Positions 1-64,000 of a stretch of DNA of 64,000 bases are shown here, one piece after another. The stretch is from Aedoeadaptatus nemausensis. GTDB taxonomy: Bacteria; Bacillota; Clostridia; Tissierellales; Peptoniphilaceae. The translations under genes were made by a program, and so were the position numbers. Where the stretch lies: positions 1 to 64,000 of the forward strand of contig NZ_CAIJCS010000028.1 of the NCBI RefSeq assembly GCF_903819165.1, in the 5' to 3' direction. The notes under the pieces are model-generated. The model was not told where the DNA came from. It saw only the letters and a program-made list of their open reading frames with translations, and ran no database searches. The stretch's first letter is position 1; every line of letters starts with the position of its first letter.

Positions 1-3000
1 GTGAGCCTGTTTTTCTTGCTTTTGGGGATTTTGATCTGGTTCGGGTTTTGGATGCTGTTGGGGTTTGTGATTGGGGTGAGGGTTGGGATCCGGTTTCGGA
101 TGCGTTTTCGGATTGGGATCCGGGTTCGGGTTGGGATCCGGATTCGGGTTGGGATTGGGACCTACCGGCGGGATTTCACAGACGTTTTTAGTACCGACTT
201 TTATAATCTTCTTGACCGGATCTTTTATGGTCTTTTCTTCCCTGGAAACTTCTTTACTATTTTTTATAGTAATAGTAGCTTCTTTCTCCCCTAGTTCACC
301 CTCTTGAACAACTTCAGTATTTCCGGCTTCCATTTCGGGGTCTTCTACAATTTCCACTTCATAGGGAGTATTATACTTAATTTTTAGTGTTCCTTCAGTC
401 TTAGAACCATACTCTACGACCTTGTTTTTAGGCTCAACTCTTTCTTCGGTTACTTCAAGCTTACCCGTTTCCTTGTTGAAAGTAGTTGTGTATTTCACAT
501 ATCCCTTAGAACCTTCTTCGGTGACCTTTGTTTCGCCTTCTTTAAGTTCCGGATTGTGTCTGTATTCAGTATCGTGACCTAATTCAACTTCTTTTACAAC
601 AGGTTTTACACCGACTCTAACGACCCTATCTTCTTTTTCTGTGATAGTTTTAGTAGTTTCTGTCGGATCGCCAACCGGCTTAGAGTCCTTAATCTTTTGG
701 GTAATTGTAACTTCTTCCTTGCCCGGTTTTCCTTCATTTTCAATTTCTTGGAAGCCGGCTTCTAAAGTTTCATCATAGATTACCTTCGTTTCGTAAGGAA
801 TTTCTCTGTCGAAGGTCTTGGTTACTTCCCCATCAGTAGACTTTCTACCAATCTTGATTAGTCTTTCTTGAGGCTCTTTAGTTGTCTTGAATTCGCCTTC
901 CTTGACTTCAACTACCTTGCCATCCTTTATAACAAGAGTATTTGTTCTTTCTTTTTCTCCTGGAGAACCTGGAGTAACAACTTTTTCTTCGCCCGGTTCT
1001 AGAGAGTCGTCATACTCATATCTAGTTTCAAAAGGTAATTCTTTCTTTTCGACAATTTCATGAGTTCCATCATTAGTTCCCTTACCTACCTGGATAAGAG
1101 CATCTTCTGCTTCTACAATTTTTTCTGTAGGCTCACCAACAACTTGTGAATCCTTGATAGTCCATGTAGTAGTTTTGCTTCCAACCTTACCAGGCTTTAC
1201 AATTCTGTATTCACCTTTCTTAAGGTCTTCCACTTCTTCTACTTTGTATCCAAATGGTAGTTCTTCAGTGTGTTTTACTTCACCTTCGAATTCTTGGCTA
1301 CCAACTTCGATGATTTCTTTCTTGGCTTCTTTGGTTACCACCGGGTCCGAAGTCTTTGTTACCTTAGAGTTCTCTATGGTAACTGTATATTCCTCTTCCC
1401 CAACTTCACCCTTTTGGATAACCTTGCTTTCGCCTTTTTTAAGATTCGGGTTCACCCTTACTTCCACATCAAAAGGAATCTTGTTGGTATAGGTGTGGGT
1501 GCCGTCAGTTGCTCCGGGGCCAACTTCAACAATTCTCTTAACCGGAGCTTTGGTTTGTGTTGGTGTACCTTCTTCTGACTTAGTAACTTTCCCATTTACA
1601 ATGGTATGAGTCACTGTAGTTTCTTCTTCACCAAGTTCGCCTTTTTGTATTTCTTTTACTTCTCCAGGCTTTAATTCATTATTAACTCTGTATTCCGTTT
1701 CGAATTCAATAGCCTTGGTCTTCTTGGTTTCGAGAGTACCCGTATAGTCTTCTTCTCCAACTAGGATCACTGCCTTTTGGGCCTCTTTTGTAACTCTCGG
1801 ATCGGATGTTTTGGTAACCTTGGAGTTTTCTATGGTAAGCGTTCTTTCTTGCTCTCCTACAACTCCTCTAAGTTCGTTGCCGTTTTCATCCGTAGCGTAT
1901 TTCCATTCGCCCTTTTTGAGGGACGGATCTTTTCTAACTTCAACTTCAAAGGGAATTTCTTCCTTAACAATTTCAGTTCCGCTGCTCTTTCCACCGACTC
2001 TTACAACTCTGTTTTGACCTGTTTCTTCTGTTTCACTTGTTTCAAGCTTTCCGGTTTCTTGGTTGTAAGTTGTTGTAATGGTTACCTTGCCATTTACACC
2101 CGGCGTTACTTCTTCAGTTTTCCCGGCCTCAAGGTTTTCGTCGTAGACATATTCTGTATTAAACGGTTTTTCTACTACTTTTGTCGTCGGTTTAGTACCG
2201 ATTTCAATAATTTCATTTCGAGCGGCTACTTCGTCCGTCTTGCTTGTAGTAGGATCACCATCCGCTTGGCCATTTTTTATGTTTTGCGAGTAGTTTAGGG
2301 TGTAGGTTCCATCCTTACCTTCTTGAACTCGCTTGGTTTGGCCTGCTTCAAGATCAGGATTGTATCTGTACTCTACCTTAAAGGGTGTTTCAACCTTTTC
2401 TGTGTGGGTGATGGTGCCTGTGTAGTCCTTTTGACCTACTTTGATGACAGCATTAACCGGGTCTTTTGTTTCGACCTTAGGTTCTCCAACAATTTGAGAA
2501 TCCTTGATGGTCCAGGTGGTTGTCTTTTCTCCCGGAACACCTTCTGTGACGACTTTGTAATTATCTTTGGCGTCCGGATAGTTTTTGTAGAAGTCCGGAT
2601 CGTATTGGATGTCGTATTCAAACGGAATCTTTTCTGTGTGAGTCTTTGTGCCATCGGTACCGGAAGCCACAAATTGAACTTCAGTTTGTTTCGTTCCGGC
2701 CTCGACGATATTGCCCTCTGAATCTTCGTCATAGTAATGGGCAGTTACCGGCACATTTAACAGGGCTCCGTCAATGGACTTGCCTACTGCGGCATTTGGT
2801 ACTGTAGCAGTTACCTGACCTGTCTTTTCATTTATAGATACATTCCAAGTATTGCCCTTATCATCTGTATAGGTATCTGATTCAAGAGTGTATTTGCCCG
2901 GTCTTCTGTTGTATTTATCTTCTGTATTTAGGATGACATCTGAAGAAAGTTTATCTCCTGATTTACCTGCCTTGGCATTATATCGAGCAGTCATATTAGC

Positions 3001-5535
3001 CTTTTCTTCGATTACGAAGTAGGCATTTACTTCTTCTTTTATATCTTCGCCCGGTTTTTGTTCGTCTACATAGTGAGCCACGACCGGAACAGTCAGCTTT
3101 TCACCACCATCAAAGTCTTCAGGGTTTACCGGCCTAGCGGAAACCTTACCTGTTTTTTCATCAATTTTTACAGTCCACTTATTTCCCTTATCATCTTTAG
3201 CTATTTTATTGCCAGCCTCATCAGCTTCCAGAGTATCCGGAAGCGTATAGTGGTCCGGCGCTATTCTCTTGGTATCTTGTGCTACTGTGGCCTCTGATGT
3301 CTGTTCATTAACCGGGTAGTTGACTTGGGCGTCGTATTCCGGCTTGATATAGGTTGATTCTTGGACTACAAAGTGGAACCAGTGGACGTCCTTTGACCCG
3401 TTGGTATAGGTGTACTCGAGCGGAATTGCAATAAAGTCACCGGCCTTGGCTGATTTTGGCGGTGTTATGGTGAAGTTTGAAATGTCGTTAGGATTAACAT
3501 CTACCTTCCATTGGTCTTCCGGTTTCTTGCCCTTATTTTCACGATTGATAAAGTCCATGATAAGCTTACCGGAAGCTTCTCCTCTGTCTTGGGCGCCATT
3601 CATTTCAGCAGCAGACTTGTCAGTTTCACCTGGGTTTTCCGGCTCTACTATTCCAACTTTAAAGGGCTCGCCCGGTTTTACTGCTGATGATGTCACCTTA
3701 GATGTGTCATCGCCATTGCCATCTTCAAACTTTTGGTCGTAATAGCGTGTATCATCGAGGTTAAGTTTAAAGCTGCCAATTAGGTTGTAGTGGTCGTAGC
3801 GGTCGATGCCTTGGTTAGCGACTTCTATATCTTCACCATTATGTTTAATAATTCTTGTACCTGCACCTGTTTCTGTGTAGGTTCCTGTTTCACCAAATTC
3901 GTCTGGTGTTTCTGCTATGGTTTTAAATTCTTCTGCTGTTCTTGGGCGGGCGAAGAATCTTACATCCAGATTTTGAAGGGCCTTAAAGTCAGGCGTATTG
4001 AAGATAGAATCTTCATTGATGACAGTCTTGCCGGATTCATCCTTCTTTAGGGCGCCTTCCGGCATCTTAATGTGGATATTTCCATTATCTCCAATATAGG
4101 CACTTGCTCCCGGAACAATTTTCCCGGTAATCGGGTTATAAACTTGGCCGACTAGTCTTTCTTTGGCATTTTCGTCCACATTGTCCACCTTGATACCAGT
4201 GTCTATGTCTTGGCCTTGGACAAAGAATTTCTTTTTAGGATCATAGTTATTTGTATTTAGCTTTAATTCTTCAAGCTTATCATTTTCATTTGGCCATGGG
4301 TTTACCTTGTAACCTAAGATGAAGCTATTTCCAAAAAACTTAACTCTAGGATTATCTGCTGTGTAATTATCTTTAAATCCAAGAGAAGTGAAGTCATTAT
4401 CCTTATTATTAAGGTGCTTTAAGGTTTCTTCACTTGCTTCATAGTTAAGGTTCCTTTGCTTTCCAGCACCATCAATTATAGCGTTTTCGCCTGGCTTATA
4501 GGTTACATCAGGAGATTCAGGTGTTAACTTTTCACCCTGACCCATCATTGGTTTTTCGCCTTCATCAACAGGTATAAGACCGGAATCCGTAACATAAACC
4601 TTAGTATAGGTTCTTTGGCCGGTCTTCTTGTCTATGGTAATTTGGTAACCATATTCAGTCTTACTTGGCGAAGTTGCAGATGGGTTCTTAATATTGAATT
4701 CTAAACCATCTTTTGCTTCTCCTTGGTCAGTTATATCACTTTCTTGATTTACATTTCCCGGTTGTAAATTCGTTTCCCTATAACGTTCAGATCCATTGTA
4801 GTCTTTGATTTCTTTTTCATCTTCACCATAATTTGGGTCATCTGCTTTTTGAAGATTTTTATCTTCTTCAGTAGCAGTTTCCCCTGCTCCTTGAGCTTTC
4901 GGCGTTTTTTCTTCGCCAAATTCTAAGCCGGTTTCCGATGTGCTCAAAGGTTGAGCCGCTGCCGTTACGGTAGGTTTGGCCGCTTCGCGGGCAGCTTCTT
5001 CCGATGCAACGGTAGCTTCTGCAGCTTCCACGCCTGCTTCTTTAGCGATCGCTTCTTTAGTAACTGCTTCTGCGCTTCTTGCTTTTGCAGGTGCAGCTTC
5101 CACAGCTTCTTCTTCCGACGGAGCTTCGACGGCCTCTTCTGCCGGAGTTTCCGTTGCGACTTCTTCGGCATTTTGCGCTTCCTCATTTAAAGTTTCCTCA
5201 TTTAAAGCTTCGTCGACTTGGGTCGTTTCAGCTTCTACGGCATCTTGTTTGTCTTCTTCCTCTTCGTCGAGGACGGCATTATCCGATGCCTGTTCTGTGG
5301 GAGCGGTATTTGTATTCGCTCCCGTGTCTTCTTGAGGCGCCACGATGGCCGCCGGTTGCTCTGCCACTTCTTGAGCAAAGGCGTTTTGGGGCGCCATAAT
5401 TAAGCCCGTAGCCAGTACAGAGACTCCTACCACAGACTTAAGTAAGTTGTTTCTCTTTGTTATTGCTATTTCATTGGATATGGGAAGCGCGACGTTTTCA
5501 TTCGCTATATTTCTCTCTTTACGATCTTTTACCAA
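1..5535 (-). CDS. giant G5-repeat cell-surface protein, C-terminus beyond window
   Basis: N-terminal 1,845 codons of a secreted wall protein; the frame is open to base 1, so the 3' end is off-window. I start at TTG 5535 because AGGAGG lies just upstream and no ATG is better placed. Residues 1-53 form a signal peptide with a long basic n-region, ending near NAFAQE. A Glu/Ala-rich spacer runs to ~200, then ~500 residues I do not recognise (possible binding head), then two similar Rib/YPDG-like modules (~710-940, sharing VPVxAHYxDE), then about eleven G5-like repeats of ~75 residues (~945-1785, recurring PFEVE...G..GE...VG signature), then a PNPNPDPNP-type stalk at the edge. G5 repeats occur in adhesins and biofilm accumulation proteins. 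An adhesin role and a C-terminal sortase signal are inferences; the signal is not visible here. Confidence 0.88.
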   Translation of the reverse strand, partial: MVKDRKERNIANENVALPISNEIAITKRNNLLKSVVGVSVLATGLIMAPQNAFAQEVAEQPAAIVAPQEDTGANTNTAPTEQASDNAVLDEEEEDKQDAVEAETTQVDEALNEETLNEEAQNAEEVATETPAEEAVEAPSEEEAVEAAPAKARSAEAVTKEAIAKEAGVEAAEATVASEEAAREAAKPTVTAAAQPLSTSETGLEFGEEKTPKAQGAGETATEEDKNLQKADDPNYGEDEKEIKDYNGSERYRETNLQPGNVNQESDITDQGEAKDGLEFNIKNPSATSPSKTEYGYQITIDKKTGQRTYTKVYVTDSGLIPVDEGEKPMMGQGEKLTPESPDVTYKPGENAIIDGAGKQRNLNYEASEETLKHLNNKDNDFTSLGFKDNYTADNPRVKFFGNSFILGYKVNPWPNENDKLEELKLNTNNYDPKKKFFVQGQDIDTGIKVDNVDENAKERLVGQVYNPITGKIVPGASAYIGDNGNIHIKMPEGALKKDESGKTVINEDSIFNTPDFKALQNLDVRFFARPRTAEEFKTIAETPDEFGETGTYTETGAGTRIIKHNGEDIEVANQGIDRYDHYNLIGSFKLNLDDTRYYDQKFEDGNGDDTSKVTSSAVKPGEPFKVGIVEPENPGETDKSAAEMNGAQDRGEASGKLIMDFINRENKGKKPEDQWKVDVNPNDISNFTITPPKSAKAGDFIAIPLEYTYTNGSKDVHWFHFVVQESTYIKPEYDAQVNYPVNEQTSEATVAQDTKRIAPDHYTLPDTLEADEAGNKIAKDDKGNKWTVKIDEKTGKVSARPVNPEDFDGGEKLTVPVVAHYVDEQKPGEDIKEEVNAYFVIEEKANMTARYNAKAGKSGDKLSSDVILNTEDKYNRRPGKYTLESDTYTDDKGNTWNVSINEKTGQVTATVPNAAVGKSIDGALLNVPVTAHYYDEDSEGNIVEAGTKQTEVQFVASGTDGTKTHTEKIPFEYDIQYDPDFYKNYPDAKDNYKVVTEGVPGEKTTTWTIKDSQIVGEPKVETKDPVNAVIKVGQKDYTGTITHTEKVETPFKVEYRYNPDLEAGQTKRVQEGKDGTYTLNYSQNIKNGQADGDPTTSKTDEVAARNEIIEIGTKPTTKVVEKPFNTEYVYDENLEAGKTEEVTPGVNGKVTITTTYNQETGKLETSETEETGQNRVVRVGGKSSGTEIVKEEIPFEVEVRKDPSLKKGEWKYATDENGNELRGVVGEQERTLTIENSKVTKTSDPRVTKEAQKAVILVGEEDYTGTLETKKTKAIEFETEYRVNNELKPGEVKEIQKGELGEEETTVTHTIVNGKVTKSEEGTPTQTKAPVKRIVEVGPGATDGTHTYTNKIPFDVEVRVNPNLKKGESKVIQKGEVGEEEYTVTIENSKVTKTSDPVVTKEAKKEIIEVGSQEFEGEVKHTEELPFGYKVEEVEDLKKGEYRIVKPGKVGSKTTTWTIKDSQVVGEPTEKIVEAEDALIQVGKGTNDGTHEIVEKKELPFETRYEYDDSLEPGEEKVVTPGSPGEKERTNTLVIKDGKVVEVKEGEFKTTKEPQERLIKIGRKSTDGEVTKTFDREIPYETKVIYDETLEAGFQEIENEGKPGKEEVTITQKIKDSKPVGDPTETTKTITEKEDRVVRVGVKPVVKEVELGHDTEYRHNPELKEGETKVTEEGSKGYVKYTTTFNKETGKLEVTEERVEPKNKVVEYGSKTEGTLKIKYNTPYEVEIVEDPEMEAGNTEVVQEGELGEKEATITIKNSKEVSREEKTIKDPVKKIIKVGTKNVCEIPPVGPNPNPNPDPNPNPDPNPKTHPKPDPNPHPNHKPQQHPKPEPDQNPQKQEKQAH

Positions 5536-5563
5536 ATGAGCTCCTCCTTCAATATATGCAAAA

Positions 5564-5581
5564 CCCAAGGGTTTCCTTGGG
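5564..5581 (-). promoter_or_regulatory. leader hairpin before the G5 gene
   Basis: Perfect 7-bp stem CCCAAGG/CCTTGGG with a 4-nt loop in the 5' leader of the surface-protein gene; read on the minus strand it is followed by TTTTGC and then the ribosome site. It could be an attenuator or an mRNA-stability element; the sequence alone does not decide. Confidence 0.4.
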
Positions 5582-5623
5582 CTTCTCGTCGAATACCTGA
5601 TGCTTGCTAAGCATATGTAAATA

Positions 5624-5652
5624 ATAATATACCCTATAAAGGTACTTTTCAA
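5624..5652 (-). promoter_or_regulatory. sigma-A-type promoter of the G5 gene
   Basis: On the minus strand TTGAAA (5652-5647), a 17-bp spacer and TATTAT (5629-5624) lie ~90 bp upstream of the TTG start. Spacing and hexamers fit a housekeeping promoter. Confidence 0.55.
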
Positions 5653-5781
5653 TTGAAACCCTGACATTTCACACAAATTTAATGTTTTTAATTGATCCAT
5701 ACTCGTTATCTTTCAATATTCATAATTTTACCCGTCTCCATTCGTGTATAATCGATTTAGGTTTTATGAAAGGAGATTGTC

Positions 5782-6168
5782 ATGTCATTTGAAGAACGTG
5801 CATTGAAGGCTGTGGAGTTTAAGGAAAGCGGCCGGTTTAATTGCACTCAGGCGGTGTTAAAGGCTTTTGAGGATCGGATGGGCGTGGACATGGATTCGGC
5901 GCTTTTGCTCTCCACAGGTTTTGCCGCAGGCATGGGGGCTATGGAGGCTACTTGCGGCGCTCTTGTCGGCGCGGTCATGGTGGCCGGGGCTCTTACAAAC
6001 GGGATCGCCACCCCTCGGGCGGCCGCTCAAATTTTAAGGGCTTTTGACCTTCGCTCCGGCGCTACTGTCTGCAAGGATTTAAAGGGGAAGGATACGGGGG
6101 TCGTGCTCTGTTCCTGTAGCGACTGCGTTAAAAACGCCGTCCTCGCCCTGGGCGATGTGTTGGATTAG
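5782..6168 (+). CDS. C-GCAxxG-C-C family putative redox protein
   Basis: 128-residue cytosolic protein with the cysteine pattern of the C_GCAxxG_C_C family: Cys in FNCTQ near residue 20, ATCGALVGA around 52-60, one Cys in TVCKD, and a final CSCSDC cluster near 109-114. Members are thought to be redox-active, but no reaction is established. ATG 5782 has AAAGGAG 8-9 nt upstream, and a TATAAT lies at 5747-5752. The next gene, a CxxC thiol protein, begins 22 nt downstream, so the two probably share a message. A second family member is at 39243-39689. Family assignment is firm; substrate unknown. Confidence 0.8.
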   Translation: MSFEERALKAVEFKESGRFNCTQAVLKAFEDRMGVDMDSALLLSTGFAAGMGAMEATCGALVGAVMVAGALTNGIATPRAAAQILRAFDLRSGATVCKDLKGKDTGVVLCSCSDCVKNAVLALGDVLD

Positions 6169-6189
6169 TGTGTTTTTTAGGAGGTTTTT

Positions 6190-6537
6190 ATGCTGTTTGT
6201 TCATTATCCCAAATGTTCTACCTGTAAAAAGGCAAAAGCTTTTTTAGACGATCGTGGCGTCGCATACGACGAGCGCCATATTGTAGAGGAAAATCCCACA
6301 TTCGACGAGCTGAAAAAGTGGTACGAGATGAGCGATTATCCTCTGAAGCGTTTTTTTAACACGAGCGGCATGCGCTATCGGGAGATGGGTCTGAAAGATA
6401 AACTTGCCCATATGAGCGAGGAGGAGCAGCTGGAGCTTCTCTCTACCGACGGCATGCTCGTAAAGCGGCCCATCCTCGTCGACGGTGAGCGAGTGCGCGT
6501 CGGGTTTAAAGAGAAGGAATGGGAAGAAATGGTTTAA
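6190..6537 (+). CDS. ArsC/Spx-family thioredoxin-fold protein
   Basis: 115 residues, the usual length of the arsenate reductase/Spx/YffB family. The N-terminal strand runs into CSTCKKA (Cys10 and Cys13), the redox CxxC of the family, and the C-terminal part has the conserved KRPILVDG turn before the last helix. AGGAGG precedes ATG 6190. It follows the C-GCAxxG-C-C gene closely. Without the Spx-specific RNA-polymerase contacts being evident I do not call it Spx; it may be a glutathione-independent thiol reductase or a regulator. No arsenic genes are adjacent. Confidence 0.8.
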   Translation: MLFVHYPKCSTCKKAKAFLDDRGVAYDERHIVEENPTFDELKKWYEMSDYPLKRFFNTSGMRYREMGLKDKLAHMSEEEQLELLSTDGMLVKRPILVDGERVRVGFKEKEWEEMV

Positions 6538-6610
6538 ATCCTGCGGGCCCCTACACGTAAACTTGCCTTGCGCACCCGTAGGGGCGAGCCTGCTCGCCCG
6601 CCGTATGTGT

Positions 6611-6776
6611 GCGACGATAATAATCCAATTTAGAAAATATCTTCCGCGACACAGCCCAATAGGAATCGAAGCCCGTTAGGGCTTCGCACATTTAGAAACC
6701 GTTAGGGTGGAAAGGATTGGGGTTTCAGGGGAAAGGAAAGAGGGCGAATCGGAACGCCCTATTCCTTTCCCCTGAA
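6611..6776 (+). repeat. dual-hairpin repeat, copy A
   Basis: Element with two hairpins joined by the conserved linker GTTAGGGTGGAAAGGATTGG. Hairpin 1: CGAAGCCC (6667-6674), loop GTTA, GGGCTTCG (6679-6686). Hairpin 2: 6724-6776, outer arm TTTCAGGGGAAAGGAA and its complement, loop AATCGGAA. Copies B (10206-10367) and C (17387-17553, minus) match along the whole length. Stem bases differ between copies but stay paired, while loops and linker are conserved. Confidence 0.8.
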
Positions 6777-6850
6777 AAAAGATTATTGGATGAATGCTTT
6801 CCTTTTTCAAGAAAAAATCTTCCGTAACAACCTATTATAATTTCCTTTAA

Positions 6851-6892
6851 CGGAGAAAGATGCAAATCCGGACGCTCTATTCCTTTTCTCCG
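6851..6892 (+). repeat. dual-hairpin repeat, partial copy A' (hairpin 2 only)
   Basis: CGGAGAAA at 6851 pairs with TTTCTCCG ending at 6892; the inner sequence resembles hairpin 2 of copy A (shared ...CTCTATTCC...) but with mismatches. The tail AAAAAGTTTATGAATGAAT also resembles the tail after copy A. A decayed or truncated copy. Confidence 0.55.
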
Positions 6893-7225
6893 AAAAAGTT
6901 TATGAATGAATAATGTACCTATAAAAAAGAAAATCTTTCTAAACAAAAACTCCATTTTTGAAATAAAACTTTTTATATGAAACAAAAAAGATCGGCAACG
7001 ACCCATCCTTCCCGGGAAAGAGCGGTCGCCCCGTCGAATCCCTTCGCGGGCGTCGCCGCCGACCACGCCCGAAACCCGCAAACCTCCCCATTTCTCCCGT
7101 GTCACTAAACTGTAATTTTACGATAACGGGGATTCGTGTATAATGGGCTTATCATAGAAGATACCGACACAAGACAGTCGGAGAAAAAATCTTCTCATGA
7201 CATCGCAACGAAAACCTTACTTTAC

Positions 7226-7254
7226 TTGAAGGCAATACGTTGCAATGGTATAAT
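7226..7254 (+). promoter_or_regulatory. strong promoter of the SLH protein gene
   Basis: TTGAAG (7226-7231), 17-bp spacer, TATAAT (7249-7254), then a ~60-nt leader and AAGGAGG before ATG 7320. Close to consensus, as expected for an abundant surface-layer protein. Confidence 0.75.
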
Positions 7255-7319
7255 GTAGTAAGATTCACAGGAATATGCCTGGAAGAATCTGAAAAATCAT
7301 AAGGAGGTCGTAAGACAAG

Positions 7320-9542
7320 ATGAACAAGAAATTTCTTAGCCTTGTACTAGCACTAGTCATGGTACTCGGCACATTCGGAAATGTCTTTGCGGCTGCAGCT
7401 CCGGCTAAAGAAGAAGCTAAAAAGGAAGCTCCTAAGCTTACTTCTACCGAAGCAAAAACACAATGGTTGATCGACAACAAGATCGTCATTGGTAATGCAG
7501 ACGCAGACGGCAAAGCAAACGGAAACATGGCCTTAACTGACCCGATCCGTAGAGACCACGTAGCAAAAATGCTTGTATTCGCACTTGGCGAACAAGACTT
7601 TGCTGCAAAACTTCAAGGCGTATACCGCCCCTTCCCCGATGTGGAACTTACAAGTATTGTAAACGGCTTTATTTCTGTAGCCGCTTCCAAAACTTCCGTT
7701 AACGGTGTTCCGATCATCGCTGGTTACAAAGACGGTACCTTCCGCCCCACCAGAGAAGTAACTTACGCAGAACTTGCTAAGATGCTCGTAGTTGCCATTG
7801 ACAAAGACCTTACTCCTGCAAAAGTAAGCAACATGAAATGGCACCAAGACTGGATGAGACGTGCAGTTGAACTCGGCATCCTCGACGGCGTAAAAGTCGA
7901 CAACCCCGACGCTAAGGCTGTTCGTAGAGATGCTTTCGCAATGATCTACAACGCATTCTTCCAACTTAAAGAAGTAAAAGCAGTTCCTGCTAACGAAATG
8001 CGCGGTGTCATCAGCGAACGTTCTAACGGCGAAAAACTCGTCTTAAACCAAGACAAAGCAAAAGTTGAATACAAAGTTAACGATCAAACCATCTTCGTTA
8101 ACCAAAAAGGCGTCGCTCAAAAATGGTTAGCAAACCGCAACGAACAAAACAACTACTATGTAGGTTCTGTCGTTCGCGTACTTGCTGACAAAGACGGCGT
8201 TGCTACTCACGTTATTGAAATGGGTAACCCTGTAGTTGGTATTCAAAATAGAGCTACCGCTTGGGTAGACCTTGGTAACAAAACTTTGAATATGATTCAA
8301 AGTGCATGGAACCCCTCTGTTAAGGATGTCAAGCTTAACAAAGACAGCCTTGATGTTAAAAAAGTTAACTACGAAGTAAACAGCAAGACCGAATTCTACG
8401 TTGCTGATTACGACAACAACATTCTTACCAAAGTTGCTGACTACGCAACCGCTAAGAAATTAGTTGCTGACAAGAACAACATGACCTACAACGTATACCT
8501 TGCATACGAAAAACTTCCCGCTTCCGGCGTACGTGAAGCTAGAGTAGTCGTATTCAACAAGGCTAACGTTGAAGCTAACACTCGTCTTGTACGTGTAGCT
8601 AAAGCTGTTTCCAGCCCCGATTACTTGTTACAAGTAAACGCTCCGGGCGAACAAGAAACTGCTCTTGAACAATTCAGCACACGCAACAACGACAAGGTAT
8701 GGCCCTACAACTACAACTACAACGCATATGACGTTGTTAAACTTGCTTACAACGGCAACAATGTAAAGGGCTCCCCTGTAAAAGTTATCGATTACCAAAA
8801 AGACAACATCTACAAGATCGTTGACTTCAAATTAATCGAAGGCGCTAACGAAAAATCTGTTGAACGTGCAAAAGCAAATGCTATCGTATTAGCTGACAGA
8901 GAAGGCTTCGAAGCAACCTACGACTTAGCTAAAGACTACGATAAGTTCTTCGGTTTCCAACTTACCAAGGGTGCACATGTACAAATCGCTACTCGCGGTG
9001 CAGCTAATAACATCATCGATGTTATCTCTGTAGTACAACACGATCTTCGTGGTCACATCCCCAACGGTGTAGACACCAAGATTATCAAGGGTGTTGTAGC
9101 TAACTTCTTACCTGCTAATAACAATAACGAACTTAACCGTGTTGAAATTATCGAAGAAGGTAATAAGAGACCGACAACATTCGTTACAACCCTTGATGAT
9201 AAAGATTTTGCTAAGGGTAACTATGTTGAAGTTAGAGTTGGCGAAGTTAACAAAACCTATAACTATCGCGAAATTCTCGAAGTGAAAAAACTTCATGCAA
9301 GTGAAGCTGATAAAAAAGTAGCTGAAAAATTAGATAAAGTTGTATTGGATAAAGGTGTTGTCAAAGCTGACGATGCTAACAAAACAGCTTTAGAAGCAGT
9401 AATCGCAGAGTACAATGCGCAATTTGGCGAAGCACCTAAATCTGCAGATGTTAATAACATCAAGGCTTTAGTTAACTACTTCATTGCAAACTATAACAAA
9501 GCTCAAACTGATAAATCTAAACACTTAGAATTAATCAAATAA
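7320..9542 (+). CDS. S-layer homology (SLH) domain surface protein
   Basis: 740 residues. A signal peptide (MNKKFLSLVLALVMVLG... cut near FAAAAP) precedes SLH motifs at about residues 42-220 (DPIRRDHVAKML, GYKDGTFRPTREVTYAELAK, then AVRRDAFAMIYN), which bind the cell-wall secondary polymer. The rest (~230-740) is Asn/Lys/Val-rich beta-type sequence of no recognised family, ending in a helical Lys-rich tail. AAGGAGG precedes the ATG, the promoter is near consensus, and codon choice is very uniform (AAC, GAC, GGC, CTT preferred, most marked in the first two thirds), so this is probably the main or a major S-layer protein. It is monocistronic, with its own terminator. Confidence 0.88.
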   Translation: MNKKFLSLVLALVMVLGTFGNVFAAAAPAKEEAKKEAPKLTSTEAKTQWLIDNKIVIGNADADGKANGNMALTDPIRRDHVAKMLVFALGEQDFAAKLQGVYRPFPDVELTSIVNGFISVAASKTSVNGVPIIAGYKDGTFRPTREVTYAELAKMLVVAIDKDLTPAKVSNMKWHQDWMRRAVELGILDGVKVDNPDAKAVRRDAFAMIYNAFFQLKEVKAVPANEMRGVISERSNGEKLVLNQDKAKVEYKVNDQTIFVNQKGVAQKWLANRNEQNNYYVGSVVRVLADKDGVATHVIEMGNPVVGIQNRATAWVDLGNKTLNMIQSAWNPSVKDVKLNKDSLDVKKVNYEVNSKTEFYVADYDNNILTKVADYATAKKLVADKNNMTYNVYLAYEKLPASGVREARVVVFNKANVEANTRLVRVAKAVSSPDYLLQVNAPGEQETALEQFSTRNNDKVWPYNYNYNAYDVVKLAYNGNNVKGSPVKVIDYQKDNIYKIVDFKLIEGANEKSVERAKANAIVLADREGFEATYDLAKDYDKFFGFQLTKGAHVQIATRGAANNIIDVISVVQHDLRGHIPNGVDTKIIKGVVANFLPANNNNELNRVEIIEEGNKRPTTFVTTLDDKDFAKGNYVEVRVGEVNKTYNYREILEVKKLHASEADKKVAEKLDKVVLDKGVVKADDANKTALEAVIAEYNAQFGEAPKSADVNNIKALVNYFIANYNKAQTDKSKHLELIK

Positions 9543-9560
9543 GCTTATCTAGCTACTAAA

Positions 9561-9589
9561 AACACGCGTGGAAACACGCGTGTTTTTTT
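9561..9589 (+). terminator. intrinsic terminator of the SLH gene
   Basis: Perfect 10-bp stem AACACGCGTG/CACGCGTGTT with loop GAAA followed by seven T. Confidence 0.92.
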
Positions 9590-9620
9590 GTACCTATTTA
9601 TAAAATTCTATCTCAACCAT

Positions 9621-9650
9621 AAGGGAGCCCGGCGAAAATCGGACTCCCTT
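9621..9650 (+). terminator. second hairpin behind the SLH gene
   Basis: AAGGGAGcCCG and CGGaCTCCCTT pair around GCGAAAAT, with TTTTAT after. Probably a back-up terminator. Confidence 0.5.
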
Positions 9651-9681
9651 TTATATCCTCCGGATCGTCAAAATCAATCCA

Positions 9682-10205
9682 CCTGCCCCCACAGGGGCTC
9701 GCCCGCCAAACGATAGCGACGATGTATGCCCGTCACACGACAATCCATCCGCAAAAAACACATTACCAAACATTCAAATAACCTCGCACACCCCATTCGG
9801 GCGGGCGGCCGTAGAATCTACCCAATCAGCCGTCCTACGCTTGGCTTCTTGGAGATTCATGAATACTCACCGGGCACAGGTGAGACCTGCCACGCCCCTA
9901 CAAAGAACATGGCGTAGATATCGTTCGTAGGGGCAGGCCCGTTAGACAAGAGCGACGATGTTTGCCCGACACACAACAATCCATTCGAAAAAACATACCA
10001 TCAAACATTCCATTAACTTCGCACACCCCATTCGGGCGGGCGTCCGTCGAATCTACCCAATCAGCCGTCGCTACGCTCGGCTTCTTGGGGATTCTTGACA
10101 TACCCACAGGGCACAGGTACCCACAGGGCACAGGTGAGACCTGCCACGCCCCTACAAAGAACATGGCGTGGGTATCGTTCGTAGGGGCAGGCCCGTCAAA
10201 CGAGA
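9682..10205 (+). repeat. tandem intergenic repeat (R2), two units plus a third start
   Basis: Two tandem units of ~236 and ~254 bp, followed by the start of a third at 10180. Each contains GTAGGGGCAGGCCCG-like sequence, GCGACGATGTTTGCCCG, a CATTCGGGCGGGC block and GGCTTCTTGG. The length difference comes mainly from a 17-bp microrepeat (CACAGGGCACAGGTACC) present once or twice. Related sequence recurs at 6575-6610, 17560-17870 and 21026-21300. Short frames here are not genes. Confidence 0.75.
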
Positions 10206-10367
10206 GCGACGATAAAAAACCAATTTAGAGAATATCTTCCGCGACACAGCCCAACAGGAATCAAATGGCGTTAGCCATTTGGACATCTTGGAAGCGTTAG
10301 GGTGGAAGGGATTGGGGCCCGGGGAAAGGGAAGAGGGCGAATCGCAACGCCCTATTCCTTTCCCCGG
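10206..10367 (+). repeat. dual-hairpin repeat, copy B
   Basis: Joined directly to the end of the R2 tandem array. Hairpin 1: CAAATGGC (10262-10269), loop GTTA, GCCATTTG (10274-10281). Hairpin 2: 10319-10367, outer arm CCGGGGAAAGG with its complement, loop AATCGCAA. Linker GTTAGGGTGGAAGGGATTGG. Same order and spacing as copies A and C, with different but complementary stem bases. Confidence 0.8.
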
Positions 10368-10577
10368 AAAAGATTTCAAAAAGAATAATTTATTTTCATA
10401 AGAATGTATCTTCTGAACAAAGAATCTAGTACATGAATCAAACTAAAAAACTCCGAAAATATTTTTTTCTCCTTTCATAGGTAAAAAATCTCTCCCCATT
10501 CTATTACTTAAGTGAGAGGCGATGGTGGCGGACCGGTGGCCCGATCGTTTCTTACTATTTATTTTAAGGAGGATATG

Positions 10578-10781
10578 ATGGCTCAAAGAAAATCGCTGAG
10601 AATGAAGTATGAAGGTGAAATGCAGAGCAATGGTAAAAAGGCTATTCGCACCCGCACCTATGGGGATATTGTTCCGGAGACGGATCAGGCGACTCTCAAA
10701 AAGGTGGTCGATGCGCTGGACGGTTTGTCGGCAAACCCCGCAGTGGTGGCGGAAGTGATCGAAGTTACGGAATTAGTGTAA
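10578..10781 (+). CDS. DUF1659 family small protein
   Basis: 67 residues starting MAQRKSLRMKYEG. ATG 10578 has AGGAGG at 10567-10572 with 5-nt spacing; the ATG at 10575 is too close and upstream in-frame codons lack a ribosome site. Size and sequence (charged N-terminus, ...LSANPAVVAEVIEVTELV end) fit DUF1659, which in Bacillota commonly sits beside DUF2922, exactly as here. Function unknown. Confidence 0.75.
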   Translation: MAQRKSLRMKYEGEMQSNGKKAIRTRTYGDIVPETDQATLKKVVDALDGLSANPAVVAEVIEVTELV

Positions 10782-10792
10782 GGAGGTAAGGG

Positions 10793-11014
10793 ATGAAGAA
10801 GTATTTAAATATGGCCTTTGAAGATGAACTGGGCAAATCGTTCACTATGCGTGTCGACGATCCCGTAGATGACGTGAATGCCGATGCCGTAGACGGCGCC
10901 GCAAAGGTAATTGTAGAATCGGGCGCTTTTCGCGTGAAGGGTCATTTAAAGGAATTCGTGTCGGCAGACCTGTTGACGATCAACTCTCAGCGCATTGTGG
11001 ATCACAGGGCATAA
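10793..11014 (+). CDS. DUF2922 family small protein
   Basis: 73 residues: MKKYLNMAFEDELGKSF..., followed by the VDDPVDDVNADAV segment typical of DUF2922. AAGGAGG precedes the ATG, and the start lies 11 nt after the DUF1659 stop. It ends by a 1-nt TAATG overlap with the YvrJ gene. These small conserved partners have no known biochemical role; the tight coupling implies one functional unit. Confidence 0.75.
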   Translation: MKKYLNMAFEDELGKSFTMRVDDPVDDVNADAVDGAAKVIVESGAFRVKGHLKEFVSADLLTINSQRIVDHRA

Positions 11015-11166
11015 TGGGCATGGACGAGATTTTGACCATGATCGCCAATACGGGTTTTCCCATCGTGGTGGCCAGTTATTTTATTCTCCGCATGGAGGAG
11101 AAGTTGGACAGGCTGAACGAGACGATTGGAGATCTGGCATCGATTATTGAAGGTCATTGCAAGTAG
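11014..11166 (+). CDS. yvrJ: YvrJ-family single-pass membrane peptide
   Basis: 50 residues (MGMDEILTMIANTGFPIVVA... ending IIEGHCK). ATG 11014 overlaps the preceding TAA; an alternative in-frame ATG is at 11020. One hydrophobic segment (~8-25) is followed by an amphipathic charged helix (RMEEKLDRLNETIGDL), the YvrJ pattern. In B. subtilis yvrJ lies in the same region as the genes for sigma factor SigO/RsoA; here too a sigma gene follows, but after a terminator and with its own promoter. Function of YvrJ is not established. Confidence 0.75.
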   Translation: MGMDEILTMIANTGFPIVVASYFILRMEEKLDRLNETIGDLASIIEGHCK

Positions 11167-11171
11167 AGGAG

Positions 11172-11197
11172 GGGCACCTTTTCCGGTGCCTTTTTCT
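11172..11197 (+). terminator. terminator of the DUF1659-DUF2922-yvrJ operon
   Basis: GGCACC/GGTGCC stem (11173-11190) with loop TTTTCC followed by TTTTTCTTCT. Confidence 0.88.
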
Positions 11198-11207
11198 TCT
11201 ATCTTTA

Positions 11208-11236
11208 TTGAACATATGTTCGTATTTTGTTATAAT
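11208..11236 (+). promoter_or_regulatory. promoter of the sigma factor-amidase operon
   Basis: TTGAAC (11208-11213), 17-bp spacer, TATAAT (11231-11236), about 30 bp before ATG 11267. The -35 box overlaps the GAAC half of a LexA-like palindrome. Confidence 0.8.
11210..11221. promoter_or_regulatory. candidate LexA (SOS) box
   Basis: GAACATATGTTC is a perfect palindrome and matches the Gram-positive LexA/DinR core GAAC-N4-GTTC, including purine/pyrimidine preferences inside; only the flanking C residues of the B. subtilis consensus are missing. It overlaps the -35 element, where LexA binding would block transcription. Regulation is inferred. Confidence 0.6.
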
Positions 11237-11266
11237 ATACCCACATAAGGGAAAGGGGGAGACGGT

Positions 11267-11818
11267 ATGGAACCGGAATTAATTCGGCGGGCGAAGGCTC
11301 GCGACGGCGAGGCTATGGCGACGATCGCTACGGAGCTGGAGGGAATGATCAAGAGTACGGTGCAGAGGATTCAGCCTTTCAGCCACGATCGGGAGAATTT
11401 ATTCGGCGAGGGTTTTCTGATTTTAATGGAATGTATCGATGATTTCGACGAGGATCGAGGCGTGCCTTTTCCGTTTTATTTTCGGAAGCGGTTTCGTTAT
11501 TTTTTAATGGACGATTTAAAGCGCACGCTGCGTTATGATTTCCGGCCCATAGACGATGGGGAGGATTTCCCCTCGGATGACGATGTGGCGGAGGAGGCTC
11601 TCGGCGAGGAGCGTGCCCGGGAGCTCGCCGCCATGCTCGGCACCCTGAGTCCCAAGGAGGAGCAGGTGATTCGCTTGTTTTATTACGGTTCTCTTTCCCT
11701 TTCCGAAATTGCGGGTTTTATGGGGCTGTCTTATCAGACGGTGGCCAATACGAAGTCGAGGGCTTTAAAGAAGTTAAGGGGTGTTTATGAAGCTGGACAA
11801 ACGATTGATTCATTTTAA
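11267..11818 (+). CDS. sigma-70 family RNA polymerase sigma factor
   Basis: 183 residues. The N-terminal half has region-2-like sequence (LEGMIKSTVQRI..., DFDEDRGVPFPFYFRKRF, KR-rich core-binding helix). Region 4 at ~125-175 shows a clear helix-turn-helix: LSPKEEQVIRLFYYGSLS then LSEIAGFMGLSYQTVANTK. There is no extracytoplasmic-sensor partner or anti-sigma gene next to it. The 3' end overlaps the amidase gene, so the two are co-translated. The promoter carries a LexA-like box, so SOS induction of this sigma factor and the lytic enzyme is a reasonable inference, comparable to SOS-linked sigma factors such as UviA; the targets are unknown. Confidence 0.85.
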   Translation: MEPELIRRAKARDGEAMATIATELEGMIKSTVQRIQPFSHDRENLFGEGFLILMECIDDFDEDRGVPFPFYFRKRFRYFLMDDLKRTLRYDFRPIDDGEDFPSDDDVAEEALGEERARELAAMLGTLSPKEEQVIRLFYYGSLSLSEIAGFMGLSYQTVANTKSRALKKLRGVYEAGQTIDSF

Positions 11819-12260
11819 CAAGTCATCCAGGCAGGGCACGAGGATCCGCTATATTGTAATCCACGATACGGGCAATAGGAGCCCGGGGGCCGATGCCTTG
11901 GCCCATTTCCGCTATTTCGGCGGGGGCAATCGCCGGGCGAGTGCCCATTATTTTATCGACGACAAGGGTGTGGTGCAGATTATTGAAGACGCCGAATCGG
12001 CGTGGCATTGCGGCGACGGCAAGGGTCGCTACGGGATTACCAACTCCAATTCCATCGGCATCGAGCTCTGTATTAATGCAGGGAATGATCGCCGGGCCAC
12101 TCTCGGTTATGCTCGGGAGCTTATTCGGGAGCTCATGGCGTTTTATAGGATTCCCAAATCTCACGTGGTGCGCCATTACGATGCGTCGCGGAAGATTTGC
12201 CCCGGCTCTATGTCGGCCAATCATTGGGGCGAATGGTGGGGTTTTTGGGAAAGTTTATAG
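11787..12260 (+). CDS. endolysin-like N-acetylmuramoyl-L-alanine amidase (Amidase_2)
   Basis: 157 residues, a single T7-lysozyme/Amidase_2 domain cleaving the MurNAc-L-Ala bond. Zinc and catalytic motifs are visible: YIVIHDTGN (first His), SAHYFIDDKG, AWHCGDGKGRYGITNSNSIG, and VRHYDASRKICPG with the second His and Cys. I use ATG 11787 because AAGGGG (11776-11781) is 5 nt upstream; GTG 11781 lies inside that site. There is no signal peptide and no wall-binding domain, the layout of a phage endolysin needing a holin. It overlaps the end of the sigma gene. A prophage or tailocin lysis remnant is possible but no other phage gene is nearby. Confidence 0.85.
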   Translation: MKLDKRLIHFNKSSRQGTRIRYIVIHDTGNRSPGADALAHFRYFGGGNRRASAHYFIDDKGVVQIIEDAESAWHCGDGKGRYGITNSNSIGIELCINAGNDRRATLGYARELIRELMAFYRIPKSHVVRHYDASRKICPGSMSANHWGEWWGFWESL

Positions 12261-12278
12261 TGATTCTCTCCCCGAAAG

Positions 12279-12306
12279 AAGACAGGTGCATGCCTGTCTT
12301 TTTTTG
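12279..12306 (+). terminator. terminator of the sigma-amidase operon
   Basis: AAGACAGG and CCTGTCTT pair around TGCATG, followed by a T run. Confidence 0.9.
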
Positions 12307-12344
12307 TTGGGGTTTTTGCTTTTTTCTGACTCCCGCGGTTTTGC

Positions 12345-12350
12345 TATAAT
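12345..12350 (+). promoter_or_regulatory. extended -10 promoter of DUF523-yaaA
   Basis: TGCTATAAT gives an extended -10 (TGnTATAAT) at 12342-12350, 35 bp before the ATG; no good -35 hexamer, which extended -10 promoters can lack. Confidence 0.5.
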
Positions 12351-12384
12351 GGTTGTTACTTAGTATCTTGAAGGAGGGTGCGTG

Positions 12385-12828
12385 ATGAAGATCGGCGTAA
12401 GCGCCTGTTTACTCGGCGTGAACTGCAAGTATAGTGGGGGAAATAATTTTTCGGCGAAGCTGGAGGAGTATCTCGAGGGCCACGAGGTGGTGCCCCTTTG
12501 CCCGGAGGTCATGGGCGGCCTTCCTACGCCTCGTGTTCCGGCGGAACTGGTGGAAGGTGAGGTTATGAATCGGGAGGGCCGCTCCGTAGACGAGGCCTTT
12601 CGAAAGGGTGCGGAGATCGCCCTTCGGCGGGTGCTCGAGGAGGGAGCGGAGCTCGTGATTTTGCAGTCCCGGAGTCCTTCCTGCGGCGTGAAGGAAGTGT
12701 ACGACGGCTCCTTTTCCGGCAAGCTGATTCCCGGGAAGGGGATCTTCGCCGCTCGGCTCGATGAGGCGGGGATTTCCGCCATTGATGTAGAGGATGTTGA
12801 CGAGTTTACGCTGAAAGGGGGAAGGTGA
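12385..12828 (+). CDS. DUF523 (TudS-like) iron-sulfur family protein
   Basis: 147 residues. Conserved cysteines of DUF523 are present: GVSACLLGVNCKYSGG at the N-terminus, VPLCPEVMGGLPTPR near residue 40, and LQSRSPSCGVKE near residue 95. DUF523 includes the [4Fe-4S] 2-thiouracil desulfidase TudS; whether this one desulfurises thiouracil is inference. ATG 12385 has AGGAGG with 7-nt spacing, better than GTG 12382. Its TGA overlaps the ATG of yaaA, so the two are translationally coupled. Confidence 0.82.
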   Translation: MKIGVSACLLGVNCKYSGGNNFSAKLEEYLEGHEVVPLCPEVMGGLPTPRVPAELVEGEVMNREGRSVDEAFRKGAEIALRRVLEEGAELVILQSRSPSCGVKEVYDGSFSGKLIPGKGIFAARLDEAGISAIDVEDVDEFTLKGGR

Positions 12829-13526
12829 TGAGAATTTTTTTAATTCTTTCCCCCAGCAAGGAAATGGATTGGTCGCCGGGAACCGGGCGCGTGGCTTTGG
12901 ATCCCGTGGCGGAAATGATTTTAGCCGAGCTCCGCAAAATGGACGTAGAATCTTTGGCGAAGTTTTTTGCCATTAAGGAGGATCTCGCGGAAAAGCTCGC
13001 CCTCTCTTACGAGCATATGGAGGAGCCCACGGCAAAGGCCGCCAAGGATACTTACCGGGGGATCGCCTTTCGCCAAATGGATCCGGAGGTTTTCGGGAGC
13101 GACTTCGCCCGGGAGCATCTCGTGATTTTGTCCGCCCTCTACGGGCCCGTGGCCCCGGATTTTATGATGCAGCCCTATCGCCTGGATTTTACGAAGTCTT
13201 TAAAGATCGAGGGGCAATCTCTTAAATCGCTACAGAGGAAGCATTATTCGGATTTCTTTGCCGGGTGCCGGGTCTTCGATTTGGCTTCAGGAGAGTTTTC
13301 TTCCCTTATCGACAAAAAGAAAGTGGGCCGATGGGTCTCCATAGATTTCTACATCGGGAAGAAGAAGGCTCCTTCCGCCACGGCAAAAAAGCTGCGGGGT
13401 ATGCTCGCGAGTCACGTTCTCTCGGCGGAATCTTTCGTGCGGGAAGTGTTCGAATCTTTCTCGGGAGAGGACTTTTCTTTCAGCCCCGAGAGCGACGAAG
13501 AGCATTTTATTTACAGAAAAAATTAG
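12828..13526 (+). CDS. yaaA: peroxide stress protein YaaA (DUF328)
   Basis: 232 residues, usual length for the YaaA/DUF328 family, which binds DNA and limits iron-dependent oxidative damage in E. coli. Hallmarks are the start (MRIFLILSPSKEMDW), the central LSALYGPVAPDFMMQPYRLD, and a C-terminal RGMLASHVLSAESFVREF-like segment. ATG 12828 overlaps the preceding TGA, and AAAGGGGGAAGG precedes it. The pairing with an iron-sulfur DUF523 protein fits an oxygen/iron stress role in an anaerobe (inference). The terminator stem starts inside the stop codon. Confidence 0.88.
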   Translation: MRIFLILSPSKEMDWSPGTGRVALDPVAEMILAELRKMDVESLAKFFAIKEDLAEKLALSYEHMEEPTAKAAKDTYRGIAFRQMDPEVFGSDFAREHLVILSALYGPVAPDFMMQPYRLDFTKSLKIEGQSLKSLQRKHYSDFFAGCRVFDLASGEFSSLIDKKKVGRWVSIDFYIGKKKAPSATAKKLRGMLASHVLSAESFVREVFESFSGEDFSFSPESDEEHFIYRKN

Positions 13527-13547
13527 AGCGGACGACGCTCTTTTTTT
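13525..13547 (+). terminator. terminator of yaaA
   Basis: AGAGCG/CGCTCT stem, loop GACGA, followed by a T7 run; overlaps the TAG stop. Confidence 0.88.
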
Positions 13548-13557
13548 ATTGGGAGAA

Positions 13558-13586
13558 TTGACTTCTTTTCTATATAGTCGTATACT
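13558..13586 (+). promoter_or_regulatory. promoter of the TetR-DUF2871 operon
   Basis: TTGACT (13558-13563), 17-bp spacer, TATACT (13581-13586). Confidence 0.75.
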
Positions 13587-13592
13587 TTTAGA

Positions 13593-13613
13593 AAAGTGAC
13601 ACAGTGTCATTTT
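13593..13613. promoter_or_regulatory. operator palindrome for the TetR regulator
   Basis: AAA-G-TGACAC-A-GTGTCA-T-TTT: a perfect 13-bp palindrome (13597-13609) extended by AAA/TTT arms, placed right after the -10 box and before the GTG start. The position fits autorepression by the TetR protein encoded next. Confidence 0.7.
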
Positions 13614-13630
13614 GTGAAAAGGAGGTCGTC

Positions 13631-14188
13631 GTGCCCAAGAGTACTTTTTTTGGTTTGAAAGATGAAAAGCGGGAGCGTATCGAAAAGGCGCTGGTGTCTG
13701 AATTTGAAAATTGCAGTGTGAGCGATGCCAAGGTGAAGCATGTGGTGGAGCGTCTCGGGATTTCTCGCGGCAGTTTTTATCAGTATTTCCACAATATGGA
13801 GGACGCGTATTTTTATATTTTGGATTTAAAATTGCGCTTTATGCACGAGGGTTTTTTCGATTTGTATCGGGCCGATCCCGAGGATATGGAGGGCGCCTTC
13901 GAAAAGTACGGCGTTTTTTTAAGGGAAGCCCTCTACAAGCCGGAGCATTATCTTTTGTTCCGCAATCGCTACATGGCGTGGAATTCCAATCTGGAGCTGG
14001 CGTGGCGGAAGTACCACGCCGGGGAGAAAACCGACGCTCTCTATAGGGACGGGCGTTTTGTCCTCATAGGGGATCTGGTTCACGGGCTTATGCAGCGGGT
14101 GTTTATGAACGAGCTCTCTCCCGATGAATTTTCCCGAGCATACGCCGAGATGGTGCGCTTTATTTTGGGAGGAATGAAGAATGTTTAA
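13631..14188 (+). CDS. TetR-family transcriptional regulator
   Basis: 185 residues from GTG 13631, chosen because AAAAGGAGG lies 5 nt upstream; GTG 13604 is within the operator and has no ribosome site. The N-terminal helix-turn-helix reads VKHVVERLGISRGSFYQYFHNMEDAYFYI (~33-60; three joined segments of the TetR pattern), followed by an all-helical ligand domain rich in aromatic residues. The last codons overlap the start of the membrane-protein gene at 14181. A 21-bp palindrome at its own promoter suggests autorepression, and the co-transcribed membrane protein is the likely target. Confidence 0.85.
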   Translation: MPKSTFFGLKDEKRERIEKALVSEFENCSVSDAKVKHVVERLGISRGSFYQYFHNMEDAYFYILDLKLRFMHEGFFDLYRADPEDMEGAFEKYGVFLREALYKPEHYLLFRNRYMAWNSNLELAWRKYHAGEKTDALYRDGRFVLIGDLVHGLMQRVFMNELSPDEFSRAYAEMVRFILGGMKNV

Positions 14189-15251
14189 GATTGTAGAGGT
14201 TTATTTCGACCTCGTGTATTTGTTGTTGATGATGGGATTCGGTTTGGCTCTCCTCTTGGAAAAGGGGAAGCGGGCGAAGCTTCTCGCCGCCATGGCGATT
14301 CTCTTGGATCTTGGCGACGCTTGCCATTTGCTGCCGCGGGTGTACGGCCATCTCTCTCCGGGCGGACTCGCCGGCAATCAGATGTATCTTTCCTACGGGC
14401 AGATGATCACGAGCCTCACGATGTCGGTCTTTTATTTGCTTTATTTTTATTACTACCGGGTCGCCGGCGGCAAGGCCACCAAGGAGCGGCAGTGGCTGAT
14501 TTACGGCTTGCTCGCCCTTCGGGTGGTTCTCGTCTTGCTCCCTGGGAATAACTGGGGCGGCGAAAGTCCCTATGCCATGGGGCTGATTCGAAACATTCCC
14601 TTTCTCATTATGGGGCTCGCCCTCGTGGCGTGGACTTACGGCGACGGGAAGATCCCGGGATTTAAGCGAGCGAGTTATTTAATCGCCGCGAGTTTTTTCT
14701 TTTACGCCCTCGTGGTGATCGTTTCGCCCTTTATTCCCGCCTTCGGCGCCTTTATGTTGCCGAAGACCGTCTGCTATATTCTCCTCGTAGACTGTCTTTA
14801 CGAAAAAGAAGCGGGAAAAATAAATGAGAGAAAAATCGGGAAGGGCGCCGTGGTTTGCTTGGAGCTCGGGCTTTTACTCGGCGCCCTCTACCGCGAATTT
14901 ACGCGGATCAACGGCTTTACGGAGCGGACGACTTTATCCCTCGCCCATCCCCATATGCTCCTTCTCGGGGCGGTATTTTCCTTCGCTTTGTTCTTATATC
15001 TCCGTGTGGAAAAACAGGACGGGCGAAATCTCCACAGGAACTATCGGTTCTATCTTTTGACCATCTATTACTTCATCGCTTCCCTCGTCATTCGAGGAAT
15101 TTACACTTTGGCCTCGGGAGGCGCGGCCCTTTACCCGGACGCCGCCCTTTCCGGTATGGCGGGGCTCGGCCATATTGCCCTTACGGTCTCTATGATCGCT
15201 CTCACTTTAAAGGCGAGAAAAGAGCCGGAAGCTATGGAACAGACGGCGTAA
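14181..15251 (+). CDS. multi-pass membrane protein with C-terminal DUF2871 domain
   Basis: 356 residues, about eleven hydrophobic segments. The N-terminal ~205 residues (about seven segments, with LDLGDACHLLPR and SFFFYALVVIVSPF) look like a separate seven-helix module of unknown family. From ~225 on, the sequence resembles DUF2871: ALYREFTRINGFTERTT, LAHPHMLLLGAVFSF, IRGIYTL and a SGMAGLGHIAL end. DUF2871 is usually a stand-alone ~130-residue membrane protein, so this is a probable fusion. It overlaps the TetR gene by 8 nt and shares its promoter. Function unknown; a drug or lipid-stress role would be a guess from the TetR link only. Confidence 0.7.
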   Translation: MFKIVEVYFDLVYLLLMMGFGLALLLEKGKRAKLLAAMAILLDLGDACHLLPRVYGHLSPGGLAGNQMYLSYGQMITSLTMSVFYLLYFYYYRVAGGKATKERQWLIYGLLALRVVLVLLPGNNWGGESPYAMGLIRNIPFLIMGLALVAWTYGDGKIPGFKRASYLIAASFFFYALVVIVSPFIPAFGAFMLPKTVCYILLVDCLYEKEAGKINERKIGKGAVVCLELGLLLGALYREFTRINGFTERTTLSLAHPHMLLLGAVFSFALFLYLRVEKQDGRNLHRNYRFYLLTIYYFIASLVIRGIYTLASGGAALYPDAALSGMAGLGHIALTVSMIALTLKARKEPEAMEQTA

Positions 15252-15254
15252 TGA

Positions 15255-15280
15255 AAGACGGCAAAGAGCCGTCTTTTTTT
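15255..15280 (+). terminator. terminator of the TetR-DUF2871 operon
   Basis: AAGACGGC and GCCGTCTT pair around AAAGA, followed by T5. Confidence 0.9.
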
Positions 15281-15340
15281 ATGGAAAGATATGGGCGGAA
15301 TGGGTACACTATAGTTAGATATAATTGAAAGAAGGTTATG

Positions 15341-15814
15341 ATGGAAAAAATTTCGATTCAATCCACATACGGCGAGCGGTTTCAATATTGTTGGGGCTGC
15401 GGGCCGAAAAATGAAGAAGGTTTACATTTAAAATCTTATCCCTCAGAGGACAGGGAGTCCTGTATCGCCACTGTCGTGCCCGATGACATGTACACCGGCG
15501 GCGTGCCCCATAATTTATTCGGCGGCATGATCGCCACCCTATTTGATTGCCACGGCACGGCGTCGGCGGCGTGGTTTGCCCACCGTGAAAAGGGGCTGGA
15601 GCTTAGGTCAGATACGGTGATCGGCCGCTTTATTACCGCTCATCTCGAGGTGGATTTTAAGAAGCCGGTGCCCATGGGAGAAGAGATCAAGCTTACGGCG
15701 CGCGCCGAGGAAATCGGCGAGCGGAAGGTGATCGTCGCCATGGAAATGGAAGCGGCAGAAGAAATTCGCGCCGCGGCGAAGATGGTGGCGGTGGCGGTAA
15801 AAGATACTATGTAG
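15341..15814 (+). CDS. PaaI-like hotdog-fold thioesterase
   Basis: 157 residues of the 4HBT/PaaI superfamily, which hydrolyses acyl-CoA thioesters. It opens with a CWGCGPKNEEGLHLK segment typical of one PaaI-like subgroup, then HNLFGGMIATLFDCHGTAS carries the conserved H/N-x-x-GG-x-x-x-x-x-D active-site helix, and the last strands (AHLEVDFKKPVPMGEE, then KVIVAMEMEA) complete the fold. Tandem ATGs at 15338 and 15341; I prefer the second because GAAGG then has 5-nt spacing. The sortase gene begins 12 nt after its stop. Substrate unknown. Confidence 0.8.
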   Translation: MEKISIQSTYGERFQYCWGCGPKNEEGLHLKSYPSEDRESCIATVVPDDMYTGGVPHNLFGGMIATLFDCHGTASAAWFAHREKGLELRSDTVIGRFITAHLEVDFKKPVPMGEEIKLTARAEEIGERKVIVAMEMEAAEEIRAAAKMVAVAVKDTM

Positions 15815-15826
15815 TGTAGAAAGGTG

Positions 15827-16669
15827 ATGGATATTAAAAATAAACTGATCACAGTGATTCAGATTTTTCTCGTGATCTGTATTTTGTTTTCCGGCTATAA
15901 GATCGGGTCTTATTATTTGGCGGGACATAAATTTAATAAAGAGCACGAGGAACTGAGAGCGAGTTTAAGCGAGAAAAAGCCCGCGGCAAATAAAAGCGAA
16001 GAGAATCCGGACGCCTCACAAGGGGAAGAACCCGCCGAGAATGAGAACGGCAGGGAAAGTTCACAAGAAAAAGCAAGCGCCCCTGCCGAAGGTAAAGGCG
16101 ACGGAAAAAAGCAAGAGGAAGCCCCGGAGCCCAATTTCGTGGCGCAGCTGAAGGCGAAGTACCCGGACATGGTAGGCTGGATTACCATCGAGGGAACCGA
16201 TGTGGATTTTCCCGTGGTCCAGGGGAAGGACAACGAGTTTTATCTGAACCACACCTATAAAGGGGAATACCATCCTTTCGGCGAGGTCTTTATGGATAAA
16301 GACGACAAGCCGGATTATTCCGATCAAAACACAGTGCTCTACGGCCACAATGTGCGCTCGGGCCACGTGTTCCACGATTTGGAGCAATATAAGGAGCAGG
16401 CGTTCCGCGATGCCCATCCCTATATTGATATCGACACGGTGGACGGGAAAAAGACTTACGAAATCGTCGCCGTGTATACGGCTTCGGCATATGATCCCTA
16501 TCGGAAGCCCAATTATTCCCAGGAGGAATGGGAAAAATTCAGAGCGTGGGTAAAGGGGAAGAACCGCATAAAGGAAAGCCTCCCCGACAGAGACGCACGT
16601 ATCCTCACCCTCTCCACCTGTTCCGATGAAGAGGATCGCCTGGTGGTCCACGCCGTATTGAAAGATTGA
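15827..16669 (+). CDS. srtB: class B sortase
   Basis: 280 residues. An N-terminal membrane anchor (~9-32) is followed by a ~70-residue Glu/Lys/Pro-rich spacer and a SrtB catalytic domain (~110-280): YPDMVGWITIEGTDVDFPVVQ, catalytic His in LYGHNVRSG, Cys in LTLSTCSDEED, and Arg in DRLVVHAVL. The transpeptidase joins sorting-signal proteins to peptidoglycan or pili outside the membrane. GTG 15824 and ATG 15827 are both possible; an AAAGGTGAT ribosome site overlaps them unusually closely. Whether it anchors the G5 protein at 1-5535 cannot be told, because that C-terminus is missing. Confidence 0.88.
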   Translation: MDIKNKLITVIQIFLVICILFSGYKIGSYYLAGHKFNKEHEELRASLSEKKPAANKSEENPDASQGEEPAENENGRESSQEKASAPAEGKGDGKKQEEAPEPNFVAQLKAKYPDMVGWITIEGTDVDFPVVQGKDNEFYLNHTYKGEYHPFGEVFMDKDDKPDYSDQNTVLYGHNVRSGHVFHDLEQYKEQAFRDAHPYIDIDTVDGKKTYEIVAVYTASAYDPYRKPNYSQEEWEKFRAWVKGKNRIKESLPDRDARILTLSTCSDEEDRLVVHAVLKD

Positions 16670-16682
16670 AAAAGGAGACATT

Positions 16683-17240
16683 ATGAAGACACTCGTTATA
16701 GTAGATGCACAAAATGATTTTATTTCCGGATCCCTGGCCTGCCAAGGAAGCGAAGAGGCCATAAAAAATATCGTAAGCTATATTGAATGTGAGCCGGATA
16801 TGGACGTGGTATACACGGCGGATTGGCACAGCAAGACAAACGGAAGCTTTAAAGAAAACGGGGGCATCTGGCCGGTTCACTGTGTGGAAGATACGGAAGG
16901 CGCCGCGCTTTATGAGGGGTTTTACGAACTCAAGAGAGAGGACGCGCGCCCCAATGAGGGCAATGTCTTTAAAAAAGGGAAGCGGGACGATGTGGAGGAA
17001 TACTCCGCTTGCCGCGGCGTGAACGACAAAGGAGATGTGCTGGAAGAAGCGATTAAAGGCGATATTTTAGTGGCGGGCTTTGCAAGCGAATATTGCGTGC
17101 GGGAAACGTTACTGGGTCTTGCCGAAAAAGGGCACTCAGTAACCCTCTACCTTCCCGGCGTTGCCTATGTGGACAAAAAAGACCACGAGAAAAACATAGA
17201 AGATTTGGAAGCAAAAGGCTTTCAGCTCATTAAAGAATAA
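16683..17240 (+). CDS. nicotinamidase/isochorismatase-family cysteine hydrolase
   Basis: 185 residues. The catalytic triad of the family is visible: Asp in VDAQNDF (~8), Lys in VFKKGKRDD (~99), Cys in ASEYCVRETLLG (~138). Metal-binding and nicotinamidase-type motifs TADWHSKTNGSF and GGIWPVHCVEDTEGA favour a PncA-like nicotinamidase (nicotinamide to nicotinate, NAD salvage), although other amides cannot be excluded. AAAGGAG precedes ATG 16683, 13 nt after the sortase stop, so it may be on the thioesterase-sortase transcript. A terminator follows. Confidence 0.82.
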   Translation: MKTLVIVDAQNDFISGSLACQGSEEAIKNIVSYIECEPDMDVVYTADWHSKTNGSFKENGGIWPVHCVEDTEGAALYEGFYELKREDARPNEGNVFKKGKRDDVEEYSACRGVNDKGDVLEEAIKGDILVAGFASEYCVRETLLGLAEKGHSVTLYLPGVAYVDKKDHEKNIEDLEAKGFQLIKE

Positions 17241-17243
17241 TCA

Positions 17244-17274
17244 AAAAGGTCTTGGTTACGCCAAGGCTTTTTTT
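17244..17274 (+). terminator. terminator after the nicotinamidase-like gene
   Basis: AAAGGTCTTGG and CCAAGGCTTT pair (one G-T) around TTACG, followed by TTTT. Confidence 0.85.
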
Positions 17275-17386
17275 GTGCCGTTCATCAATATAAAACGACC
17301 GTTTAGAGCAAAAGAGAAGGCAAATATTTTTGTTTTTTGCAAAAGGTTTTATCTAGCAAAGATAAACCTTTCATTCAATAATTATT

Positions 17387-17553
17387 TTTAGGGGAAAGGA
17401 ATAGGCCGTTGCGATTCGGCCTCTTTCCTTTCCCCTAAAACCCCAATCCTTTCCACCCTAACGCTTCCAATATGTCCAAATGGCTAACGCCATTTGATTG
17501 GTATTGGGCTTCGTCGCAGAGGATATTCACTTAATAGGTTGTTTATTGTCGCT
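17387..17553 (-). repeat. dual-hairpin repeat, copy C (inverted)
   Basis: Minus-strand copy of the element seen at 6611 and 10206. Hairpin 2 is at 17387-17440 (outer arm TTTTAGGGGAAAGGAA and complement; inner GGCCG/CGGCC instead of GGGCG/CGCCC), the linker is at ~17441-17465, and hairpin 1 is CAAATGGC/GCCATTTG at 17477-17496 with loop TAAC (GTTA on the minus strand). Confidence 0.8.
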
Positions 17554-17555
17554 CA

Positions 17556-17870
17556 TGTCTGACGAGTGAGCAGCCGTCGACTCTATCCAATCAGTCATCG
17601 CTTCGCTCGGCTTCTTGGAGATTCTTGACATACCCGTAGGGCACAGGTACCCACAGGGCACAGGTACCCATAGGGCACAGGTAAGACCTACCACGTAATC
17701 AAAGATTTCTGGCTAAGGCTTCAGGCTCGCACCTACGGTTGCGAATGGCAGGATCCACACACCTAAATTTTTATATCGATAAACGACGATATTTCCCCAA
17801 TACATAATCGCCGTATTGGGTGAGACCCAATGTAGGGGCGGGCTTGCCCGCCCGAACGGGGTGAGCGAAG
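17556..17870 (-). repeat. R2 intergenic repeat fragments with triple 17-bp microrepeat
   Basis: Shares GTCGACTCTATCCAATCAG-type sequence and GGCTTCTTGGAGATTCTTGACATACCC with 9800-10110, followed by three tandem microrepeats of the ACAGGGCACAGGTACCC type (17636-17690). A GGGGCGGGCTTGCCCGCCC inverted motif lies near 17835-17853. The stretch to 18010 has no convincing gene. Confidence 0.65.
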
Positions 17871-18010
17871 ATGATGGAACGATCAGTAAGCGGGGAAATT
17901 ATGAGGATCGAGATTCAAATCGACGCCGTGAACGAAAAATTAAGGAGTCTCGAAGGCTAAGCCTTTCTTTCGTCCGGAAAAAACGGTAGGATAGAGGAAA
18001 GGAGGTTCTT

Positions 18011-18748
18011 ATGAAAACCCACGAATTATTAAACGAATTAAAATCAAAAGAATGGGTGAATTTAACCCACGAACTTACGAAGGATATGGCCATATACCAA
18101 GCCTTTAATCCCCTGGGCGAGCGCGTGCTCACCACCTTGGAAGAGACGGGATCGGACAATCGGGAATACACTTTGGGCACCTCCCACGGAACCCACGTAG
18201 ATGCGCCGGCCCATTTTATGGCGGGAGGCAGAATTTTATCGGAGATTCCTTTAAAGGAACGCTATCTTCCCCTTTACGTCCTTCATCTGGAAAAAGAGGT
18301 GGAGGCGGACAACGGCTACGCCGTGAGCGTGGAGGATATTAAGAAATTCGAGGAAACCTACGGCGAAATCCCCGAGGGCGCCTTCGTCGCCTTTTCCTCC
18401 GGCTGGTACCACCGTATCTATTCGCAGGAAGACTTCACCAATACCGACGAAAAAGGCGTGGAAATTACGCCGGGTTGGTCCGTAGAGGCGTTGAAGTATT
18501 TAAGCGAGGATCGAAAGATTACCGCCATCGGCCACGAAACATTGAACACCGATTCGGGACCGGAAGCGGCAGAGGCCGGGGACCTTGTGGCCCAGCGCTA
18601 CTGGCTCAATCAAAACAAATTCCAGGTTGAAGTTATGGCGAATCTGGATAAAGTGCCCGCTACAGGCGCCGTCATTATGATCAACACCCTGCATATAAAA
18701 GACGCCGTGGCCTTCCCCGCGGAAGTTATCGCCGTGTTCGATAAGTAA
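18011..18748 (+). CDS. cyclase-family metal hydrolase (kynurenine formamidase-like)
   Basis: 245 residues of the cyclase/kynurenine formamidase-like superfamily. The metal-binding signature THVDAPAHF is preceded by GTSHG (together HGTHxDxPxHF, ~59-68), and a second His is in AIGHETLNTDSG (~174). The N-terminal WVNLTHELTKDM is also typical. Members hydrolyse formyl-kynurenine or other amides and lactones; this substrate is unknown. AAAGGAGG precedes ATG 18011. The last ~50 bp and the terminator are duplicated at 20881, beyond two unrelated genes; the three differences inside the coding part are all silent third-position changes. Confidence 0.85.
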   Translation: MKTHELLNELKSKEWVNLTHELTKDMAIYQAFNPLGERVLTTLEETGSDNREYTLGTSHGTHVDAPAHFMAGGRILSEIPLKERYLPLYVLHLEKEVEADNGYAVSVEDIKKFEETYGEIPEGAFVAFSSGWYHRIYSQEDFTNTDEKGVEITPGWSVEALKYLSEDRKITAIGHETLNTDSGPEAAEAGDLVAQRYWLNQNKFQVEVMANLDKVPATGAVIMINTLHIKDAVAFPAEVIAVFDK

Positions 18749-18800
18749 AAAATTTGAGAGAAAACCCTGCCATCCGAATTCGGATAGCGGGGTTTTTGAG
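18699..18800 (+). repeat. direct repeat, left copy (cyclase 3' end + terminator)
   Basis: From AAGACGCCGTGG to the T run of the terminator; matches 20880-20982 with three silent differences in the coding part and more divergence in the terminator. The pair brackets the two-gene module at 18920-20881. Confidence 0.8.
18761..18797 (+). terminator. terminator of the cyclase gene
   Basis: AAAACCCtGCcATCCGAATT pairs with its imperfect complement ending GGGGTTTTT. A second version stands at 20941-20977. Confidence 0.85.
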
Positions 18801-18814
18801 TGCCAATAAAAGAA

Positions 18815-18843
18815 TTCTCATGGCCATAAAATATGGGTATAAT
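18815..18843 (+). promoter_or_regulatory. promoter of the PolC-like/nuclease module
   Basis: TTCTCA (18815-18820), 17-bp spacer, TATAAT (18838-18843), immediately behind the cyclase terminator. Gives the module its own transcription. Confidence 0.6.
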
Positions 18844-18919
18844 GGAGATAGGTATTGTGATAAAGGGCTGACTCTTCAAAAATAGCTTATACAGATATCA
18901 AAGTAGAAAGGAGACGACG

Positions 18920-19888
18920 ATGAACATTAAAGAAACGATCCGTAAGAAGGCAGTGAAAGCATATTCAGAGAACGACTATGTAAAGGAAAGAGTCGAAAAA
19001 GAGCTGGACTATTTTGAAAAAGGCGAGAGATTCGGAGAAATAGAAAGTCTTTTAAAAATTAAAGAAAAAGTAGACGATCAAAATGTTTATGTATTTCCGA
19101 CGGGGATGTTATCTCTGTATCTTTTAGATTTAGACTTCATCAACCCCTTGCCTGCCCATTACTATGATCCGGAGAAAAAACAAATTCTATTCGATAACTC
19201 CGCTCTCTATGGTGTAGATTTACCGGAAAGGGAAGGGCTTGAAAGAGACGGTTTTAATATATCTGAAGAATACTCGTTGAATTTAAAGAAGCCCATACAC
19301 TTTGAACTGTACTTATATGAAAAATATAGTGATGACATTAAAGAATTACTAAAAAATAGCTTCGATATAGCGATTAAATCTGAAGAAGCCGAAAGGGACG
19401 GGTATAAGGAGAAAATTACGTACGGAGCGACCGGAATTATATTTGATGATTCTTATGTAGATGGTTTTTTCGGCAAAAACCTGTGCCGAGATATTGATAG
19501 TGTAGATTTTTCAAGATACTTATTTGAAGGTTCTGCAAAGGATCTATTGGAGAATGAACTAAAAAGCGAAAGACCGAAGACTTTTAAAGAAATGGAAGAA
19601 CTCTTGGCGTTATCAAAACTTTCGGCAAGGGAATGGGTCGATAAATTGACGCAATTTAAAGACTCAAAACTCCCTAAAACAAGAGAAGACATATTTGAAT
19701 ATCTGAGAAATGAAGGGCATTCTGCCGAGGATGCAGCTGAAATTACTCGCCAAATTTCAATAGGAAAAAATCCGGATGTTAGAACTTCAGATGAAGGGAT
19801 AAAAGAATATTTTGAACAGCTTCAATATGTATGGACCAAAGGAGCTGTAGTATCCTTTTTTCTAAGGGATTATTTTGCCAAACGGTGA
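18920..19888 (+). CDS. shrunken PolC-like protein (DNA polymerase III PolC mimic)
   Basis: 322 residues. Segments align in order with the polymerase core of Gram-positive PolC: VKERVEKELDYF (~21-32), FINPLPAHYYDPEKK (~73-87; PolC has VNPLPPHYVCP), YGVDLPEREGLERDGFNI (~97-114; PolC FDLPDK...KKDGHDI), RPKTFKEMEELLALS (~218-232), TREDIFEYLRNEG (~254-266), and YFEQLQYVWTKGAVVSFFL (~297-315; PolC KIKYMFPKAHAAAYVL). The catalytic Asp pair of PolC (PDIDLNF) is replaced here by PIHFELY, the SRGSVGSS loop by VFPTGMLS, and zinc cysteines are lost. So it is probably an inactive mimic. AAAGGAG precedes ATG 18920. It ends 6 bp before the nuclease-like gene. Homology recalled by motif; role unknown. Confidence 0.65.
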   Translation: MNIKETIRKKAVKAYSENDYVKERVEKELDYFEKGERFGEIESLLKIKEKVDDQNVYVFPTGMLSLYLLDLDFINPLPAHYYDPEKKQILFDNSALYGVDLPEREGLERDGFNISEEYSLNLKKPIHFELYLYEKYSDDIKELLKNSFDIAIKSEEAERDGYKEKITYGATGIIFDDSYVDGFFGKNLCRDIDSVDFSRYLFEGSAKDLLENELKSERPKTFKEMEELLALSKLSAREWVDKLTQFKDSKLPKTREDIFEYLRNEGHSAEDAAEITRQISIGKNPDVRTSDEGIKEYFEQLQYVWTKGAVVSFFLRDYFAKR

Positions 19889-19894
19889 TTTAGG

Positions 19895-20881
19895 ATGAAA
19901 GAGATTTCTATTTGGAGATTGCAGACGAAGACAGATAATGAAATCAAAGATTACTCGGTCTCAGATTACTGTATCGATAATGGTCTTTTAGCCCTAGGGT
20001 GGAGTTTAAGGGATAGTCATTTAGGAGAGAAGGCCCACTCGGAAGAGATAATAAAGTCGAGATCTCTTATAGGTGAAGGAAACGAAGAAGAAAATTATGA
20101 TAAATATGAACGTTTTGTAAAAGAAAATGATATTTACAAAAGCTATTCCAATATCACTCGTTTAAAAAATGATGTTAAGCCCTATGATCTGGTGTGGATG
20201 AGGAAAAACGGAATCTATTGGCTGGGGCTTGTGGGAGAAAATAGCAAATATTGCTATAATTCATCGGAACAAGCATTAAATATGGACGCTTCAAACCAAA
20301 GAACGGATATCAAATGGTTTGAGGTCGGAGGAGAAGCCGATGTGCCGGGCACCGTTACGACGTGTTTCATACAAGGTCATACTTTGCAGAGAATTAATCA
20401 GGAGGGTGTATTGGAATTTTCAACACACCTTATCAATACTTTGAGTGGGGAAGCTATTTACGAAGCGAAGAAAATGGAGAAAATTCCGGAATCCTTATTT
20501 AATCTTTTGTCCCCAAATGATTGTGAGGATGTTCTCTGCATGTGGTTATCTAAAAAATACGGATATATAGCCGTTCCCTCGACCTGCAAGCTATCGACCC
20601 AACTTTATGAATGTGTGTTGCTCAACCCGAAGGAAGATGAGAATAAAGAAGTGTACGTACAAGTAAAAAAAGGGAATGATAATCTGAAATATTCAGACTA
20701 TCAGCACCTGGACGGAGAAGTATGGTTATTTACGACAGAAGGACAGGTTATAGGAGAGAAACAAGAAGGCATAAATGCAGTCGACCCCATTGAAATTTAT
20801 GATTTCGTCATGAGCGGCGATAACGACAACTACTTGCCAAGCAAAATAATAAAGTGGAGAGAAGTGTTGGAGCTTTATTAA
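19895..20881 (+). CDS. EVE/PUA-like domain + putative PD-(D/E)xK nuclease
   Basis: 328 residues. The N-terminal ~165 residues (ISIWRLQTK, NGLLALGWSL, NITRLKNDVKPYDLVWMR, GIYWLGLVG) have the strand order and W/G-rich feel of EVE/PUA-like modules that read modified bases. The C-terminal part (~200-285) looks like a restriction-endonuclease fold: Glu/Asp in NDCEDVLCMWLSKKYGY, a strand TQLYECVLLNP, then VYVQVKKG (Q-x-K) and DGEVWLFTTEG. A modification-dependent (type IV-like) nuclease is the inference. It starts 6 bp after the PolC-like gene; codon use is more AT-rich than the neighbouring housekeeping genes. The stop codon abuts the right direct repeat. Domain calls need a structure search. Confidence 0.6.
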   Translation: MKEISIWRLQTKTDNEIKDYSVSDYCIDNGLLALGWSLRDSHLGEKAHSEEIIKSRSLIGEGNEEENYDKYERFVKENDIYKSYSNITRLKNDVKPYDLVWMRKNGIYWLGLVGENSKYCYNSSEQALNMDASNQRTDIKWFEVGGEADVPGTVTTCFIQGHTLQRINQEGVLEFSTHLINTLSGEAIYEAKKMEKIPESLFNLLSPNDCEDVLCMWLSKKYGYIAVPSTCKLSTQLYECVLLNPKEDENKEVYVQVKKGNDNLKYSDYQHLDGEVWLFTTEGQVIGEKQEGINAVDPIEIYDFVMSGDNDNYLPSKIIKWREVLELY

Positions 20882-20982
20882 GACGCTGTGGCCTTCCCCG
20901 CGGAAGTGATCGCCGTGTTTGATAAGTAAAAATTTATGGAAAAACCCCGCTGTCCCGGATGGGATACGGGGTTTTTTGTGTG
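20880..20982 (+). repeat. direct repeat, right copy (displaced cyclase 3' end)
   Basis: Starts at the stop codon of the nuclease-like gene; AAGACGCTGTGGCC... down to GATAAGTAAAAATTT plus a terminator. It is a detached 3' end of a cyclase gene without its body. Confidence 0.8.
20941..20977 (+). terminator. terminator of the PolC-like/nuclease module
   Basis: AAAACCCCG and CGGGGTTTT stem with an inner TCCC/GGGA stem, followed by TT. Homologous to the cyclase terminator. Confidence 0.85.
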
Positions 20983-21025
20983 GAAGGCAGTATGTTGCGG
21001 TGTAATAGGATGATTTTTTATTTGG

Positions 21026-21330
21026 GGGAAACTCTCGCACACCGGAGACGGGCGGGCAGGCCCGCCCCTACATAGGGCTTCAACTGATGTAATGGTCTTT
21101 GTTTCGGGCAATGAACTTTCCATATTGCAATATAATAAAACCGAAAAAGACCATCCCTACGCATCCGTAGGGGCAGGCCCGCAATACGCGATCGACGATG
21201 TTTGCCCGACACGCAATAATTGTTTCGCAGAAAATTTCTACCAATCATCCCATTAACTTTGCAAACCCCGTTCGGACGGGCAGGCCCGCCCCTACATTTG
21301 GCTTCAACCGATGTAATGGTTTTTGTTTCG
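21026..21330. repeat. R2 intergenic repeats, two related copies
   Basis: The block GGGCGGGCAGGCCCGCCCCTAC plus GGCTTCAAC-GATGTAATGG and TTTGTTTCGGG occurs at ~21040-21110 and again at ~21270-21335. Between them is a GTAGGGGCAGGCCCG...GACGATGTTTGCCCG unit like those at 9925 and 10180. No gene seen from 20983 to 21536. Confidence 0.7.
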
Positions 21331-21478
21331 GGACGATCTCTAAGACGATCTTGAAAATCTATGAATGTTATTTAGAAATGGAAAGGGATGATGTCTTAAT
21401 TTTATCTCCATCATCAACCAAAAGGTGCCTTCAAGATTATGATGGATGTTTTTTCTCAGCCTTTGAAGTGAGCAATCT

Positions 21479-21506
21479 TTGAGAATAATTTCGAAGAGCA
21501 TATAAT
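21479..21506 (+). promoter_or_regulatory. promoter of the EamA transporter
   Basis: TTGAGA (21479-21484), 16-bp spacer, TATAAT (21501-21506), 30 bp before the TTG start. Confidence 0.65.
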
Positions 21507-21536
21507 AGAACTATGAATAAAATCGGGAGGTAAAAT

Positions 21537-22454
21537 TTGTTAACGAAAAAAAGGAAAGCTGTTTTATTATGCATCTTCGCCATGATGTTATGGGGCACCG
21601 CCATACCGCTTATTAAATCCACTTATGTGGAGCTTGCCATCGGCCAAGAGGACACGGGACTGAAGATTTTACTTGCGGGGATCCGTTTTTTTCTGGCGGG
21701 GCTCATGACGTTCACTTATTTTAAAGTAAGCAACAATGGTCATCGAATCGATTATAAAAAAATAAACCTGAAATTTATCGTGATACTGGCTCTAATTCAA
21801 ACGTCTTTGCAATATATTTTTTATTACATCGGCCTTTCCCACGTCGCCGGTGTAAAATCGTCGATTATTCAATCGACCAATGCCTTTATCGTCGTCTTGA
21901 TTTCGGCGGTTTTACTTCCCGACGAAAAGGTCAATCCGAATATTATTTTGGCGCTTATATTGGGAACCCACGGCATCTTTATTACGAACTATACGGGTGA
22001 AAGTCTTTCGGGAAGCCTCCGCTTCTCCGGCGAAGGGTTTATTCTGCTTGCCACTTTCTTTAATGCTTTGGCTTCTGTCATGCTTAGAAAATACGGCAAG
22101 GGCGAAAACCCATTTATCGTCACATCCTTTCAGTTCATCCTTGGCTCTTTGGTGCTCATTGCTTTAGGAATCGCCTTAACCGGCGGCTTCCTTGCCCTGA
22201 CCCCCAAGGGAATGGTCATGATTTTATACGGATCCTTTATATCGGCCTGCGCTTTTTCCATATGGACATGGGTTCTTCAACAGTACAGCGCCAATGAATT
22301 CGGCGTCTACAAATTGTTTATTCCGATTTTCGGTTCCCTTTTTTCGGTTCTGGCCTTGGGCGAGGCTTTTACCGTCAATATGGCGGCGGGGCTCGCTCTG
22401 GTCTTGCTCGGCTCCTTAATTTTAAATAAAAAACAATTGCCCTTTGGGAACTAG
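21537..22454 (+). CDS. EamA-family (DMT) transporter
   Basis: 305 residues with ten predicted helices in two EamA halves (AMMLWGTAIPLIKSTYVEL in the first; FSIWTWVLQQYSANEFGVY in the second), a drug/metabolite-type exporter of the inner membrane, often for amino acids or nucleosides. TTG 21537 is the start because GGGAGG stands 6 nt upstream and no ATG is near. It is monocistronic, between its own promoter and a strong terminator. Substrate unknown. Confidence 0.85.
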   Translation: MLTKKRKAVLLCIFAMMLWGTAIPLIKSTYVELAIGQEDTGLKILLAGIRFFLAGLMTFTYFKVSNNGHRIDYKKINLKFIVILALIQTSLQYIFYYIGLSHVAGVKSSIIQSTNAFIVVLISAVLLPDEKVNPNIILALILGTHGIFITNYTGESLSGSLRFSGEGFILLATFFNALASVMLRKYGKGENPFIVTSFQFILGSLVLIALGIALTGGFLALTPKGMVMILYGSFISACAFSIWTWVLQQYSANEFGVYKLFIPIFGSLFSVLALGEAFTVNMAAGLALVLLGSLILNKKQLPFGN

Positions 22455-22470
22455 AGAATAATAAAGAATT

Positions 22471-22505
22471 ACCGACGTGGCCGTAGTGCTGACGTCGGTT
22501 TTTTA
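22471..22505 (+). terminator. terminator of the EamA gene
   Basis: ACCGACGT and ACGTCGGT pair, followed by a T run. Confidence 0.9.
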
Positions 22506-22589
22506 TATGGAGTTTCGGTAAATTTTGATGAAGCGGGATTTTATGATAAACTATTTAAATTATGTTACATGATGAATAAAGGAGTATAA

Positions 22590-23846
22590 ATGAATAAAAA
22601 AACAATAAGTATTATTTTCGCCTACGTCGGCGTTCTCACCGGCGCCGGTCTGGCAAGCGGGCAGGAGCTCATGCAGTACTTTCTGTCCTTCGGCCTTCCG
22701 GGGCTTTACGGCATCGCCGCGGTGGGCCTCTTGCACATAGTGGTCGGCGGCATCATCCTGCAACTCGGAAGCCACTTCGTCGCCCAAAGCCACATCGATG
22801 TGCTGGATGAGGTGACCCCCGCCGTCGTGACGAAATTAATGGATTACGCCCTGATCATCAATTGCTTTTTAATGGGCTTTGTTATGATCGCAGGGGCCGG
22901 ATCGAATCTGGAGCAACAATTCGGCTTAGCACCCTGGATGGGCTCTTTATTATGTACGGCGCTGATCGTCGTCGTGGGTATGTTGGATTTTGAGAAAGTG
23001 GCCAAAATCATAGGAGGCTTTACGCCCTTGGTCCTGGTCTTTACATTGATCGGTGCGGCCTACACCATGGTAAATGTGAGTCCGGAGATGGCGTTTTTGG
23101 ATAGTTTGGGCAAGACCCTGACCCCGGCGCTTCCCAATCTTTCCTTATCCACCATTAATTACTTCGGCCTTTGCATGATCAGCGGCATTTCCATGGCCTT
23201 TGTCTTAGGGGGCAGTAAAACCGACCCGGCCGAAGCGCGCATCGGTGGCATGATAGGCGGCGCCCTCGTGGCCGTCCTGACGGGACTCGTCGGCGTGACG
23301 CTGTTTCTCACCTTGGGAATTTCGAAAGACGCGGATATTCCCATGCAAACTGTGTTAGACAATGTGCATCCCGCCCTGGGTCTCGCCATGTCCATCATTA
23401 TCTTCGGTATGATCTTCAACACGGGCATGTCCCTATTTTATTCCGCCGCACGACGTCTATCCGCCACGGAAGGTACTTTTAAGCGGAATCTGATTATCTT
23501 TACCTTGGTGGGCTTCGGCCTTTCTTTCTTGGGATTTAAAAAATTAATGGCCATACTCTATCCGATTTTAGGGTATTTGGGCCTGATCCTGATCCTTATT
23601 TTAATCGCCGCCTGGATTCGGGAACGGAGTGAAATCAAATTAGAAATTAGAAAGAGAAAGACCATGACACGTTTGACGCGAAAGAAAATGGATGACGATA
23701 AAGAGTTCACCAAGAAAGACGATGAAAAATTGGATAAACTCGCCGAGGTCTCGATCATAGAGGACAAAAAAATAAAAAAAGCCGTATCGGAGGAAGTGGC
23801 CGAGGAACTGGAAGAGGAAAATGATGAGAGCGAGGAATCCCTCTAA
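22590..23846 (+). CDS. YkvI-like membrane transporter
   Basis: 418 residues. Ten or more helices with the YkvI/APC-like opening FAYVGVLTGAGLASGQELMQ (the GxGxASGxE unwound helix) and YFGLCMISGISMAFVLGG (~192-209). After the last helix (~345) there is a long charged cytosolic tail (Lys-rich, then acidic: EEVAEELEEEN). AAAGGAG precedes ATG 22590. Probably an amino-acid or other small-solute carrier; the tail might be regulatory. A terminator follows about 110 bp downstream. Confidence 0.8.
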   Translation: MNKKTISIIFAYVGVLTGAGLASGQELMQYFLSFGLPGLYGIAAVGLLHIVVGGIILQLGSHFVAQSHIDVLDEVTPAVVTKLMDYALIINCFLMGFVMIAGAGSNLEQQFGLAPWMGSLLCTALIVVVGMLDFEKVAKIIGGFTPLVLVFTLIGAAYTMVNVSPEMAFLDSLGKTLTPALPNLSLSTINYFGLCMISGISMAFVLGGSKTDPAEARIGGMIGGALVAVLTGLVGVTLFLTLGISKDADIPMQTVLDNVHPALGLAMSIIIFGMIFNTGMSLFYSAARRLSATEGTFKRNLIIFTLVGFGLSFLGFKKLMAILYPILGYLGLILILILIAAWIRERSEIKLEIRKRKTMTRLTRKKMDDDKEFTKKDDEKLDKLAEVSIIEDKKIKKAVSEEVAEELEEENDESEESL

Positions 23847-23954
23847 GATATCTGAGCGGATCGCTGAAGCTCGGCATCATATGGTCTATTTGGCGATGAA
23901 GAACAAAGAACCGATCATAGTCATGGTCGCGGCATGTTATTCGATCGCCATTTC

Positions 23955-23984
23955 AAGCACTTACAAATTGTAGGTGCTTTTTTT
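23955..23984 (+). terminator. terminator after the YkvI-like gene
   Basis: AAGCACTTACAA pairs with TTGTAGGTGCTT (one G-T) and is followed by T5. Confidence 0.88.
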
Positions 23985-24247
23985 GTCCTCGCAAACCGAA
24001 CTTCTTGCAAGCGGAAGGGGTGCGGTAAAAACAAAGTGCAATCGTAACATTATTTGTTGATTTTCCGCCATGCTCATTAAGTTGTCCTGAACAAAAAGTG
24101 GATAAAGGCATAAATTGAAGATAAAATGGAAATAAAGTACGGGATTTGTGAGAAGGCGGCTTTGACTTAGCCCGAATCGAAGAATTTAAGAAAAAGGATA
24201 GAGTAAAGAAGTTCACTGTGGATCGGTTGTAAATAGAAGGTGGTATC
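23985..24247 (+). other. intergenic stretch with possible gene remnant
   Basis: 263 bp without an intact gene. Near 24125-24235 two short frames join by a frameshift: MEIKYGICEKAA (start ~24127) and then FDLARIEEFKKKDRVKKF...* . This looks like a decayed 3' end of some small gene; family not recognised. No clear promoter for the J-domain gene. Confidence 0.3.
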
Positions 24248-25054
24248 ATGGGTCACATTATCGAGTTTCCCGATATTAAGGAGCTAAAGGAAAAGATCCG
24301 AAAACTCAGAGAGGAGCTGGAGGATCTTCTCCCGGAAAAGGAGCATTTAGTAGGCGTGGTCTGCGAGAATATACAAAGGGATTATACTCTCGTATTCGGC
24401 AGTTTGGAGTATAAGCTCTATGAAGCTTATTGCGAGTATCTTCGTCTGCGCAGAAAAAGGGATTTGATTCAGGCGAAAAAGAACCGCGGGGAAAAGCCTG
24501 ACATGGAGGTTATCGCATCTCGCCTGGACGAGGAGTTCCGCGATTACAAGAGGCGATTGGATGAGCAGATGGAGGAGATCAATCGAGCGATCGAGAAGTC
24601 GAGAATGAAACTATTGCCCGAGGCGGAGCAGAAGGAGCTTAAGACGCTCTATAAGGCCATCGTGAAGAAGTTGCATCCCGACTTGAATCCTTCTATTACG
24701 GAGAAGGAGAAGGATTTCTTTTATAACGCCACCCAATCCTATAAGCTGGGTGATCTCATTACCCTGCGGATTATTTACGATATTGCCGTAAAAGGAGAGG
24801 AAGATGAGGAGCTTTCTCTTTCAAACGACTCTTTGGCGAAAGAGGCGGAGCGATTGGAAAAGACGGTGGCGGGGATTCGAGAGGAGATCGAGAGGGTTAA
24901 ATCGAATCCGCCCTATTCTCTGAGAATTTATTTGGAAGACGAGAGGAAGAAGGTGGAGCGGCTGAATACTTTAAGGCAGGAAATTCGAAGCTTTCAGCTC
25001 GCCATACGCACTCAGGAAGAAGCGATTAGAGACATGACGGAGGATGTGCTATGA
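24248..25054 (+). CDS. J-domain-like coiled-coil protein
   Basis: 268 residues, highly charged and mostly helical. An N-terminal coiled coil (~8-30) and a second helical stretch (~85-130) flank a J-domain core, TLYKAIVKKLHPDLNPS, with the HPD tripeptide at 143-145, followed by FFYNATQSYKLGDLITLR, like helix III-IV of DnaJ. The C-terminus (~195-262) is another coiled coil. No Gly/Phe or zinc region, so not classic DnaJ; it may recruit DnaK to a specific client. AAGGTGG precedes the ATG. It overlaps the HIRAN gene by 4 nt (ATGA). Confidence 0.72.
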   Translation: MGHIIEFPDIKELKEKIRKLREELEDLLPEKEHLVGVVCENIQRDYTLVFGSLEYKLYEAYCEYLRLRRKRDLIQAKKNRGEKPDMEVIASRLDEEFRDYKRRLDEQMEEINRAIEKSRMKLLPEAEQKELKTLYKAIVKKLHPDLNPSITEKEKDFFYNATQSYKLGDLITLRIIYDIAVKGEEDEELSLSNDSLAKEAERLEKTVAGIREEIERVKSNPPYSLRIYLEDERKKVERLNTLRQEIRSFQLAIRTQEEAIRDMTEDVL

Positions 25055-25452
25055 GTGATTTGATTAAGGCGGATCAGGGGGCGCTGATTCATTACCTTGC
25101 GAACAACGGCGGCGGACTCACCCTCCCCACGCCTTTCGAGCAGGATATTTATCTCTTCGATACTTATGTGGCGGGCACAACTCATATTGAAGGAATCGAG
25201 GACATGGCCGATTCCCTGAAAGAGGAGGATCGCCTGGTGTTTTACCGAGAGCCGGACAATCCTTACGATCCTCAGGCGATTCGCATCGAAACCTTGGAGG
25301 GGAAGAAAATCGGCTACGTTCCTAAGCAGGATAATGTGATTTTTTCCCGGCTTATGGACGCGGGGAAGGTGCTCTTCGCCAAGATTATGGAAAAAGAAAT
25401 GAAGGGTGAGTGGCTTAAGATCACGATTAAAATTTTCCTCCACGAAAGTTAA
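25051..25452 (+). CDS. HIRAN-domain protein
   Basis: 133 residues. A HIRAN domain (~30-130) is visible: TYVAGTTHIEGIEDM, then LVFYREPDNPYDPQAIRIE and KKIGYVPKQDN, the order seen in HIRAN modules of Rad5/HLTF and bacterial stand-alone proteins. HIRAN binds free 3' DNA ends or damaged DNA in those proteins. Its ATG overlaps the stop of the J-domain gene, so both are made together. A DNA-end sensor paired with a chaperone adaptor is the inference; a defence or repair role is untested. Confidence 0.78.
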   Translation: MSDLIKADQGALIHYLANNGGGLTLPTPFEQDIYLFDTYVAGTTHIEGIEDMADSLKEEDRLVFYREPDNPYDPQAIRIETLEGKKIGYVPKQDNVIFSRLMDAGKVLFAKIMEKEMKGEWLKITIKIFLHES

Positions 25453-25483
25453 CGCATCGAGTTTTAAGACTATGAAATGCAAA

Positions 25484-25530
25484 AAAAGACCTCCAAAGGT
25501 CGGCGTCAGATCCGATCTCGGAGGTCTTTT
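25484..25530. terminator. bidirectional terminator between HIRAN gene and opp operon
   Basis: AAAAGACCTCC (25484-25494) pairs perfectly with GGAGGTCTTTT (25520-25530); serves both convergent operons. Confidence 0.85.
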
Positions 25531-25538
25531 GTGATTTT

Positions 25539-26513
25539 TTAGAAGCGATCTTTATTGATTTCCCGCACTTTGAAACATGCCACGTATTGGCCGGGCAAGA
25601 CTTCTTCCATTACGGGATCTTTTCCTCGGCAGCTGTCGTCGCCGTAAGGGCAGCGATCCACGAAGCGACAGCCGGGCTTCATGTTGATGGGACTCGGCAC
25701 GTCGCCTTCCAGTTCGATTTGCACGCGCTTGCGTTGTTCCTCGGGATCGGCAATGGGAATGGCCGAAAGGAGTGCCTTCGTGTAGGGGTGGAGGGGATTG
25801 CTGTAAAAGTCTTCCGTGGTTCCTACTTCCATGAGTTTTCCAAGGTACATAACCGCCACGCGGTCGGAAATGTAGCGCACCATGGAAAGGTCGTGGGCGA
25901 TAAAGAGGAGGGTGAGCCCCAGCTCTTTTTGCACGTCCTTCAAGAGATTGACCACTTGGGCCTGAATGGACACGTCCAGGGCGGAAATGGGCTCGTCGCA
26001 AATAATGAATTTAGGCTTTAAGGCCAGGGAACGGGCGATGCCGATTCTCTGTCTTTGGCCGCCGGAGAATTCGTGGGGGAACCTTAAGCTGTGTTCGGCG
26101 CTTAAGCCGACCAGTTCGAGCAGCTCGATGACCCGTTCTCTCCGCTCTTTGCGATTGCCGATTCCGTAAATGACGAGAGGTTCGGAGACGATTTCTTCCA
26201 CGGTCATCCGCGGATCCAGGGAAGCGTAGGGGTCTTGAAAGATCATCTGCATTTCTTTGCGAAGTTCTTTCATTTCCTTTTGGTCCAAGGAATAAATATT
26301 CCGGCCTTCGAAGATCGCCTCGCCGGCGGTGGGTTCGTAAAGTCTTAAGATAGTACGGCCGGCGGTAGATTTGCCGCAGCCGCTCTCGCCTACGAGCCCG
26401 AAGGTTTCGCCCTTGAAGATCTCGAAGTTTAATCCGTCGACCGCTTGAAGGGATCCGCCTTGTACATTAAAGTGTTTGGACAGATTTTTTATTTGTAGAA
26501 TGGGTTCACTCAT
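25539..26513 (-). CDS. oppF: oligopeptide ABC transporter ATP-binding protein OppF
   Basis: 324 residues. Walker A GESGCGKS (~42), Q-loop MIFQDPYASL, signature FSGGQRQR, Walker B FIICDEP, and the C-terminal oligo/dipeptide segment with NPLHPYTKALL and clustered Cys (CRFVDRCPYGDDSC) that may hold an Fe-S cluster in this subfamily. One of two ATPases powering the peptide importer. Last gene of oppABCDF; its start overlaps the end of oppD. GAGTTGA-type context, ATG 26513. Confidence 0.93.
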   Translation of the reverse strand: MSEPILQIKNLSKHFNVQGGSLQAVDGLNFEIFKGETFGLVGESGCGKSTAGRTILRLYEPTAGEAIFEGRNIYSLDQKEMKELRKEMQMIFQDPYASLDPRMTVEEIVSEPLVIYGIGNRKERRERVIELLELVGLSAEHSLRFPHEFSGGQRQRIGIARSLALKPKFIICDEPISALDVSIQAQVVNLLKDVQKELGLTLLFIAHDLSMVRYISDRVAVMYLGKLMEVGTTEDFYSNPLHPYTKALLSAIPIADPEEQRKRVQIELEGDVPSPINMKPGCRFVDRCPYGDDSCRGKDPVMEEVLPGQYVACFKVREINKDRF

Positions 26514-27513
26514 TTGTCAACTCCTTCGCTTTCGGATAGGAGGGGTGGTACTTCCAGCAGCGGCAGAAGTGGCCGTCGCCATGTTTAAAGAACTCGGGCA
26601 TTTGATCTTCGCAGATGCGCATGGCTTCCGAGCAGCGATCGTAAAAGCCGCACCCTTCCGGCGGTTTGTATAAATCCGGAGGCGTCCCCTCGATGGCGTG
26701 GAGAGTTTCCTCCTTGTCCATGGTCAGCTGGGGAACGGCGCCCAAGAGGCGCACCGTATAGGGGTGTTTCGGCGCGGTGAAGATCTCATCTACCGTACCC
26801 TTTTCGATGACCTGTCCCGCATACATGACGATCACATCGTCGGCCATGTCGGCGACGACGCCCAGGTCGTGGGTGATCATAATGATGGAGGCGTCCATAT
26901 CGTCTTTCAGCTTCTTCATAAGCTTTAAGATCTGAGCCTGTACCGTTACGTCTAAGGCGGTAGTAGGTTCGTCGGCGATGAGGAGCTGGGGACGGGATGC
27001 CATGGCGATGGCGATCATAACCCGCTGGCGCATACCGCCTGAAAATTCGTGGGGATATTGGTTCACCCGCTTTTCGGGATTGGGAACCGATACCTTTCTC
27101 AGCATGTCGATGGCGAGTTGCTCGCCCTCTTCCTTCGAAATGTCCCGGTGACGCTTGACGCCTTCAATAATTTGCGCCCCCACTTTCATCGTGGGGTTCA
27201 AGCTCGTCATGGGATCTTGGAAGACCATGGAAATTTGATTGCCGCGAATGGCGGTCATTTCCTTTTCGGTCTTGGTGAGGAGATCCTCGCCGTTAAAGAG
27301 CACTTTCCCGGCCTTGTAAAGAGCGGGAGGTTGGGGCAAGAGGCGCATGACGGCATTGGCGGTAACGCTCTTGCCGCATCCGCTTTCCCCGACGATGGCG
27401 AGGGTCTTTCCCTTTTCTACGGAGAAGGAAACATTGCGCACCGCCTCCACCTCTCCGAAGAAAGTTTCGAAGGATACGGATAATTCTTGTATTTCCAAAA
27501 TATTATTTGTCAC
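26506..27513 (-). CDS. oppD: oligopeptide ABC transporter ATP-binding protein OppD
   Basis: 335 residues from GTG 27513, which lies 7 nt after the oppC stop with AGGTG upstream; the in-frame ATG at 27549 would overlap oppC and lacks a ribosome site. Walker A GESGCGKS, MVFQDPMTSLNP, signature FSGGMRQR, Walker B LLIADEP, and the C-terminal HPYTVRLLGAVP plus a Cys-containing GCGFYDRCSEAM motif. Partner of OppF in the cytosolic motor of the oligopeptide importer. Confidence 0.92.
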   Translation of the reverse strand: MTNNILEIQELSVSFETFFGEVEAVRNVSFSVEKGKTLAIVGESGCGKSVTANAVMRLLPQPPALYKAGKVLFNGEDLLTKTEKEMTAIRGNQISMVFQDPMTSLNPTMKVGAQIIEGVKRHRDISKEEGEQLAIDMLRKVSVPNPEKRVNQYPHEFSGGMRQRVMIAIAMASRPQLLIADEPTTALDVTVQAQILKLMKKLKDDMDASIIMITHDLGVVADMADDVIVMYAGQVIEKGTVDEIFTAPKHPYTVRLLGAVPQLTMDKEETLHAIEGTPPDLYKPPEGCGFYDRCSEAMRICEDQMPEFFKHGDGHFCRCWKYHPSYPKAKELTNE

Positions 27514-27520
27514 GGTGCAC

Positions 27521-28465
27521 CTACTTTCTAAGTCTCGGATCCAGCGCATCTCTCAAACCGTCGCCGAGCACGTTAAATGAGAACATGATAAGGGAGATCA
27601 TAAGTGCCGGGAAGAAGATTTGGTAGAACAAGCCGATACCCATGACCGCAAGGCCGTCGTTTGAAAGCACGCCTAAGGAAGGTTGGGGCGGTTGAAGACC
27701 TAAACTCATAAAGGAGAGGGTCGCTTCCGAGAAGATGGCGCGAGGCACGGTAAGGGTAATATTGACGAGAATGGGCCCGAGGGTATTGGGGATAATATGT
27801 TTTTTAAGGATATAGCTCTTATCTGCCCCGAGGGAGCGGGCGGCGGTAACATATTCGTTTTCCCGAAGCTGCAAAACCTGTCCGCGGACCATAATGGCCA
27901 TGGGGACCCAGCCCGTAATACTCATGGCGAGGACCAGGGTAAAGAGGCTGGCGCCCTGATCGTTGGATAACATAACCGAAATCAGGATCACGATGAGCAA
28001 ATAGGGAATGGCGTAAACTACTTCCGCAATACGCATCATAATATTATCTACCCGGGAAGAAGCCATGCCGGCGATGCCGCCGTAGGTAACGCCTACGACA
28101 AAGTCCATAGCCGCAGCTAAAATACCGATTAAAAGAGAGTAGCGAATCCCGTAGCAGACCCGGGTAAATAAATCCCGGCCAAGTTCGTCGGTACCGAAGA
28201 GATTAATGCCGTTCGGCTCCATATTTTGGCGGGCGTAATCCTGAGTAGAGTAATCGAAGCCCACGATGGTAGGGCCGACGAAAGCCATTATGAGAAGCAG
28301 AATAATGGTAATGAGGCCCACCATGGCCAGTTTGTTTTGGCGAAGGCGACGAAACACGTCGGACCAGTAGCCGATGACCGGGCGGGTGATTCGCTCCGTA
28401 TTGTCGTCTTTGACGGCCGGTTCAAACAGGGCGGGATCGATGGTATTTAAAAGTTCATTTTTCAT
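27521..28465 (-). CDS. oppC: oligopeptide ABC transporter permease OppC
   Basis: 314 residues. A cytosolic N-terminal segment (RPVIGYWSDVFRRLRQNKLA) leads into the first helix, then an extracytoplasmic loop with FGTDELGRDLFTRVCYG, typical of OppC/DppC, and further helices with the EAA loop EYVTAARSLGADKSYIL. ATG 28465 overlaps the oppB stop (4 nt). Forms the membrane pore together with OppB. Confidence 0.93.
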   Translation of the reverse strand: MKNELLNTIDPALFEPAVKDDNTERITRPVIGYWSDVFRRLRQNKLAMVGLITIILLLIMAFVGPTIVGFDYSTQDYARQNMEPNGINLFGTDELGRDLFTRVCYGIRYSLLIGILAAAMDFVVGVTYGGIAGMASSRVDNIMMRIAEVVYAIPYLLIVILISVMLSNDQGASLFTLVLAMSITGWVPMAIMVRGQVLQLRENEYVTAARSLGADKSYILKKHIIPNTLGPILVNITLTVPRAIFSEATLSFMSLGLQPPQPSLGVLSNDGLAVMGIGLFYQIFFPALMISLIMFSFNVLGDGLRDALDPRLRK

Positions 28466-29391
28466 CGTTTACCTCCCGTCAGTTGAATTCTCGGGTCGAT
28501 GACGACGTATAAAATGTCGACGACTAAAAGCAGAACGATCAGTACGACGGAATAAAAGATCGTCGTACCCATAATCAGAGTGTAATCCCGGTTGGTAACC
28601 GAGGTAATAAGGAAGTTACCGAGCCCCGGAATACCGAAGATCTTTTCGATAACGAAGGAACCTGTAAGAAGGCCCGAAAGAGTCGTACCCAAAGTGGAGA
28701 CTACGGGCAAAATAGCATTACGAATGGCGTGGCCCATAATAACCTTAAACTTGGAAAGGCCCTTGGAGCGGGCGGTGCGAATATAGTCCTGCCCTAAAAC
28801 CTCGAGCATGGAAGAGCGCATAAGCCGCGCGCTGGAGGCGATGGGCATAAGCGCTAAGGAGAGGGAGGGCAAAATCGAGTGTTGGAATGTGCCCCAACCG
28901 CTGATGGGAAGCCACGCCACCTGCTTCGCCACAAACTGCACGAGGAGGGTGGCGAAGATAAAACTCGGCACCGAAATCCCGATGATCGCAATGATCATAG
29001 TAATGTAATCGGGCCACTTATTCTGATACAAGGCCGCAATACTTCCCAGGGCCGGGCCTAAAATAATGGAGATCACAAAAGCCTGCAAGCCCAGCTGCGC
29101 CGATACGGGAGCGCCGCGCTTGATCATTTGATTGACGGTTTCGGCTTGAGATTTCATAGACTTACCGAAGTCGCCTTTTGCAATATTCTTTAAGTAGATA
29201 ACATATTGCTCGCCGAGAGGCTTATCCAAACCATATTGGGCACGCAAATTTTGATACACCTGCTCGGGCATTTTACCTTCTTTTGCAAAGGGGTCGCCCG
29301 GGACGGAGTGCATGATCAAAAATGTTACTGTGATGATAACCCATATGGTGGCAATTGCCATGAGCAATCGTTTCAACACAAACTTTTTCAT
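28462..29391 (-). CDS. oppB: oligopeptide ABC transporter permease OppB
   Basis: 309 residues from ATG 29391 (MKKFVLKRLLMAIATIW), which has AAAGGA upstream; the upstream in-frame ATG lies in the oppA-oppB hairpin region. VTFLIMHSVPGDPF and the loop DYIRTARSKGLSKFKVI are characteristic. Six helices expected. Separated from oppA by 107 bp containing a long hairpin. Confidence 0.92.
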   Translation of the reverse strand: MKKFVLKRLLMAIATIWVIITVTFLIMHSVPGDPFAKEGKMPEQVYQNLRAQYGLDKPLGEQYVIYLKNIAKGDFGKSMKSQAETVNQMIKRGAPVSAQLGLQAFVISIILGPALGSIAALYQNKWPDYITMIIAIIGISVPSFIFATLLVQFVAKQVAWLPISGWGTFQHSILPSLSLALMPIASSARLMRSSMLEVLGQDYIRTARSKGLSKFKVIMGHAIRNAILPVVSTLGTTLSGLLTGSFVIEKIFGIPGLGNFLITSVTNRDYTLIMGTTIFYSVVLIVLLLVVDILYVVIDPRIQLTGGKR

Positions 29392-29435
29392 CTTGTGTCC
29401 TTTCCGTTTAACATAAAACAAAGCCGAGATACACA

Positions 29436-29466
29436 ATAGAGAGAACCGGCATTCGGTTCTCTCTAT
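29436..29466 (-). promoter_or_regulatory. oppA-oppB intergenic hairpin
   Basis: Perfect 13-bp stem ATAGAGAGAACCG/CGGTTCTCTCTAT with a 5-nt loop. No T run follows on the minus strand, so it is more likely an mRNA-end stabiliser or partial terminator that sets high binding-protein to permease ratio, as in other binding-protein operons. Confidence 0.7.
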
Positions 29467-29498
29467 TTATTATCCCGGTCATTCAATTGATTTTGGGT

Positions 29499-31175
29499 TT
29501 ATTTTCCTGCCTCAATATCAGCATAGATAAATCTCGGGTAAGCGAGAAGCGGTTTATAAACGCCGGTGACATTGGATTTTTCCAAACGAGGTTGGGTGTA
29601 GAAATAAATGGGGATGATGGGTTTTTCTTCCATCAAGATCTTTTCAGCGGCCTTCATACTGTCCATACGAACCTTTTGATCCGGGGAAGCGGCTGCCTTT
29701 TTAAGCAGTTCGTCGTATTCCTTGTTGGACCACTTGGAGTCGTTTTGGGGATTGTCGGTCATGTAAAGATCGAGCATGGTCATGGGGTCTTTGTAGTCGC
29801 CTACCCAACCGGCGCGGGCGATTTCAAAGTTTCCTGCTTTACGATTGTCGAGTAAAACTTGGAATTCCATGTTTTCCAGATTAATTTCAATGCCGAGGTT
29901 TTGTTTCCACATTTCTTGAACGGCTTGAGCGATCTTCTTGTGTGCTTCGTCCGTATTGTAAGAAAGAGTGAAGCCCTTTAAGTCTTCGGCGGTCATGCCT
30001 TCTTCCTTAAGACCTTCAGCAAGAAGTTCTTTTGCCTTTGCAACATCTTCCGCTACGAGATTACCGTTTGCTTCGCGGAAATCTTTATCAGTATCGTCGT
30101 TTAATCCCAGGGGAACCATACCTTCTGCGGGGATTTGGCCACCTTGAGCGATGTTTTCAACGATGGTCTTGCGGTCGAGGGCGAGAGAAAGCGCCTCGCG
30201 GACTTTTGCGTTGCTAAAGGGTTTTTTAGTGGTGTTGAATTCGAAGTAGTAGGTGCCGATGTCTTTGCCCATTTTCAGTTCGGGATCGTCAGCTTGAAGA
30301 GCCTTCGCCGTAACTGCGGGAGCCGGTTGAACGAGAACGTCGTATTCGCCGCCTTCATATTTTTGGTAAGCGGTGTTGTCGTCTTCCAAAATATCGAAGT
30401 AAAGACCGTCGAGTTTTACCTTGTCGGCTTCAAAGTAATTGTCGTTTTTAACCATCTTAATGTTTTCCTTGTGGTTCCATTCCGTAATCTTGAAGGGACC
30501 ATTGGAAACAAATTCCGTACCTTGGGGATCTTTTGCCCAGTCGGGATTTTCACTGACTACCTTTTCGTTGACGGGAAGAAGCGTATAGAACGCGGTGATG
30601 TCGAGGAAGTAGGGAGTCGGAGCTTTAAGTTGAACTTCGAGGGTCTTGTCGTCGAGAGCCTTAATGCCTACATCGTCGATGGAGCCTTCGCCGTTAAAGT
30701 ACTCTTCAGCACCCTTAACATAAGTGGTGATTTGGAAAGAATATTCCGAAGCGAGCTCGGGATCGATAACGCGTTTCCACGCATATTCGAAATCCTTTGC
30801 GGTAAGAGGATCGCCGTTAGACCATTTCAAACCGTCACGTAATTTAAAGGTGTAGGTCATGCCGTCGTCGGAGACCTCGTAAGATTCGGCTTGGCCGGGA
30901 ACGAGTTCGTCGTTTTCATCGTAGCGCATCAAACCTTCAAAGGCTTGATAGATGACGAAAGATTCGTGCGTGCCCTTTGCGATAGCAGGGTCTAAACTGC
31001 CGGGTTCCGTTTTATTATTGGTGCGTAAAATCTTTTCGCCACCGGATTCGGAACTTGCGGTTTGTTCTCCACCATTGCCGTTGTTAGCGGAATTCTTGGC
31101 GCCGCCGCCACAAGCTGCGAGCAACATTACACATGCGATTAAGACTGATGTCAGTCTTACCTTCCTATTTTTCAT
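29499..31175 (-). CDS. oppA: oligopeptide-binding lipoprotein OppA
   Basis: 558 residues. Lipoprotein signal ending LLAACGGG (lipid on Cys ~22), short Gly/Asn/Ser linker, then an SBP_bac_5 domain with LDPAIAKGTHESFVIYQAFE, WSNGDPLTAKDFEYAWKR and REALSLALDRK, the standard peptide-binding fold. It captures oligopeptides outside the membrane for OppBCDF. AAGGAGGAG precedes ATG 31175. First gene of the operon, with a promoter ~65-90 bp upstream. Confidence 0.94.
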   Translation of the reverse strand: MKNRKVRLTSVLIACVMLLAACGGGAKNSANNGNGGEQTASSESGGEKILRTNNKTEPGSLDPAIAKGTHESFVIYQAFEGLMRYDENDELVPGQAESYEVSDDGMTYTFKLRDGLKWSNGDPLTAKDFEYAWKRVIDPELASEYSFQITTYVKGAEEYFNGEGSIDDVGIKALDDKTLEVQLKAPTPYFLDITAFYTLLPVNEKVVSENPDWAKDPQGTEFVSNGPFKITEWNHKENIKMVKNDNYFEADKVKLDGLYFDILEDDNTAYQKYEGGEYDVLVQPAPAVTAKALQADDPELKMGKDIGTYYFEFNTTKKPFSNAKVREALSLALDRKTIVENIAQGGQIPAEGMVPLGLNDDTDKDFREANGNLVAEDVAKAKELLAEGLKEEGMTAEDLKGFTLSYNTDEAHKKIAQAVQEMWKQNLGIEINLENMEFQVLLDNRKAGNFEIARAGWVGDYKDPMTMLDLYMTDNPQNDSKWSNKEYDELLKKAAASPDQKVRMDSMKAAEKILMEEKPIIPIYFYTQPRLEKSNVTGVYKPLLAYPRFIYADIEAGK

Positions 31176-31239
31176 GTTCTCCTCCTTTGTGATAAGTCAA
31201 TAGTAGACATAAGATCCCAGATCTTTATGTACTAACACG

Positions 31240-31268
31240 ATTATAATATAACGCTTTACTTTAGTAAA
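31240..31268 (-). promoter_or_regulatory. promoter of the opp operon
   Basis: Minus strand TTTACT (31268-31263), 17-bp spacer, TATAAT (31245-31240). The -35 is part of the palindrome TTTACTTTAGTAAA (31255-31268), a possible operator. Confidence 0.6.
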
Positions 31269-31602
31269 CTAAAATTTACGATATTGTCGTATTTTATTTT
31301 AATTTGTAAAAAAAGAGACAAAGAAAAAGAGATAAGACATAAATACACGGGTAGCTAAATTCTTAAATCTTGTACATTTTTTTTGCTATAATCTTGTTGA
31401 TGTTTCAAATGAAAAAAGAAAGAATCATCTCTTGAAGTATTAAATCTGAACAAAACGATATTTCGTTTCGAGGGGAATTCTAAGAGTGTAGTGCTAGTCG
31501 GTAGATTTTCAACATTATCGGTCAATATGCACGAAAAGAAGAAGTCCTTCTATAATTCGTGACTCGAATCGGCTTAATTACAGCAGTCTACATAGAGAAT
31601 AG
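31269..31602. other. AT-rich intergenic region upstream of the defence island
   Basis: 334 bp between divergent opp and mod loci. Contains a TTGCTATAATC -10-like site at ~31383-31393 that could drive the island rightward. Short frames continue from the DUF4391-like remnant but are broken by stops; no gene called. Confidence 0.4.
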
Positions 31603-31701
31603 TATAAAAATTCAAATAGATCTTTGGAGAAATCTTCAAAGAAGAAACTGGAACTCTTTCGAGAGATTAAGAAATATAAAAGAGAATTGGAGGATATGTA
31701 A
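31603..31701 (+). pseudogene. 3' remnant of a DUF4391-like gene
   Basis: 32 codons open from a TAG at 31600 and ending in TAA that overlaps the mod ATG (TAATG). The end KKKLELFREIKKYKREL is like the C-terminal coiled coil of DUF4391 proteins, which often stand directly before type III mod genes. The body of the gene is missing upstream, so this is probably a decayed remnant whose ribosome site (GGAGG) now serves mod. Confidence 0.45.
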
Positions 31702-33648
31702 TGGAGAAGTTAGATATGCAGACCAAGAACTTGGCAGATGAAAAATTCGAAGCTTTAAAGGCCCTATTCCCCAATGCCGTTACGGAGGCCAAAAATGAAT
31801 CGGGGGGGGGTGATACGCGCTATCGATAAGGATATATTGATGCAGGAAATCGCCACGGAAGTAGTAGAAGGGCGAGACGAACGCTATCAATTTACATGGC
31901 CCAATAAGCGAGAGGCTATTTTAGTCGCCAATGCGCCTCTTTCAAAAACATTGCGCCCGGCGAGGGAAGAGAGCGTCAACTTCGACGAGACGGAAAATCT
32001 CTATATCGAAGGGGACAATCTGGAAGTGCTCAAGCTTCTGCAGGAAACTTATCTCGGCAAAATAAAAATGATCTACATCGACCCGCCTTATAATACGGGA
32101 AACAACCTAATTTACAAAAATGATTTTTCAACATTCCATAATGAATATACGCCAAGCAGTGGTCAAAATGACGAGGAAGGTAATCAATTAGTACAAAACT
32201 TGGAAACGAATGGTAGATTTCATACTGATTGGCTTAATATGATCTATCCTAGATTGCTTTTATCCAGAAATTTGCTAAGTGTTGAGGGCTATATTGCAGT
32301 AGCAATTGATGATAATGAACTTTATAATTTAAAAAAAATAATGGATGAAATCTTCGGTGAACGTAACTATATCGGAACAATAGTTACTCGATCCAATCCC
32401 CAAGGTAGAAATAAAAATAATATTGATCCTGTTCATGAATACCACTTATTATACTCGAAAGATATAAGTAGCTTAAGTTTGTTAAAAATAGAAAATCATA
32501 GTATTGGGAAAAATGAATTCAGAAATCTAATGAGGAGTGGAACCAACTCTAGAAAGCATGAGCGTCCGTATAGGTTTTATCCAATATTAGAAAAGGATGG
32601 GAAAATAGAAGTAATAGAAAAAAGCGAATATACTAAAATTTATTCCAAAACTAAGGGTTTCGATTATGAGCATTTAAAGCAGCTAGAAATTAAATATGAG
32701 AACCTAGGTTATCGGTTTATTCTACCAATTGCAAAAAATGGTGAAGAAAAAGTATGGCAGAGAGTATATGAGAGAGTAGCTGAAGAATGTAATAGCTACG
32801 TTTTTGAAAAAGGACAGGTAAAAATACCGGTTGATACGGAAAGAACTCCTATCTCTCTCTGGAATGAAGATCGATATAGTAATGTCTCTAATGGGACAAA
32901 TAGACTAAAAGCGATATTCGATGGGAATTCTTATTTTGACTTTTCTAAAAGCCTTTATACAATAATGGATCTAGTGTCACTAAATACTAATAAAGATGAT
33001 ATAATTCTAGATTTCTTCTCAGGATCAGGGACCTCGGCAGAATCTATATTGCGTATAAATTTAAAAGACGGGGAAACTAGACGTTTCATTATGGTCCAAT
33101 TGCCGGAAGCCACCGACGAAAAATCCGAGGCCTACAAGGCGGGTTATAAAACTATTTGCGATATCGGCAAGGAGCGGATCCGCCGGGCAGGGCAAAAGAT
33201 TTTGGAGGAAAATAAAGATAAGGAAAATATAAAAGATTTAGATATCGGCTTCAGAGTGCTAAAAACCGATTCCTCCAATATGAAGGATGTCTACTACGCA
33301 CCGGATATGACGGAACAGGGCTTTTTGGATTCTTTGGAAAATAATATTAAAGAGGATCGCTCCCCGGAAGATCTCCTCTTCCAGGTGATGTTGGATTTGG
33401 GGATTCCCCTTTCCGCCGGGATTCAAGTGGAAACCATGGGCGGAAAGAATGTCTTCGTCGTGGAAGAGGGCTTTTTAATCGCCTGTTTCGACGGGGATAT
33501 GGGAGAAGATGTGGTAAAGGCCATTGCCGAAAAGCAGCCTTATTACGCCGTCTTCAGAGATGCTTCCATGGCGGGGGACAGTGTGGCCACTAATTTCGAT
33601 CAAATCTTTGAAAGCATCAGCTCCGAAACGGTCAGAAGGGTGCTCTAA
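31701..33648 (+). CDS. mod: type III restriction-modification methyltransferase Mod, phase-variable
   Basis: Adenine-N6 methyltransferase of the beta class: DPPYNTG (~32080) comes before FFSGSGTSAE (~33015), with a target-recognition region between. The native start is ATG 31701 (GGAGG upstream; MEKLDMQTKNLADEKFEALK), but a G9 run at 31802-31810 puts this frame into a TAA at 31827 after 42 codons. With 8 or 11 G it would read on into AIDKDILMQEIATEVVEG, giving 648 residues (at G8). In the present G9 state, ATG 31795 with its own GGAGG (31784-31788) reads through the tract in the methylase frame (617 residues), so an N-terminally short form may be made. Res follows after 1 nt. The central ~1 kb is clearly more AT-rich than both ends, as for an exchanged recognition domain. 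Confidence 0.88.
31802..31810 (+). repeat. G9 homopolymer tract in mod
   Basis: Nine G in a row within the 5' part of mod, in a genome region where no other comparable G run is seen. Position and gene type match simple-sequence phase variation of type III methyltransferases. Confidence 0.8.
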
Positions 33649-33649
33649 T

Positions 33650-36600
33650 ATGAAGTTTAATTTTAGAATTCAAGATTACCAAACCCAGGCGGTGAAGGCC
33701 GTAGTGGATTGTTTTCGCGGCCAGCCCTATATTGACGGCATCCGCTACCGCCGAGATTTAGGATCCTTCGATCAGTCGAAAGACGGCTATCAAACAGCTA
33801 TAAAGATGGATTCTTCAGACTCTTCAAAGGCGGTGGACGATCCCTTAGACGATACGGGCTTTAAAAATGAGCGGCTCCATGTAGACTCCCATGAGCTCTT
33901 AAATAATGTGAAGCAGGTGCAGCAATATAACAATCTTATGATATCCGACGGTCTGATCGGGGATATTGGCGCCTGTTCTTTGGACATTGAAATGGAAACG
34001 GGCACGGGCAAAACCTATGTCTACATTAAAACTATGTACGAGCTCTATAAAACCTACGGTTGGTCGAAATTTATCGTAGTGGTGCCTTCTATCGCCATTC
34101 GGGAAGGTGTAAAGAAATTTTTTGAAATGACGAAGGATCATTTTATGGAGCAGTATGGCAAGCGGATTCGCTTTTTCGTCTACGACAGCAAGAATTTAAA
34201 TCAGCTGGATTCTTTTTCAAGCGACGCCGGAATTAATGTCATGATCATTAATATGCAGGCCTTTAATACGTCTTTAAAAGAGGGGGCGAAGAATAAAGAT
34301 GCTCGGATTATTTACAGCGAGCGGGATGAATTTAGTTCCAGAAAGCCCATCGACGTCATTAAGGCGAATAATCCTATTTTGATTTTAGACGAGCCGCAAA
34401 AAATGGGAGGAAAGGCCACTCAGGCGGCTCTGAAAAATTTCAATCCTCTCTTTACTTTAAATTATTCGGCGACCCACGCTCGGCAACATAATTTAGTCTA
34501 TGCCCTGGATGCAGTGGACGCCTACAACGAAAAGCTCGTTAAAAAGATCGAGGTGAAGGGCTTTCAAATTAAGAATTTAAGGGGAACGGACCGCTATCTT
34601 TATTTAGACGATATTATTCTCTCTCCCAAGGAGCCGCCCAAGGCCAGGATCGAATTTGAAGTCGCCCGTAAAAACGGCATTAAGCGGGAAGTGCGGATTC
34701 TTTCCGTAGACGATAATCTTTTCGAGCTTTCCCGGGAGATGGAGCAATACCGCGGCTTTCGCATTGCGGAGATTAACCCTATCGACGCCACGGTATCTTT
34801 TGTAAACGGCGAGGTTATTCAAAAGGGCGATGTGGCAGGCGACGCTTCCGAGAGGGATATACGAAGAATTCAAATTCGGGAGACGATAAAATCTCACTTT
34901 GAAAAAGAAGAGGAACTTTTTAATAAGGGGATTAAAACTTTATCTCTCTTTTTTATCGACGAAGTGTCCAAGTATCGCCAATACGGCGATGACGGCGAGG
35001 AGTTATTGGGAGAATACGGAGAGGTCTTCGAAAGGGAATATAATGCGGTTTTAAATGAATATATTAATTTATTCGACACGCCTTATCAGCGTTATTTAAA
35101 GAGTATTCACGTAGAGGACACCCACAAGGGTTATTTCTCCATCGATAAAAAAGGACGGGTGACGAACAGTAAAATAAAGCGCGGTTCCGATGCTTCGGAC
35201 GATATTTCCGCCTATGATTTAATTCTGAAGAATAAGGAAAGACTTTTAAGTTTCGACGAGCCCACGCGCTTTATTTTTTCTCACTCGGCTCTTCGGGAAG
35301 GTTGGGATAATCCCAATGTGTTCCAGATCTGCACGCTGAAGCAGGGAACTTCTACGACCATGAAGCGGCAGGAAGTAGGCCGTGGATTACGTCTTTGTGT
35401 GGATCAAAACGGTTTTCGCATGGATAAAAAGGCGCTGGGCGATTCCGATGTGCATAAATTAAATAAGCTGACGGTTATCGCCAGCGAAAGTTATAAGGAG
35501 TTCGTCGGGGATCTACAGAAGGAGCTGAAAGCCAATTTGTACGATCGTCCTCGGTCGGCTTCTGCGGATTATTTCGAAGGCAAAACCATTCTCGTGGACG
35601 GCGAGCAGCGCAAGGTTTCCGAGCGCGAGGCGAGGATGATCTATCAGTATCTGGTGAGAAATAATTATGTCTCCGACGATGGCGACGACAAGGTAACCGA
35701 GCAGTATCATGTGGATTTGGAAAATAACTGCCTCATGCCCTTGCCGGAGGCATTGGCTCCCATGGGAGAGGGCATCCACAAATTAATTCAAAGTGTATTT
35801 AACGAGGATGCCTTGAAGGATATGATCGGCGACGGACACGAGACCAAGGTTTTAGACAACGACTTCAACGATAATTTCTATAAGAAGGAATTTCAAACTC
35901 TGTGGTCTTATATTAACCACAAGTATGCCTATACGGTCTCTTTCGACAGCGAGGAATTAATTAAAAAGGCGATTCGCGCCATCGACGACGAGCTTTTTGT
36001 GTCCCAATTGCAATACACGCTTTCGGTTTCGGAACAAAAAGACAAGCTTTCCGGCGCCTCGGTAAATGCCGGGGAGGTGTTTTATTCCGCCAAGTCCACG
36101 ACCGAAAACTTGGAGTATGTGGGGACGAGCCAAATTAAGTATGATTTAGTGGGCAAGATTTCCGAGTCTACTGTTTTAACGCGGAAGACGGTGGTGCGGA
36201 TTTTAAAGGGAATACAGCCCTATAAGTTTGCCATGTATAAGCAGAATCCCGAGGAATTTATCGGCAAAGTGTCTCGTTTGATTAAAGAGCAGAAAGCTTC
36301 TATGATCGTCGAGCACATCTCCTATGATCGCATCGAGGGAGAATACGACACGGCTATTTTCACTGCGGAAAAGAACGCAAGTATCGACAGGGCATTTAAG
36401 GCGGAGAAGCATATTCAGCCCTATGTCTTTACCGACGGTTCGGCGGAGAAATCGGTAGAGCGTCGCTTTGCAGAAGATTTAGACGGAGCGGAGGAGGTTT
36501 GCGTCTATGCCAAACTTCCTAAGGGTTTCTCTATTCCGACGCCTGTGGGAAATTACAGTCCCGACTGGGCCATCGCCTTTAACAGGGGCACGGTAAAGCA

Positions 36601-36787
36601 TATTTTCTTTATTGCAGAGACCAAGGGTACCATGGAAAGTCTGCAGCTTCGCCCCATTGAAAAGGCGAAAATATCTTGTGCCAGGAAGTTGTTTAACGAG
36701 CTTTCCACGGAAGATGTGGTCTATCATGATGTGGACAGCTATCAAAGCTTATTGAACATTATGCCGACGATAAGAAAAGGTAATTAG
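33650..36787 (+). CDS. res: type III restriction endonuclease subunit Res
   Basis: 1,045 residues from ATG 33650, one nt after the mod stop. Superfamily-2 helicase motor: Walker A MEMETGTGKTYVY (~110), motif II ILDEPQKMGG, motif III NYSATHAR, motif VI QEVGRGLRL. The C-terminal nuclease shows YSPDWAIAF followed by FIAETKG (PD...ExK). It cleaves DNA with unmodified Mod sites when two enzymes meet, and needs Mod for recognition. Intact, so the mod tract would switch the whole system. A 13-bp hairpin follows the stop. Confidence 0.94.
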   Translation: MKFNFRIQDYQTQAVKAVVDCFRGQPYIDGIRYRRDLGSFDQSKDGYQTAIKMDSSDSSKAVDDPLDDTGFKNERLHVDSHELLNNVKQVQQYNNLMISDGLIGDIGACSLDIEMETGTGKTYVYIKTMYELYKTYGWSKFIVVVPSIAIREGVKKFFEMTKDHFMEQYGKRIRFFVYDSKNLNQLDSFSSDAGINVMIINMQAFNTSLKEGAKNKDARIIYSERDEFSSRKPIDVIKANNPILILDEPQKMGGKATQAALKNFNPLFTLNYSATHARQHNLVYALDAVDAYNEKLVKKIEVKGFQIKNLRGTDRYLYLDDIILSPKEPPKARIEFEVARKNGIKREVRILSVDDNLFELSREMEQYRGFRIAEINPIDATVSFVNGEVIQKGDVAGDASERDIRRIQIRETIKSHFEKEEELFNKGIKTLSLFFIDEVSKYRQYGDDGEELLGEYGEVFEREYNAVLNEYINLFDTPYQRYLKSIHVEDTHKGYFSIDKKGRVTNSKIKRGSDASDDISAYDLILKNKERLLSFDEPTRFIFSHSALREGWDNPNVFQICTLKQGTSTTMKRQEVGRGLRLCVDQNGFRMDKKALGDSDVHKLNKLTVIASESYKEFVGDLQKELKANLYDRPRSASADYFEGKTILVDGEQRKVSEREARMIYQYLVRNNYVSDDGDDKVTEQYHVDLENNCLMPLPEALAPMGEGIHKLIQSVFNEDALKDMIGDGHETKVLDNDFNDNFYKKEFQTLWSYINHKYAYTVSFDSEELIKKAIRAIDDELFVSQLQYTLSVSEQKDKLSGASVNAGEVFYSAKSTTENLEYVGTSQIKYDLVGKISESTVLTRKTVVRILKGIQPYKFAMYKQNPEEFIGKVSRLIKEQKASMIVEHISYDRIEGEYDTAIFTAEKNASIDRAFKAEKHIQPYVFTDGSAEKSVERRFAEDLDGAEEVCVYAKLPKGFSIPTPVGNYSPDWAIAFNRGTVKHIFFIAETKGTMESLQLRPIEKAKISCARKLFNELSTEDVVYHDVDSYQSLLNIMPTIRKGN

Positions 36788-36790
36788 TAG

Positions 36791-36825
36791 AAGGGCTTTT
36801 GGGGTTTGAAATCCCGAAAGCCTTT
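36791..36825 (+). terminator. hairpin between res and the ApeA-like gene
   Basis: 13-bp stem AAGGGCTTTTGGG/CCCGAAAGCCTTT with two G-T pairs and a 9-nt loop. Few T follow, so termination would be partial; it may separate or attenuate expression of the next gene. Confidence 0.5.
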
Positions 36826-36874
36826 AGCTATAAGTAGGGTAATTTGTTTGGGTTTAAGTTATGGAGGGGATTTT

Positions 36875-38386
36875 TTGGGGAAGATGGATTCTATTCGCAT
36901 GGATAATCAGCAGTTTATCAAGGGCAGATGGGCGACAAGGGCGGAGGATTTAATCGGGGAGAATCATGTTTTTCTCAATACCGCCACTCCCGGAACTTTG
37001 GAGATTAATAAGGGGAGAGCTACTTTAGATTTAAACGGAAAACTACGCAGTGGTAAAGACGGTCTTTTTAATGATTTCGATAAAATTTACGGGTACTCAA
37101 ATTCGGGACTATTTATAGTTTTGGAAAAATGCTACATAACAAAGGGCAGCTTAAGTGCTCCAGGTTATGTAGTTGAAAAGTATTTAGTAAATAGAGCATT
37201 TATATTAAATAAGCCTTTAGAGTTTACGAGCTCGGTCAACGAAAAAATCGAGGCTACGGGAATTAAGTTTAGTATCGATTATTTTAGAGACTGGTTCAAC
37301 ATTGACCTGCCTACTCTAGAGGATATAAATTATCCTGAGGATTTTTCTGTAAATTATAGTAACCACTATTTCAGTACGAATGAATTTGATTTTTTAGAAG
37401 GAAAATATAGTCTTAAAATCGAAAGAAAGATAGATTTAAAAGACAGTAGAGAGAATGAATTTAATGTAGAGTTCAATCCTTTTATAACCATTAATACAAA
37501 AGGTTACCGCACAGAGACTGTTGAAGATCTTTTGCATATTGCAAATTGGACTTCTAAAATGAATGATTTTTTAATACAGACCTATGGAAGCTACGAATAC
37601 ATTGAGTTTTGTCTCGAAGATGAGGTAAACCACAGTTGGAAAGAAAGCTTAGAAAACGACATGGTCCTTTTCCATGGACCACTCTATTCGGGCAGACTGG
37701 TTTTTTCTCAATTATCCGAGAGAAAATCAAATCTTAGGGCAGACGACCTTCGATTGAATAATATTAAGGACATTTACGGCGACTTAATTCGTGCATGGTT
37801 TGAGAATTGGGATAAGTTAAAATACATTGTGGATCTGTATTACCAAAACAGAATTCACTCCCTCGATATCGAAACAAAAGTAGTCAATAAAATTAAGATT
37901 TTAGAAACATATTACGATCACTTTTGGAGCGAGGAAGAAAACACCCAAAATGAGGTCGATCCCGATTTGGAGAATGCCATACAAAAAACTGTGCAATGGG
38001 TGAAGGAGCAAGATTTCAAGGATGAAATGAAGAAGAAACTTACTAAAAAGATAAACGCGAAATGGGGTAATAAAATATCTCTGGCTCAGAAATTAAAGAG
38101 ATTATTGGAAAATCTGCCAGAGGATTTAAAGAATATGTTCTCTGAGGAAGACCCTAACTGGCGAGAAGATAATAAGTTTATTGAAGACTATGCTATAAAA
38201 TTAAAGAACACGAGAAATTATCACACCCACGGCTCCAACGAGGCCGAAATTCGTCTAAAATCTATAGAAAAACTATCAATAGCGAGCGATATTTTAGATG
38301 CGGTAATTTATTATTTAATTCTCGGAACCATGGGATTAGAAGATGAACAAATTTTAGATCTTCCATTTCTAGAGGAGAAATTATAA
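36875..38386 (+). CDS. apeA: ApeA-like HEPN anti-phage protein
   Basis: 503 residues. The N-terminal part (FIKGRWATRAED, GTLEINKGRATLDLNGKL) resembles the ApeA N-terminal domain; the C-terminal helical part carries the HEPN ribonuclease signature R-x4-H in LKNTRNYHTHGS. ApeA is an E. coli HEPN protein that stops phage, probably by RNA cleavage. I use TTG 36875, with GGAGG 7 nt upstream (ATG 36884 is the alternative); the in-frame TTG at 36806 lies in a hairpin loop. It is more AT-rich than housekeeping neighbours and sits just after the type III system, so this is a defence island. Confidence 0.75.
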   Translation: MGKMDSIRMDNQQFIKGRWATRAEDLIGENHVFLNTATPGTLEINKGRATLDLNGKLRSGKDGLFNDFDKIYGYSNSGLFIVLEKCYITKGSLSAPGYVVEKYLVNRAFILNKPLEFTSSVNEKIEATGIKFSIDYFRDWFNIDLPTLEDINYPEDFSVNYSNHYFSTNEFDFLEGKYSLKIERKIDLKDSRENEFNVEFNPFITINTKGYRTETVEDLLHIANWTSKMNDFLIQTYGSYEYIEFCLEDEVNHSWKESLENDMVLFHGPLYSGRLVFSQLSERKSNLRADDLRLNNIKDIYGDLIRAWFENWDKLKYIVDLYYQNRIHSLDIETKVVNKIKILETYYDHFWSEEENTQNEVDPDLENAIQKTVQWVKEQDFKDEMKKKLTKKINAKWGNKISLAQKLKRLLENLPEDLKNMFSEEDPNWREDNKFIEDYAIKLKNTRNYHTHGSNEAEIRLKSIEKLSIASDILDAVIYYLILGTMGLEDEQILDLPFLEEKL

Positions 38387-38513
38387 AGAGCTAAATATCA
38401 AAAATAGAGATGGTTATAAGAGAGTCCCTCAAAAAATTTTAAAATCTCCGCCATTTGGGAATATATCACTCGTCAATGGATGTTCTCTCTAGAAAACGGG
38501 AACGGAGTGTATT

Positions 38514-38939
38514 ATGTTTCGAGTAAAAAATAAAAATCTGCTTCTGATTGCGGGGGTGGTGTGGTTGATGGCGGGCTTTAATGTGGCTCGCCTCGGCATT
38601 ATTTCATATAGCCATGTGGAGAATAGGTGGTATTTATATTTGCTTTCTCTCCTTATTTTTGCCTTGTTCGGCAGAATGTTTTTCAATATGACAGAGAAGC
38701 ATACGGAGAGGGTTTTAGCTTATGAAGAGTCCATGCCTTTTTGGTATTTTTTCGATAAAAAATCCTATCTCATTATGTTCTTTATGATGAGCATGGGCAT
38801 CGGCTTTCGGGCAGCGGGAATCTTTCCCGAAACTTTTATCGCCTTTTTCTACACGGGCCTCGGTTGCGCGCTGGCTCTATCCGGCATTCTCTTTTTACGA
38901 CATTTCTTTTTGTTCGGGAAAGAGAAAGGGGCGCTCTAA
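38514..38939 (+). CDS. small four-helix membrane protein
   Basis: 141 residues with four hydrophobic segments: ~8-24 (LLLIAGVVWLMAGFN), ~40-57, ~86-101 and ~108-128. The helices are paired around a charged cytosolic link (MTEKHTERVLAYEES). GGAG is 7 nt before ATG 38514. Family not recognised. It stands alone between the defence island and the tautomerase gene. Confidence 0.65.
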   Translation: MFRVKNKNLLLIAGVVWLMAGFNVARLGIISYSHVENRWYLYLLSLLIFALFGRMFFNMTEKHTERVLAYEESMPFWYFFDKKSYLIMFFMMSMGIGFRAAGIFPETFIAFFYTGLGCALALSGILFLRHFFLFGKEKGAL

Positions 38940-39006
38940 GGGCTCAGTTTTTTCCCGGAATGAATTATTTTAAAAAACTTTATTAGACCACCGGATCCCC
39001 ATTGGA

Positions 39007-39012
39007 TATAAT
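39007..39012 (+). promoter_or_regulatory. -10 box before the tautomerase gene
   Basis: TATAAT 39007-39012 with TTAGAC 18 bp upstream; 20 bp before the ribosome site. Confidence 0.45.
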
Positions 39013-39032
39013 GAAGAAAAAGGAGGAATACT

Positions 39033-39200
39033 ATGCCATTTGTTCATGTAGAACTTGTAGAAGGTCGCTCCGATGAAGCGAAAGCTGAAATCGCAAAGGA
39101 AATCATCGAATCCGTACACAAACATGCGGGTGCTCCCAAGGAACACATTCACGTGGTTTTCCAAGATATGAAGCGCACCGATTATTTCAACGAACAATAA
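39033..39200 (+). CDS. 4-oxalocrotonate tautomerase-family small enzyme
   Basis: 55 residues (MPFVHVELVEGRSDEAK... VVFQDMKRTDYFNEQ). After Met removal Pro1 would be the catalytic base, as in the 4-OT family; the GRSDEAKAEI turn-helix and the HIHVVFQDM strand match. AAGGAGG precedes ATG 39033. Members act on keto-enol substrates as hexamers; here there is no aromatic pathway nearby, so substrate unknown. Confidence 0.82.
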   Translation: MPFVHVELVEGRSDEAKAEIAKEIIESVHKHAGAPKEHIHVVFQDMKRTDYFNEQ

Positions 39201-39208
39201 TTCCAAAA

Positions 39209-39239
39209 GAAAATGCCCCTCGCGCGAGGGGCATTTTTG
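39209..39239. terminator. bidirectional terminator
   Basis: AAAATGCCCCTCG pairs with CGAGGGGCATTTT; lies between the convergent tautomerase and C-GCAxxG-C-C genes. Confidence 0.9.
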
Positions 39240-39242
39240 CGT

Positions 39243-39689
39243 CTATTTGCTTTCTTCTTCAAGGACGATGGCCATTAAATCTTCCATGGTATTGTCCACG
39301 ATGCCGGCGCATTTGCATTTGCGCTCGGGATCGTCGTTATCGTAGCCGTGGGTTAAGGCGCGGCAGCAGGTGGCGCCGTTTTTTTCTCTAAAGGAATCGT
39401 GCATTTTTTTGCTCAGTTCGAAGCAGCGATTGATCTTCGGGTCGCCTTTTTCCGTGCGGCCATAGAGATAGCCGATGCACATGGTGGCGCCGGCGAGGGC
39501 ACCGCAGATGCAGCCCCCTCCGCCGAGCCCCCAGGGAAAGCCCGAGCTCATGGCGATGGCTTCGTCGGGAATATCCAGCTCCAAGCTTTTTCTAAAGGTA
39601 TCGATGACCGTTTCCGAACAGGCGTAGCCCGAATGGAAGGCCTCGTCGGCATATGCTTTTACTTTTTCCATGTCCACATTGGTGTTCAT
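39243..39689 (-). CDS. C-GCAxxG-C-C family putative redox protein (second copy)
   Basis: 148 residues from ATG 39689 (AGAGG 8 nt upstream; GTG 39698 is inside the ribosome site). Cysteines: one in YACSETV, GGGCICGALAGA in the middle, a CC pair in GATCCRAL, and a last KCKCAG. Same family as 5782-6168 but longer and richer in cysteine. Metal- or flavin-linked redox function is suspected only for the family. Confidence 0.82.
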   Translation of the reverse strand: MNTNVDMEKVKAYADEAFHSGYACSETVIDTFRKSLELDIPDEAIAMSSGFPWGLGGGGCICGALAGATMCIGYLYGRTEKGDPKINRCFELSKKMHDSFREKNGATCCRALTHGYDNDDPERKCKCAGIVDNTMEDLMAIVLEEESK

Positions 39690-39781
39690 GTCTTTCACCT
39701 CTTTGTCGCTTCCTAAATTTCGGTTTTCTTATCTTTATTTTATCACGGATCGCAAGTTTTTAAAGGGGACGGCTTTTTATC

Positions 39782-39810
39782 ATGACATTGTATGAAAGCT
39801 TCACTATAAT
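39782..39810 (+). promoter_or_regulatory. promoter of the cobalamin transporter operon
   Basis: ATGACA (39782-39787), 17-bp spacer, TATAAT (39805-39810). Confidence 0.65.
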
Positions 39811-39814
39811 AGGG

Positions 39815-39950
39815 GTGTAGGTATAGGGAAGTCGCTCGCGGCGCACGGTCTCGCCACTGTGATAATCGAGCTCGCCATTCACTGCAAGGGAAGGATGGCG
39901 GCGCGTGGGTTTACCCGAAGATTGGAAGTCAGGATACCTGCCTACGGTTC
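39815..39950 (+). promoter_or_regulatory. cobalamin riboswitch
   Basis: The leader has the order of conserved B12-riboswitch pieces: AGGGAAG..., GCCACTGTGA, CACTGCAAGGGAAGG, and the B12-box-like GAAGTCAGGATACCTGCC. It begins right after the promoter and ends 30 nt before the start of the binding-protein gene, whose ribosome site is probably sequestered when cobalamin is bound. It tells that the ABC importer handles a corrinoid. Confidence 0.85.
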
Positions 39951-39979
39951 GCTATCTTCACGATGTATGGAGGTTTATA

Positions 39980-40990
39980 ATGAAAAAACAATTAAGCACG
40001 CTGCTCGTTCTTTGTCTCCTCTTGCTTTCGGCATGCTCGCCGCAAAACGCAAAGGAAGAAGGGAAGGACGCAAATTCAAATCAAGTGACGGAAACTCAGG
40101 AAGCGGGCTATCCCGTAACGGTTACTACTGTCGACAGCGACGGCAATCCCGTGGAGCAAACTTTCGACAAGGCTCCGGAACGGGTGGTGGCGGTGTATCA
40201 ATCGGCCATCGAGAATATGCTCGCCCTCGGTCTCGGGGATAAACTGGTCCTCGCCGGTCAATTGGACATCGATGTGAAAGACGAATGGAAAGAAGAATTC
40301 AGTAAGGTGGAGTATTTAAAAGACGCACCCTCGAAGGAAGCGGTGCTCGCCGCCGAGCCGGACTTTATAATTTCCTGGGCTTCTTATTTTAAAGATAAGA
40401 CTCTCGGCGATGTAAAGGAATGGCAGGACAAGGGCATCCATACCTTTATTCTTAAAAACAGCGGCGCCGTTAAAGTGGATTCTTTAGACAATGAATACGA
40501 CGATCTTTTAACTTTAGGTAAGATTTTTAATAAAGAAAAAGAAGCGCAAGCTATTGTAGATTCTATGAAATCCCGCTTGGCGGAAGCCCACGAACGCCAG
40601 GCGAAGAAAATCGAAGAAGGGGAAGAGCCTCTGAAGGTGGCCATTCTCGAAATGGAAGACGAAGGGGTGTTCCGCAATTACGGTAAGGATACCGTAGGGG
40701 GTCAAATCGCCGAACAGGCCGGCGCGGAACTGGCCATGGAGGGCGATCGCTTCGGCGCGGAAGAGCTGGTAGCGAAAGATCCCGACGTGATCTTCGTCGT
40801 CTACTACGGGGAAGAGAAGATTCGAGACGAAGAGCTCGAAAAGTTTAAGGCGCTCCCGGCATTAAAGGCGCTTTCCGCCGTAACGAAGGATAATGTCTAT
40901 CCCATCAGCCTTTCGGAAGTTTACGCATCGGGCGTTCGCACCGCCGACGGCATCGACACTATGATTCAAGGGATCGAGTCGGCGCGATGA
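39980..40990 (+). CDS. btuF: cobalamin-type ABC transporter substrate-binding lipoprotein
   Basis: 336 residues. Start ATG 39980 (TATGGAGG upstream) gives a lipoprotein signal, LLLLSACSPQ. The class III binding-protein fold follows: ERVVAVYQSAIENMLALG, EAVLAAEPDFIISW, a long connecting helix (~175-215), and YGKDTVGGQIAEQAGAE in the second lobe. Such proteins bind vitamin B12, heme or siderophores; the riboswitch upstream argues for a corrinoid. First gene of a three-gene operon with a 4-nt overlap to the permease. Confidence 0.85.
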   Translation: MKKQLSTLLVLCLLLLSACSPQNAKEEGKDANSNQVTETQEAGYPVTVTTVDSDGNPVEQTFDKAPERVVAVYQSAIENMLALGLGDKLVLAGQLDIDVKDEWKEEFSKVEYLKDAPSKEAVLAAEPDFIISWASYFKDKTLGDVKEWQDKGIHTFILKNSGAVKVDSLDNEYDDLLTLGKIFNKEKEAQAIVDSMKSRLAEAHERQAKKIEEGEEPLKVAILEMEDEGVFRNYGKDTVGGQIAEQAGAELAMEGDRFGAEELVAKDPDVIFVVYYGEEKIRDEELEKFKALPALKALSAVTKDNVYPISLSEVYASGVRTADGIDTMIQGIESAR

Positions 40991-42012
40991 AACGCCGCAC
41001 CGTCGTCATCGCAGTTCTGGCTGCGGGCCTCGTCCTTTCCGCTTATTTCGGCCTAACCCTGGGCTATGCGTCCATTTCAAAGGGAGATATTTTAGATGCC
41101 TTAGGTTCTTTATTCGGCAGGCCCGTTCATGTATCCCCGGCGACACAGGCGATTATTTTAGATATTCGCCTGCCTCGGGTGCTTCTCGCTCTTTTGACGG
41201 GGGTGGCCCTCGCCGTGTCGGGGCTCGTGATGCAGGCGGTTGTGGGAAATCCGGTGGCGGATCCCTACATTTTGGGGATTTCCTCCGGAGCGTCTCTCGG
41301 CGCCACTCTCGCCATCGTGCTCGGCGTGTTTTCCGCCTTCGGAAGTATCGGCGTGGGTATTTCCGCCTTTTGCTTCGCCTTGGCCACATCGTTTTTCGTG
41401 CTCTTTCTTTCGAAAATCGGCGGCCGCGCCACGAGCGAGCGGCTGATTTTGTCGGGCATGGCCATTTCCACGGCGGCCTCGAGCCTTTCTACGCTTCTCG
41501 TCTACACGGCGAAGAATCGCGACGCCATTCGAGAGGTGAGCTTTTGGCTTATGGGTTCCCTTGCAGGAGCCAAGCTTTCGGACATCGCCCTCCTGGGGCC
41601 GGTGATTTTGCTCTTGGTATTGTTTCTCGCCACACAGAGCCGCCATTTAAATCTTCTTCTTTTGGGAGATGAAGCCGCCCACAGTTTAGGCGTCGATCTG
41701 GCTCTTCTTCGCACGGTCTATACGGTGGTGGTCTCCGTGCTAGTGGGCCTCGTGGTCTACACATCGGGCACCATCGGTTTTGTGGGCCTGATCGTTCCCC
41801 ATATGGCGCGCTTTCTCGTGGGAGGGAATCACAAGCATCTCCTTCCCGTGGTGGTGCTCTTAGGGGGGATGCTCTTAATGTGGGCCGATGTAGTGGCCCG
41901 AAACGCCATTCCCGGGGGCGAACTTCCCACAGGTGTGGTGGTTTCCGTCGTCGGCGCTCCTTTCTTCGTCTACCTCATCGTTCAGCGTGGGCGAAAGGGG
42001 GCGTGGTCATGA
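40987..42012 (+). CDS. btuC: FecCD/BtuC-family ABC permease
   Basis: 341 residues, about ten helices. Family landmarks are ISKGDILDAL near the start, IRLPRVLLALLTGVALAVSG, DPYILGISSGASLGA, and GFVGLIVPHMARFLVG (the coupling region). ATG 40987 overlaps the btuF stop by 4 nt, and its own stop overlaps btuD. Forms the membrane channel of the corrinoid importer. Confidence 0.88.
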   Translation: MKRRTVVIAVLAAGLVLSAYFGLTLGYASISKGDILDALGSLFGRPVHVSPATQAIILDIRLPRVLLALLTGVALAVSGLVMQAVVGNPVADPYILGISSGASLGATLAIVLGVFSAFGSIGVGISAFCFALATSFFVLFLSKIGGRATSERLILSGMAISTAASSLSTLLVYTAKNRDAIREVSFWLMGSLAGAKLSDIALLGPVILLLVLFLATQSRHLNLLLLGDEAAHSLGVDLALLRTVYTVVVSVLVGLVVYTSGTIGFVGLIVPHMARFLVGGNHKHLLPVVVLLGGMLLMWADVVARNAIPGGELPTGVVVSVVGAPFFVYLIVQRGRKGAWS

Positions 42013-42749
42013 TTTCGGTGGAAAATTTAAAGGTTTCCATAGGCAAGAAAAAGATTTTAAAAAATATAGGTTTTACTGCGAAGGACGGAGAATTTGTGGC
42101 CCTTATCGGGCCCAACGGTTCGGGGAAGAGCACCCTTTTAAGATCTGTCGCCGGCATGATTCCCTACGAGGGGAGTATTTCCCTCGACGGAAAAGAGATC
42201 ACCCACATGAAGCGGAGAGATTACGCCAAGCGAATGGCCATGGTGAGCCAGTTTAACGACGGCGCTTTCGAGCTTACGGTCATGGACATGGTGCTGATGG
42301 GCAGATCCCCCTATCATTCCTTTTGGGAGAGCGAAGGGGAGGAGGATAGGGCTCTCGCGGAAAAAGCCCTCGAGAAAGTGGGGCTTTGGGATTTTCGGCA
42401 TCGCCCTCTCGGCGAACTTTCGGGAGGGGAGCGGCAGCGGGCGGTCCTCGCCCGGGCCTTCGTGCAGGAAACGGACCATATGCTCTTAGATGAGGCCACC
42501 AATCACCTGGATGTTTATTACCAAATGAGCATCCTCTCCCTGGTAAAATCATCGGGGGCTACGGTTATCGCCGCTCTACACGATATCAATCACGCCCTTC
42601 GCTTTGCCGATGCCATCGTCGCTCTAAAAGAGGGCGAGGTTTTATTTCATAAAACTCCCAAAACTGTCGACGAAAAAGATCTCTTCGACCTTTACGGAAC
42701 CGAAGCTTTTATCGGCGAGGTAAAAGGAGAGCGCGTCGTGCGTTATTGA
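42009..42749 (+). CDS. btuD: cobalamin-type ABC transporter ATPase
   Basis: 246 residues from ATG 42009, which overlaps the permease stop (ATGA). Walker A GPNGSGKS, Q-loop VSQFNDGAFEL, signature LSGGERQR, Walker B HMLLDEATNHLD, and the switch His in AALHDINHAL. Energises BtuC. Last gene; a TTCG-loop terminator overlaps the stop. Confidence 0.88.
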   Translation: MISVENLKVSIGKKKILKNIGFTAKDGEFVALIGPNGSGKSTLLRSVAGMIPYEGSISLDGKEITHMKRRDYAKRMAMVSQFNDGAFELTVMDMVLMGRSPYHSFWESEGEEDRALAEKALEKVGLWDFRHRPLGELSGGERQRAVLARAFVQETDHMLLDEATNHLDVYYQMSILSLVKSSGATVIAALHDINHALRFADAIVALKEGEVLFHKTPKTVDEKDLFDLYGTEAFIGEVKGERVVRY

Positions 42750-42773
42750 AGCATCCTTCGGGATGCTTTTTTA
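42749..42773 (+). terminator. terminator of the cobalamin operon
   Basis: AAGCATCC-TTCG-GGATGCTT followed by a T run. Confidence 0.92.
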
Positions 42774-42980
42774 ATCTATGCAAATGTTTCTATGATTTTC
42801 CTGCAGTTTTCAAAAATAAATTTTAGAAATTTATAGATCATAAGATGATGAAGGAATAGGGTAAACGTCGCATATTCTCCACGATCTCCACTATCTTTTT
42901 CGCCACATTATGCAAGCGGATTACTTAGATAGCACACTAAAGCAAATGGCTATTTTGCAAGCAATTTCACGGCTCCTCGG

Positions 42981-43009
42981 TTTACTTTGTTCTATGAAAG
43001 CTATATAAT
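42981..43009 (+). promoter_or_regulatory. promoter of the proline-peptide operon
   Basis: TTTACT (42981-42986), 17-bp spacer, TATAAT (43004-43009). The preceding stretch 42774-42980 shows no gene, only AT-rich sequence with AAATTTCTAAAATTTA-like dyads. Confidence 0.7.
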
Positions 43010-43046
43010 ATTTCAGTAAGAAAGTATCTTGAATCGAAAGGAGTCT

Positions 43047-44834
43047 ATGGTGCGACAACAAGTTGAACAGCTGCTTTCCCTTATGAAGGAAAGAGACATC
43101 GATGTTTATATCGTGCCGTCTGAAGATTTTCATCAAAGCGAATATGTGGGCGAATATTTTAAAGCCCGCGGATATATCTCCGGCTTTACAGGAAGTGCCG
43201 GTACCGTCGTAGCGACGGCCGATGAAGTATGTCTTTGGACCGACGGACGTTATTTCCTACAAGCGACGGATCAATTAAAAGATACGGGCATTCGCTTGCA
43301 AAAAATGGGCGAACCCGGCGTGCCTACGATTTTGGAATATGTTAAAGAACATCTTCCCAAAGGCGGTACATTAGGTTTCGACGGCCGTACGATTTCCGTA
43401 TCCGACGGTGCGGACTATGAAGCTGTCGTAGAGGAAAAGGAAGGTACCATTACTTATAATATGGACCTCGTCGGCGATTTCTGGGAAGATCGCCCGCCTC
43501 TTTCCGAAAAGAAAGCCTTTAAGCTTTCCGAAGACATTACCGGCGAAAGTGCCGAATCGAAACTCGCGCGTATTCGCAAGGTTATGGAAGAAAAGGGAAC
43601 GGACACCCACATCGTCGCATCCTTAGACGACGTCTGCTGGATTTTAAATATCCGCGGCGACGACATTTTATTCTCACCCATCGTCTTGAGCTACGCCGTG
43701 ATTACCATGGACGACATGGTGATTTTCATCGACGAAGCAAAACTCGACGACGACATGAAGAAAGAATTTAAAGAGCTGAACATCTCCATTCGTCCTTACA
43801 ACGCTATTTACGAATATGTGAAGGATTTAAAGGATCGCTCCATTTTAATCGATCCTTCCAAGATGAACTACGCGCTCTATGAAAATATTCCCGCTGAAAA
43901 TCACGTAGTGGAAGCGGCCAATCCTTCTATCATCATGAAAGCCATGAAGAACGAAACCGAACTTAAGAACATGGCCATCGCCCACGTTAAAGACGGCGTC
44001 GCCTGGACTAAGTTTATGTATTGGCTGAAGAAAAACATCGGCAAAGAAGAAATCACCGAAATCGGCGCCAGCGATAAACTGGAAGACTTCCGCAAAGAGC
44101 AAGAAGGTTATATGTGGCCCTCTTTCGCGCCCATCAGCGGCTACGGAAAACACGCCGCCATCGTGCACTACTCCGCCGATGAAGAGAGCGACATTCCCTT
44201 GGAAGCGAAAGGCCTCTACCTTTCCGATACGGGTTCGAACTTTGCAGAAGGTTCCACCGACATTACCCGTACCATCGCCCTCGGCGAACTGACCGACGAA
44301 GAGATCTACCATTTTACCCTCGTATTAAAGAGCCATTTAGGTCTCGCCCTGGTGAAATTCCTCCACGGAGCTCACGGCTATTCCTTAGACTACGCCGCAA
44401 GAAAGCCCTTCTGGGATCATCACTTAGATTTTAAACACGGTACCGGCCACGGCATCGGCCAACTTTTAAATATTCACGAAGGACCCACGGGCTTCCGCTA
44501 TAAAATCAATATAGCGAAAAATGAACACCATCAAATCGAACCGGGCATGATTATTACCAATGAACCGGGAATCTATATCGCTGAAAAACACGGCATTCGC
44601 TTGGAAAACTGCATGGTCGTCGTAAAAGACGATACCAACGAATACGGCACTTGGATGCATCTGGAGCCCATTACGCTGGTTCCCTTCGATCTCGATGCAG
44701 TGGATGTATCTCTGCTTACAAGCGAAGAAATAGCCTATTTAAACGGCTACAATGAATTAGTTTTCAAGACCATTTCGCCCTATTTAGAGGATGAAGAGGT
44801 AGAATGGCTGAAAAAATATACAAAACAACTTTAG
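43047..44834 (+). CDS. pepP: Xaa-Pro aminopeptidase P-like M24 peptidase
   Basis: 595 residues, the long three-domain form. Two creatinase-type N-terminal domains (GYISGFTGSAGTVVATAD; then VASLDDVCWILNIRG) precede the M24 pita-bread domain with metal ligands Asp in LSDTGSNF and STDITRT, His in HGTGHGIGQ, Glu in ITNEPGIY and RLENCMV. It removes N-terminal residues ahead of proline. ATG 43047 follows AAAGGAG closely (3 nt); GTG 43050 is possible. First of four co-directional genes for proline-peptide use. Confidence 0.9.
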   Translation: MVRQQVEQLLSLMKERDIDVYIVPSEDFHQSEYVGEYFKARGYISGFTGSAGTVVATADEVCLWTDGRYFLQATDQLKDTGIRLQKMGEPGVPTILEYVKEHLPKGGTLGFDGRTISVSDGADYEAVVEEKEGTITYNMDLVGDFWEDRPPLSEKKAFKLSEDITGESAESKLARIRKVMEEKGTDTHIVASLDDVCWILNIRGDDILFSPIVLSYAVITMDDMVIFIDEAKLDDDMKKEFKELNISIRPYNAIYEYVKDLKDRSILIDPSKMNYALYENIPAENHVVEAANPSIIMKAMKNETELKNMAIAHVKDGVAWTKFMYWLKKNIGKEEITEIGASDKLEDFRKEQEGYMWPSFAPISGYGKHAAIVHYSADEESDIPLEAKGLYLSDTGSNFAEGSTDITRTIALGELTDEEIYHFTLVLKSHLGLALVKFLHGAHGYSLDYAARKPFWDHHLDFKHGTGHGIGQLLNIHEGPTGFRYKINIAKNEHHQIEPGMIITNEPGIYIAEKHGIRLENCMVVVKDDTNEYGTWMHLEPITLVPFDLDAVDVSLLTSEEIAYLNGYNELVFKTISPYLEDEEVEWLKKYTKQL

Positions 44835-44843
44835 GAGGAAAAC

Positions 44844-46175
44844 ATGAACACTAAAACCAAGATGCCCTTCGGTTTTTATGTCGTTTCCATCGGTTTCTCA
44901 TTAGAACGTTTTGCATTCTATTCTGCAAAATGGTTGATGACGGTAATGGTTGCAGCTGCTATCGTCAACGGAGGCCTTGGAATGACAGATGCCGATGCGG
45001 CCAAAATGAGCGCAAACCTCGTCGCCTGGACTTATGTCGCGCCTGTAGCCGGCTCGATTATCTCCGACCGCTTTATCGGTGCAAGATACTTGATCCCCGT
45101 CGGGATGGTCCTTATGGGAGCGGGCTATTTAATCGGTTGGCAAGCTACTACTCCGGCAATGATCAATATAATGATCGCCGTCGTCTCCATCGGTACCGGT
45201 TTATTTAAGCCTCAATCCAATGCTATTACCGGCCGTCTGTTCGACGATCCGAAAGTACTGGACTCCGCATATTCCTTGCAATATTCTTTCGTTAATATCG
45301 GTTCCTTTATCGGGACGACCATTATCGGTATTTTGGCTATCAGCAAAGGCTATTCCTTCTGCTTCTTAGTTTGCGGCATCATTATGTTCATCAACGCCAT
45401 TTGGTTTATCTTCGGCTGGAGATACCTCGGCGATGCAGGTAAAAAACCCTTTAAAGTCGACGAACGTAAAGCCCTCGACGAAGAAGCTGAGGCAAAAGAA
45501 GAAAAACGTCCTCTTACCGACACTGAACTGAAACGTGTAGGCGCCATCGTTCTCGTATCGGCATTCTCCACCATTTTCTGGCTCTTCTGGTACTTGGCAT
45601 ACATGCCCGTTTACTTCCACTGGGCAGGCGACAACCCGGCAGCCAACTGGATGATCGGCGGATTCGAAGTACCCACCGCATGGTTCGACTCGTTGAACGC
45701 ACTATGCTGCATTACCATGGGTCCCCTTCTCGGTGCTTTCTGGGCTAAGCGTGCAAGAAGCCCCAAAGGCGACTTCAACATGTTCCAAAAAACATCCTTC
45801 GGTATGTTGCTCTTAGGTCTCGCTTATATTATTTTCGCCGTGGCCGACATTGCAAGAGGCAACAACCTCGCCAACCTCGGTTGGATCGTGGCCTTCGGCA
45901 TTACCTTATCCTTAGGTGAAATGGTATTCTCTCCCCTTGGAAACTCCTTTATTTCCAAGTTTGCTCCGGCAAGACTCTTATCGGTAATGATGAGTGTCTG
46001 GACACTTGCCGTATTCGCATCGGCTAAGACCTACGGCTATCTCTATGAATTCACCTTGAAGTTCCCCTTCGCCAAAACTTATTTTGTTATTGCGGCCATC
46101 GCCATTGTGTGCGGTCTCATCCTCTTCGCCGTAAGCCCGAAATTAAACAATTTAGTAGTGGAACACGAAGACTAA
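44844..46175 (+). CDS. POT/PTR2-family peptide:proton symporter
   Basis: 443 residues, about twelve helices. The proton-coupling ExxER motif appears as SLERFAFYS in helix 1, followed by GSIISDRFIGARYLIPVG and GTGLFKPQSNAITG, all characteristic of di/tripeptide transporters. A hydrophilic loop (~203-232, DERKALDEEAEAKEEK) divides the two halves. AGGAGG precedes ATG 44844, 9 nt after pepP. Imports short peptides, probably proline-containing ones given its neighbours (inference). Confidence 0.88.
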   Translation: MNTKTKMPFGFYVVSIGFSLERFAFYSAKWLMTVMVAAAIVNGGLGMTDADAAKMSANLVAWTYVAPVAGSIISDRFIGARYLIPVGMVLMGAGYLIGWQATTPAMINIMIAVVSIGTGLFKPQSNAITGRLFDDPKVLDSAYSLQYSFVNIGSFIGTTIIGILAISKGYSFCFLVCGIIMFINAIWFIFGWRYLGDAGKKPFKVDERKALDEEAEAKEEKRPLTDTELKRVGAIVLVSAFSTIFWLFWYLAYMPVYFHWAGDNPAANWMIGGFEVPTAWFDSLNALCCITMGPLLGAFWAKRARSPKGDFNMFQKTSFGMLLLGLAYIIFAVADIARGNNLANLGWIVAFGITLSLGEMVFSPLGNSFISKFAPARLLSVMMSVWTLAVFASAKTYGYLYEFTLKFPFAKTYFVIAAIAIVCGLILFAVSPKLNNLVVEHED

Positions 46176-46209
46176 ATAGCTATTGTTTGGTTACTGAAAG
46201 GAGCCTAAC

Positions 46210-47295
46210 ATGAATCAAGAACGTCTTAATCGTATACTACAAGGCATGAAAGACCGCGGCGTCGACGAAATGATCATTTCCGACCCCATCGCAATTTACT
46301 ATTTGCTCGGCAGAAAGATCGTTCCCGGCGAACGCATGCTCGTACTCTACATCAATATCGACGGAACGACCAAGCTCGTAATTAACGAATTGTTCCCCCA
46401 AGACGGCGATGTAGGTGTCGATCTCGTTTGGTACAATGACATCGACGACGGCGTAAAAATTCTTTCCGATCATATGACCGAAGGAAAAGTCATCGGTATC
46501 GATAAGAACTGGGCAAGCCACTTCCTTCTTCGCCTTCAAGAACTTCATCCCGAACTCAAATACGTCAACGGCTCCGAAATCGTCGACGACGTACGCCAAA
46601 TTAAGGATGAGGAAGAAAAACAGCTGATGCGCGATTCGTCCAAAATCTGCGACGAAGTAATGAAAGAGCTCATTCCCTGGGTCGTTAAAGGCCTTACGGA
46701 AAACGAACTCGGCGACAAAGTAAAAGAACTTTTCGCTAAACACGGCGTTACGGAAATGTCCTTCGATCCCATTACCGCATACGGCCGCGGCGGCGCCGAC
46801 CCGCACCACGTTACCGACGATTCCAAGGGTAAGCGAGGCGATTCCGTCGTCCTCGATATCGGCGGATTCTACAAAGGTTACGCTTCGGATATGACCCGTA
46901 CGGTCTTTATCGGCGAAGTCAGCGAAAAAGCTCGCGAAGTTTACGAAATCGTAAAAGAAGCGAACCTTCGCGGTATTGCCGCTGCAAAACCGGGCAATCG
47001 CATGTGCGATGTGGACCTGGCTTGCCGCGACTATATCGAATCCAAAGGCTACGGCGAATACTTTACGCACCGTACCGGCCACTCTATCGGCTTGGAAGAC
47101 CACGAAGTCGGCGACGTTTCCTCTGTAAACGAAGCCATCATTCGTCCGGGTCAATGTTTCTCCGTCGAACCGGGTATCTATTTATTAGATGAAGGTATCG
47201 GCGTGCGCGTAGAAGACCTCGTCATCATCACTGAAGACGGATGCGAAGTCTTAAACTCTGTTACGAAAGACCTCATTGTCGTAGAGGAGGAATAA
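46210..47295 (+). CDS. M24 Xaa-Pro peptidase (PepQ/PepP-like)
   Basis: 361 residues, the short two-domain form. N-terminal creatinase domain (YYLLGRKIVPGERMLVLY), catalytic domain with Asp in VVLDIGGFYKG and ASDMTRTVF, His in HRTGHSIGLE, Glu in SVEPGIYL and RVEDLVII. Cleaves Xaa-Pro bonds in dipeptides or longer peptides. AAAGGAG precedes the ATG 35 bp after the transporter. Two M24 enzymes of different size in one operon suggest sequential action on proline-rich peptides. Confidence 0.9.
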   Translation: MNQERLNRILQGMKDRGVDEMIISDPIAIYYLLGRKIVPGERMLVLYINIDGTTKLVINELFPQDGDVGVDLVWYNDIDDGVKILSDHMTEGKVIGIDKNWASHFLLRLQELHPELKYVNGSEIVDDVRQIKDEEEKQLMRDSSKICDEVMKELIPWVVKGLTENELGDKVKELFAKHGVTEMSFDPITAYGRGGADPHHVTDDSKGKRGDSVVLDIGGFYKGYASDMTRTVFIGEVSEKAREVYEIVKEANLRGIAAAKPGNRMCDVDLACRDYIESKGYGEYFTHRTGHSIGLEDHEVGDVSSVNEAIIRPGQCFSVEPGIYLLDEGIGVRVEDLVIITEDGCEVLNSVTKDLIVVEEE

Positions 47296-47296
47296 A

Positions 47297-48184
47297 ATGG
47301 TAGCCGTTCGAGAAGGTCGTATGCCCTTTAAGGGATTCGAAACCTATTACAGAATTACCAATCCCGACGGGAAAAAAGCCCCCCTCGTTCTCCTTCACGG
47401 AGGACCGGGGAGTACCCACAATTATTTCGAAGGATTTGATAAACTGGCGGAATCCATCGATCGCCCCATTATAATGTACGATCAAATCGGCTGTGGCCTT
47501 TCGGCGACACCCGGTCACACGGAACTTTATAATGCCGAGGTTTGGATGGAAGAGCTCGATGCCTTGAGAGACCATCTCGGACTCGAAAAAGTGCATCTAC
47601 TAGGTCAGTCCTGGGGCGGGATGCTCGCCATTTCCTACATGATGGAAAAAGATCCTGAAGGTGTACAATCCATCGTGTTGTCGTCCACTCTTCACTCCGC
47701 AAAATATTGGAGAGAAGAACAATGGCGCAGAATCTACCGCTTTATGTCGAAAGAAGATCAGGAGACATTTAAAAAAGCGGAAGCCAGCGACGATTACGAC
47801 GATCCCGCTTATTTAGAAGCTTTGGATCGCTTTATGGACCTCTATTGCGGCCCGACCATCGACGAACAATCACCGGAATATTTGACGCGCAAAAAAGAAA
47901 ATAGTGGCGAAGTCTATGTAACGGGCTGGGGCGCCAACGAATTCGGTCCTACGGGTACACTGGCAGGATACGATTACGTCGGTAAACTTTCGAAGATTAC
48001 CGTACCCGCCCTGGTCATTAACGGCCAAATGGATCTTTCCAGCTGCTTTATTTCTAAAGGCATGGCCGACGAGCTTCCCAACAGCCGTTGGGAACTGTTC
48101 CGCTATTCACGCCATATGTGCTTTGTAGAGGAAGAAGAAAAATACTTCGACTTAATGCGTGAATGGCTCGGCGACAAAGAATAA
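47297..48184 (+). CDS. pip: prolyl iminopeptidase (alpha/beta hydrolase)
   Basis: 295 residues. HGGPGSTHNYF (oxyanion loop), nucleophile Ser in LLGQSWGGMLA (~107), Asp in VINGQMDLSS (~240) and His in YSRHMCFVEE (~265) are as in S33 prolyl iminopeptidases/tricorn-interacting F1-type enzymes, which free N-terminal proline. ATG 47297 lies 1 nt after the preceding stop with GAGGAGG upstream. Completes the operon; a terminator follows. Confidence 0.9.
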   Translation: MVAVREGRMPFKGFETYYRITNPDGKKAPLVLLHGGPGSTHNYFEGFDKLAESIDRPIIMYDQIGCGLSATPGHTELYNAEVWMEELDALRDHLGLEKVHLLGQSWGGMLAISYMMEKDPEGVQSIVLSSTLHSAKYWREEQWRRIYRFMSKEDQETFKKAEASDDYDDPAYLEALDRFMDLYCGPTIDEQSPEYLTRKKENSGEVYVTGWGANEFGPTGTLAGYDYVGKLSKITVPALVINGQMDLSSCFISKGMADELPNSRWELFRYSRHMCFVEEEEKYFDLMREWLGDKE

Positions 48185-48190
48185 AATAAA

Positions 48191-48220
48191 GAAAGACCTC
48201 TTGCAAAAGAGGTCTTTTTT
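48191..48220 (+). terminator. terminator of the proline-peptide operon
   Basis: AAAGACCTCTT and AAGAGGTCTTT stem followed by TTT. Confidence 0.9.
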
Positions 48221-48242
48221 GATGCTTATAAAACATTCGCGT

Positions 48243-49187
48243 TTAAAGTATCTGCAGCATATGGAGGAGTCCGATCCCGATAGGGTAGGTTACGATGGCG
48301 AAGAGGAAGGATGTGGTAATGATCTTCGAGGCCAGTTCGTAGTCGCCGCCCATTTCCCTCGTGTAAATGAAGCAGTTAATAGCGCAGGGCGTGGCCCAAA
48401 AGACGTAGGCGATGCCCAGTTCTACGGCGCTCAATCCCATGATCATACCCAAGGGGATGAGGACGAGGGGAGTCAAAATCGTGCGTATGGTCGCAGAGGT
48501 GAGCACGAGCCCCATATCTTTTTTCACTGATTCGAAACTTAAACTTGCGCCGATAAGGAGGAGGGAAAGGGGCGTACAAAGGGAGGCGAGCAGGCCGATG
48601 CCTTTATCGAGGCCCGCATAGACGGGAATCTCCAGGATATTAAACAGGACGCCGATAAAAATGGCGATGATCATGGGGTTTTTCAGGATCTTCAACAGGA
48701 TTTTTCCCGGATGAAGCCTTTTATCTTCCGATTCCGAATAGAGGGTGAGGATCACGATGGCGAGAATATTGTAAAGGGTCAGGCCGAAGACGGTAATGAC
48801 GATCATATGCTCCGGCGAGGGGGTGCCGTAAAGTGATTCTAAAATGGGGTAGCCTACGTAGACGAAATTGGAGCGAAAGCTGCAATGAACAAAGGCGGAA
48901 AGTTTTTTTCTGTCGCGAATAAAGGGCCGGGCGGCGATCCACGTGGCGAAGAAGACGAGGCAGATCCCGAGTAATATGTAGGCCACGTAAGTTGTGGGCA
49001 GTGATTGGATTTGGGCGCTTCGAATGTCGGAGAAGAGTTTCAGCGGGAGCGCCACGTAAAAAACGATCCAGGTAGAGGTGCTCACAAAGTGTTCGTCTAA
49101 ATAGCCCTTATGTTTGGCTAAAAAGCCGGCGAGAATCACGAAGAAAATGGGAAAAATAATATTGAGTCCGAGTAAAAAATGTGTCAT
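48243..49187 (-). CDS. AEC-family (auxin efflux carrier-like) transporter
   Basis: 314 residues from ATG 49187 (TGGAGGGC upstream), which makes MTHFLLGLNIIFPIFFVIL. About ten helices in two halves, with a GYPILESLYG segment and FIGVLFNILEIPVYAG typical of the AEC/MleP family, which move malate, malonate or other organic anions. The helix SAVELGIAYVFWATPCAINC holds a conserved Pro/Asn site. Monocistronic on the minus strand; substrate unknown. Confidence 0.85.
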   Translation of the reverse strand: MTHFLLGLNIIFPIFFVILAGFLAKHKGYLDEHFVSTSTWIVFYVALPLKLFSDIRSAQIQSLPTTYVAYILLGICLVFFATWIAARPFIRDRKKLSAFVHCSFRSNFVYVGYPILESLYGTPSPEHMIVITVFGLTLYNILAIVILTLYSESEDKRLHPGKILLKILKNPMIIAIFIGVLFNILEIPVYAGLDKGIGLLASLCTPLSLLLIGASLSFESVKKDMGLVLTSATIRTILTPLVLIPLGMIMGLSAVELGIAYVFWATPCAINCFIYTREMGGDYELASKIITTSFLFAIVTYPIGIGLLHMLQIL

Positions 49188-49282
49188 AATGCCCTCCACT
49201 TCGATTATAGTTCAATGATAAACCCTTGTAAATTTTAGAGGAGCATTCTATGATTTAATTAAATCAGGAAAAGGAGGATAGG

Positions 49283-49617
49283 ATGGGCACGGGCGGTTGG
49301 ATTTGTTTTTTACGGCGACACTTTTATTTATTCTCGGAATTTTGTTTTTAATCATCAAAGGTCCGGCGGCGAAATGGTTGGCGGGTATGCAGTACCTCCC
49401 GATAAAAGAACGTAAAGAATATGATCTCGATCGGCTCGCAAAGGATACGGGGAAGCAGTTTTTTTCGTGGGCGGGTCTATTATGGATCGGAGCTTTTCTT
49501 TCCTATGTTTTAAATGATAAGCTCGCCATGGCGGCATTCGGTTTATGGATTCTATTGTTTATTAAAAATACGCACATCGATCCTCGAAAGGATATTGAAC
49601 AATATAAGCGCAATTAA
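49283..49617 (+). pseudogene. DUF3784-like membrane protein with a frameshifted start
   Basis: The C-terminal frame (from TTG 49297) encodes TATLLFILGILFLIIKG, then WLAGMQYLPIKERKEYD and two further hydrophobic segments, as in DUF3784 proteins (~105 residues). TTG 49297 has no ribosome site at the right distance, while ATG 49283 has AAGGAGG 5 nt upstream but is in another frame and stops after 22 codons. One more T in the T6 run (49306-49311) would fuse them into MGTGGWICFFTATLL... . So either a one-base deletion, slippage, or a sequencing error. Confidence 0.6.
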
Positions 49618-49645
49618 AAAGCACGGACTTAGTCTCCGTGCTTTT
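49617..49645. terminator. bidirectional terminator
   Basis: AAAAGCACGGA pairs with TCCGTGCTTTT around a 7-nt loop; lies between the convergent DUF3784-like and YcxB-like genes and includes the stop codon of the latter. Confidence 0.88.
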
Positions 49646-50132
49646 CTGTTTGTTTCTTCAGTTTTTCTAAAAGTGCGTTGAATGCGTCTCGATCTTCTTC
49701 TTTGACGGCCTCTTTCGGAATATAGACGCCGTTTCGCTTGCCGATTTGAAGGATATAGAGGTTTTTCGTTTCCGCTACGCGGATCACGTGGCGATACTCT
49801 ACGGAAAGATGAGCTTTTCCCTGATGGAGTTCCACATCATCGTCTAAGAATCGGAGCATGACCTTATCCTCATCGTCTGTGAGCTTTTTCTCCTGAGTCA
49901 TTAGATCGCGCACACTTAGGGGCACGGTAAAGAGGGCCACTGCCAGGCTCATAAGTCCCGCCGCCATCATGGTGCCCGCTTTAAAATTGTCGCCATCTTT
50001 GAAAAATACGATGGCCATGACGAGGCCCGCCACGCCGACGATATAGCCCCAACGAATGAGCCTCCGAAGAATGTAGCGTATAAATTCCTTCATGTACTCT
50101 CTTGTATTGGTATAAAAAACGGTGAGTTTCAT
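49629..50132 (-). CDS. YcxB-like membrane protein
   Basis: 167 residues. Two close helices (~29-44 and ~54-71) are followed by a cytosolic ~80-residue domain (VELHQGKAHLSVEYRHV, LYILQIGKRNGVYIPKEA, ending in a Lys/Glu helix), the plan of YcxB-like proteins with a PH-like fold. ATG 50132 has GAGAGG upstream. Function not known; close to another small membrane protein. Confidence 0.65.
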   Translation of the reverse strand: MKLTVFYTNTREYMKEFIRYILRRLIRWGYIVGVAGLVMAIVFFKDGDNFKAGTMMAAGLMSLAVALFTVPLSVRDLMTQEKKLTDDEDKVMLRFLDDDVELHQGKAHLSVEYRHVIRVAETKNLYILQIGKRNGVYIPKEAVKEEDRDAFNALLEKLKKQTEKHGD

Positions 50133-50334
50133 ATTTTCCTCTCTTTTTCTTTGGATTAACTTTATTATATCGAAATCTGTTTTCTCATGGCAGTGAAAGA
50201 TTCATAGGCTTTAACTCCCGTGGAGTTTTACTTCTCGAATGAAAATATGTCGTCTTATATTAAATATATTGTCTTATTTGTGAGAGGAAACGATAAAATT
50301 TATGATTTAATACTGTATTCTTTAAATGATTCTA

Positions 50335-50362
50335 TTGTGAGATTTTTTCATCGTTGTATAAT
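50335..50362 (+). promoter_or_regulatory. promoter of the CstA-like gene
   Basis: TTGTGA (50335-50340), 16-bp spacer, TATAAT (50357-50362). Upstream 50133-50334 is AT-rich without a gene. Confidence 0.65.
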
Positions 50363-50433
50363 AAACATACGAAGTTAGATAAACCTTTGATTTTCAAAGG
50401 GACCTGGCTTTGAATTTTATAGGAGGTAAGTTT

Positions 50434-51879
50434 ATGACTACATTTCTAATCGGCCTTGCGATTTTAATCGTAGGCGGCTTTTTTTACGGTCGTTTTGCCG
50501 AAAAAGTGTTCCAACCGGACGATAGGGAAACGCCCGCCATTAAAAATCAAGACGGCGTCGACTACGTTCCCATGGACAAAAAGAAAAACGCGCTGATCGA
50601 GCTTTTAAACATTGCGGGAACCGGCCCGATTTTAGGCCCCATTCAAGGGATTTTATTCGGTCCTTTAGCTTTTATTATGATTCCCATCGGCTGCGTACTC
50701 GGCGGTGCTATCCACGACTATATGAGCGGTATGATTTCTCTTCGCTCGGAAGGTGCTCAAATGCCGGCGCTTATTAAGCGTAATCTCGGCGGCAAGGTAT
50801 ACTCGGTCTACAACATTTTCGTTATTATTCTTATGATTCTAGTAGGCGCCGTGTTTATCTACACCCCGGGGGACTTAATCGTCGCCAATGTATTGCACCA
50901 AGAAGCGATCGCATCCAATCCCGTGGTTTGGATCGTATACGCTTGTATTTTCGCTTACTATATTTTAGCTACACTTTTCCCCATCGATAAGATTATCGGA
51001 AGAGTGTACCCGATCTTCGGCGGCATTTTACTTCTTTCCGCCATCGGTATTTTCTTCGGTCTGTTCATCCACGGTTACCAACTGGACAACTTGACCATGC
51101 AAAATCTTGCAGGCGTTCATCCGGAAGGCACGCCCATTCTCCCCGTATTCTTCGTTACCGTCGCATGCGGTATCGTATCGGGTTTCCACTCTACGCAAGC
51201 TACTTTGATCGGTCGCTCCGTCAAGCACGAACGTGAAGGCCGCTTCGTATTCTACGATATGATGATCTTAGAAGGCTTTATCGCCATGATCTGGGCAGCT
51301 GCCGCTATGGGTATTTACAATAAGGGCATCGACGCCGGCCTCATCGGCAAGCCCGCCGTTATCGGCTTGGTTGCCAACGATATGCTCGGTACGATCGGCG
51401 GTTTAATCGCCGTCATCGGCATTATCGTACTTCCCATCACCTCCGGTGACACGGCTTTACGTTCCGCCCGCCTTATGATCGCCGATCACTTAAACATTTC
51501 TCAAAAAACCATGAAGAGCCGCTTAACACTGTCTCTCGGTATTTTTGCAGGTGTTCTCGTGATCCTGATCTTTGCGAAAATGAGCCCCAACGGCTTCAAT
51601 GTCCTCTGGCAATATTTCGCATGGGCAAACCAAACCATTGCGGTCTTCGCCTTCGCCATGATTTCCATTTACTTGCAACGTCACGGCAGACAATTCCTGG
51701 TATCCTTACTTCCGGGTATGTTCTACATTTACGTTATTATGGCGTATATTTTAGGCGCAAAGATCGGCTTTAACTTGCCTTATATGGCATCCAATATCTT
51801 AGGCGTCGTCGCCGCTTTAATTTACGGCTATGTCGTATTTAAAGAAGGCAGCAAACAACAAGATTTGGCAAGTGTATAA
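50434..51879 (+). CDS. cstA: CstA-like peptide/pyruvate carrier
   Basis: 481 residues from ATG 50434 (AGGAGG, 7-nt spacing; MTTFLIGLAILIVGG). Carbon-starvation protein A family: NIAGTGPILGPIQGILFG, GGAIHDYMSGMISLR, ACGIVSGFHSTQATLIGR, ITSGDTALRSARL are conserved blocks. It is shorter than E. coli CstA (~700), as usual for the Bacillota form. CstA proteins take up peptides or pyruvate. Monocistronic, between its own promoter and terminator. Confidence 0.88.
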   Translation: MTTFLIGLAILIVGGFFYGRFAEKVFQPDDRETPAIKNQDGVDYVPMDKKKNALIELLNIAGTGPILGPIQGILFGPLAFIMIPIGCVLGGAIHDYMSGMISLRSEGAQMPALIKRNLGGKVYSVYNIFVIILMILVGAVFIYTPGDLIVANVLHQEAIASNPVVWIVYACIFAYYILATLFPIDKIIGRVYPIFGGILLLSAIGIFFGLFIHGYQLDNLTMQNLAGVHPEGTPILPVFFVTVACGIVSGFHSTQATLIGRSVKHEREGRFVFYDMMILEGFIAMIWAAAAMGIYNKGIDAGLIGKPAVIGLVANDMLGTIGGLIAVIGIIVLPITSGDTALRSARLMIADHLNISQKTMKSRLTLSLGIFAGVLVILIFAKMSPNGFNVLWQYFAWANQTIAVFAFAMISIYLQRHGRQFLVSLLPGMFYIYVIMAYILGAKIGFNLPYMASNILGVVAALIYGYVVFKEGSKQQDLASV

Positions 51880-51882
51880 ATT

Positions 51883-51910
51883 AAAGAGCATGGGAACATG
51901 CTCTTTTTTT
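51883..51910 (+). terminator. terminator of the CstA-like gene
   Basis: AAAGAGCATG-GGAA-CATGCTCTTT followed by T. Confidence 0.92.
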
Positions 51911-51990
51911 ATTGGCAAGAAGATGGGATCTGTTTAATTTTCGTCTCTTTCGGTAATCTATAAAATAATGGAATTAGAAAAGAGGAAATA

Positions 51991-52509
51991 ATGGAATTTA
52001 AAACGATTTTAAACACGCGCAAATCCGTTCGCTCTTATACCGGCGAAAAGATTTCGGAAGAAACTCTACATGCCATTCTCGAAGCCGGGCAAGCTTCTCC
52101 CGTAGGCATGGCCTATTACGACAAGGTGCATCTTACGGTAGTAGAAGATGAGGACATTTTAAAAGAGGTGGAGTCGGGAGCGCAAGCTCTCTACAAAGCG
52201 GAAGGTCAGCCCTTTTTACACGGCGCGCCCACCTATATCATCGTATCGGCGGCCGGAGAGGGCAATCTGCATTTCTCAAACGCCGCTATTGTCGCCCACC
52301 AAATGAGCCTCGCCGCCGTGGATTTAGGCGTGGGGACCTGCCACATCTGGGGCGCCACCATGGCCCTTCAAGAAAACGAAGAGCTTAAGAAAAAGCTCGC
52401 CATTCCCGAGGGATTCATTACCTGCTGCGGCATTATTTTAGGCGTGAGCGACGAAGAATACACGGAGCGAGACGATTTAAGCGGCCGCATTTCTGTGAAC
52501 AGAATCTAA
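51991..52509 (+). CDS. nitroreductase-family flavoprotein
   Basis: 172 residues, single-domain FMN nitroreductase. TRKSVRSYTGEKI (phosphate-binding Arg/Ser), EAGQASPVGM, then AVDLGVGTCHIWGA (dimer/FMN contact) and ITCCGIILGVSDEE. AGAGGAAAT precedes the ATG. Reduces quinones, nitro compounds or acts as an NAD(P)H oxidase; the exact substrate is unknown. Confidence 0.85.
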   Translation: MEFKTILNTRKSVRSYTGEKISEETLHAILEAGQASPVGMAYYDKVHLTVVEDEDILKEVESGAQALYKAEGQPFLHGAPTYIIVSAAGEGNLHFSNAAIVAHQMSLAAVDLGVGTCHIWGATMALQENEELKKKLAIPEGFITCCGIILGVSDEEYTERDDLSGRISVNRI

Positions 52510-52512
52510 GAA

Positions 52513-52537
52513 GAGTCCACCTGAGGGTGGGCTTTTT
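52513..52537 (+). terminator. short terminator after the nitroreductase gene
   Basis: GTCCACC-TGAG-GGTGGGC stem then TTTTT. Confidence 0.7.
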
Positions 52538-52562
52538 GCTACTTAAAGGAAAGAAGGAACAA

Positions 52563-53765
52563 ATGGGAGAGAAGATAAAGAATAAAAATTGGACCGGCGC
52601 TTTTTTATTTATTACTCTCATGGGAATTGTAAGCTTATTTTCCGACATGACCCACGAAGGGGCGCGGAGTATTCTCGGGGAATTTTTAAGTTTAACGGGG
52701 GCGAGCGCCGCCGCCATCGGTTTTGTGTCGGGTCTGGGCGAGCTTTTAGGCTATGGCCTGCGCATCGTCTCCGGACGTTTGGCGGATAAAACCAAGCGCT
52801 ACTGGACTTTTATCACCTTAGGTTATGCCGTTCAGGTATTGGCCATTCCCGCCCTGGCCCTGACGGGAGAGAAGGGATGGGTCTTCGCCTGCAGTCTCGT
52901 CGTCTTGGAGCGTGTAGGAAAGGCCATTAAAAAGCCCGCAAAAAACACGCTGGTTTCCTTTGCCTCTTCCGAGATCGGAGAGGGGAAAGGCTTCGCCTAT
53001 CAGGAATTTCTCGATCAACTGGGCGCTTTTTTAGGACCTGTAATGCTCTTTTTTATCGGCCTGATTCGGGGAAGCGGCGATGTGTTCGAGACTTATCGCC
53101 TGTCCTTTTTATTCCTGGGCATTCCCGCCCTCATCATCATCTCTCTCGTTCTCTTCGCCAAGGCGAAATACCCTCATCCGGAAATTTTCGAAAAACAAAA
53201 AGAAGAGACCGAGAGCTTTAAGACGGGTCCGGATTTTGTTCTTTACGTCGTGGCAATCTCACTCTTCGCCTTCGGCTTTATCGACTTTACACTGGTAACC
53301 CTTCACGGCGCCGACAGCCATTTCTTTTCTCCCGAGCGCCTCAGCTTACTGTACGCCCTGGCTATGATCGTCGATGCCTTTGCGGCCCTCGTCTTCGGCT
53401 ATCTGTACGATAAGGTGGGCATTAAAAGCTTAATGATTTCCAGCTTTATAAGCGCATTTTTCGCCCCCTTTATCTTTATGGCGAAGACCCCCGGCGCTAT
53501 GATCTTCGGCATCGTCCTCTGGGGCATCGGCATGGGCGCCCAGGAAAGCGTGATGAAAGCGGCGGTAAGCGGCTTTGTGCCGAAAGCTCTCCGCTCTACC
53601 GGCTTCGGCATCTTCGAAACGGCTTTCGGGATCGCGTGGTTTTTAGGCTCATGGTCTCTGGGATATTTATACGATCACAATATAGGCGCCATGATTGCCC
53701 TTTCCGTCATCTGTCAATTGGCCGCCATCGCCTTTTACGCTCTCTCACAAAAAAAGCGCCCCTGA
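52563..53765 (+). CDS. major facilitator superfamily transporter
   Basis: 400 residues from ATG 52563 (AGAAGGA upstream). About twelve helices: LFSDMTHEGARSILGEF in loop 1 and GYGLRIVSGRLADKTKRYW as the MFS motif A-like loop, ERVGKAIKKPAKNTLVS, and a matching second half with FGYLYDKVGIKSLM. The DMTHEGARS/KKPAKN motifs occur in an MFS subgroup of unknown substrate. Its stop lies inside the convergent terminator. Confidence 0.82.
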   Translation: MGEKIKNKNWTGAFLFITLMGIVSLFSDMTHEGARSILGEFLSLTGASAAAIGFVSGLGELLGYGLRIVSGRLADKTKRYWTFITLGYAVQVLAIPALALTGEKGWVFACSLVVLERVGKAIKKPAKNTLVSFASSEIGEGKGFAYQEFLDQLGAFLGPVMLFFIGLIRGSGDVFETYRLSFLFLGIPALIIISLVLFAKAKYPHPEIFEKQKEETESFKTGPDFVLYVVAISLFAFGFIDFTLVTLHGADSHFFSPERLSLLYALAMIVDAFAALVFGYLYDKVGIKSLMISSFISAFFAPFIFMAKTPGAMIFGIVLWGIGMGAQESVMKAAVSGFVPKALRSTGFGIFETAFGIAWFLGSWSLGYLYDHNIGAMIALSVICQLAAIAFYALSQKKRP

Positions 53766-53773
53766 AAGGGCGC
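53749..53773 (-). terminator. terminator of the FeoC-like gene
   Basis: Minus strand: GCGCCC/GGGCGC stem with a 6-nt loop followed by a T7 run. Confidence 0.8.
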
Positions 53774-53778
53774 AAGGT

Positions 53779-54012
53779 TTAGGAATTAGCTTCCCACAGA
53801 ATATGTTCGCCGTGGGAGATGTGGTTTTTACAGTGTTTGCAATTGCCACAGCCTCCGCTGCATGTCGGCGTGTGTTTACGGCGTTTAACATAGCCTAAAC
53901 GCTCGTAATGATGTAATTCGTCTTCCACCCATTGTACGCTTTGGTCTAAGCGTTGGGCGAGTGCTTCGGCGGTGTGATCGCCGTGTATTTTAATACATTC
54001 CAAAACTGACAT
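53779..54012 (-). CDS. FeoC-like winged-helix protein with Cys cluster
   Basis: 77 residues. An N-terminal winged-helix segment (GDHTAEALAQRLDQSVQWVE, ~11-30) is followed by CSGGCGNCKHC (~51-61), a cysteine group suited to an Fe-S cluster or metal, as in FeoC-like regulators. No feoA/feoB is in the window, so a role in iron uptake is only suggested by the family. AAAGGAT-type ribosome site precedes ATG 54012. Confidence 0.65.
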   Translation of the reverse strand: MSVLECIKIHGDHTAEALAQRLDQSVQWVEDELHHYERLGYVKRRKHTPTCSGGCGNCKHCKNHISHGEHILWEANS

Positions 54013-54076
54013 AAAAATCCTTTCATTGTTCCTAACACCTTTTGGTATCGCCTCTATGCGGAGAAGCGAACAATGA

Positions 54077-54700
54077 TTAAGATTCCCTCAGCATTTCCCG
54101 CCAACCGGCGGCGTAAAAACGCTGCAAGGCTTCGATATGGGCCACGGCATCGTCGATAGGTTCGTCGTGGGCGATGATTTCAAAAATCCCCGTGAACATG
54201 GAGGTAATGATCATATGAATAAACATATCGTCGATGGAATGGGTGAGCTTGCCGCTGCGAACCAGCTCCTCGATTAAATCGATGGCCGATACGGTTTCGA
54301 TGGCGATCAGCCGCTCCACATAATGAGCGTACTTCGTCCCTTCGGCGCAGCTCGCGATCAGTTTAAAGACGTCGTAATGTTCGTAAATATAGGCGACGAG
54401 TTTTTTCATGTGATCGGTGGTGCGATAGGGGAGATCGGATAGAACGGCGCCCTCGTCGTCGCAAGGCACATTGCTTTCGGCATAAGCCTCGAATAAATCC
54501 AGAAGTTCCTGCGCCGGCTCCTCTACGATGGCATCGAAGAGCGCCTCCTTGCTGGCGTAATAGCGGTAGAGGGCGCCTGTGGTAACGTCCACGGCGGCGG
54601 CGATTCCTCGAACCGAAGTCTTGCGGTAGCCTTTATGTAAGAAATCCTTTTTGGCCTGCTCCAAAATCGCCTGAGCCAATGCATCGTTTGACGGTCTCAT
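54077..54700 (-). CDS. TetR-family transcriptional regulator
   Basis: 207 residues. The N-terminal TetR helix-turn-helix is clear: FLHKGYRKTSVRGIAAAVD and VTTGALYRYYASKEALFDA. The C-terminal ~140 residues form the ligand/dimer domain. GGGAGAGATAAGG precedes ATG 54700. A 15-bp palindrome, TGATA-TATAT-TATCA, at 54720-54734 just upstream is a possible self-operator. No obvious co-transcribed target; the FeoC-like gene is the next gene on the same strand. Confidence 0.85.
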   Translation of the reverse strand: MRPSNDALAQAILEQAKKDFLHKGYRKTSVRGIAAAVDVTTGALYRYYASKEALFDAIVEEPAQELLDLFEAYAESNVPCDDEGAVLSDLPYRTTDHMKKLVAYIYEHYDVFKLIASCAEGTKYAHYVERLIAIETVSAIDLIEELVRSGKLTHSIDDMFIHMIITSMFTGIFEIIAHDEPIDDAVAHIEALQRFYAAGWREMLRES

Positions 54701-54801
54701 CCTTATCTCTCCCTTCTATTGATATATATTATCACCTAAGGGGAGAATATTCAATCGCTTTATAAATGTTTCATTTTGTCTGAAAAGAGAAAGGAGGATC
54801 C

Positions 54802-55701
54802 ATGGCCTTACAATATAACGACATCGGGGACATCCCCTCCGCACCCGGCGTCTACTTATTTTATTCCGAAGGGAAAGTTGTTTATGTAGGGAAAAGTAAG
54901 CATTTAAAGGAGCGGGTTCGTTCTTATTTCGGAAAAGTTCACGAGCGTGAAAAACTTTATCAGATGATGCGCTATATAGATGATCTTCGCTATATTGTGA
55001 CGGACAGCCATTTGGAGGCTCGCCTGCTCGAGTACGAACTTATTAGAAAGCACACGCCGATTTACAACAGTCGCCATACTCGTGGCAAGAGCAAAACCTA
55101 TCTTCGTATCGACGTGAAGAATTTACTCACTTTGGGAGAATCGGGTTTCGGACCTCTTTTGAATACCAAAGGTTTAAAGCTTTTTATTAAATCCATGAAG
55201 AGCCTATACCCTATTCGGCGAAGGGGAGGGGAATTTATTTTCAAAAAGAAGATCATGGCGCCGAAACTTACAGAAGCTGAGCGAAAAGACACGGCGAGGG
55301 CTCTCGATTCCATTCTTTACGATCGGAAAAGTTACGCTGCTTTTTCCGACGCCCTTTCGGAGAAAATGGCAAAAGCTGCCGGTGCATTGGCTTTTGAAGA
55401 GGCACATTTTTATAAACAGTTGCTGGAAAGCTTGGAGCATCATATCGGGCGAACGGAAAGAGAAAATGCTTTTTATGAAAAGCCCTATGTCTTTTTAACA
55501 GAAAAGAAAGATCGCTTTATTCTAACCTGCGGCGGGCGCATCCTAATAAAAGATAGTATCGAAAAATTACCGCAGTACGAGGGCTACGATTATTCAAACG
55601 TAACAATGAATCCCGATTTGGAATACGCAAAGATCATTTACAGCGAGGCGAAGAGCGAAGGTTTTATAGGCGAAAAACATAGTGCCGAAACCTCGCTGTA
55701 A
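54802..55701 (+). CDS. Cho-like GIY-YIG nuclease (UvrC N-terminal homologue)
   Basis: 299 residues. The GIY-YIG domain of UvrC/Cho is at the N-terminus: SAPGVYLFYSEGKVVYVGKS, RVRSYF, EARLLEYELIRKHTPIYN. A UvrB-interaction-like stretch (LAFEEAHFYKQLLESLE) follows at ~210. The second nuclease half and HhH of full UvrC (~600 residues) are absent, as in E. coli Cho (~295). It probably makes the 3' incision beside a lesion in nucleotide excision repair. AAAGGAGG precedes ATG 54802. A separate full UvrC is expected elsewhere. Confidence 0.82.
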   Translation: MALQYNDIGDIPSAPGVYLFYSEGKVVYVGKSKHLKERVRSYFGKVHEREKLYQMMRYIDDLRYIVTDSHLEARLLEYELIRKHTPIYNSRHTRGKSKTYLRIDVKNLLTLGESGFGPLLNTKGLKLFIKSMKSLYPIRRRGGEFIFKKKIMAPKLTEAERKDTARALDSILYDRKSYAAFSDALSEKMAKAAGALAFEEAHFYKQLLESLEHHIGRTERENAFYEKPYVFLTEKKDRFILTCGGRILIKDSIEKLPQYEGYDYSNVTMNPDLEYAKIIYSEAKSEGFIGEKHSAETSL

Positions 55702-55797
55702 AACAAGTGGAGGTAACCGCACTTTCCAAAATCTCCTTCTTTTGCTAAAATAGTTAAAAACAGGGAATGAAGTTCTCCCTTGGGCAACCTAAACCGC

Positions 55798-55845
55798 AAA
55801 AGCTGATGACTTCTACGATTTTATCGCAGAAAGCATCGGCTTTTT
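55798..55845 (+). terminator. long hairpin terminator before the antiporter gene
   Basis: AAAGCTGATG/CATCGGCTTT outer stem plus inner TTCT/AGAA and CGAT/ATCG stems, ending in T5. It is only 18 bp before the antiporter start, so it may instead act in that gene's leader. Confidence 0.65.
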
Positions 55846-55862
55846 GCGTGTAAGGAGGTTTT

Positions 55863-57059
55863 ATGTTACTTTCTCTCGCTCTTTTACTTTTAATGGGCCT
55901 CGGTATGAAGTCCCTCGTGGAAAAAATGGGCTTGCCGGGGATTATCGGCATTTTCGCTACCGGAGTGTTGCTCGGGCCGAGTTGTTTCAATCTGCTGGAC
56001 GATCATCTTCTCGCGATTTCCGGCGAGCTCCGGCAAATGGCGCTCATTATTATTTTGCTGAAGGCAGGCCTTTCTTTGGATCTCTCCGATTTAAAGAAGG
56101 TGGGGCGGCCGGCGATCTTTGTGTCTTTCGTGCCGGCAAGTTTTGAAATTATAGGTTACACGCTCCTCGCTCCCATGCTCCTCGGGATTTCCAGAGTAGA
56201 CGCCGCTCTTATGGGCACCGTACTCGCCGCCGTTTCCCCGGCGGTAGTGGTGCCTAGAATGGCGAAGATGATGGAAGAGGGCGTAGGTACGGAACGATCC
56301 GTACCCCAGCTCATTATGGCGGGGGCTTCCTGCGACGATATTTTCGTCATCGTCCTCTTTACATCCTTTCTCGGAATGGTAAAGGGAGGGGATCTGAAGT
56401 TGGCGAGCCTTATGAACGTGCCTCTATCGGTTATTTGCGGCATGATCCTAGGAGAAATCGTAGGTTATGTCCTTTATCGCTTTTTCGAATCCGCCTTTGT
56501 ACGTGAACGCCATGTGCGCAACAGTGTCAAGGTGCTCGTGATGCTCGCCGTAAGCTTTCTCCTCGTGGCCGGGGAAGAGCTCTTAAAGGGGAAGGTTCCC
56601 GTGTCCGGCCTCATCGCCGTGGTGGCCATGGCCGTGGTGATTCACGAAAAGATGCCCGAAAATGTATCCTCCCGACTTTCGGAAAAATTCGGTAAGCTTT
56701 GGATCGGCGCGGAGATCTTCCTCTTCGTCCTCGTCGGCGCCGCCGTGGACATTCACTACACCATGGAGGCCGGGGGAGCGGCGGTGGCGTTAATTTTTAT
56801 GGCGCTTATATTTAGAAGTTTCGGCGTGGCCTTATCCCTTGCGGGAACCCATTTAAATTTAAAGGAGCGACTCTTCTGTATCTTCGCCTATCTTCCGAAG
56901 GCTACAGTGCAGGCGGCCATCGGTTCCGTTCCCCTACAGGCGGGTCTCTCCTCGGGGAATATGATTTTATCCGTGGCGGTGCTTTCCATTTTAACCACCG
57001 CGCCTATAGGTGCTCTTTTAATCGATCGCACGCAAAAGAGTTTACTTTCTTCAAAATAA
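55863..57059 (+). CDS. CPA-family sodium/proton antiporter
   Basis: 398 residues, about twelve helices of the Na+/H+ exchanger fold. IIGIFATGVLLGPSCFNLLD, LKAGLSLDLSDL, and LAAVSPAVVVPRM are the typical blocks; the ion-site Asp pair is in GASCDDIFVIVLF (~156-168). AAGGAGG precedes ATG 55863. Role in sodium/pH homeostasis. Monocistronic with a strong bidirectional terminator. Confidence 0.85.
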   Translation: MLLSLALLLLMGLGMKSLVEKMGLPGIIGIFATGVLLGPSCFNLLDDHLLAISGELRQMALIIILLKAGLSLDLSDLKKVGRPAIFVSFVPASFEIIGYTLLAPMLLGISRVDAALMGTVLAAVSPAVVVPRMAKMMEEGVGTERSVPQLIMAGASCDDIFVIVLFTSFLGMVKGGDLKLASLMNVPLSVICGMILGEIVGYVLYRFFESAFVRERHVRNSVKVLVMLAVSFLLVAGEELLKGKVPVSGLIAVVAMAVVIHEKMPENVSSRLSEKFGKLWIGAEIFLFVLVGAAVDIHYTMEAGGAAVALIFMALIFRSFGVALSLAGTHLNLKERLFCIFAYLPKATVQAAIGSVPLQAGLSSGNMILSVAVLSILTTAPIGALLIDRTQKSLLSSK

Positions 57060-57065
57060 GAGCAC

Positions 57066-57097
57066 AAAAAAAAGGATGTCTTTGTGACATCCTTTTT
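57066..57097. terminator. bidirectional terminator
   Basis: A-run, GGATGTC-TTTGT-GACATCC, T-run; between the antiporter gene and lrgB. Confidence 0.92.
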
Positions 57098-57100
57098 GCT

Positions 57101-57802
57101 TTATAAGCCGAGTAATGAAATTAAGACGGGCATGACCACCGACGCGATAATGGCGTGGAGCCCGATGGTAAGGCCGGACATAGCCCCTTCCACTTCGCCC
57201 AACTTAATGGCGTAGCTCGTGCCCACGGCGTGTGCCGCCGTGCCGATACCCAGTCCTTTTGAAACCGGGTTTTTAATTTTGGCAAGCTTGATACAGTAGG
57301 GGGCGATGACCGCGCCGACGATGCCCGTTAAAATAACGAACATAACGGTAATGGAGACGATCCAACCCATTTTGCCGGAAATTTCCATGGCGATGGCCGT
57401 GGTGACGGACTTCGGAATGGACGCCAAAAGTACCTCTTGGGGAATGGTCAGCACATTGCCTAAAAAGACGACGCAGAGCACGACGAAGACACAGCCGATG
57501 GTAACCGATGCTAAAACGGGCACCAGATATTTAATCAGTGTGTCTTTTTGTTTGTAAAGGCTCACGCCGATGACGATGGTTTCCACAGGAGAAATCACCA
57601 TTTGAATGACCGAGCCTCCGTTTTGGTAATTTTCCAGGGGAATATCGAACACCTTTAAAAATAAAATAATGGCAATAATGGAAAACAGAAGAGGGTTTAA
57701 AATAGGTGCGTTCAGTCGCACGCTGAGCTTTGAGAAAAGAATAAAGAACAGAATGGAAATAACCAATCCGAAATATGGGGTTTGGGTAAATAAATCAAGC
57801 AT
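57101..57802 (-). CDS. lrgB: LrgB/CidB family membrane protein
   Basis: 233 residues with seven or more helices. LrgB landmarks: ISPVETIVIGVSLYKQ-like N-terminal half, ASIPKSVTTAIAMEISGKMG (conserved SVTTxIA), and GLGIGTAAHAVGTSYA near the end. Together with LrgA it forms the holin-like system affecting autolysis and, in some bacteria, pyruvate/glycolate transport. Start ATG 57802 overlaps the end of lrgA. Confidence 0.9.
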   Translation of the reverse strand: MLDLFTQTPYFGLVISILFFILFSKLSVRLNAPILNPLLFSIIAIILFLKVFDIPLENYQNGGSVIQMVISPVETIVIGVSLYKQKDTLIKYLVPVLASVTIGCVFVVLCVVFLGNVLTIPQEVLLASIPKSVTTAIAMEISGKMGWIVSITVMFVILTGIVGAVIAPYCIKLAKIKNPVSKGLGIGTAAHAVGTSYAIKLGEVEGAMSGLTIGLHAIIASVVMPVLISLLGL

Positions 57803-58166
57803 CTTTCTTACCTCCCGATACTTTTTCCTGCAGGCCGATGATCAGATCACTGGCCTTACCGGTGACGATCATGGTGGCGGCGGTGGAGACCACGATAATG
57901 ACGAAAATTTTCAGCCAAACATCGAGGCTAAACTCGCCGAAGTATTCCATGACGGCGACGCCGACGGGGATAAAGACGATGGCTAAGTATTTGTTGGATA
58001 ATTCCGTAACTTCCTTTAAGTCGTCCAGTTTCACGATCTTAAATTCCAATAGGAGGAATAAGATGATCGCGGCGATAATCGTACTGGGGAAGGGAAACGG
58101 CAAAAGGCCCGAAATAATTTGGCCGAGAAGCGCCGTCCCGAACATAATTAATAATTGGTATAACAC
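57795..58166 (-). CDS. lrgA: LrgA/CidA family holin-like protein
   Basis: 123 residues, four helices. GQIISGLLPFPFPSTIIAA followed by ILFLLLEFKIVKLDDL are the typical first half, then PVGVAVMEYFGEFSLD. Cotranscribed with lrgB (8-nt overlap). AGGGAGA precedes ATG 58166. No LytSR regulator is nearby. Confidence 0.88.
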   Translation of the reverse strand: MLYQLLIMFGTALLGQIISGLLPFPFPSTIIAAIILFLLLEFKIVKLDDLKEVTELSNKYLAIVFIPVGVAVMEYFGEFSLDVWLKIFVIIVVSTAATMIVTGKASDLIIGLQEKVSGGKKDA

Positions 58167-58470
58167 GTTTTCTCTCCCTTTTAATTAAAATTACATGAGC
58201 CTCTTTAATATATAAAACCTGCGGGCGTTTATCAAGGTAAAAAATAAAAATTTATCGAGAAACAGGAGAAATAACGGCGTTTAATACAAAATATATCATT
58301 TAAAACAAAAGAGACAAAAAGATCGGGCATAAATTTGAATAAAAACGAATATTGACAATACTATATTCAGGAGATTGTATATTCCCTTCGCCGAGTCGGA
58401 GATTCTTCCGTGATTAGTTTTTCTATCTTTAGGTATATATTCTAATAATAATAATTATTAGGAGGATACT
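58167..58470. other. AT-rich divergent regulatory region (lrgA / SDR gene)
   Basis: 304 bp. Rightward signals include TTGACA (58352-58357) with TATATT 20 bp on, and an overlapping TTGAAT...TACTAT pair; neither spacing is ideal. Close to the SDR gene a perfect 8-bp hairpin CTAATAAT-AATA-ATTATTAG (58442-58461) ends on the first G of the GGAGG ribosome site. No gene seen. Confidence 0.5.
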
Positions 58471-59208
58471 ATGTTAAAGGATAAAATTTGCGTCGTTACC
58501 GGCGGTACCCGAGGTATCGGGAAAGCCATTGTAGAAGAATTTTTAAACGAAGGGGCTACGGTCATTTTCTTCGGCTCCCGTGAAGAAACAGTGGCAAAAG
58601 CCTTAGAAGAATACAAGAAAAAATATGACAAAGTGGAAGGCGCCTGGCCGAATTTAATGGATGGGGAATCCATTAAAGCCGAAATCGAACGAATCGTAAA
58701 AAAATACGGTCGCATCGACGTCCTCGCCAATAACGCCGGCGTCGCCGACGACGTATCGGTATACGATTACGATGCCGATAAATTCGCCAAGATTATGGAC
58801 TTAAACGTAAAGGGCGTGTTCAACGCCATCGTCGCCACCATTCCCCACATGAAGGAACAGGGCGGCGGATCCATTATTTCCACGAGCTCCATGGTGAGCA
58901 AATACGGTCAAACCCGCGGCGTAGGCTATCCTGCGAGTAAATTTGCCGTCAACGGACTTACGATTTCCCTTGCGAGAGAACTTGGTCCCGATAATATTCG
59001 CGTGAACGCCGTGGCGCCCGGCATTACCAATACGGACATGATGCAAAAGGTGCCTAAGGAAATGATCGAGCCCTTGATCCAAAACATTCCCCTTCGCCGC
59101 ATCGGCGAGCCGGAAGATATTGCCAAGGCCTACGCTTTCTTAGCCAGCGACAAGGCGTCCTATATTTCGGGAACCGTACTGAATGTGGACGGCGCCATGC
59201 TCGTATAA
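58471..59208 (+). CDS. short-chain dehydrogenase/reductase (FabG-like)
   Basis: 245 residues. Rossmann motif TGGTRGIGKA, LANNAGVAD, catalytic Ser in STSSMVSKYG and Y-x-x-x-K in VGYPASKFAV, then APGITNTDM and the C-terminal SGTVLNVDGAM typical of classical SDRs. It may be a 3-oxoacyl-ACP reductase or a hydroxy-acid/steroid-type dehydrogenase; no fatty-acid genes are adjacent, which argues against a core FabG. GGAGG precedes ATG 58471, and its first base closes an AT-rich hairpin. Confidence 0.88.
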   Translation: MLKDKICVVTGGTRGIGKAIVEEFLNEGATVIFFGSREETVAKALEEYKKKYDKVEGAWPNLMDGESIKAEIERIVKKYGRIDVLANNAGVADDVSVYDYDADKFAKIMDLNVKGVFNAIVATIPHMKEQGGGSIISTSSMVSKYGQTRGVGYPASKFAVNGLTISLARELGPDNIRVNAVAPGITNTDMMQKVPKEMIEPLIQNIPLRRIGEPEDIAKAYAFLASDKASYISGTVLNVDGAMLV

Positions 59209-59216
59209 AACAAAAG

Positions 59217-59241
59217 GCATCTACAATTGTAGATGCTTTTT
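59217..59241 (+). terminator. terminator of the SDR gene
   Basis: Perfect GCATCTACAATTGTAGATGC palindrome followed by T5. Confidence 0.9.
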
Positions 59242-59264
59242 ACATAGAGGAATACAAACGCATT

Positions 59265-59525
59265 ATGAAAAAGTTTCGAAAAAATTTACAGCTTTACACT
59301 TTCTTGCTCGGGTTTATTTTAATCGTCGTCGCCTATTTCATTCCGACCGATCCCTTTCCCACCATTAAACCCATGGGCATCGCTACGATTTTTATCGCAC
59401 CTATTTTGGGAATTTTAGGCATCGTCTTTTCCCTAATCAATAAAAAATACCGCTACATCGTCCCCAATGTGCTCTTGGTATTATCCTTTTTCATCCTTAT
59501 GGATCTGTTTTATTTAATCCCTTGA
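59265..59525 (+). CDS. small three-helix membrane protein, paralogue 1
   Basis: 86 residues with three hydrophobic segments (~10-25, ~39-57, ~66-84). It shares the plan of the next gene: Y/LFxPTDPxxxxxP, then AT.xxAPxLGIxGI and RxxxPNxLLxLSFF. The ribosome site is weak (AGAGG too far, ~14 nt). Family not recognised; probably a duplicated small membrane protein. Confidence 0.6.
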   Translation: MKKFRKNLQLYTFLLGFILIVVAYFIPTDPFPTIKPMGIATIFIAPILGILGIVFSLINKKYRYIVPNVLLVLSFFILMDLFYLIP

Positions 59526-59583
59526 GACATAGAAAAGAGTCGCGAGGCATGTAAGGTTTAGAGAACAAGAAGAGGGAGCACCG

Positions 59584-59853
59584 ATGAAATCTTGTTTAGA
59601 AAAAATTCATAAGATGACGGTGGTCGTCGGCGTCCTTATGATCGTCGCATCCCTTTTCGTTCCCACCGATCCTCTCGCCGAGATGCGGCCCGTGGATTAC
59701 GCGACGCTATACGTAGCGCCCGTCCTCGGCATCGTCGGCATAATATCATCTTTCGTTCAGAAGCAATACCGGTGGATGATTCCCAATCTATTGCTCATCC
59801 TTTCTTTTTTCATCGCCATGGCAATGGCTTTTATAGGGATGGCACTACCGTAA
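59584..59853 (+). CDS. small three-helix membrane protein, paralogue 2
   Basis: 89 residues, clearly related to the preceding gene: FVPTDPLAEMRPVDYATLY, VAPVLGIVGIISSF, RWMIPNLLLILSFF. The ribosome site (AGGGAG, ~6 nt before ATG 59584) is better than that of its neighbour. Tandem duplication with divergence; function unknown. Confidence 0.65.
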   Translation: MKSCLEKIHKMTVVVGVLMIVASLFVPTDPLAEMRPVDYATLYVAPVLGIVGIISSFVQKQYRWMIPNLLLILSFFIAMAMAFIGMALP

Positions 59854-59869
59854 AATTTCATATATTAAA

Positions 59870-59894
59870 AGGCAGGCAGGTCCTGTCTTTTTTT
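59870..59894 (+). terminator. terminator of the small membrane protein genes
   Basis: AGGCAGG/CCTGTCT stem (one G-T) with loop CAGGT, then a T run. Confidence 0.8.
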
Positions 59895-59899
59895 GTTCC

Positions 59900-59928
59900 T
59901 TGACAAGCGTTATATACTGTTATACACT
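59900..59928 (+). promoter_or_regulatory. promoter and likely operator of the GntR-ABC operon
   Basis: Consensus TTGACA (59900-59905), 17-bp spacer, TACACT (59923-59928). Across the -10 region runs a repeated ACTGTTAT unit (59916-59923 and 59926-59933), a possible site for the GntR protein. The start codon is ~20 bp downstream. Confidence 0.7.
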
Positions 59929-59949
59929 GTTATCGAAATGAGGGATACC

Positions 59950-60342
59950 ATGGACATCATCATTGACAATTCCGCTTCGTTTCCTATCTACGAGCAGTTG
60001 CGGAATCAAATTCGAGATCAAATTATAAACGACGTATTGGCATACGACGAGCAACTTCCTTCCATTCGCGTTCTCGCCAAAGATCTTTCCATCAGCATTA
60101 TGACGGTGAAAAAAGCTTACGACGCTCTGGAAGAGGAAGGTTTTATCGTAACGCGGCAGGGGAAGGGGTCCTTCGTCGCCGAAAAAAATGAAAATGTTGC
60201 GCGGGAAATCGTGCAAAAACAAATGGAAGAGCATATGGAGGCCGTCGTGGCCATTGCCAAAGATCATGGCATCGAAAAGGAAGATATTATGGCCATGCTG
60301 GATGTTTTATTCGGAGGTGACAAATGGATAGAATCGCATTAA
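59950..60342 (+). CDS. GntR-family (YtrA-type) transcriptional regulator
   Basis: 130 residues from ATG 59950 (GAGGG upstream). The N-terminal winged helix is typical: FPIYEQLRNQIRDQI, YDEQLPSIRVLAKDL, then MTVKKAYDALEEEGFIVTRQ and GKGSFVA. The short helical C-terminus places it in the YtrA subfamily, which controls linked ABC exporters. It overlaps the ATPase gene by 19 nt, so it is likely an autorepressor of this operon. The effector is unknown, cell-wall antibiotics being common for the family. Confidence 0.88.
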   Translation: MDIIIDNSASFPIYEQLRNQIRDQIINDVLAYDEQLPSIRVLAKDLSISIMTVKKAYDALEEEGFIVTRQGKGSFVAEKNENVAREIVQKQMEEHMEAVVAIAKDHGIEKEDIMAMLDVLFGGDKWIESH

Positions 60343-61178
60343 ATAATATTCGAAAAGAATACAGCGCCTTTACATTAGATGGCGTCAGCTTTCCCGTGAA
60401 AGAGGGCTATATTACGGGCTTTATCGGGCCCAACGGCTCGGGGAAAACGACAACTATTCGCGCCATTTTAAACCTCAATCACTTACACGGGGGCGAGGTG
60501 CTCTACCGCGGCGTTCGCCCGGAAGACAACGACTACCTTCAGGATGTAGGTATCGTTCTCGACGAATCTTATTTTCCGAAGGATTGGTCGATTGAAGATG
60601 TGAACAATGTCTTATCCGTAGGATATAAAAACTGGAAGTCCTCTGAATTTTTTAAGCGAGTGAAAGATTACGGTATCGATCCGAAATTAAAAGTGAAGGC
60701 CCTTTCCCGAGGTATGACGACGAAGCTGATGCTCGCCGCCGCCCTTTCCCACGGCGCCAAGACGCTGGTGTTGGACGAGCCTACCAGCGGACTGGATCCT
60801 CGCTCTCGGGACGAATTTCGCGACACCATTCAACACTATATGGTAGAGGATGAGGAAAATACTGTGCTCTTTTCCACTCACATTACGGAAGATTTGGAGG
60901 TCATCGCCGATTACATCGCCTTTATTATGGACGGCGCGCTGATTTTTTACGGCACGAAGGACGATTTCTTAGACGCTTACCGCATCGTAAAATGCAGTGA
61001 AGATAATTTAAGCGGTGTGGATCCGAAGGAGATTCTCGGCAAGAAAAAAACCTCCACCCATGTAGAAGTATTGGTTCCGTCAAAAATGGCCGATGCTTTC
61101 GGCGAAAACACCGTCGTGGAAAAGCCATCCATCGATCGCATAATGACCTTCTACCATCGAGGTGATGAACATGCTTAA
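60324..61178 (+). CDS. ABC exporter ATP-binding protein (BcrA/YtrB type)
   Basis: 284 residues. Walker A GPNGSGKTTT, Q-loop-like GIVLDESYFP, a degenerate signature (LSRGMTTK instead of LSGGQ), Walker B LVLDEPTSGLDP and switch His in FSTHITEDL. The Ser-Arg-Gly signature is common in YtrB-like ATPases. ATG 60324 has GGAGGTG upstream within the gntR gene. Energises the permease encoded next. Confidence 0.88.
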   Translation: MDRIALNNIRKEYSAFTLDGVSFPVKEGYITGFIGPNGSGKTTTIRAILNLNHLHGGEVLYRGVRPEDNDYLQDVGIVLDESYFPKDWSIEDVNNVLSVGYKNWKSSEFFKRVKDYGIDPKLKVKALSRGMTTKLMLAAALSHGAKTLVLDEPTSGLDPRSRDEFRDTIQHYMVEDEENTVLFSTHITEDLEVIADYIAFIMDGALIFYGTKDDFLDAYRIVKCSEDNLSGVDPKEILGKKKTSTHVEVLVPSKMADAFGENTVVEKPSIDRIMTFYHRGDEHA

Positions 61179-61833
61179 AACCTTTAAAATGGATTTGTTG
61201 GGCATTCGCCCCTATATAACGTGGAAGCTGATTTTGTTTTTCGTCCTGTTTTCCGTAGGCTTTACTTATTTTGCGGAGCTGTCCTTTTTCCCCATGGTCT
61301 TCGCCATGACTCTCTCTCTAATGATTATGACCTACCCCTTCGTAACCGGAGAAGATTCCGGGACGGAGCGGCTCTACCGCATGATCGGGATGGAAGATGA
61401 AAATACGGTGCGGGGCCGTTACCTTTATTCTTTAGTGGTATTTCTCGTCGCCACCCTCGCCGCCCTCGTCATTATGAACGGCGTGAATCTGGCGAAAAAC
61501 GGCGAGCTCCTTATGGGGGAAAGTTTGGCGAGCGGCGGGCTTTATCTCGTTATGTATATCCTCTTTATGGATATCAATCTGCCGATATTCTTCGCTGTAG
61601 GCCATAAAAAAGCCAAGGGCGTCGCCGGCGGGGCCCTTATTGCCACGACGGGGATCGTCATCGCCGTCTCGGGCTTTGCCGCCTCGACTTTTCCGAATGA
61701 AGTGAAAGCTCTATACCATTGGGCCACGAGCCATCTTCTTTTCGTGATTCTCGGGGCGGTTTTAGTCCTCGTCCTCTTGACGGCGATCTCTTACGCCATT
61801 GCCCTTAAAAAATTTAAAAAGCGAGACCTTTAA
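61171..61833 (+). CDS. ABC-2 type exporter permease
   Basis: 220 residues from ATG 61171 (GAGG 8 nt upstream; GTG 61162 and ATG 61165 overlap that site). Six helices with an N-terminal cytosolic leader (MLKTFKMDLLGIRPYITW) and a loop GEDSGTERLYRMIGM, matching the small permeases that pair with YtrB-like ATPases. It overlaps the ATPase stop by 8 nt. Substrate unknown. Confidence 0.8.
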   Translation: MLKTFKMDLLGIRPYITWKLILFFVLFSVGFTYFAELSFFPMVFAMTLSLMIMTYPFVTGEDSGTERLYRMIGMEDENTVRGRYLYSLVVFLVATLAALVIMNGVNLAKNGELLMGESLASGGLYLVMYILFMDINLPIFFAVGHKKAKGVAGGALIATTGIVIAVSGFAASTFPNEVKALYHWATSHLLFVILGAVLVLVLLTAISYAIALKKFKKRDL

Positions 61834-61878
61834 AAAAGACCTCGACAAATGGAGTATTCCAAATGTCGAGGTCTTTTT
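61833..61878. terminator. bidirectional terminator
   Basis: AAAAAGACCTCGACA pairs with TGTCGAGGTCTTTTT; between the ABC permease and the flavoprotein gene. Confidence 0.92.
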
Positions 61879-62935
61879 AATTCATATATTTTCGATCGAT
61901 ATAATCTTTTAAGCGCCAGCTCAAATGGCCGTAGAGAGATAGGCCGCCCCAGTTGAGAATGGCTTTTTTCGATCCGCAGTTTAAAATTTGAAGATAGCGG
62001 CTTTGAGGCTTGTAGTCTCGCTTTTTTCCGCCTCTAAGGACGCTCATGAGATTGTTTAAAAGCACGGGGGCTTCCCTAATGGCGAAGACGCCGGCCTTGT
62101 TGAGTGTGGGGTAACAACGCAAATTAATCATATCGCCCATGGCGAGAGCGTCTTCCGCCACGTGAAGATCGTCGCTCGCCCAAATAAAGCGATCCTCGGA
62201 GATATCGAAGCCTCTGAAATCCACGTCGATGCCCGTAAAGCCCGTGGAGAGAATAATGTAATCGAAGGGGAAAGATCTTTCGCCGGAAAGGGCCTCGTTA
62301 TTTTCAAGAGCGGTAATGGGAGTGTTTTCTAAGAGCCGAATCTTTTTTTCGTCGGAAAGTTTTCGCACCTTTTTGCGGGTCTTTTGATTAAAGCGGCTGC
62401 AGACCTCTCCCGATGTAGCCACCGTAATGGTGAGATCGGGGTAAGCTTCCCTAAACGAAAAGGCAAGCTCCATTCCCGACGCGCCGCCGCCGACGATAAA
62501 GAGTTTTTTGCCCGCTACGCTTTCCGTCTCTAAAAACTTTTTAAACTCTACGATGCGGCCGATGGGCTTTACATAAGTTCCCGCCATGTTACCCAGGGGA
62601 AAGACTTCCTTCGAACGGACGCCGAGATTCATAGAGAGGACATCGTAGGGATACTCGCCGTTTTCCGTTACGATCAACTTCTTTTCCCGGTCCACAGCGG
62701 TAATGGTTTCCTCCACATAGCGAATGGAGGCTTTTTTGCATAGTTCGGGGACATTAAAGGAGATGTCCTCTTCCGTGTAAATCCCCTCCACATAGCCGGA
62801 GAGCATGCCGGAGTAATATTGTTTCGGATAATCGGTAATAAGGCTTACACGATAGTCTTCTAAGGGCCGCTTCATTAATTCCTTTAACACCAGGATGTGG
62901 CCGTGGCCGCCTCCTGCTAAAATAAGTTCTTTCAT
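61877..62935 (-). CDS. FAD-dependent NADH dehydrogenase-like oxidoreductase
   Basis: 352 residues from ATG 62935 (AAGGAGG upstream). FAD-binding start LILAGGGHGHILVLKEL, an NAD-binding GxGxxG-like IVGGGASGMELAF (~150), and the C-terminal FAD contact DALAMGDMINL. The GGGHGH opening and PYYSGMLSGY-like QYYSGMLSGYVEG are typical of the pyridine-nucleotide reductase group often linked or fused to SelD (selenide water dikinase); no selD is in the window. It may be an alternative NADH dehydrogenase or sulfur/selenium-related reductase. Confidence 0.8.
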   Translation of the reverse strand: MKELILAGGGHGHILVLKELMKRPLEDYRVSLITDYPKQYYSGMLSGYVEGIYTEEDISFNVPELCKKASIRYVEETITAVDREKKLIVTENGEYPYDVLSMNLGVRSKEVFPLGNMAGTYVKPIGRIVEFKKFLETESVAGKKLFIVGGGASGMELAFSFREAYPDLTITVATSGEVCSRFNQKTRKKVRKLSDEKKIRLLENTPITALENNEALSGERSFPFDYIILSTGFTGIDVDFRGFDISEDRFIWASDDLHVAEDALAMGDMINLRCYPTLNKAGVFAIREAPVLLNNLMSVLRGGKKRDYKPQSRYLQILNCGSKKAILNWGGLSLYGHLSWRLKDYIDRKYMN

Positions 62936-63052
62936 ACTGCCTCCTTTTTTAAAGCGTATCAATCATGGAATGGAAAGGCAATTTTAAAAGAAGATGTATC
63001 GAAAAAAAGAGACGGAACGGAGCTGTATTTAGTTTTTCAATAATAGGAGCAG

Positions 63053-63075
63053 AAAAAAAGCCCCATAGGGGCTTT
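63053..63075 (-). terminator. terminator of the alcohol dehydrogenase gene
   Basis: Minus strand: AAAGCCCC-TAT-GGGGCTTT followed by a T run. Confidence 0.88.
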
Positions 63076-63084
63076 CGTTCCGCA

Positions 63085-64000
63085 TCAGTTTTTGAAAGAG
63101 GCCTTATAAATGGCGAGGATATCTTCTTCATGGAGATCGACGAAACCTTTAATGGTGCCGCCTACGTGATCGGCGCAGGCTTTCGCCATGGGTTCGAGGG
63201 CATCTTCCGTAATGCCGACTTCTTCCAGCGTCATGGGGACATTCATGGAAAGGAAGAAATCGTGGAGACGATCGATGGCTTCTTCCGCCATTTCCATGGT
63301 ATCTTTTTTCGGAATGTCGAAGACGTGGTGGCCGAAGCGGGCGATTTTCGGCGCCGTCTCTTCATTTAAGAGATGACGCAGCCAACGGGGCGTTAAAATG
63401 GCGAGGCCCACGCCGTGGGTAATGTCGAAGAAGGCGGAAAGTTCGTGCTCCATGGGGTGAACGCTCCATGCTTGGCTCTTGCCCGTATTTAAGAGGCCGT
63501 TAATGGCCCAACTGGAGGCCCACATTAAGTTGCTCCGCGCTTCGATATCGTCGCCGTTTTCTACGGCAATGGGGCCGTAGTGGACGCAGGTGCGCAGAAG
63601 CCCTTCGGCGAAGGAATCTTGCAAGAAGGCGTCGTCATTTAGAGAGAAATAATTTTCCATGGTGTGGCTCATAATATCCGCCGTGCCCGATGCGGTTTGG
63701 TAAGGACTTACAGTTTTGGTATAGGCGGGATTTAAAAGACTCACCTTCGGGAGCACATGTCTGCTGGCCCAACCGAGTTTTTCTTTAGTCTCCGGATTCG
63801 TAATAACGGAGGATGTGTCCATTTCAGAACCTGTAGCCGACAAGGTCAACACAGTAGCGAGGGGAAGGGCGCCGGTAACTCTCGCCTTCTTGACGACGAT
63901 ATCCCAGGGATCGCCGCCGGTGACGGAGGCCGCCGCGATTAATTTCGCCGCGTCGATAGTGGAGCCGCCGCCGATGGGGACGATGACGTCGATGTTTTCG
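63085..64000 (-). CDS. iron-containing alcohol dehydrogenase, N-terminus beyond window
   Basis: The C-terminal ~305 residues; the frame is open to the right edge, so the internal ATG at 63852 is not the start. The cofactor-binding IPIGGGSTIDAAKLIA-like sequence (63920-63980) is followed by ATGSEMDTSSV. Fe-site ligands are visible: Asp/His in GTADIMSHTMENYF, His in SVHPMEHELSAFFDITHG and the HG..AI turn. Such enzymes interconvert alcohols and aldehydes with NAD(P)H, for example butanol dehydrogenase. Substrate unknown. Confidence 0.88.
   Translation of the reverse strand, partial: ENIDVIVPIGGGSTIDAAKLIAAASVTGGDPWDIVVKKARVTGALPLATVLTLSATGSEMDTSSVITNPETKEKLGWASRHVLPKVSLLNPAYTKTVSPYQTASGTADIMSHTMENYFSLNDDAFLQDSFAEGLLRTCVHYGPIAVENGDDIEARSNLMWASSWAINGLLNTGKSQAWSVHPMEHELSAFFDITHGVGLAILTPRWLRHLLNEETAPKIARFGHHVFDIPKKDTMEMAEEAIDRLHDFFLSMNVPMTLEEVGITEDALEPMAKACADHVGGTIKGFVDLHEEDILAIYKASFKN

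Follow-up and report, generated by a model that had tools for sequence, protein, structure and literature searches.

The window analyzed here, a stretch of 64,000 nucleotides of the Aedoeadaptatus nemausensis genome, encodes on its plus strand a type III restriction-modification operon, mod followed by res, in which nine consecutive Gs close to the 5' end of mod separate the native start from the methyltransferase frame (Table 1). The question raised by this locus is whether the run is a slippage switch, a means of altering the protein, an error of the assembly or a mark of decay in a gene no longer needed. The initial annotation had read the run as a phase-variable tract, reporting that at this length the frame of ATG 31701 stops after 42 codons and predicting that eight or eleven Gs would open it into a full Mod of 648 residues. 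The run and the premature stop are borne out by the sequence, the frame from ATG 31701 spanning 42 codons (MEKLDMQTKNLADEKFEALKALFPNAVTEAKNESGGGDTRYR) up to TAA at 31827-31829, and the prediction agrees with a simulation of tract lengths 7 to 13, in which the frame is open into the Mod body at 8 and 11 only, giving a Mod of 648 aa (by coordinates) at G8 and of 649 aa at G11.

Table 1. Features of the type III restriction-modification locus, in coordinates of the window.
Feature	Position	Strand	Evidence
GGAGG, Shine-Dalgarno-like, 7 nt before ATG 31701	31689-31693	+	Sequence
Native mod 5' end at G9, 42 codons and TAA	31701-31829	+	Conserved N-terminal motif LFPNAVTE
Possible internal start: GGAGG (31784-31788), 6-nt spacer, ATG 31795	31784-31797	+	Sequence
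G9 homopolymer, putative slippage switch	31802-31810	+	Sequence, genome count, relatives
Type III mod body, methyltransferase	31811-33648	+	PF01555 3.9e-25; PADLOC MTase_III 1.3e-191
res, type III restriction subunit, 1045 aa	33650-36787	+	PF04851, PF19778; PADLOC REase_III 1.1e-289
ApeA-like HEPN domain gene	36806-38386	+	PF18739, PF18862; PADLOC PDC-S58, Cas13-ApeA

The operon and the position of its tract

Downstream of the tract, mod is uninterrupted and has the DPPY and FSGSG motifs, and res, likewise uninterrupted, has TGTGKT, DEPQ and PD...ETK; upstream, no promoter was identified, consensus hits numbering 20 where 17.5 were expected. A low GC content marks the middle of mod (0.30-0.33 at 32300-32899, versus 0.48 at 31700-31999 and 33500-33799), a possible trace of exchange in the target-recognition part. 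The ApeA-like HEPN gene, whose listed start lies 18 nt past res, adds another candidate defence gene to the cluster. Among the eight species of the genus examined, the Mod gene is found in the window's own genome only, so that it was probably acquired and is accessory, and may be dispensable. Three further PF01555 matches in this genome (C44:4887-5474, C11:1562-1846 and C15:28535-28654), two of them over the cut-off, make it likely that the genome encodes other DNA methylases.

In an alignment of 42 relatives, residues F28, P29, E34 and L51 are invariant, in the numbering of the Mod of Dialister micraerophilus (L001), the closest named relative among the matches listed (62% identity). Between E34 and L51 lies a stretch of 7 to 28 residues, whose commonest length, 16, is seen in 22 of the 42 relatives and is also that of the window at G8. 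The L001 Mod was modelled with a mean pLDDT of 78.5, and in its predicted structure this stretch forms the turn between strands 32-36 and 42-46. On this model, the tract sits in the length-variable turn of a predicted beta-hairpin, where the protein appears to tolerate it, and because the turn is length-tolerant the tract would be cheap for the protein when in frame and would bring translation to an early stop when out of frame. The L001 sequence is matched by the EcoP15I Mod (PDB 4zcf) over residues 23-487 (2.5e-50), and its model matches solved type III Mods, with an EcoP15I-like fold (4zcf_B, Z 35.6, rmsd 3.7, 449 residues) and a best fold match to 6k0w_B (Z 38.7), in comparisons that barely test the parts outside residues 95-594. 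At the tract position, EcoP15I has the shorter stretch in its sequence alignment with L001.

Taken by itself, a G9 is not a rare event under a dinucleotide-shuffle null, in which 0.85 G9 runs are expected in the 64-kb window and 53 of 100 shuffles contain at least one. Since the shuffles alone do not reject a chance run, the whole genome and the relatives were used instead. The real genome is the stricter baseline, and its 1,805,580 bases, counted on both strands, contain a single G9; all other G runs are shorter than 8, six of them exactly 7 Gs long. When the mod tract was tested as the sole long G run of its own genome across other genomes, the pattern did not prove general: it holds in the window's genome and in G255 (locus L118), but many G8 sites are present in G575 (L148) and G407 (L024), and some in G405, G406, G408, G409 and G410.

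Homopolymer tracts in related mod genes

Mod relatives were drawn from genome contigs (the best 80 of 549 confirmed candidates), from IMG/VR (20) and from three further genome sets, with at most 30 loci taken per search of the latter. In these sets, a match to Mod is present in 146 of the 398 genomes of the phylum sample, in 106 of 189 from the family to which G255 belongs and in 162 of 395 from the phylum that includes the L070 genome; 772 plasmid records also gave a match, all of them less than 60% identical. In a first pass over 120 loci, which took plus-strand hits only and defined the conserved N-terminus as MDKLKM...LFPNxVTE, N-terminus and body shared one frame in 102 loci and were in different frames in five, the N-terminus going unrecognised in the other 13, and a G or C run of 8-10 lay between N-terminus and body in all five out-of-frame cases. 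A fuller pass covered 191 anchored mod copies in 183 loci, on both strands, and considered the 160 nt before YQFTW. In this region, ten of these copies, the window's included, have a run of 8-10 Gs or Cs, and the distribution of longest runs is sharply bimodal, with lengths of 2-6 in 181 copies, of 8-10 in ten and of 7 in none.

Seven of the ten tract-bearing copies are out of frame, namely those of the window (G9), L024 (a Treponema MAG, G8), L148 (G9), L065 (a Duncaniella MAG, G10) and L118 (G9), and both tandem mods of L021 (a Spirochaetales bin, C9 and G9). Three are in frame, namely that of L070 (a Bacteroides MAG, C9) and both tandem mods of L003 (a Bacillota MAG, G8). Every true frame break recognised in the 160-nt stretch coincides with a tract, the N-terminus being unrecognisable in six copies. 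Two loci initially called out of frame without a tract were rejected, as L134 has an in-frame N-terminus and the anchor in L188 is spurious. Fisher values of 3.9e-9, and of 3.2e-9 in the fuller pass, where these two false calls were retained, should be taken as indicative only, since the rows are related to one another and not independent; several of the tract-bearing relatives are metagenome bins.

In seven of the ten copies the tract directly follows the TE of the N-terminal motif, in the same predicted hairpin turn; in the other three (L118 and both L003 copies) it lies some 60 nt later, immediately upstream of ERYQFTW. Across 143 classed loci, runs of at least 8 total 8 in the 22.9 kb before YQFTW (160 nt each), 1 in the 237 kb of mod bodies and 7 in the remaining 766 kb; of these last seven, two belong to the second mod copies of L021 and L003 and one to the res 5' end of L080. 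On a tree of 139 rows, the eight tract rows need seven changes, at least five of them forced by well-supported branches, and random labels need 7.9 on average, with as few as seven in 70 of 500 shuffles, a pattern that fits repeated gain of tracts rather than one inheritance. Judged from these comparisons, what exceeds chance is the place of the run together with its recurrence at that place in relatives, and the finding of recurring tracts both in and out of frame lends strong support to the initial view of the G tract as phase-variable.

Several loci show related arrangements. In L021, the tandem mods each have their own homopolymer after TE (C9 at 3952-3960 and G9 at 6049-6057), both out of frame, and the pair could represent independent switches. 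The tandem mods of L003 have nearly identical N-terminal halves that share the in-frame G8 (4066-4073 and 6367-6374), with differing middles. In L080, from Moraxella macacae, a G11 (5913-5923) at the res 5' end resembles the mod tracts but sits in the other subunit, and the frame of the res body differs from that of the start. A G9 in L079, from Collinsella phocaeensis (3870-3878), is located upstream of the mod N-terminal motif and outside the ten counted; a possible start ATG before it reads into a different frame. The IMG/VR contig L100 (3001-3279) contains only the N-terminal part of a similar mod, with 75% identity over residues 4-96, which breaks off after KIKMIYID. The L001 sequence has no long G or C run at the tract place, no near-identical mod copies with different tract lengths were found among the relatives, and scans of viral contigs for YQFTWP codons preceded within 50-80 nt by a G8 or a C8 gave no hits for either.

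Competing accounts of the frame break

The main uncertainty in calling G9 an OFF length comes from the possible internal start at ATG 31795, whose frame at G9 is that of the Mod body and whose product would have 617 aa. Through this start, the tract would alter the protein instead of turning Mod off, with G9 giving the shortened Mod, G8 and G11 the long form and G10 neither. The GGAGG placed 6 nt before this ATG and the retention of DPPY and FSGSG in the 617-aa product are in keeping with such an isoform switch, but the internal GGAGG and ATG fall within conserved coding sequence and may be accidental, and RNA folding is predicted to pair the tract with sequence upstream of it (MFE -18 kcal/mol), although shuffled sequences fold as well (z 0.82). 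Furthermore, the product would be missing the part that holds the invariant F28, P29 and E34 and, as predicted from L001, a helix (residues 16-27) and one strand of the hairpin, losses that make the shortened form unlikely to replace Mod fully; an isoform switch is accordingly considered unlikely. A broader proposal combines a three-way switch (full Mod at G8 and G11, a shortened Mod made through the internal ribosome-binding site at G9, none at G10) with a hairpin turn that acts across this Mod clade as a recurrent slippage hot spot, through which anaerobes would tune restriction apart from methylation. The shortened Mod might then, for example, methylate without supporting restriction. This proposal is best treated as speculative.

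An error of sequencing or assembly, with the true length fixed at another value such as G8 and the gene simply intact, would be in line with the error-prone nature of homopolymer lengths and with a draft assembly of 79 contigs. Such an error would leave unaccounted for the tracts of 8-10 that accompany frame breaks in the same stretch of six other mod copies from five other loci, and those present without a frame break in three copies from two loci, and a G8 would likewise be the sole such run in the genome, making this account very improbable. Fixation of the frameshift by drift in a gene no longer needed is the least credible account, for although the accessory distribution of the gene would allow it, the remainder of mod and the whole of res are uninterrupted with the checked motifs present, and the recognised frame breaks of relatives in the 160-nt region occur at tracts only.

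A probable ON/OFF switch of restriction and modification

The window's tract probably serves as an ON/OFF contingency tract, operated by slipped-strand mispairing within a type III mod gene, a kind of switch known from other bacteria. According to PMC7394358, a REBASE survey put the share of type III mod genes with simple sequence repeats at 17.4%, and the repeat tract described here likewise lies in such a gene. In the Helicobacter pylori phasevarion gene modH, for which PMC3230613 gives poly-G lengths of 9-15 across strains and of 8 in one tabulated strain, the tract also lies inside a type III mod and sets an ON or OFF state through the reading frame. The two differ in position, as in modH the tract follows the DNA recognition domain at a distance of 104 bp (PMC5700931), whereas the tract of the window is N-terminal, ahead of the catalytic motifs and of DPPY, and not downstream of that domain. 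They also differ in that length variation and a regulon have been demonstrated for modH, whereas here the switch is predicted from sequence. Repeat-bearing type III mods are already known, and the tract of the window differs in its lineage and its position. In the open-licence literature searched, no report was found of an N-terminal tract position in a type III mod, of such a mod tract in this kind of anaerobe, or of homopolymers arising repeatedly within a single N-terminal turn.

In the ON/OFF switch, replication slippage would add Gs to the tract or remove them. At G8 or G11, read-through from ATG 31701 would produce the full-length Mod. At G9 or G10, translation would end at or just past the tract, functional Mod, and with it Res activity, would be absent or strongly reduced, and the assembly would represent an OFF length. 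The Mod of EcoP1 and EcoP15 recognises the site and is a positive regulator of the amount of Res (review PMC3874151), so that OFF cells should lose both restriction and methylation. Restriction and methylation would be toggled together, with possible effects on gene expression. Since res is intact, the switch may mainly toggle restriction, an outcome at least as likely as a phasevarion, and the methylation-controlled regulon suggested in the initial annotation is a hypothesis. The rate of switching may be slow, given that the G10 tract of modH is called short, with relatively low-frequency switching, in PMC5700931.

The comparison of sequences suggests that a single Mod clade, found in the Bacillota, the Spirochaetota and the Bacteroidota, has repeatedly gained such tracts in its N-terminal hairpin turn. 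The reasoning applied here provides a simple sequence test by which more such switches, tandem pairs included, may be sought in genomes with a seemingly broken mod. If the tract slips, a population of A. nemausensis would be a mix of cells with and without the restriction-modification system, and phage resistance, DNA uptake and genetic tractability, and perhaps gene expression, would be affected.
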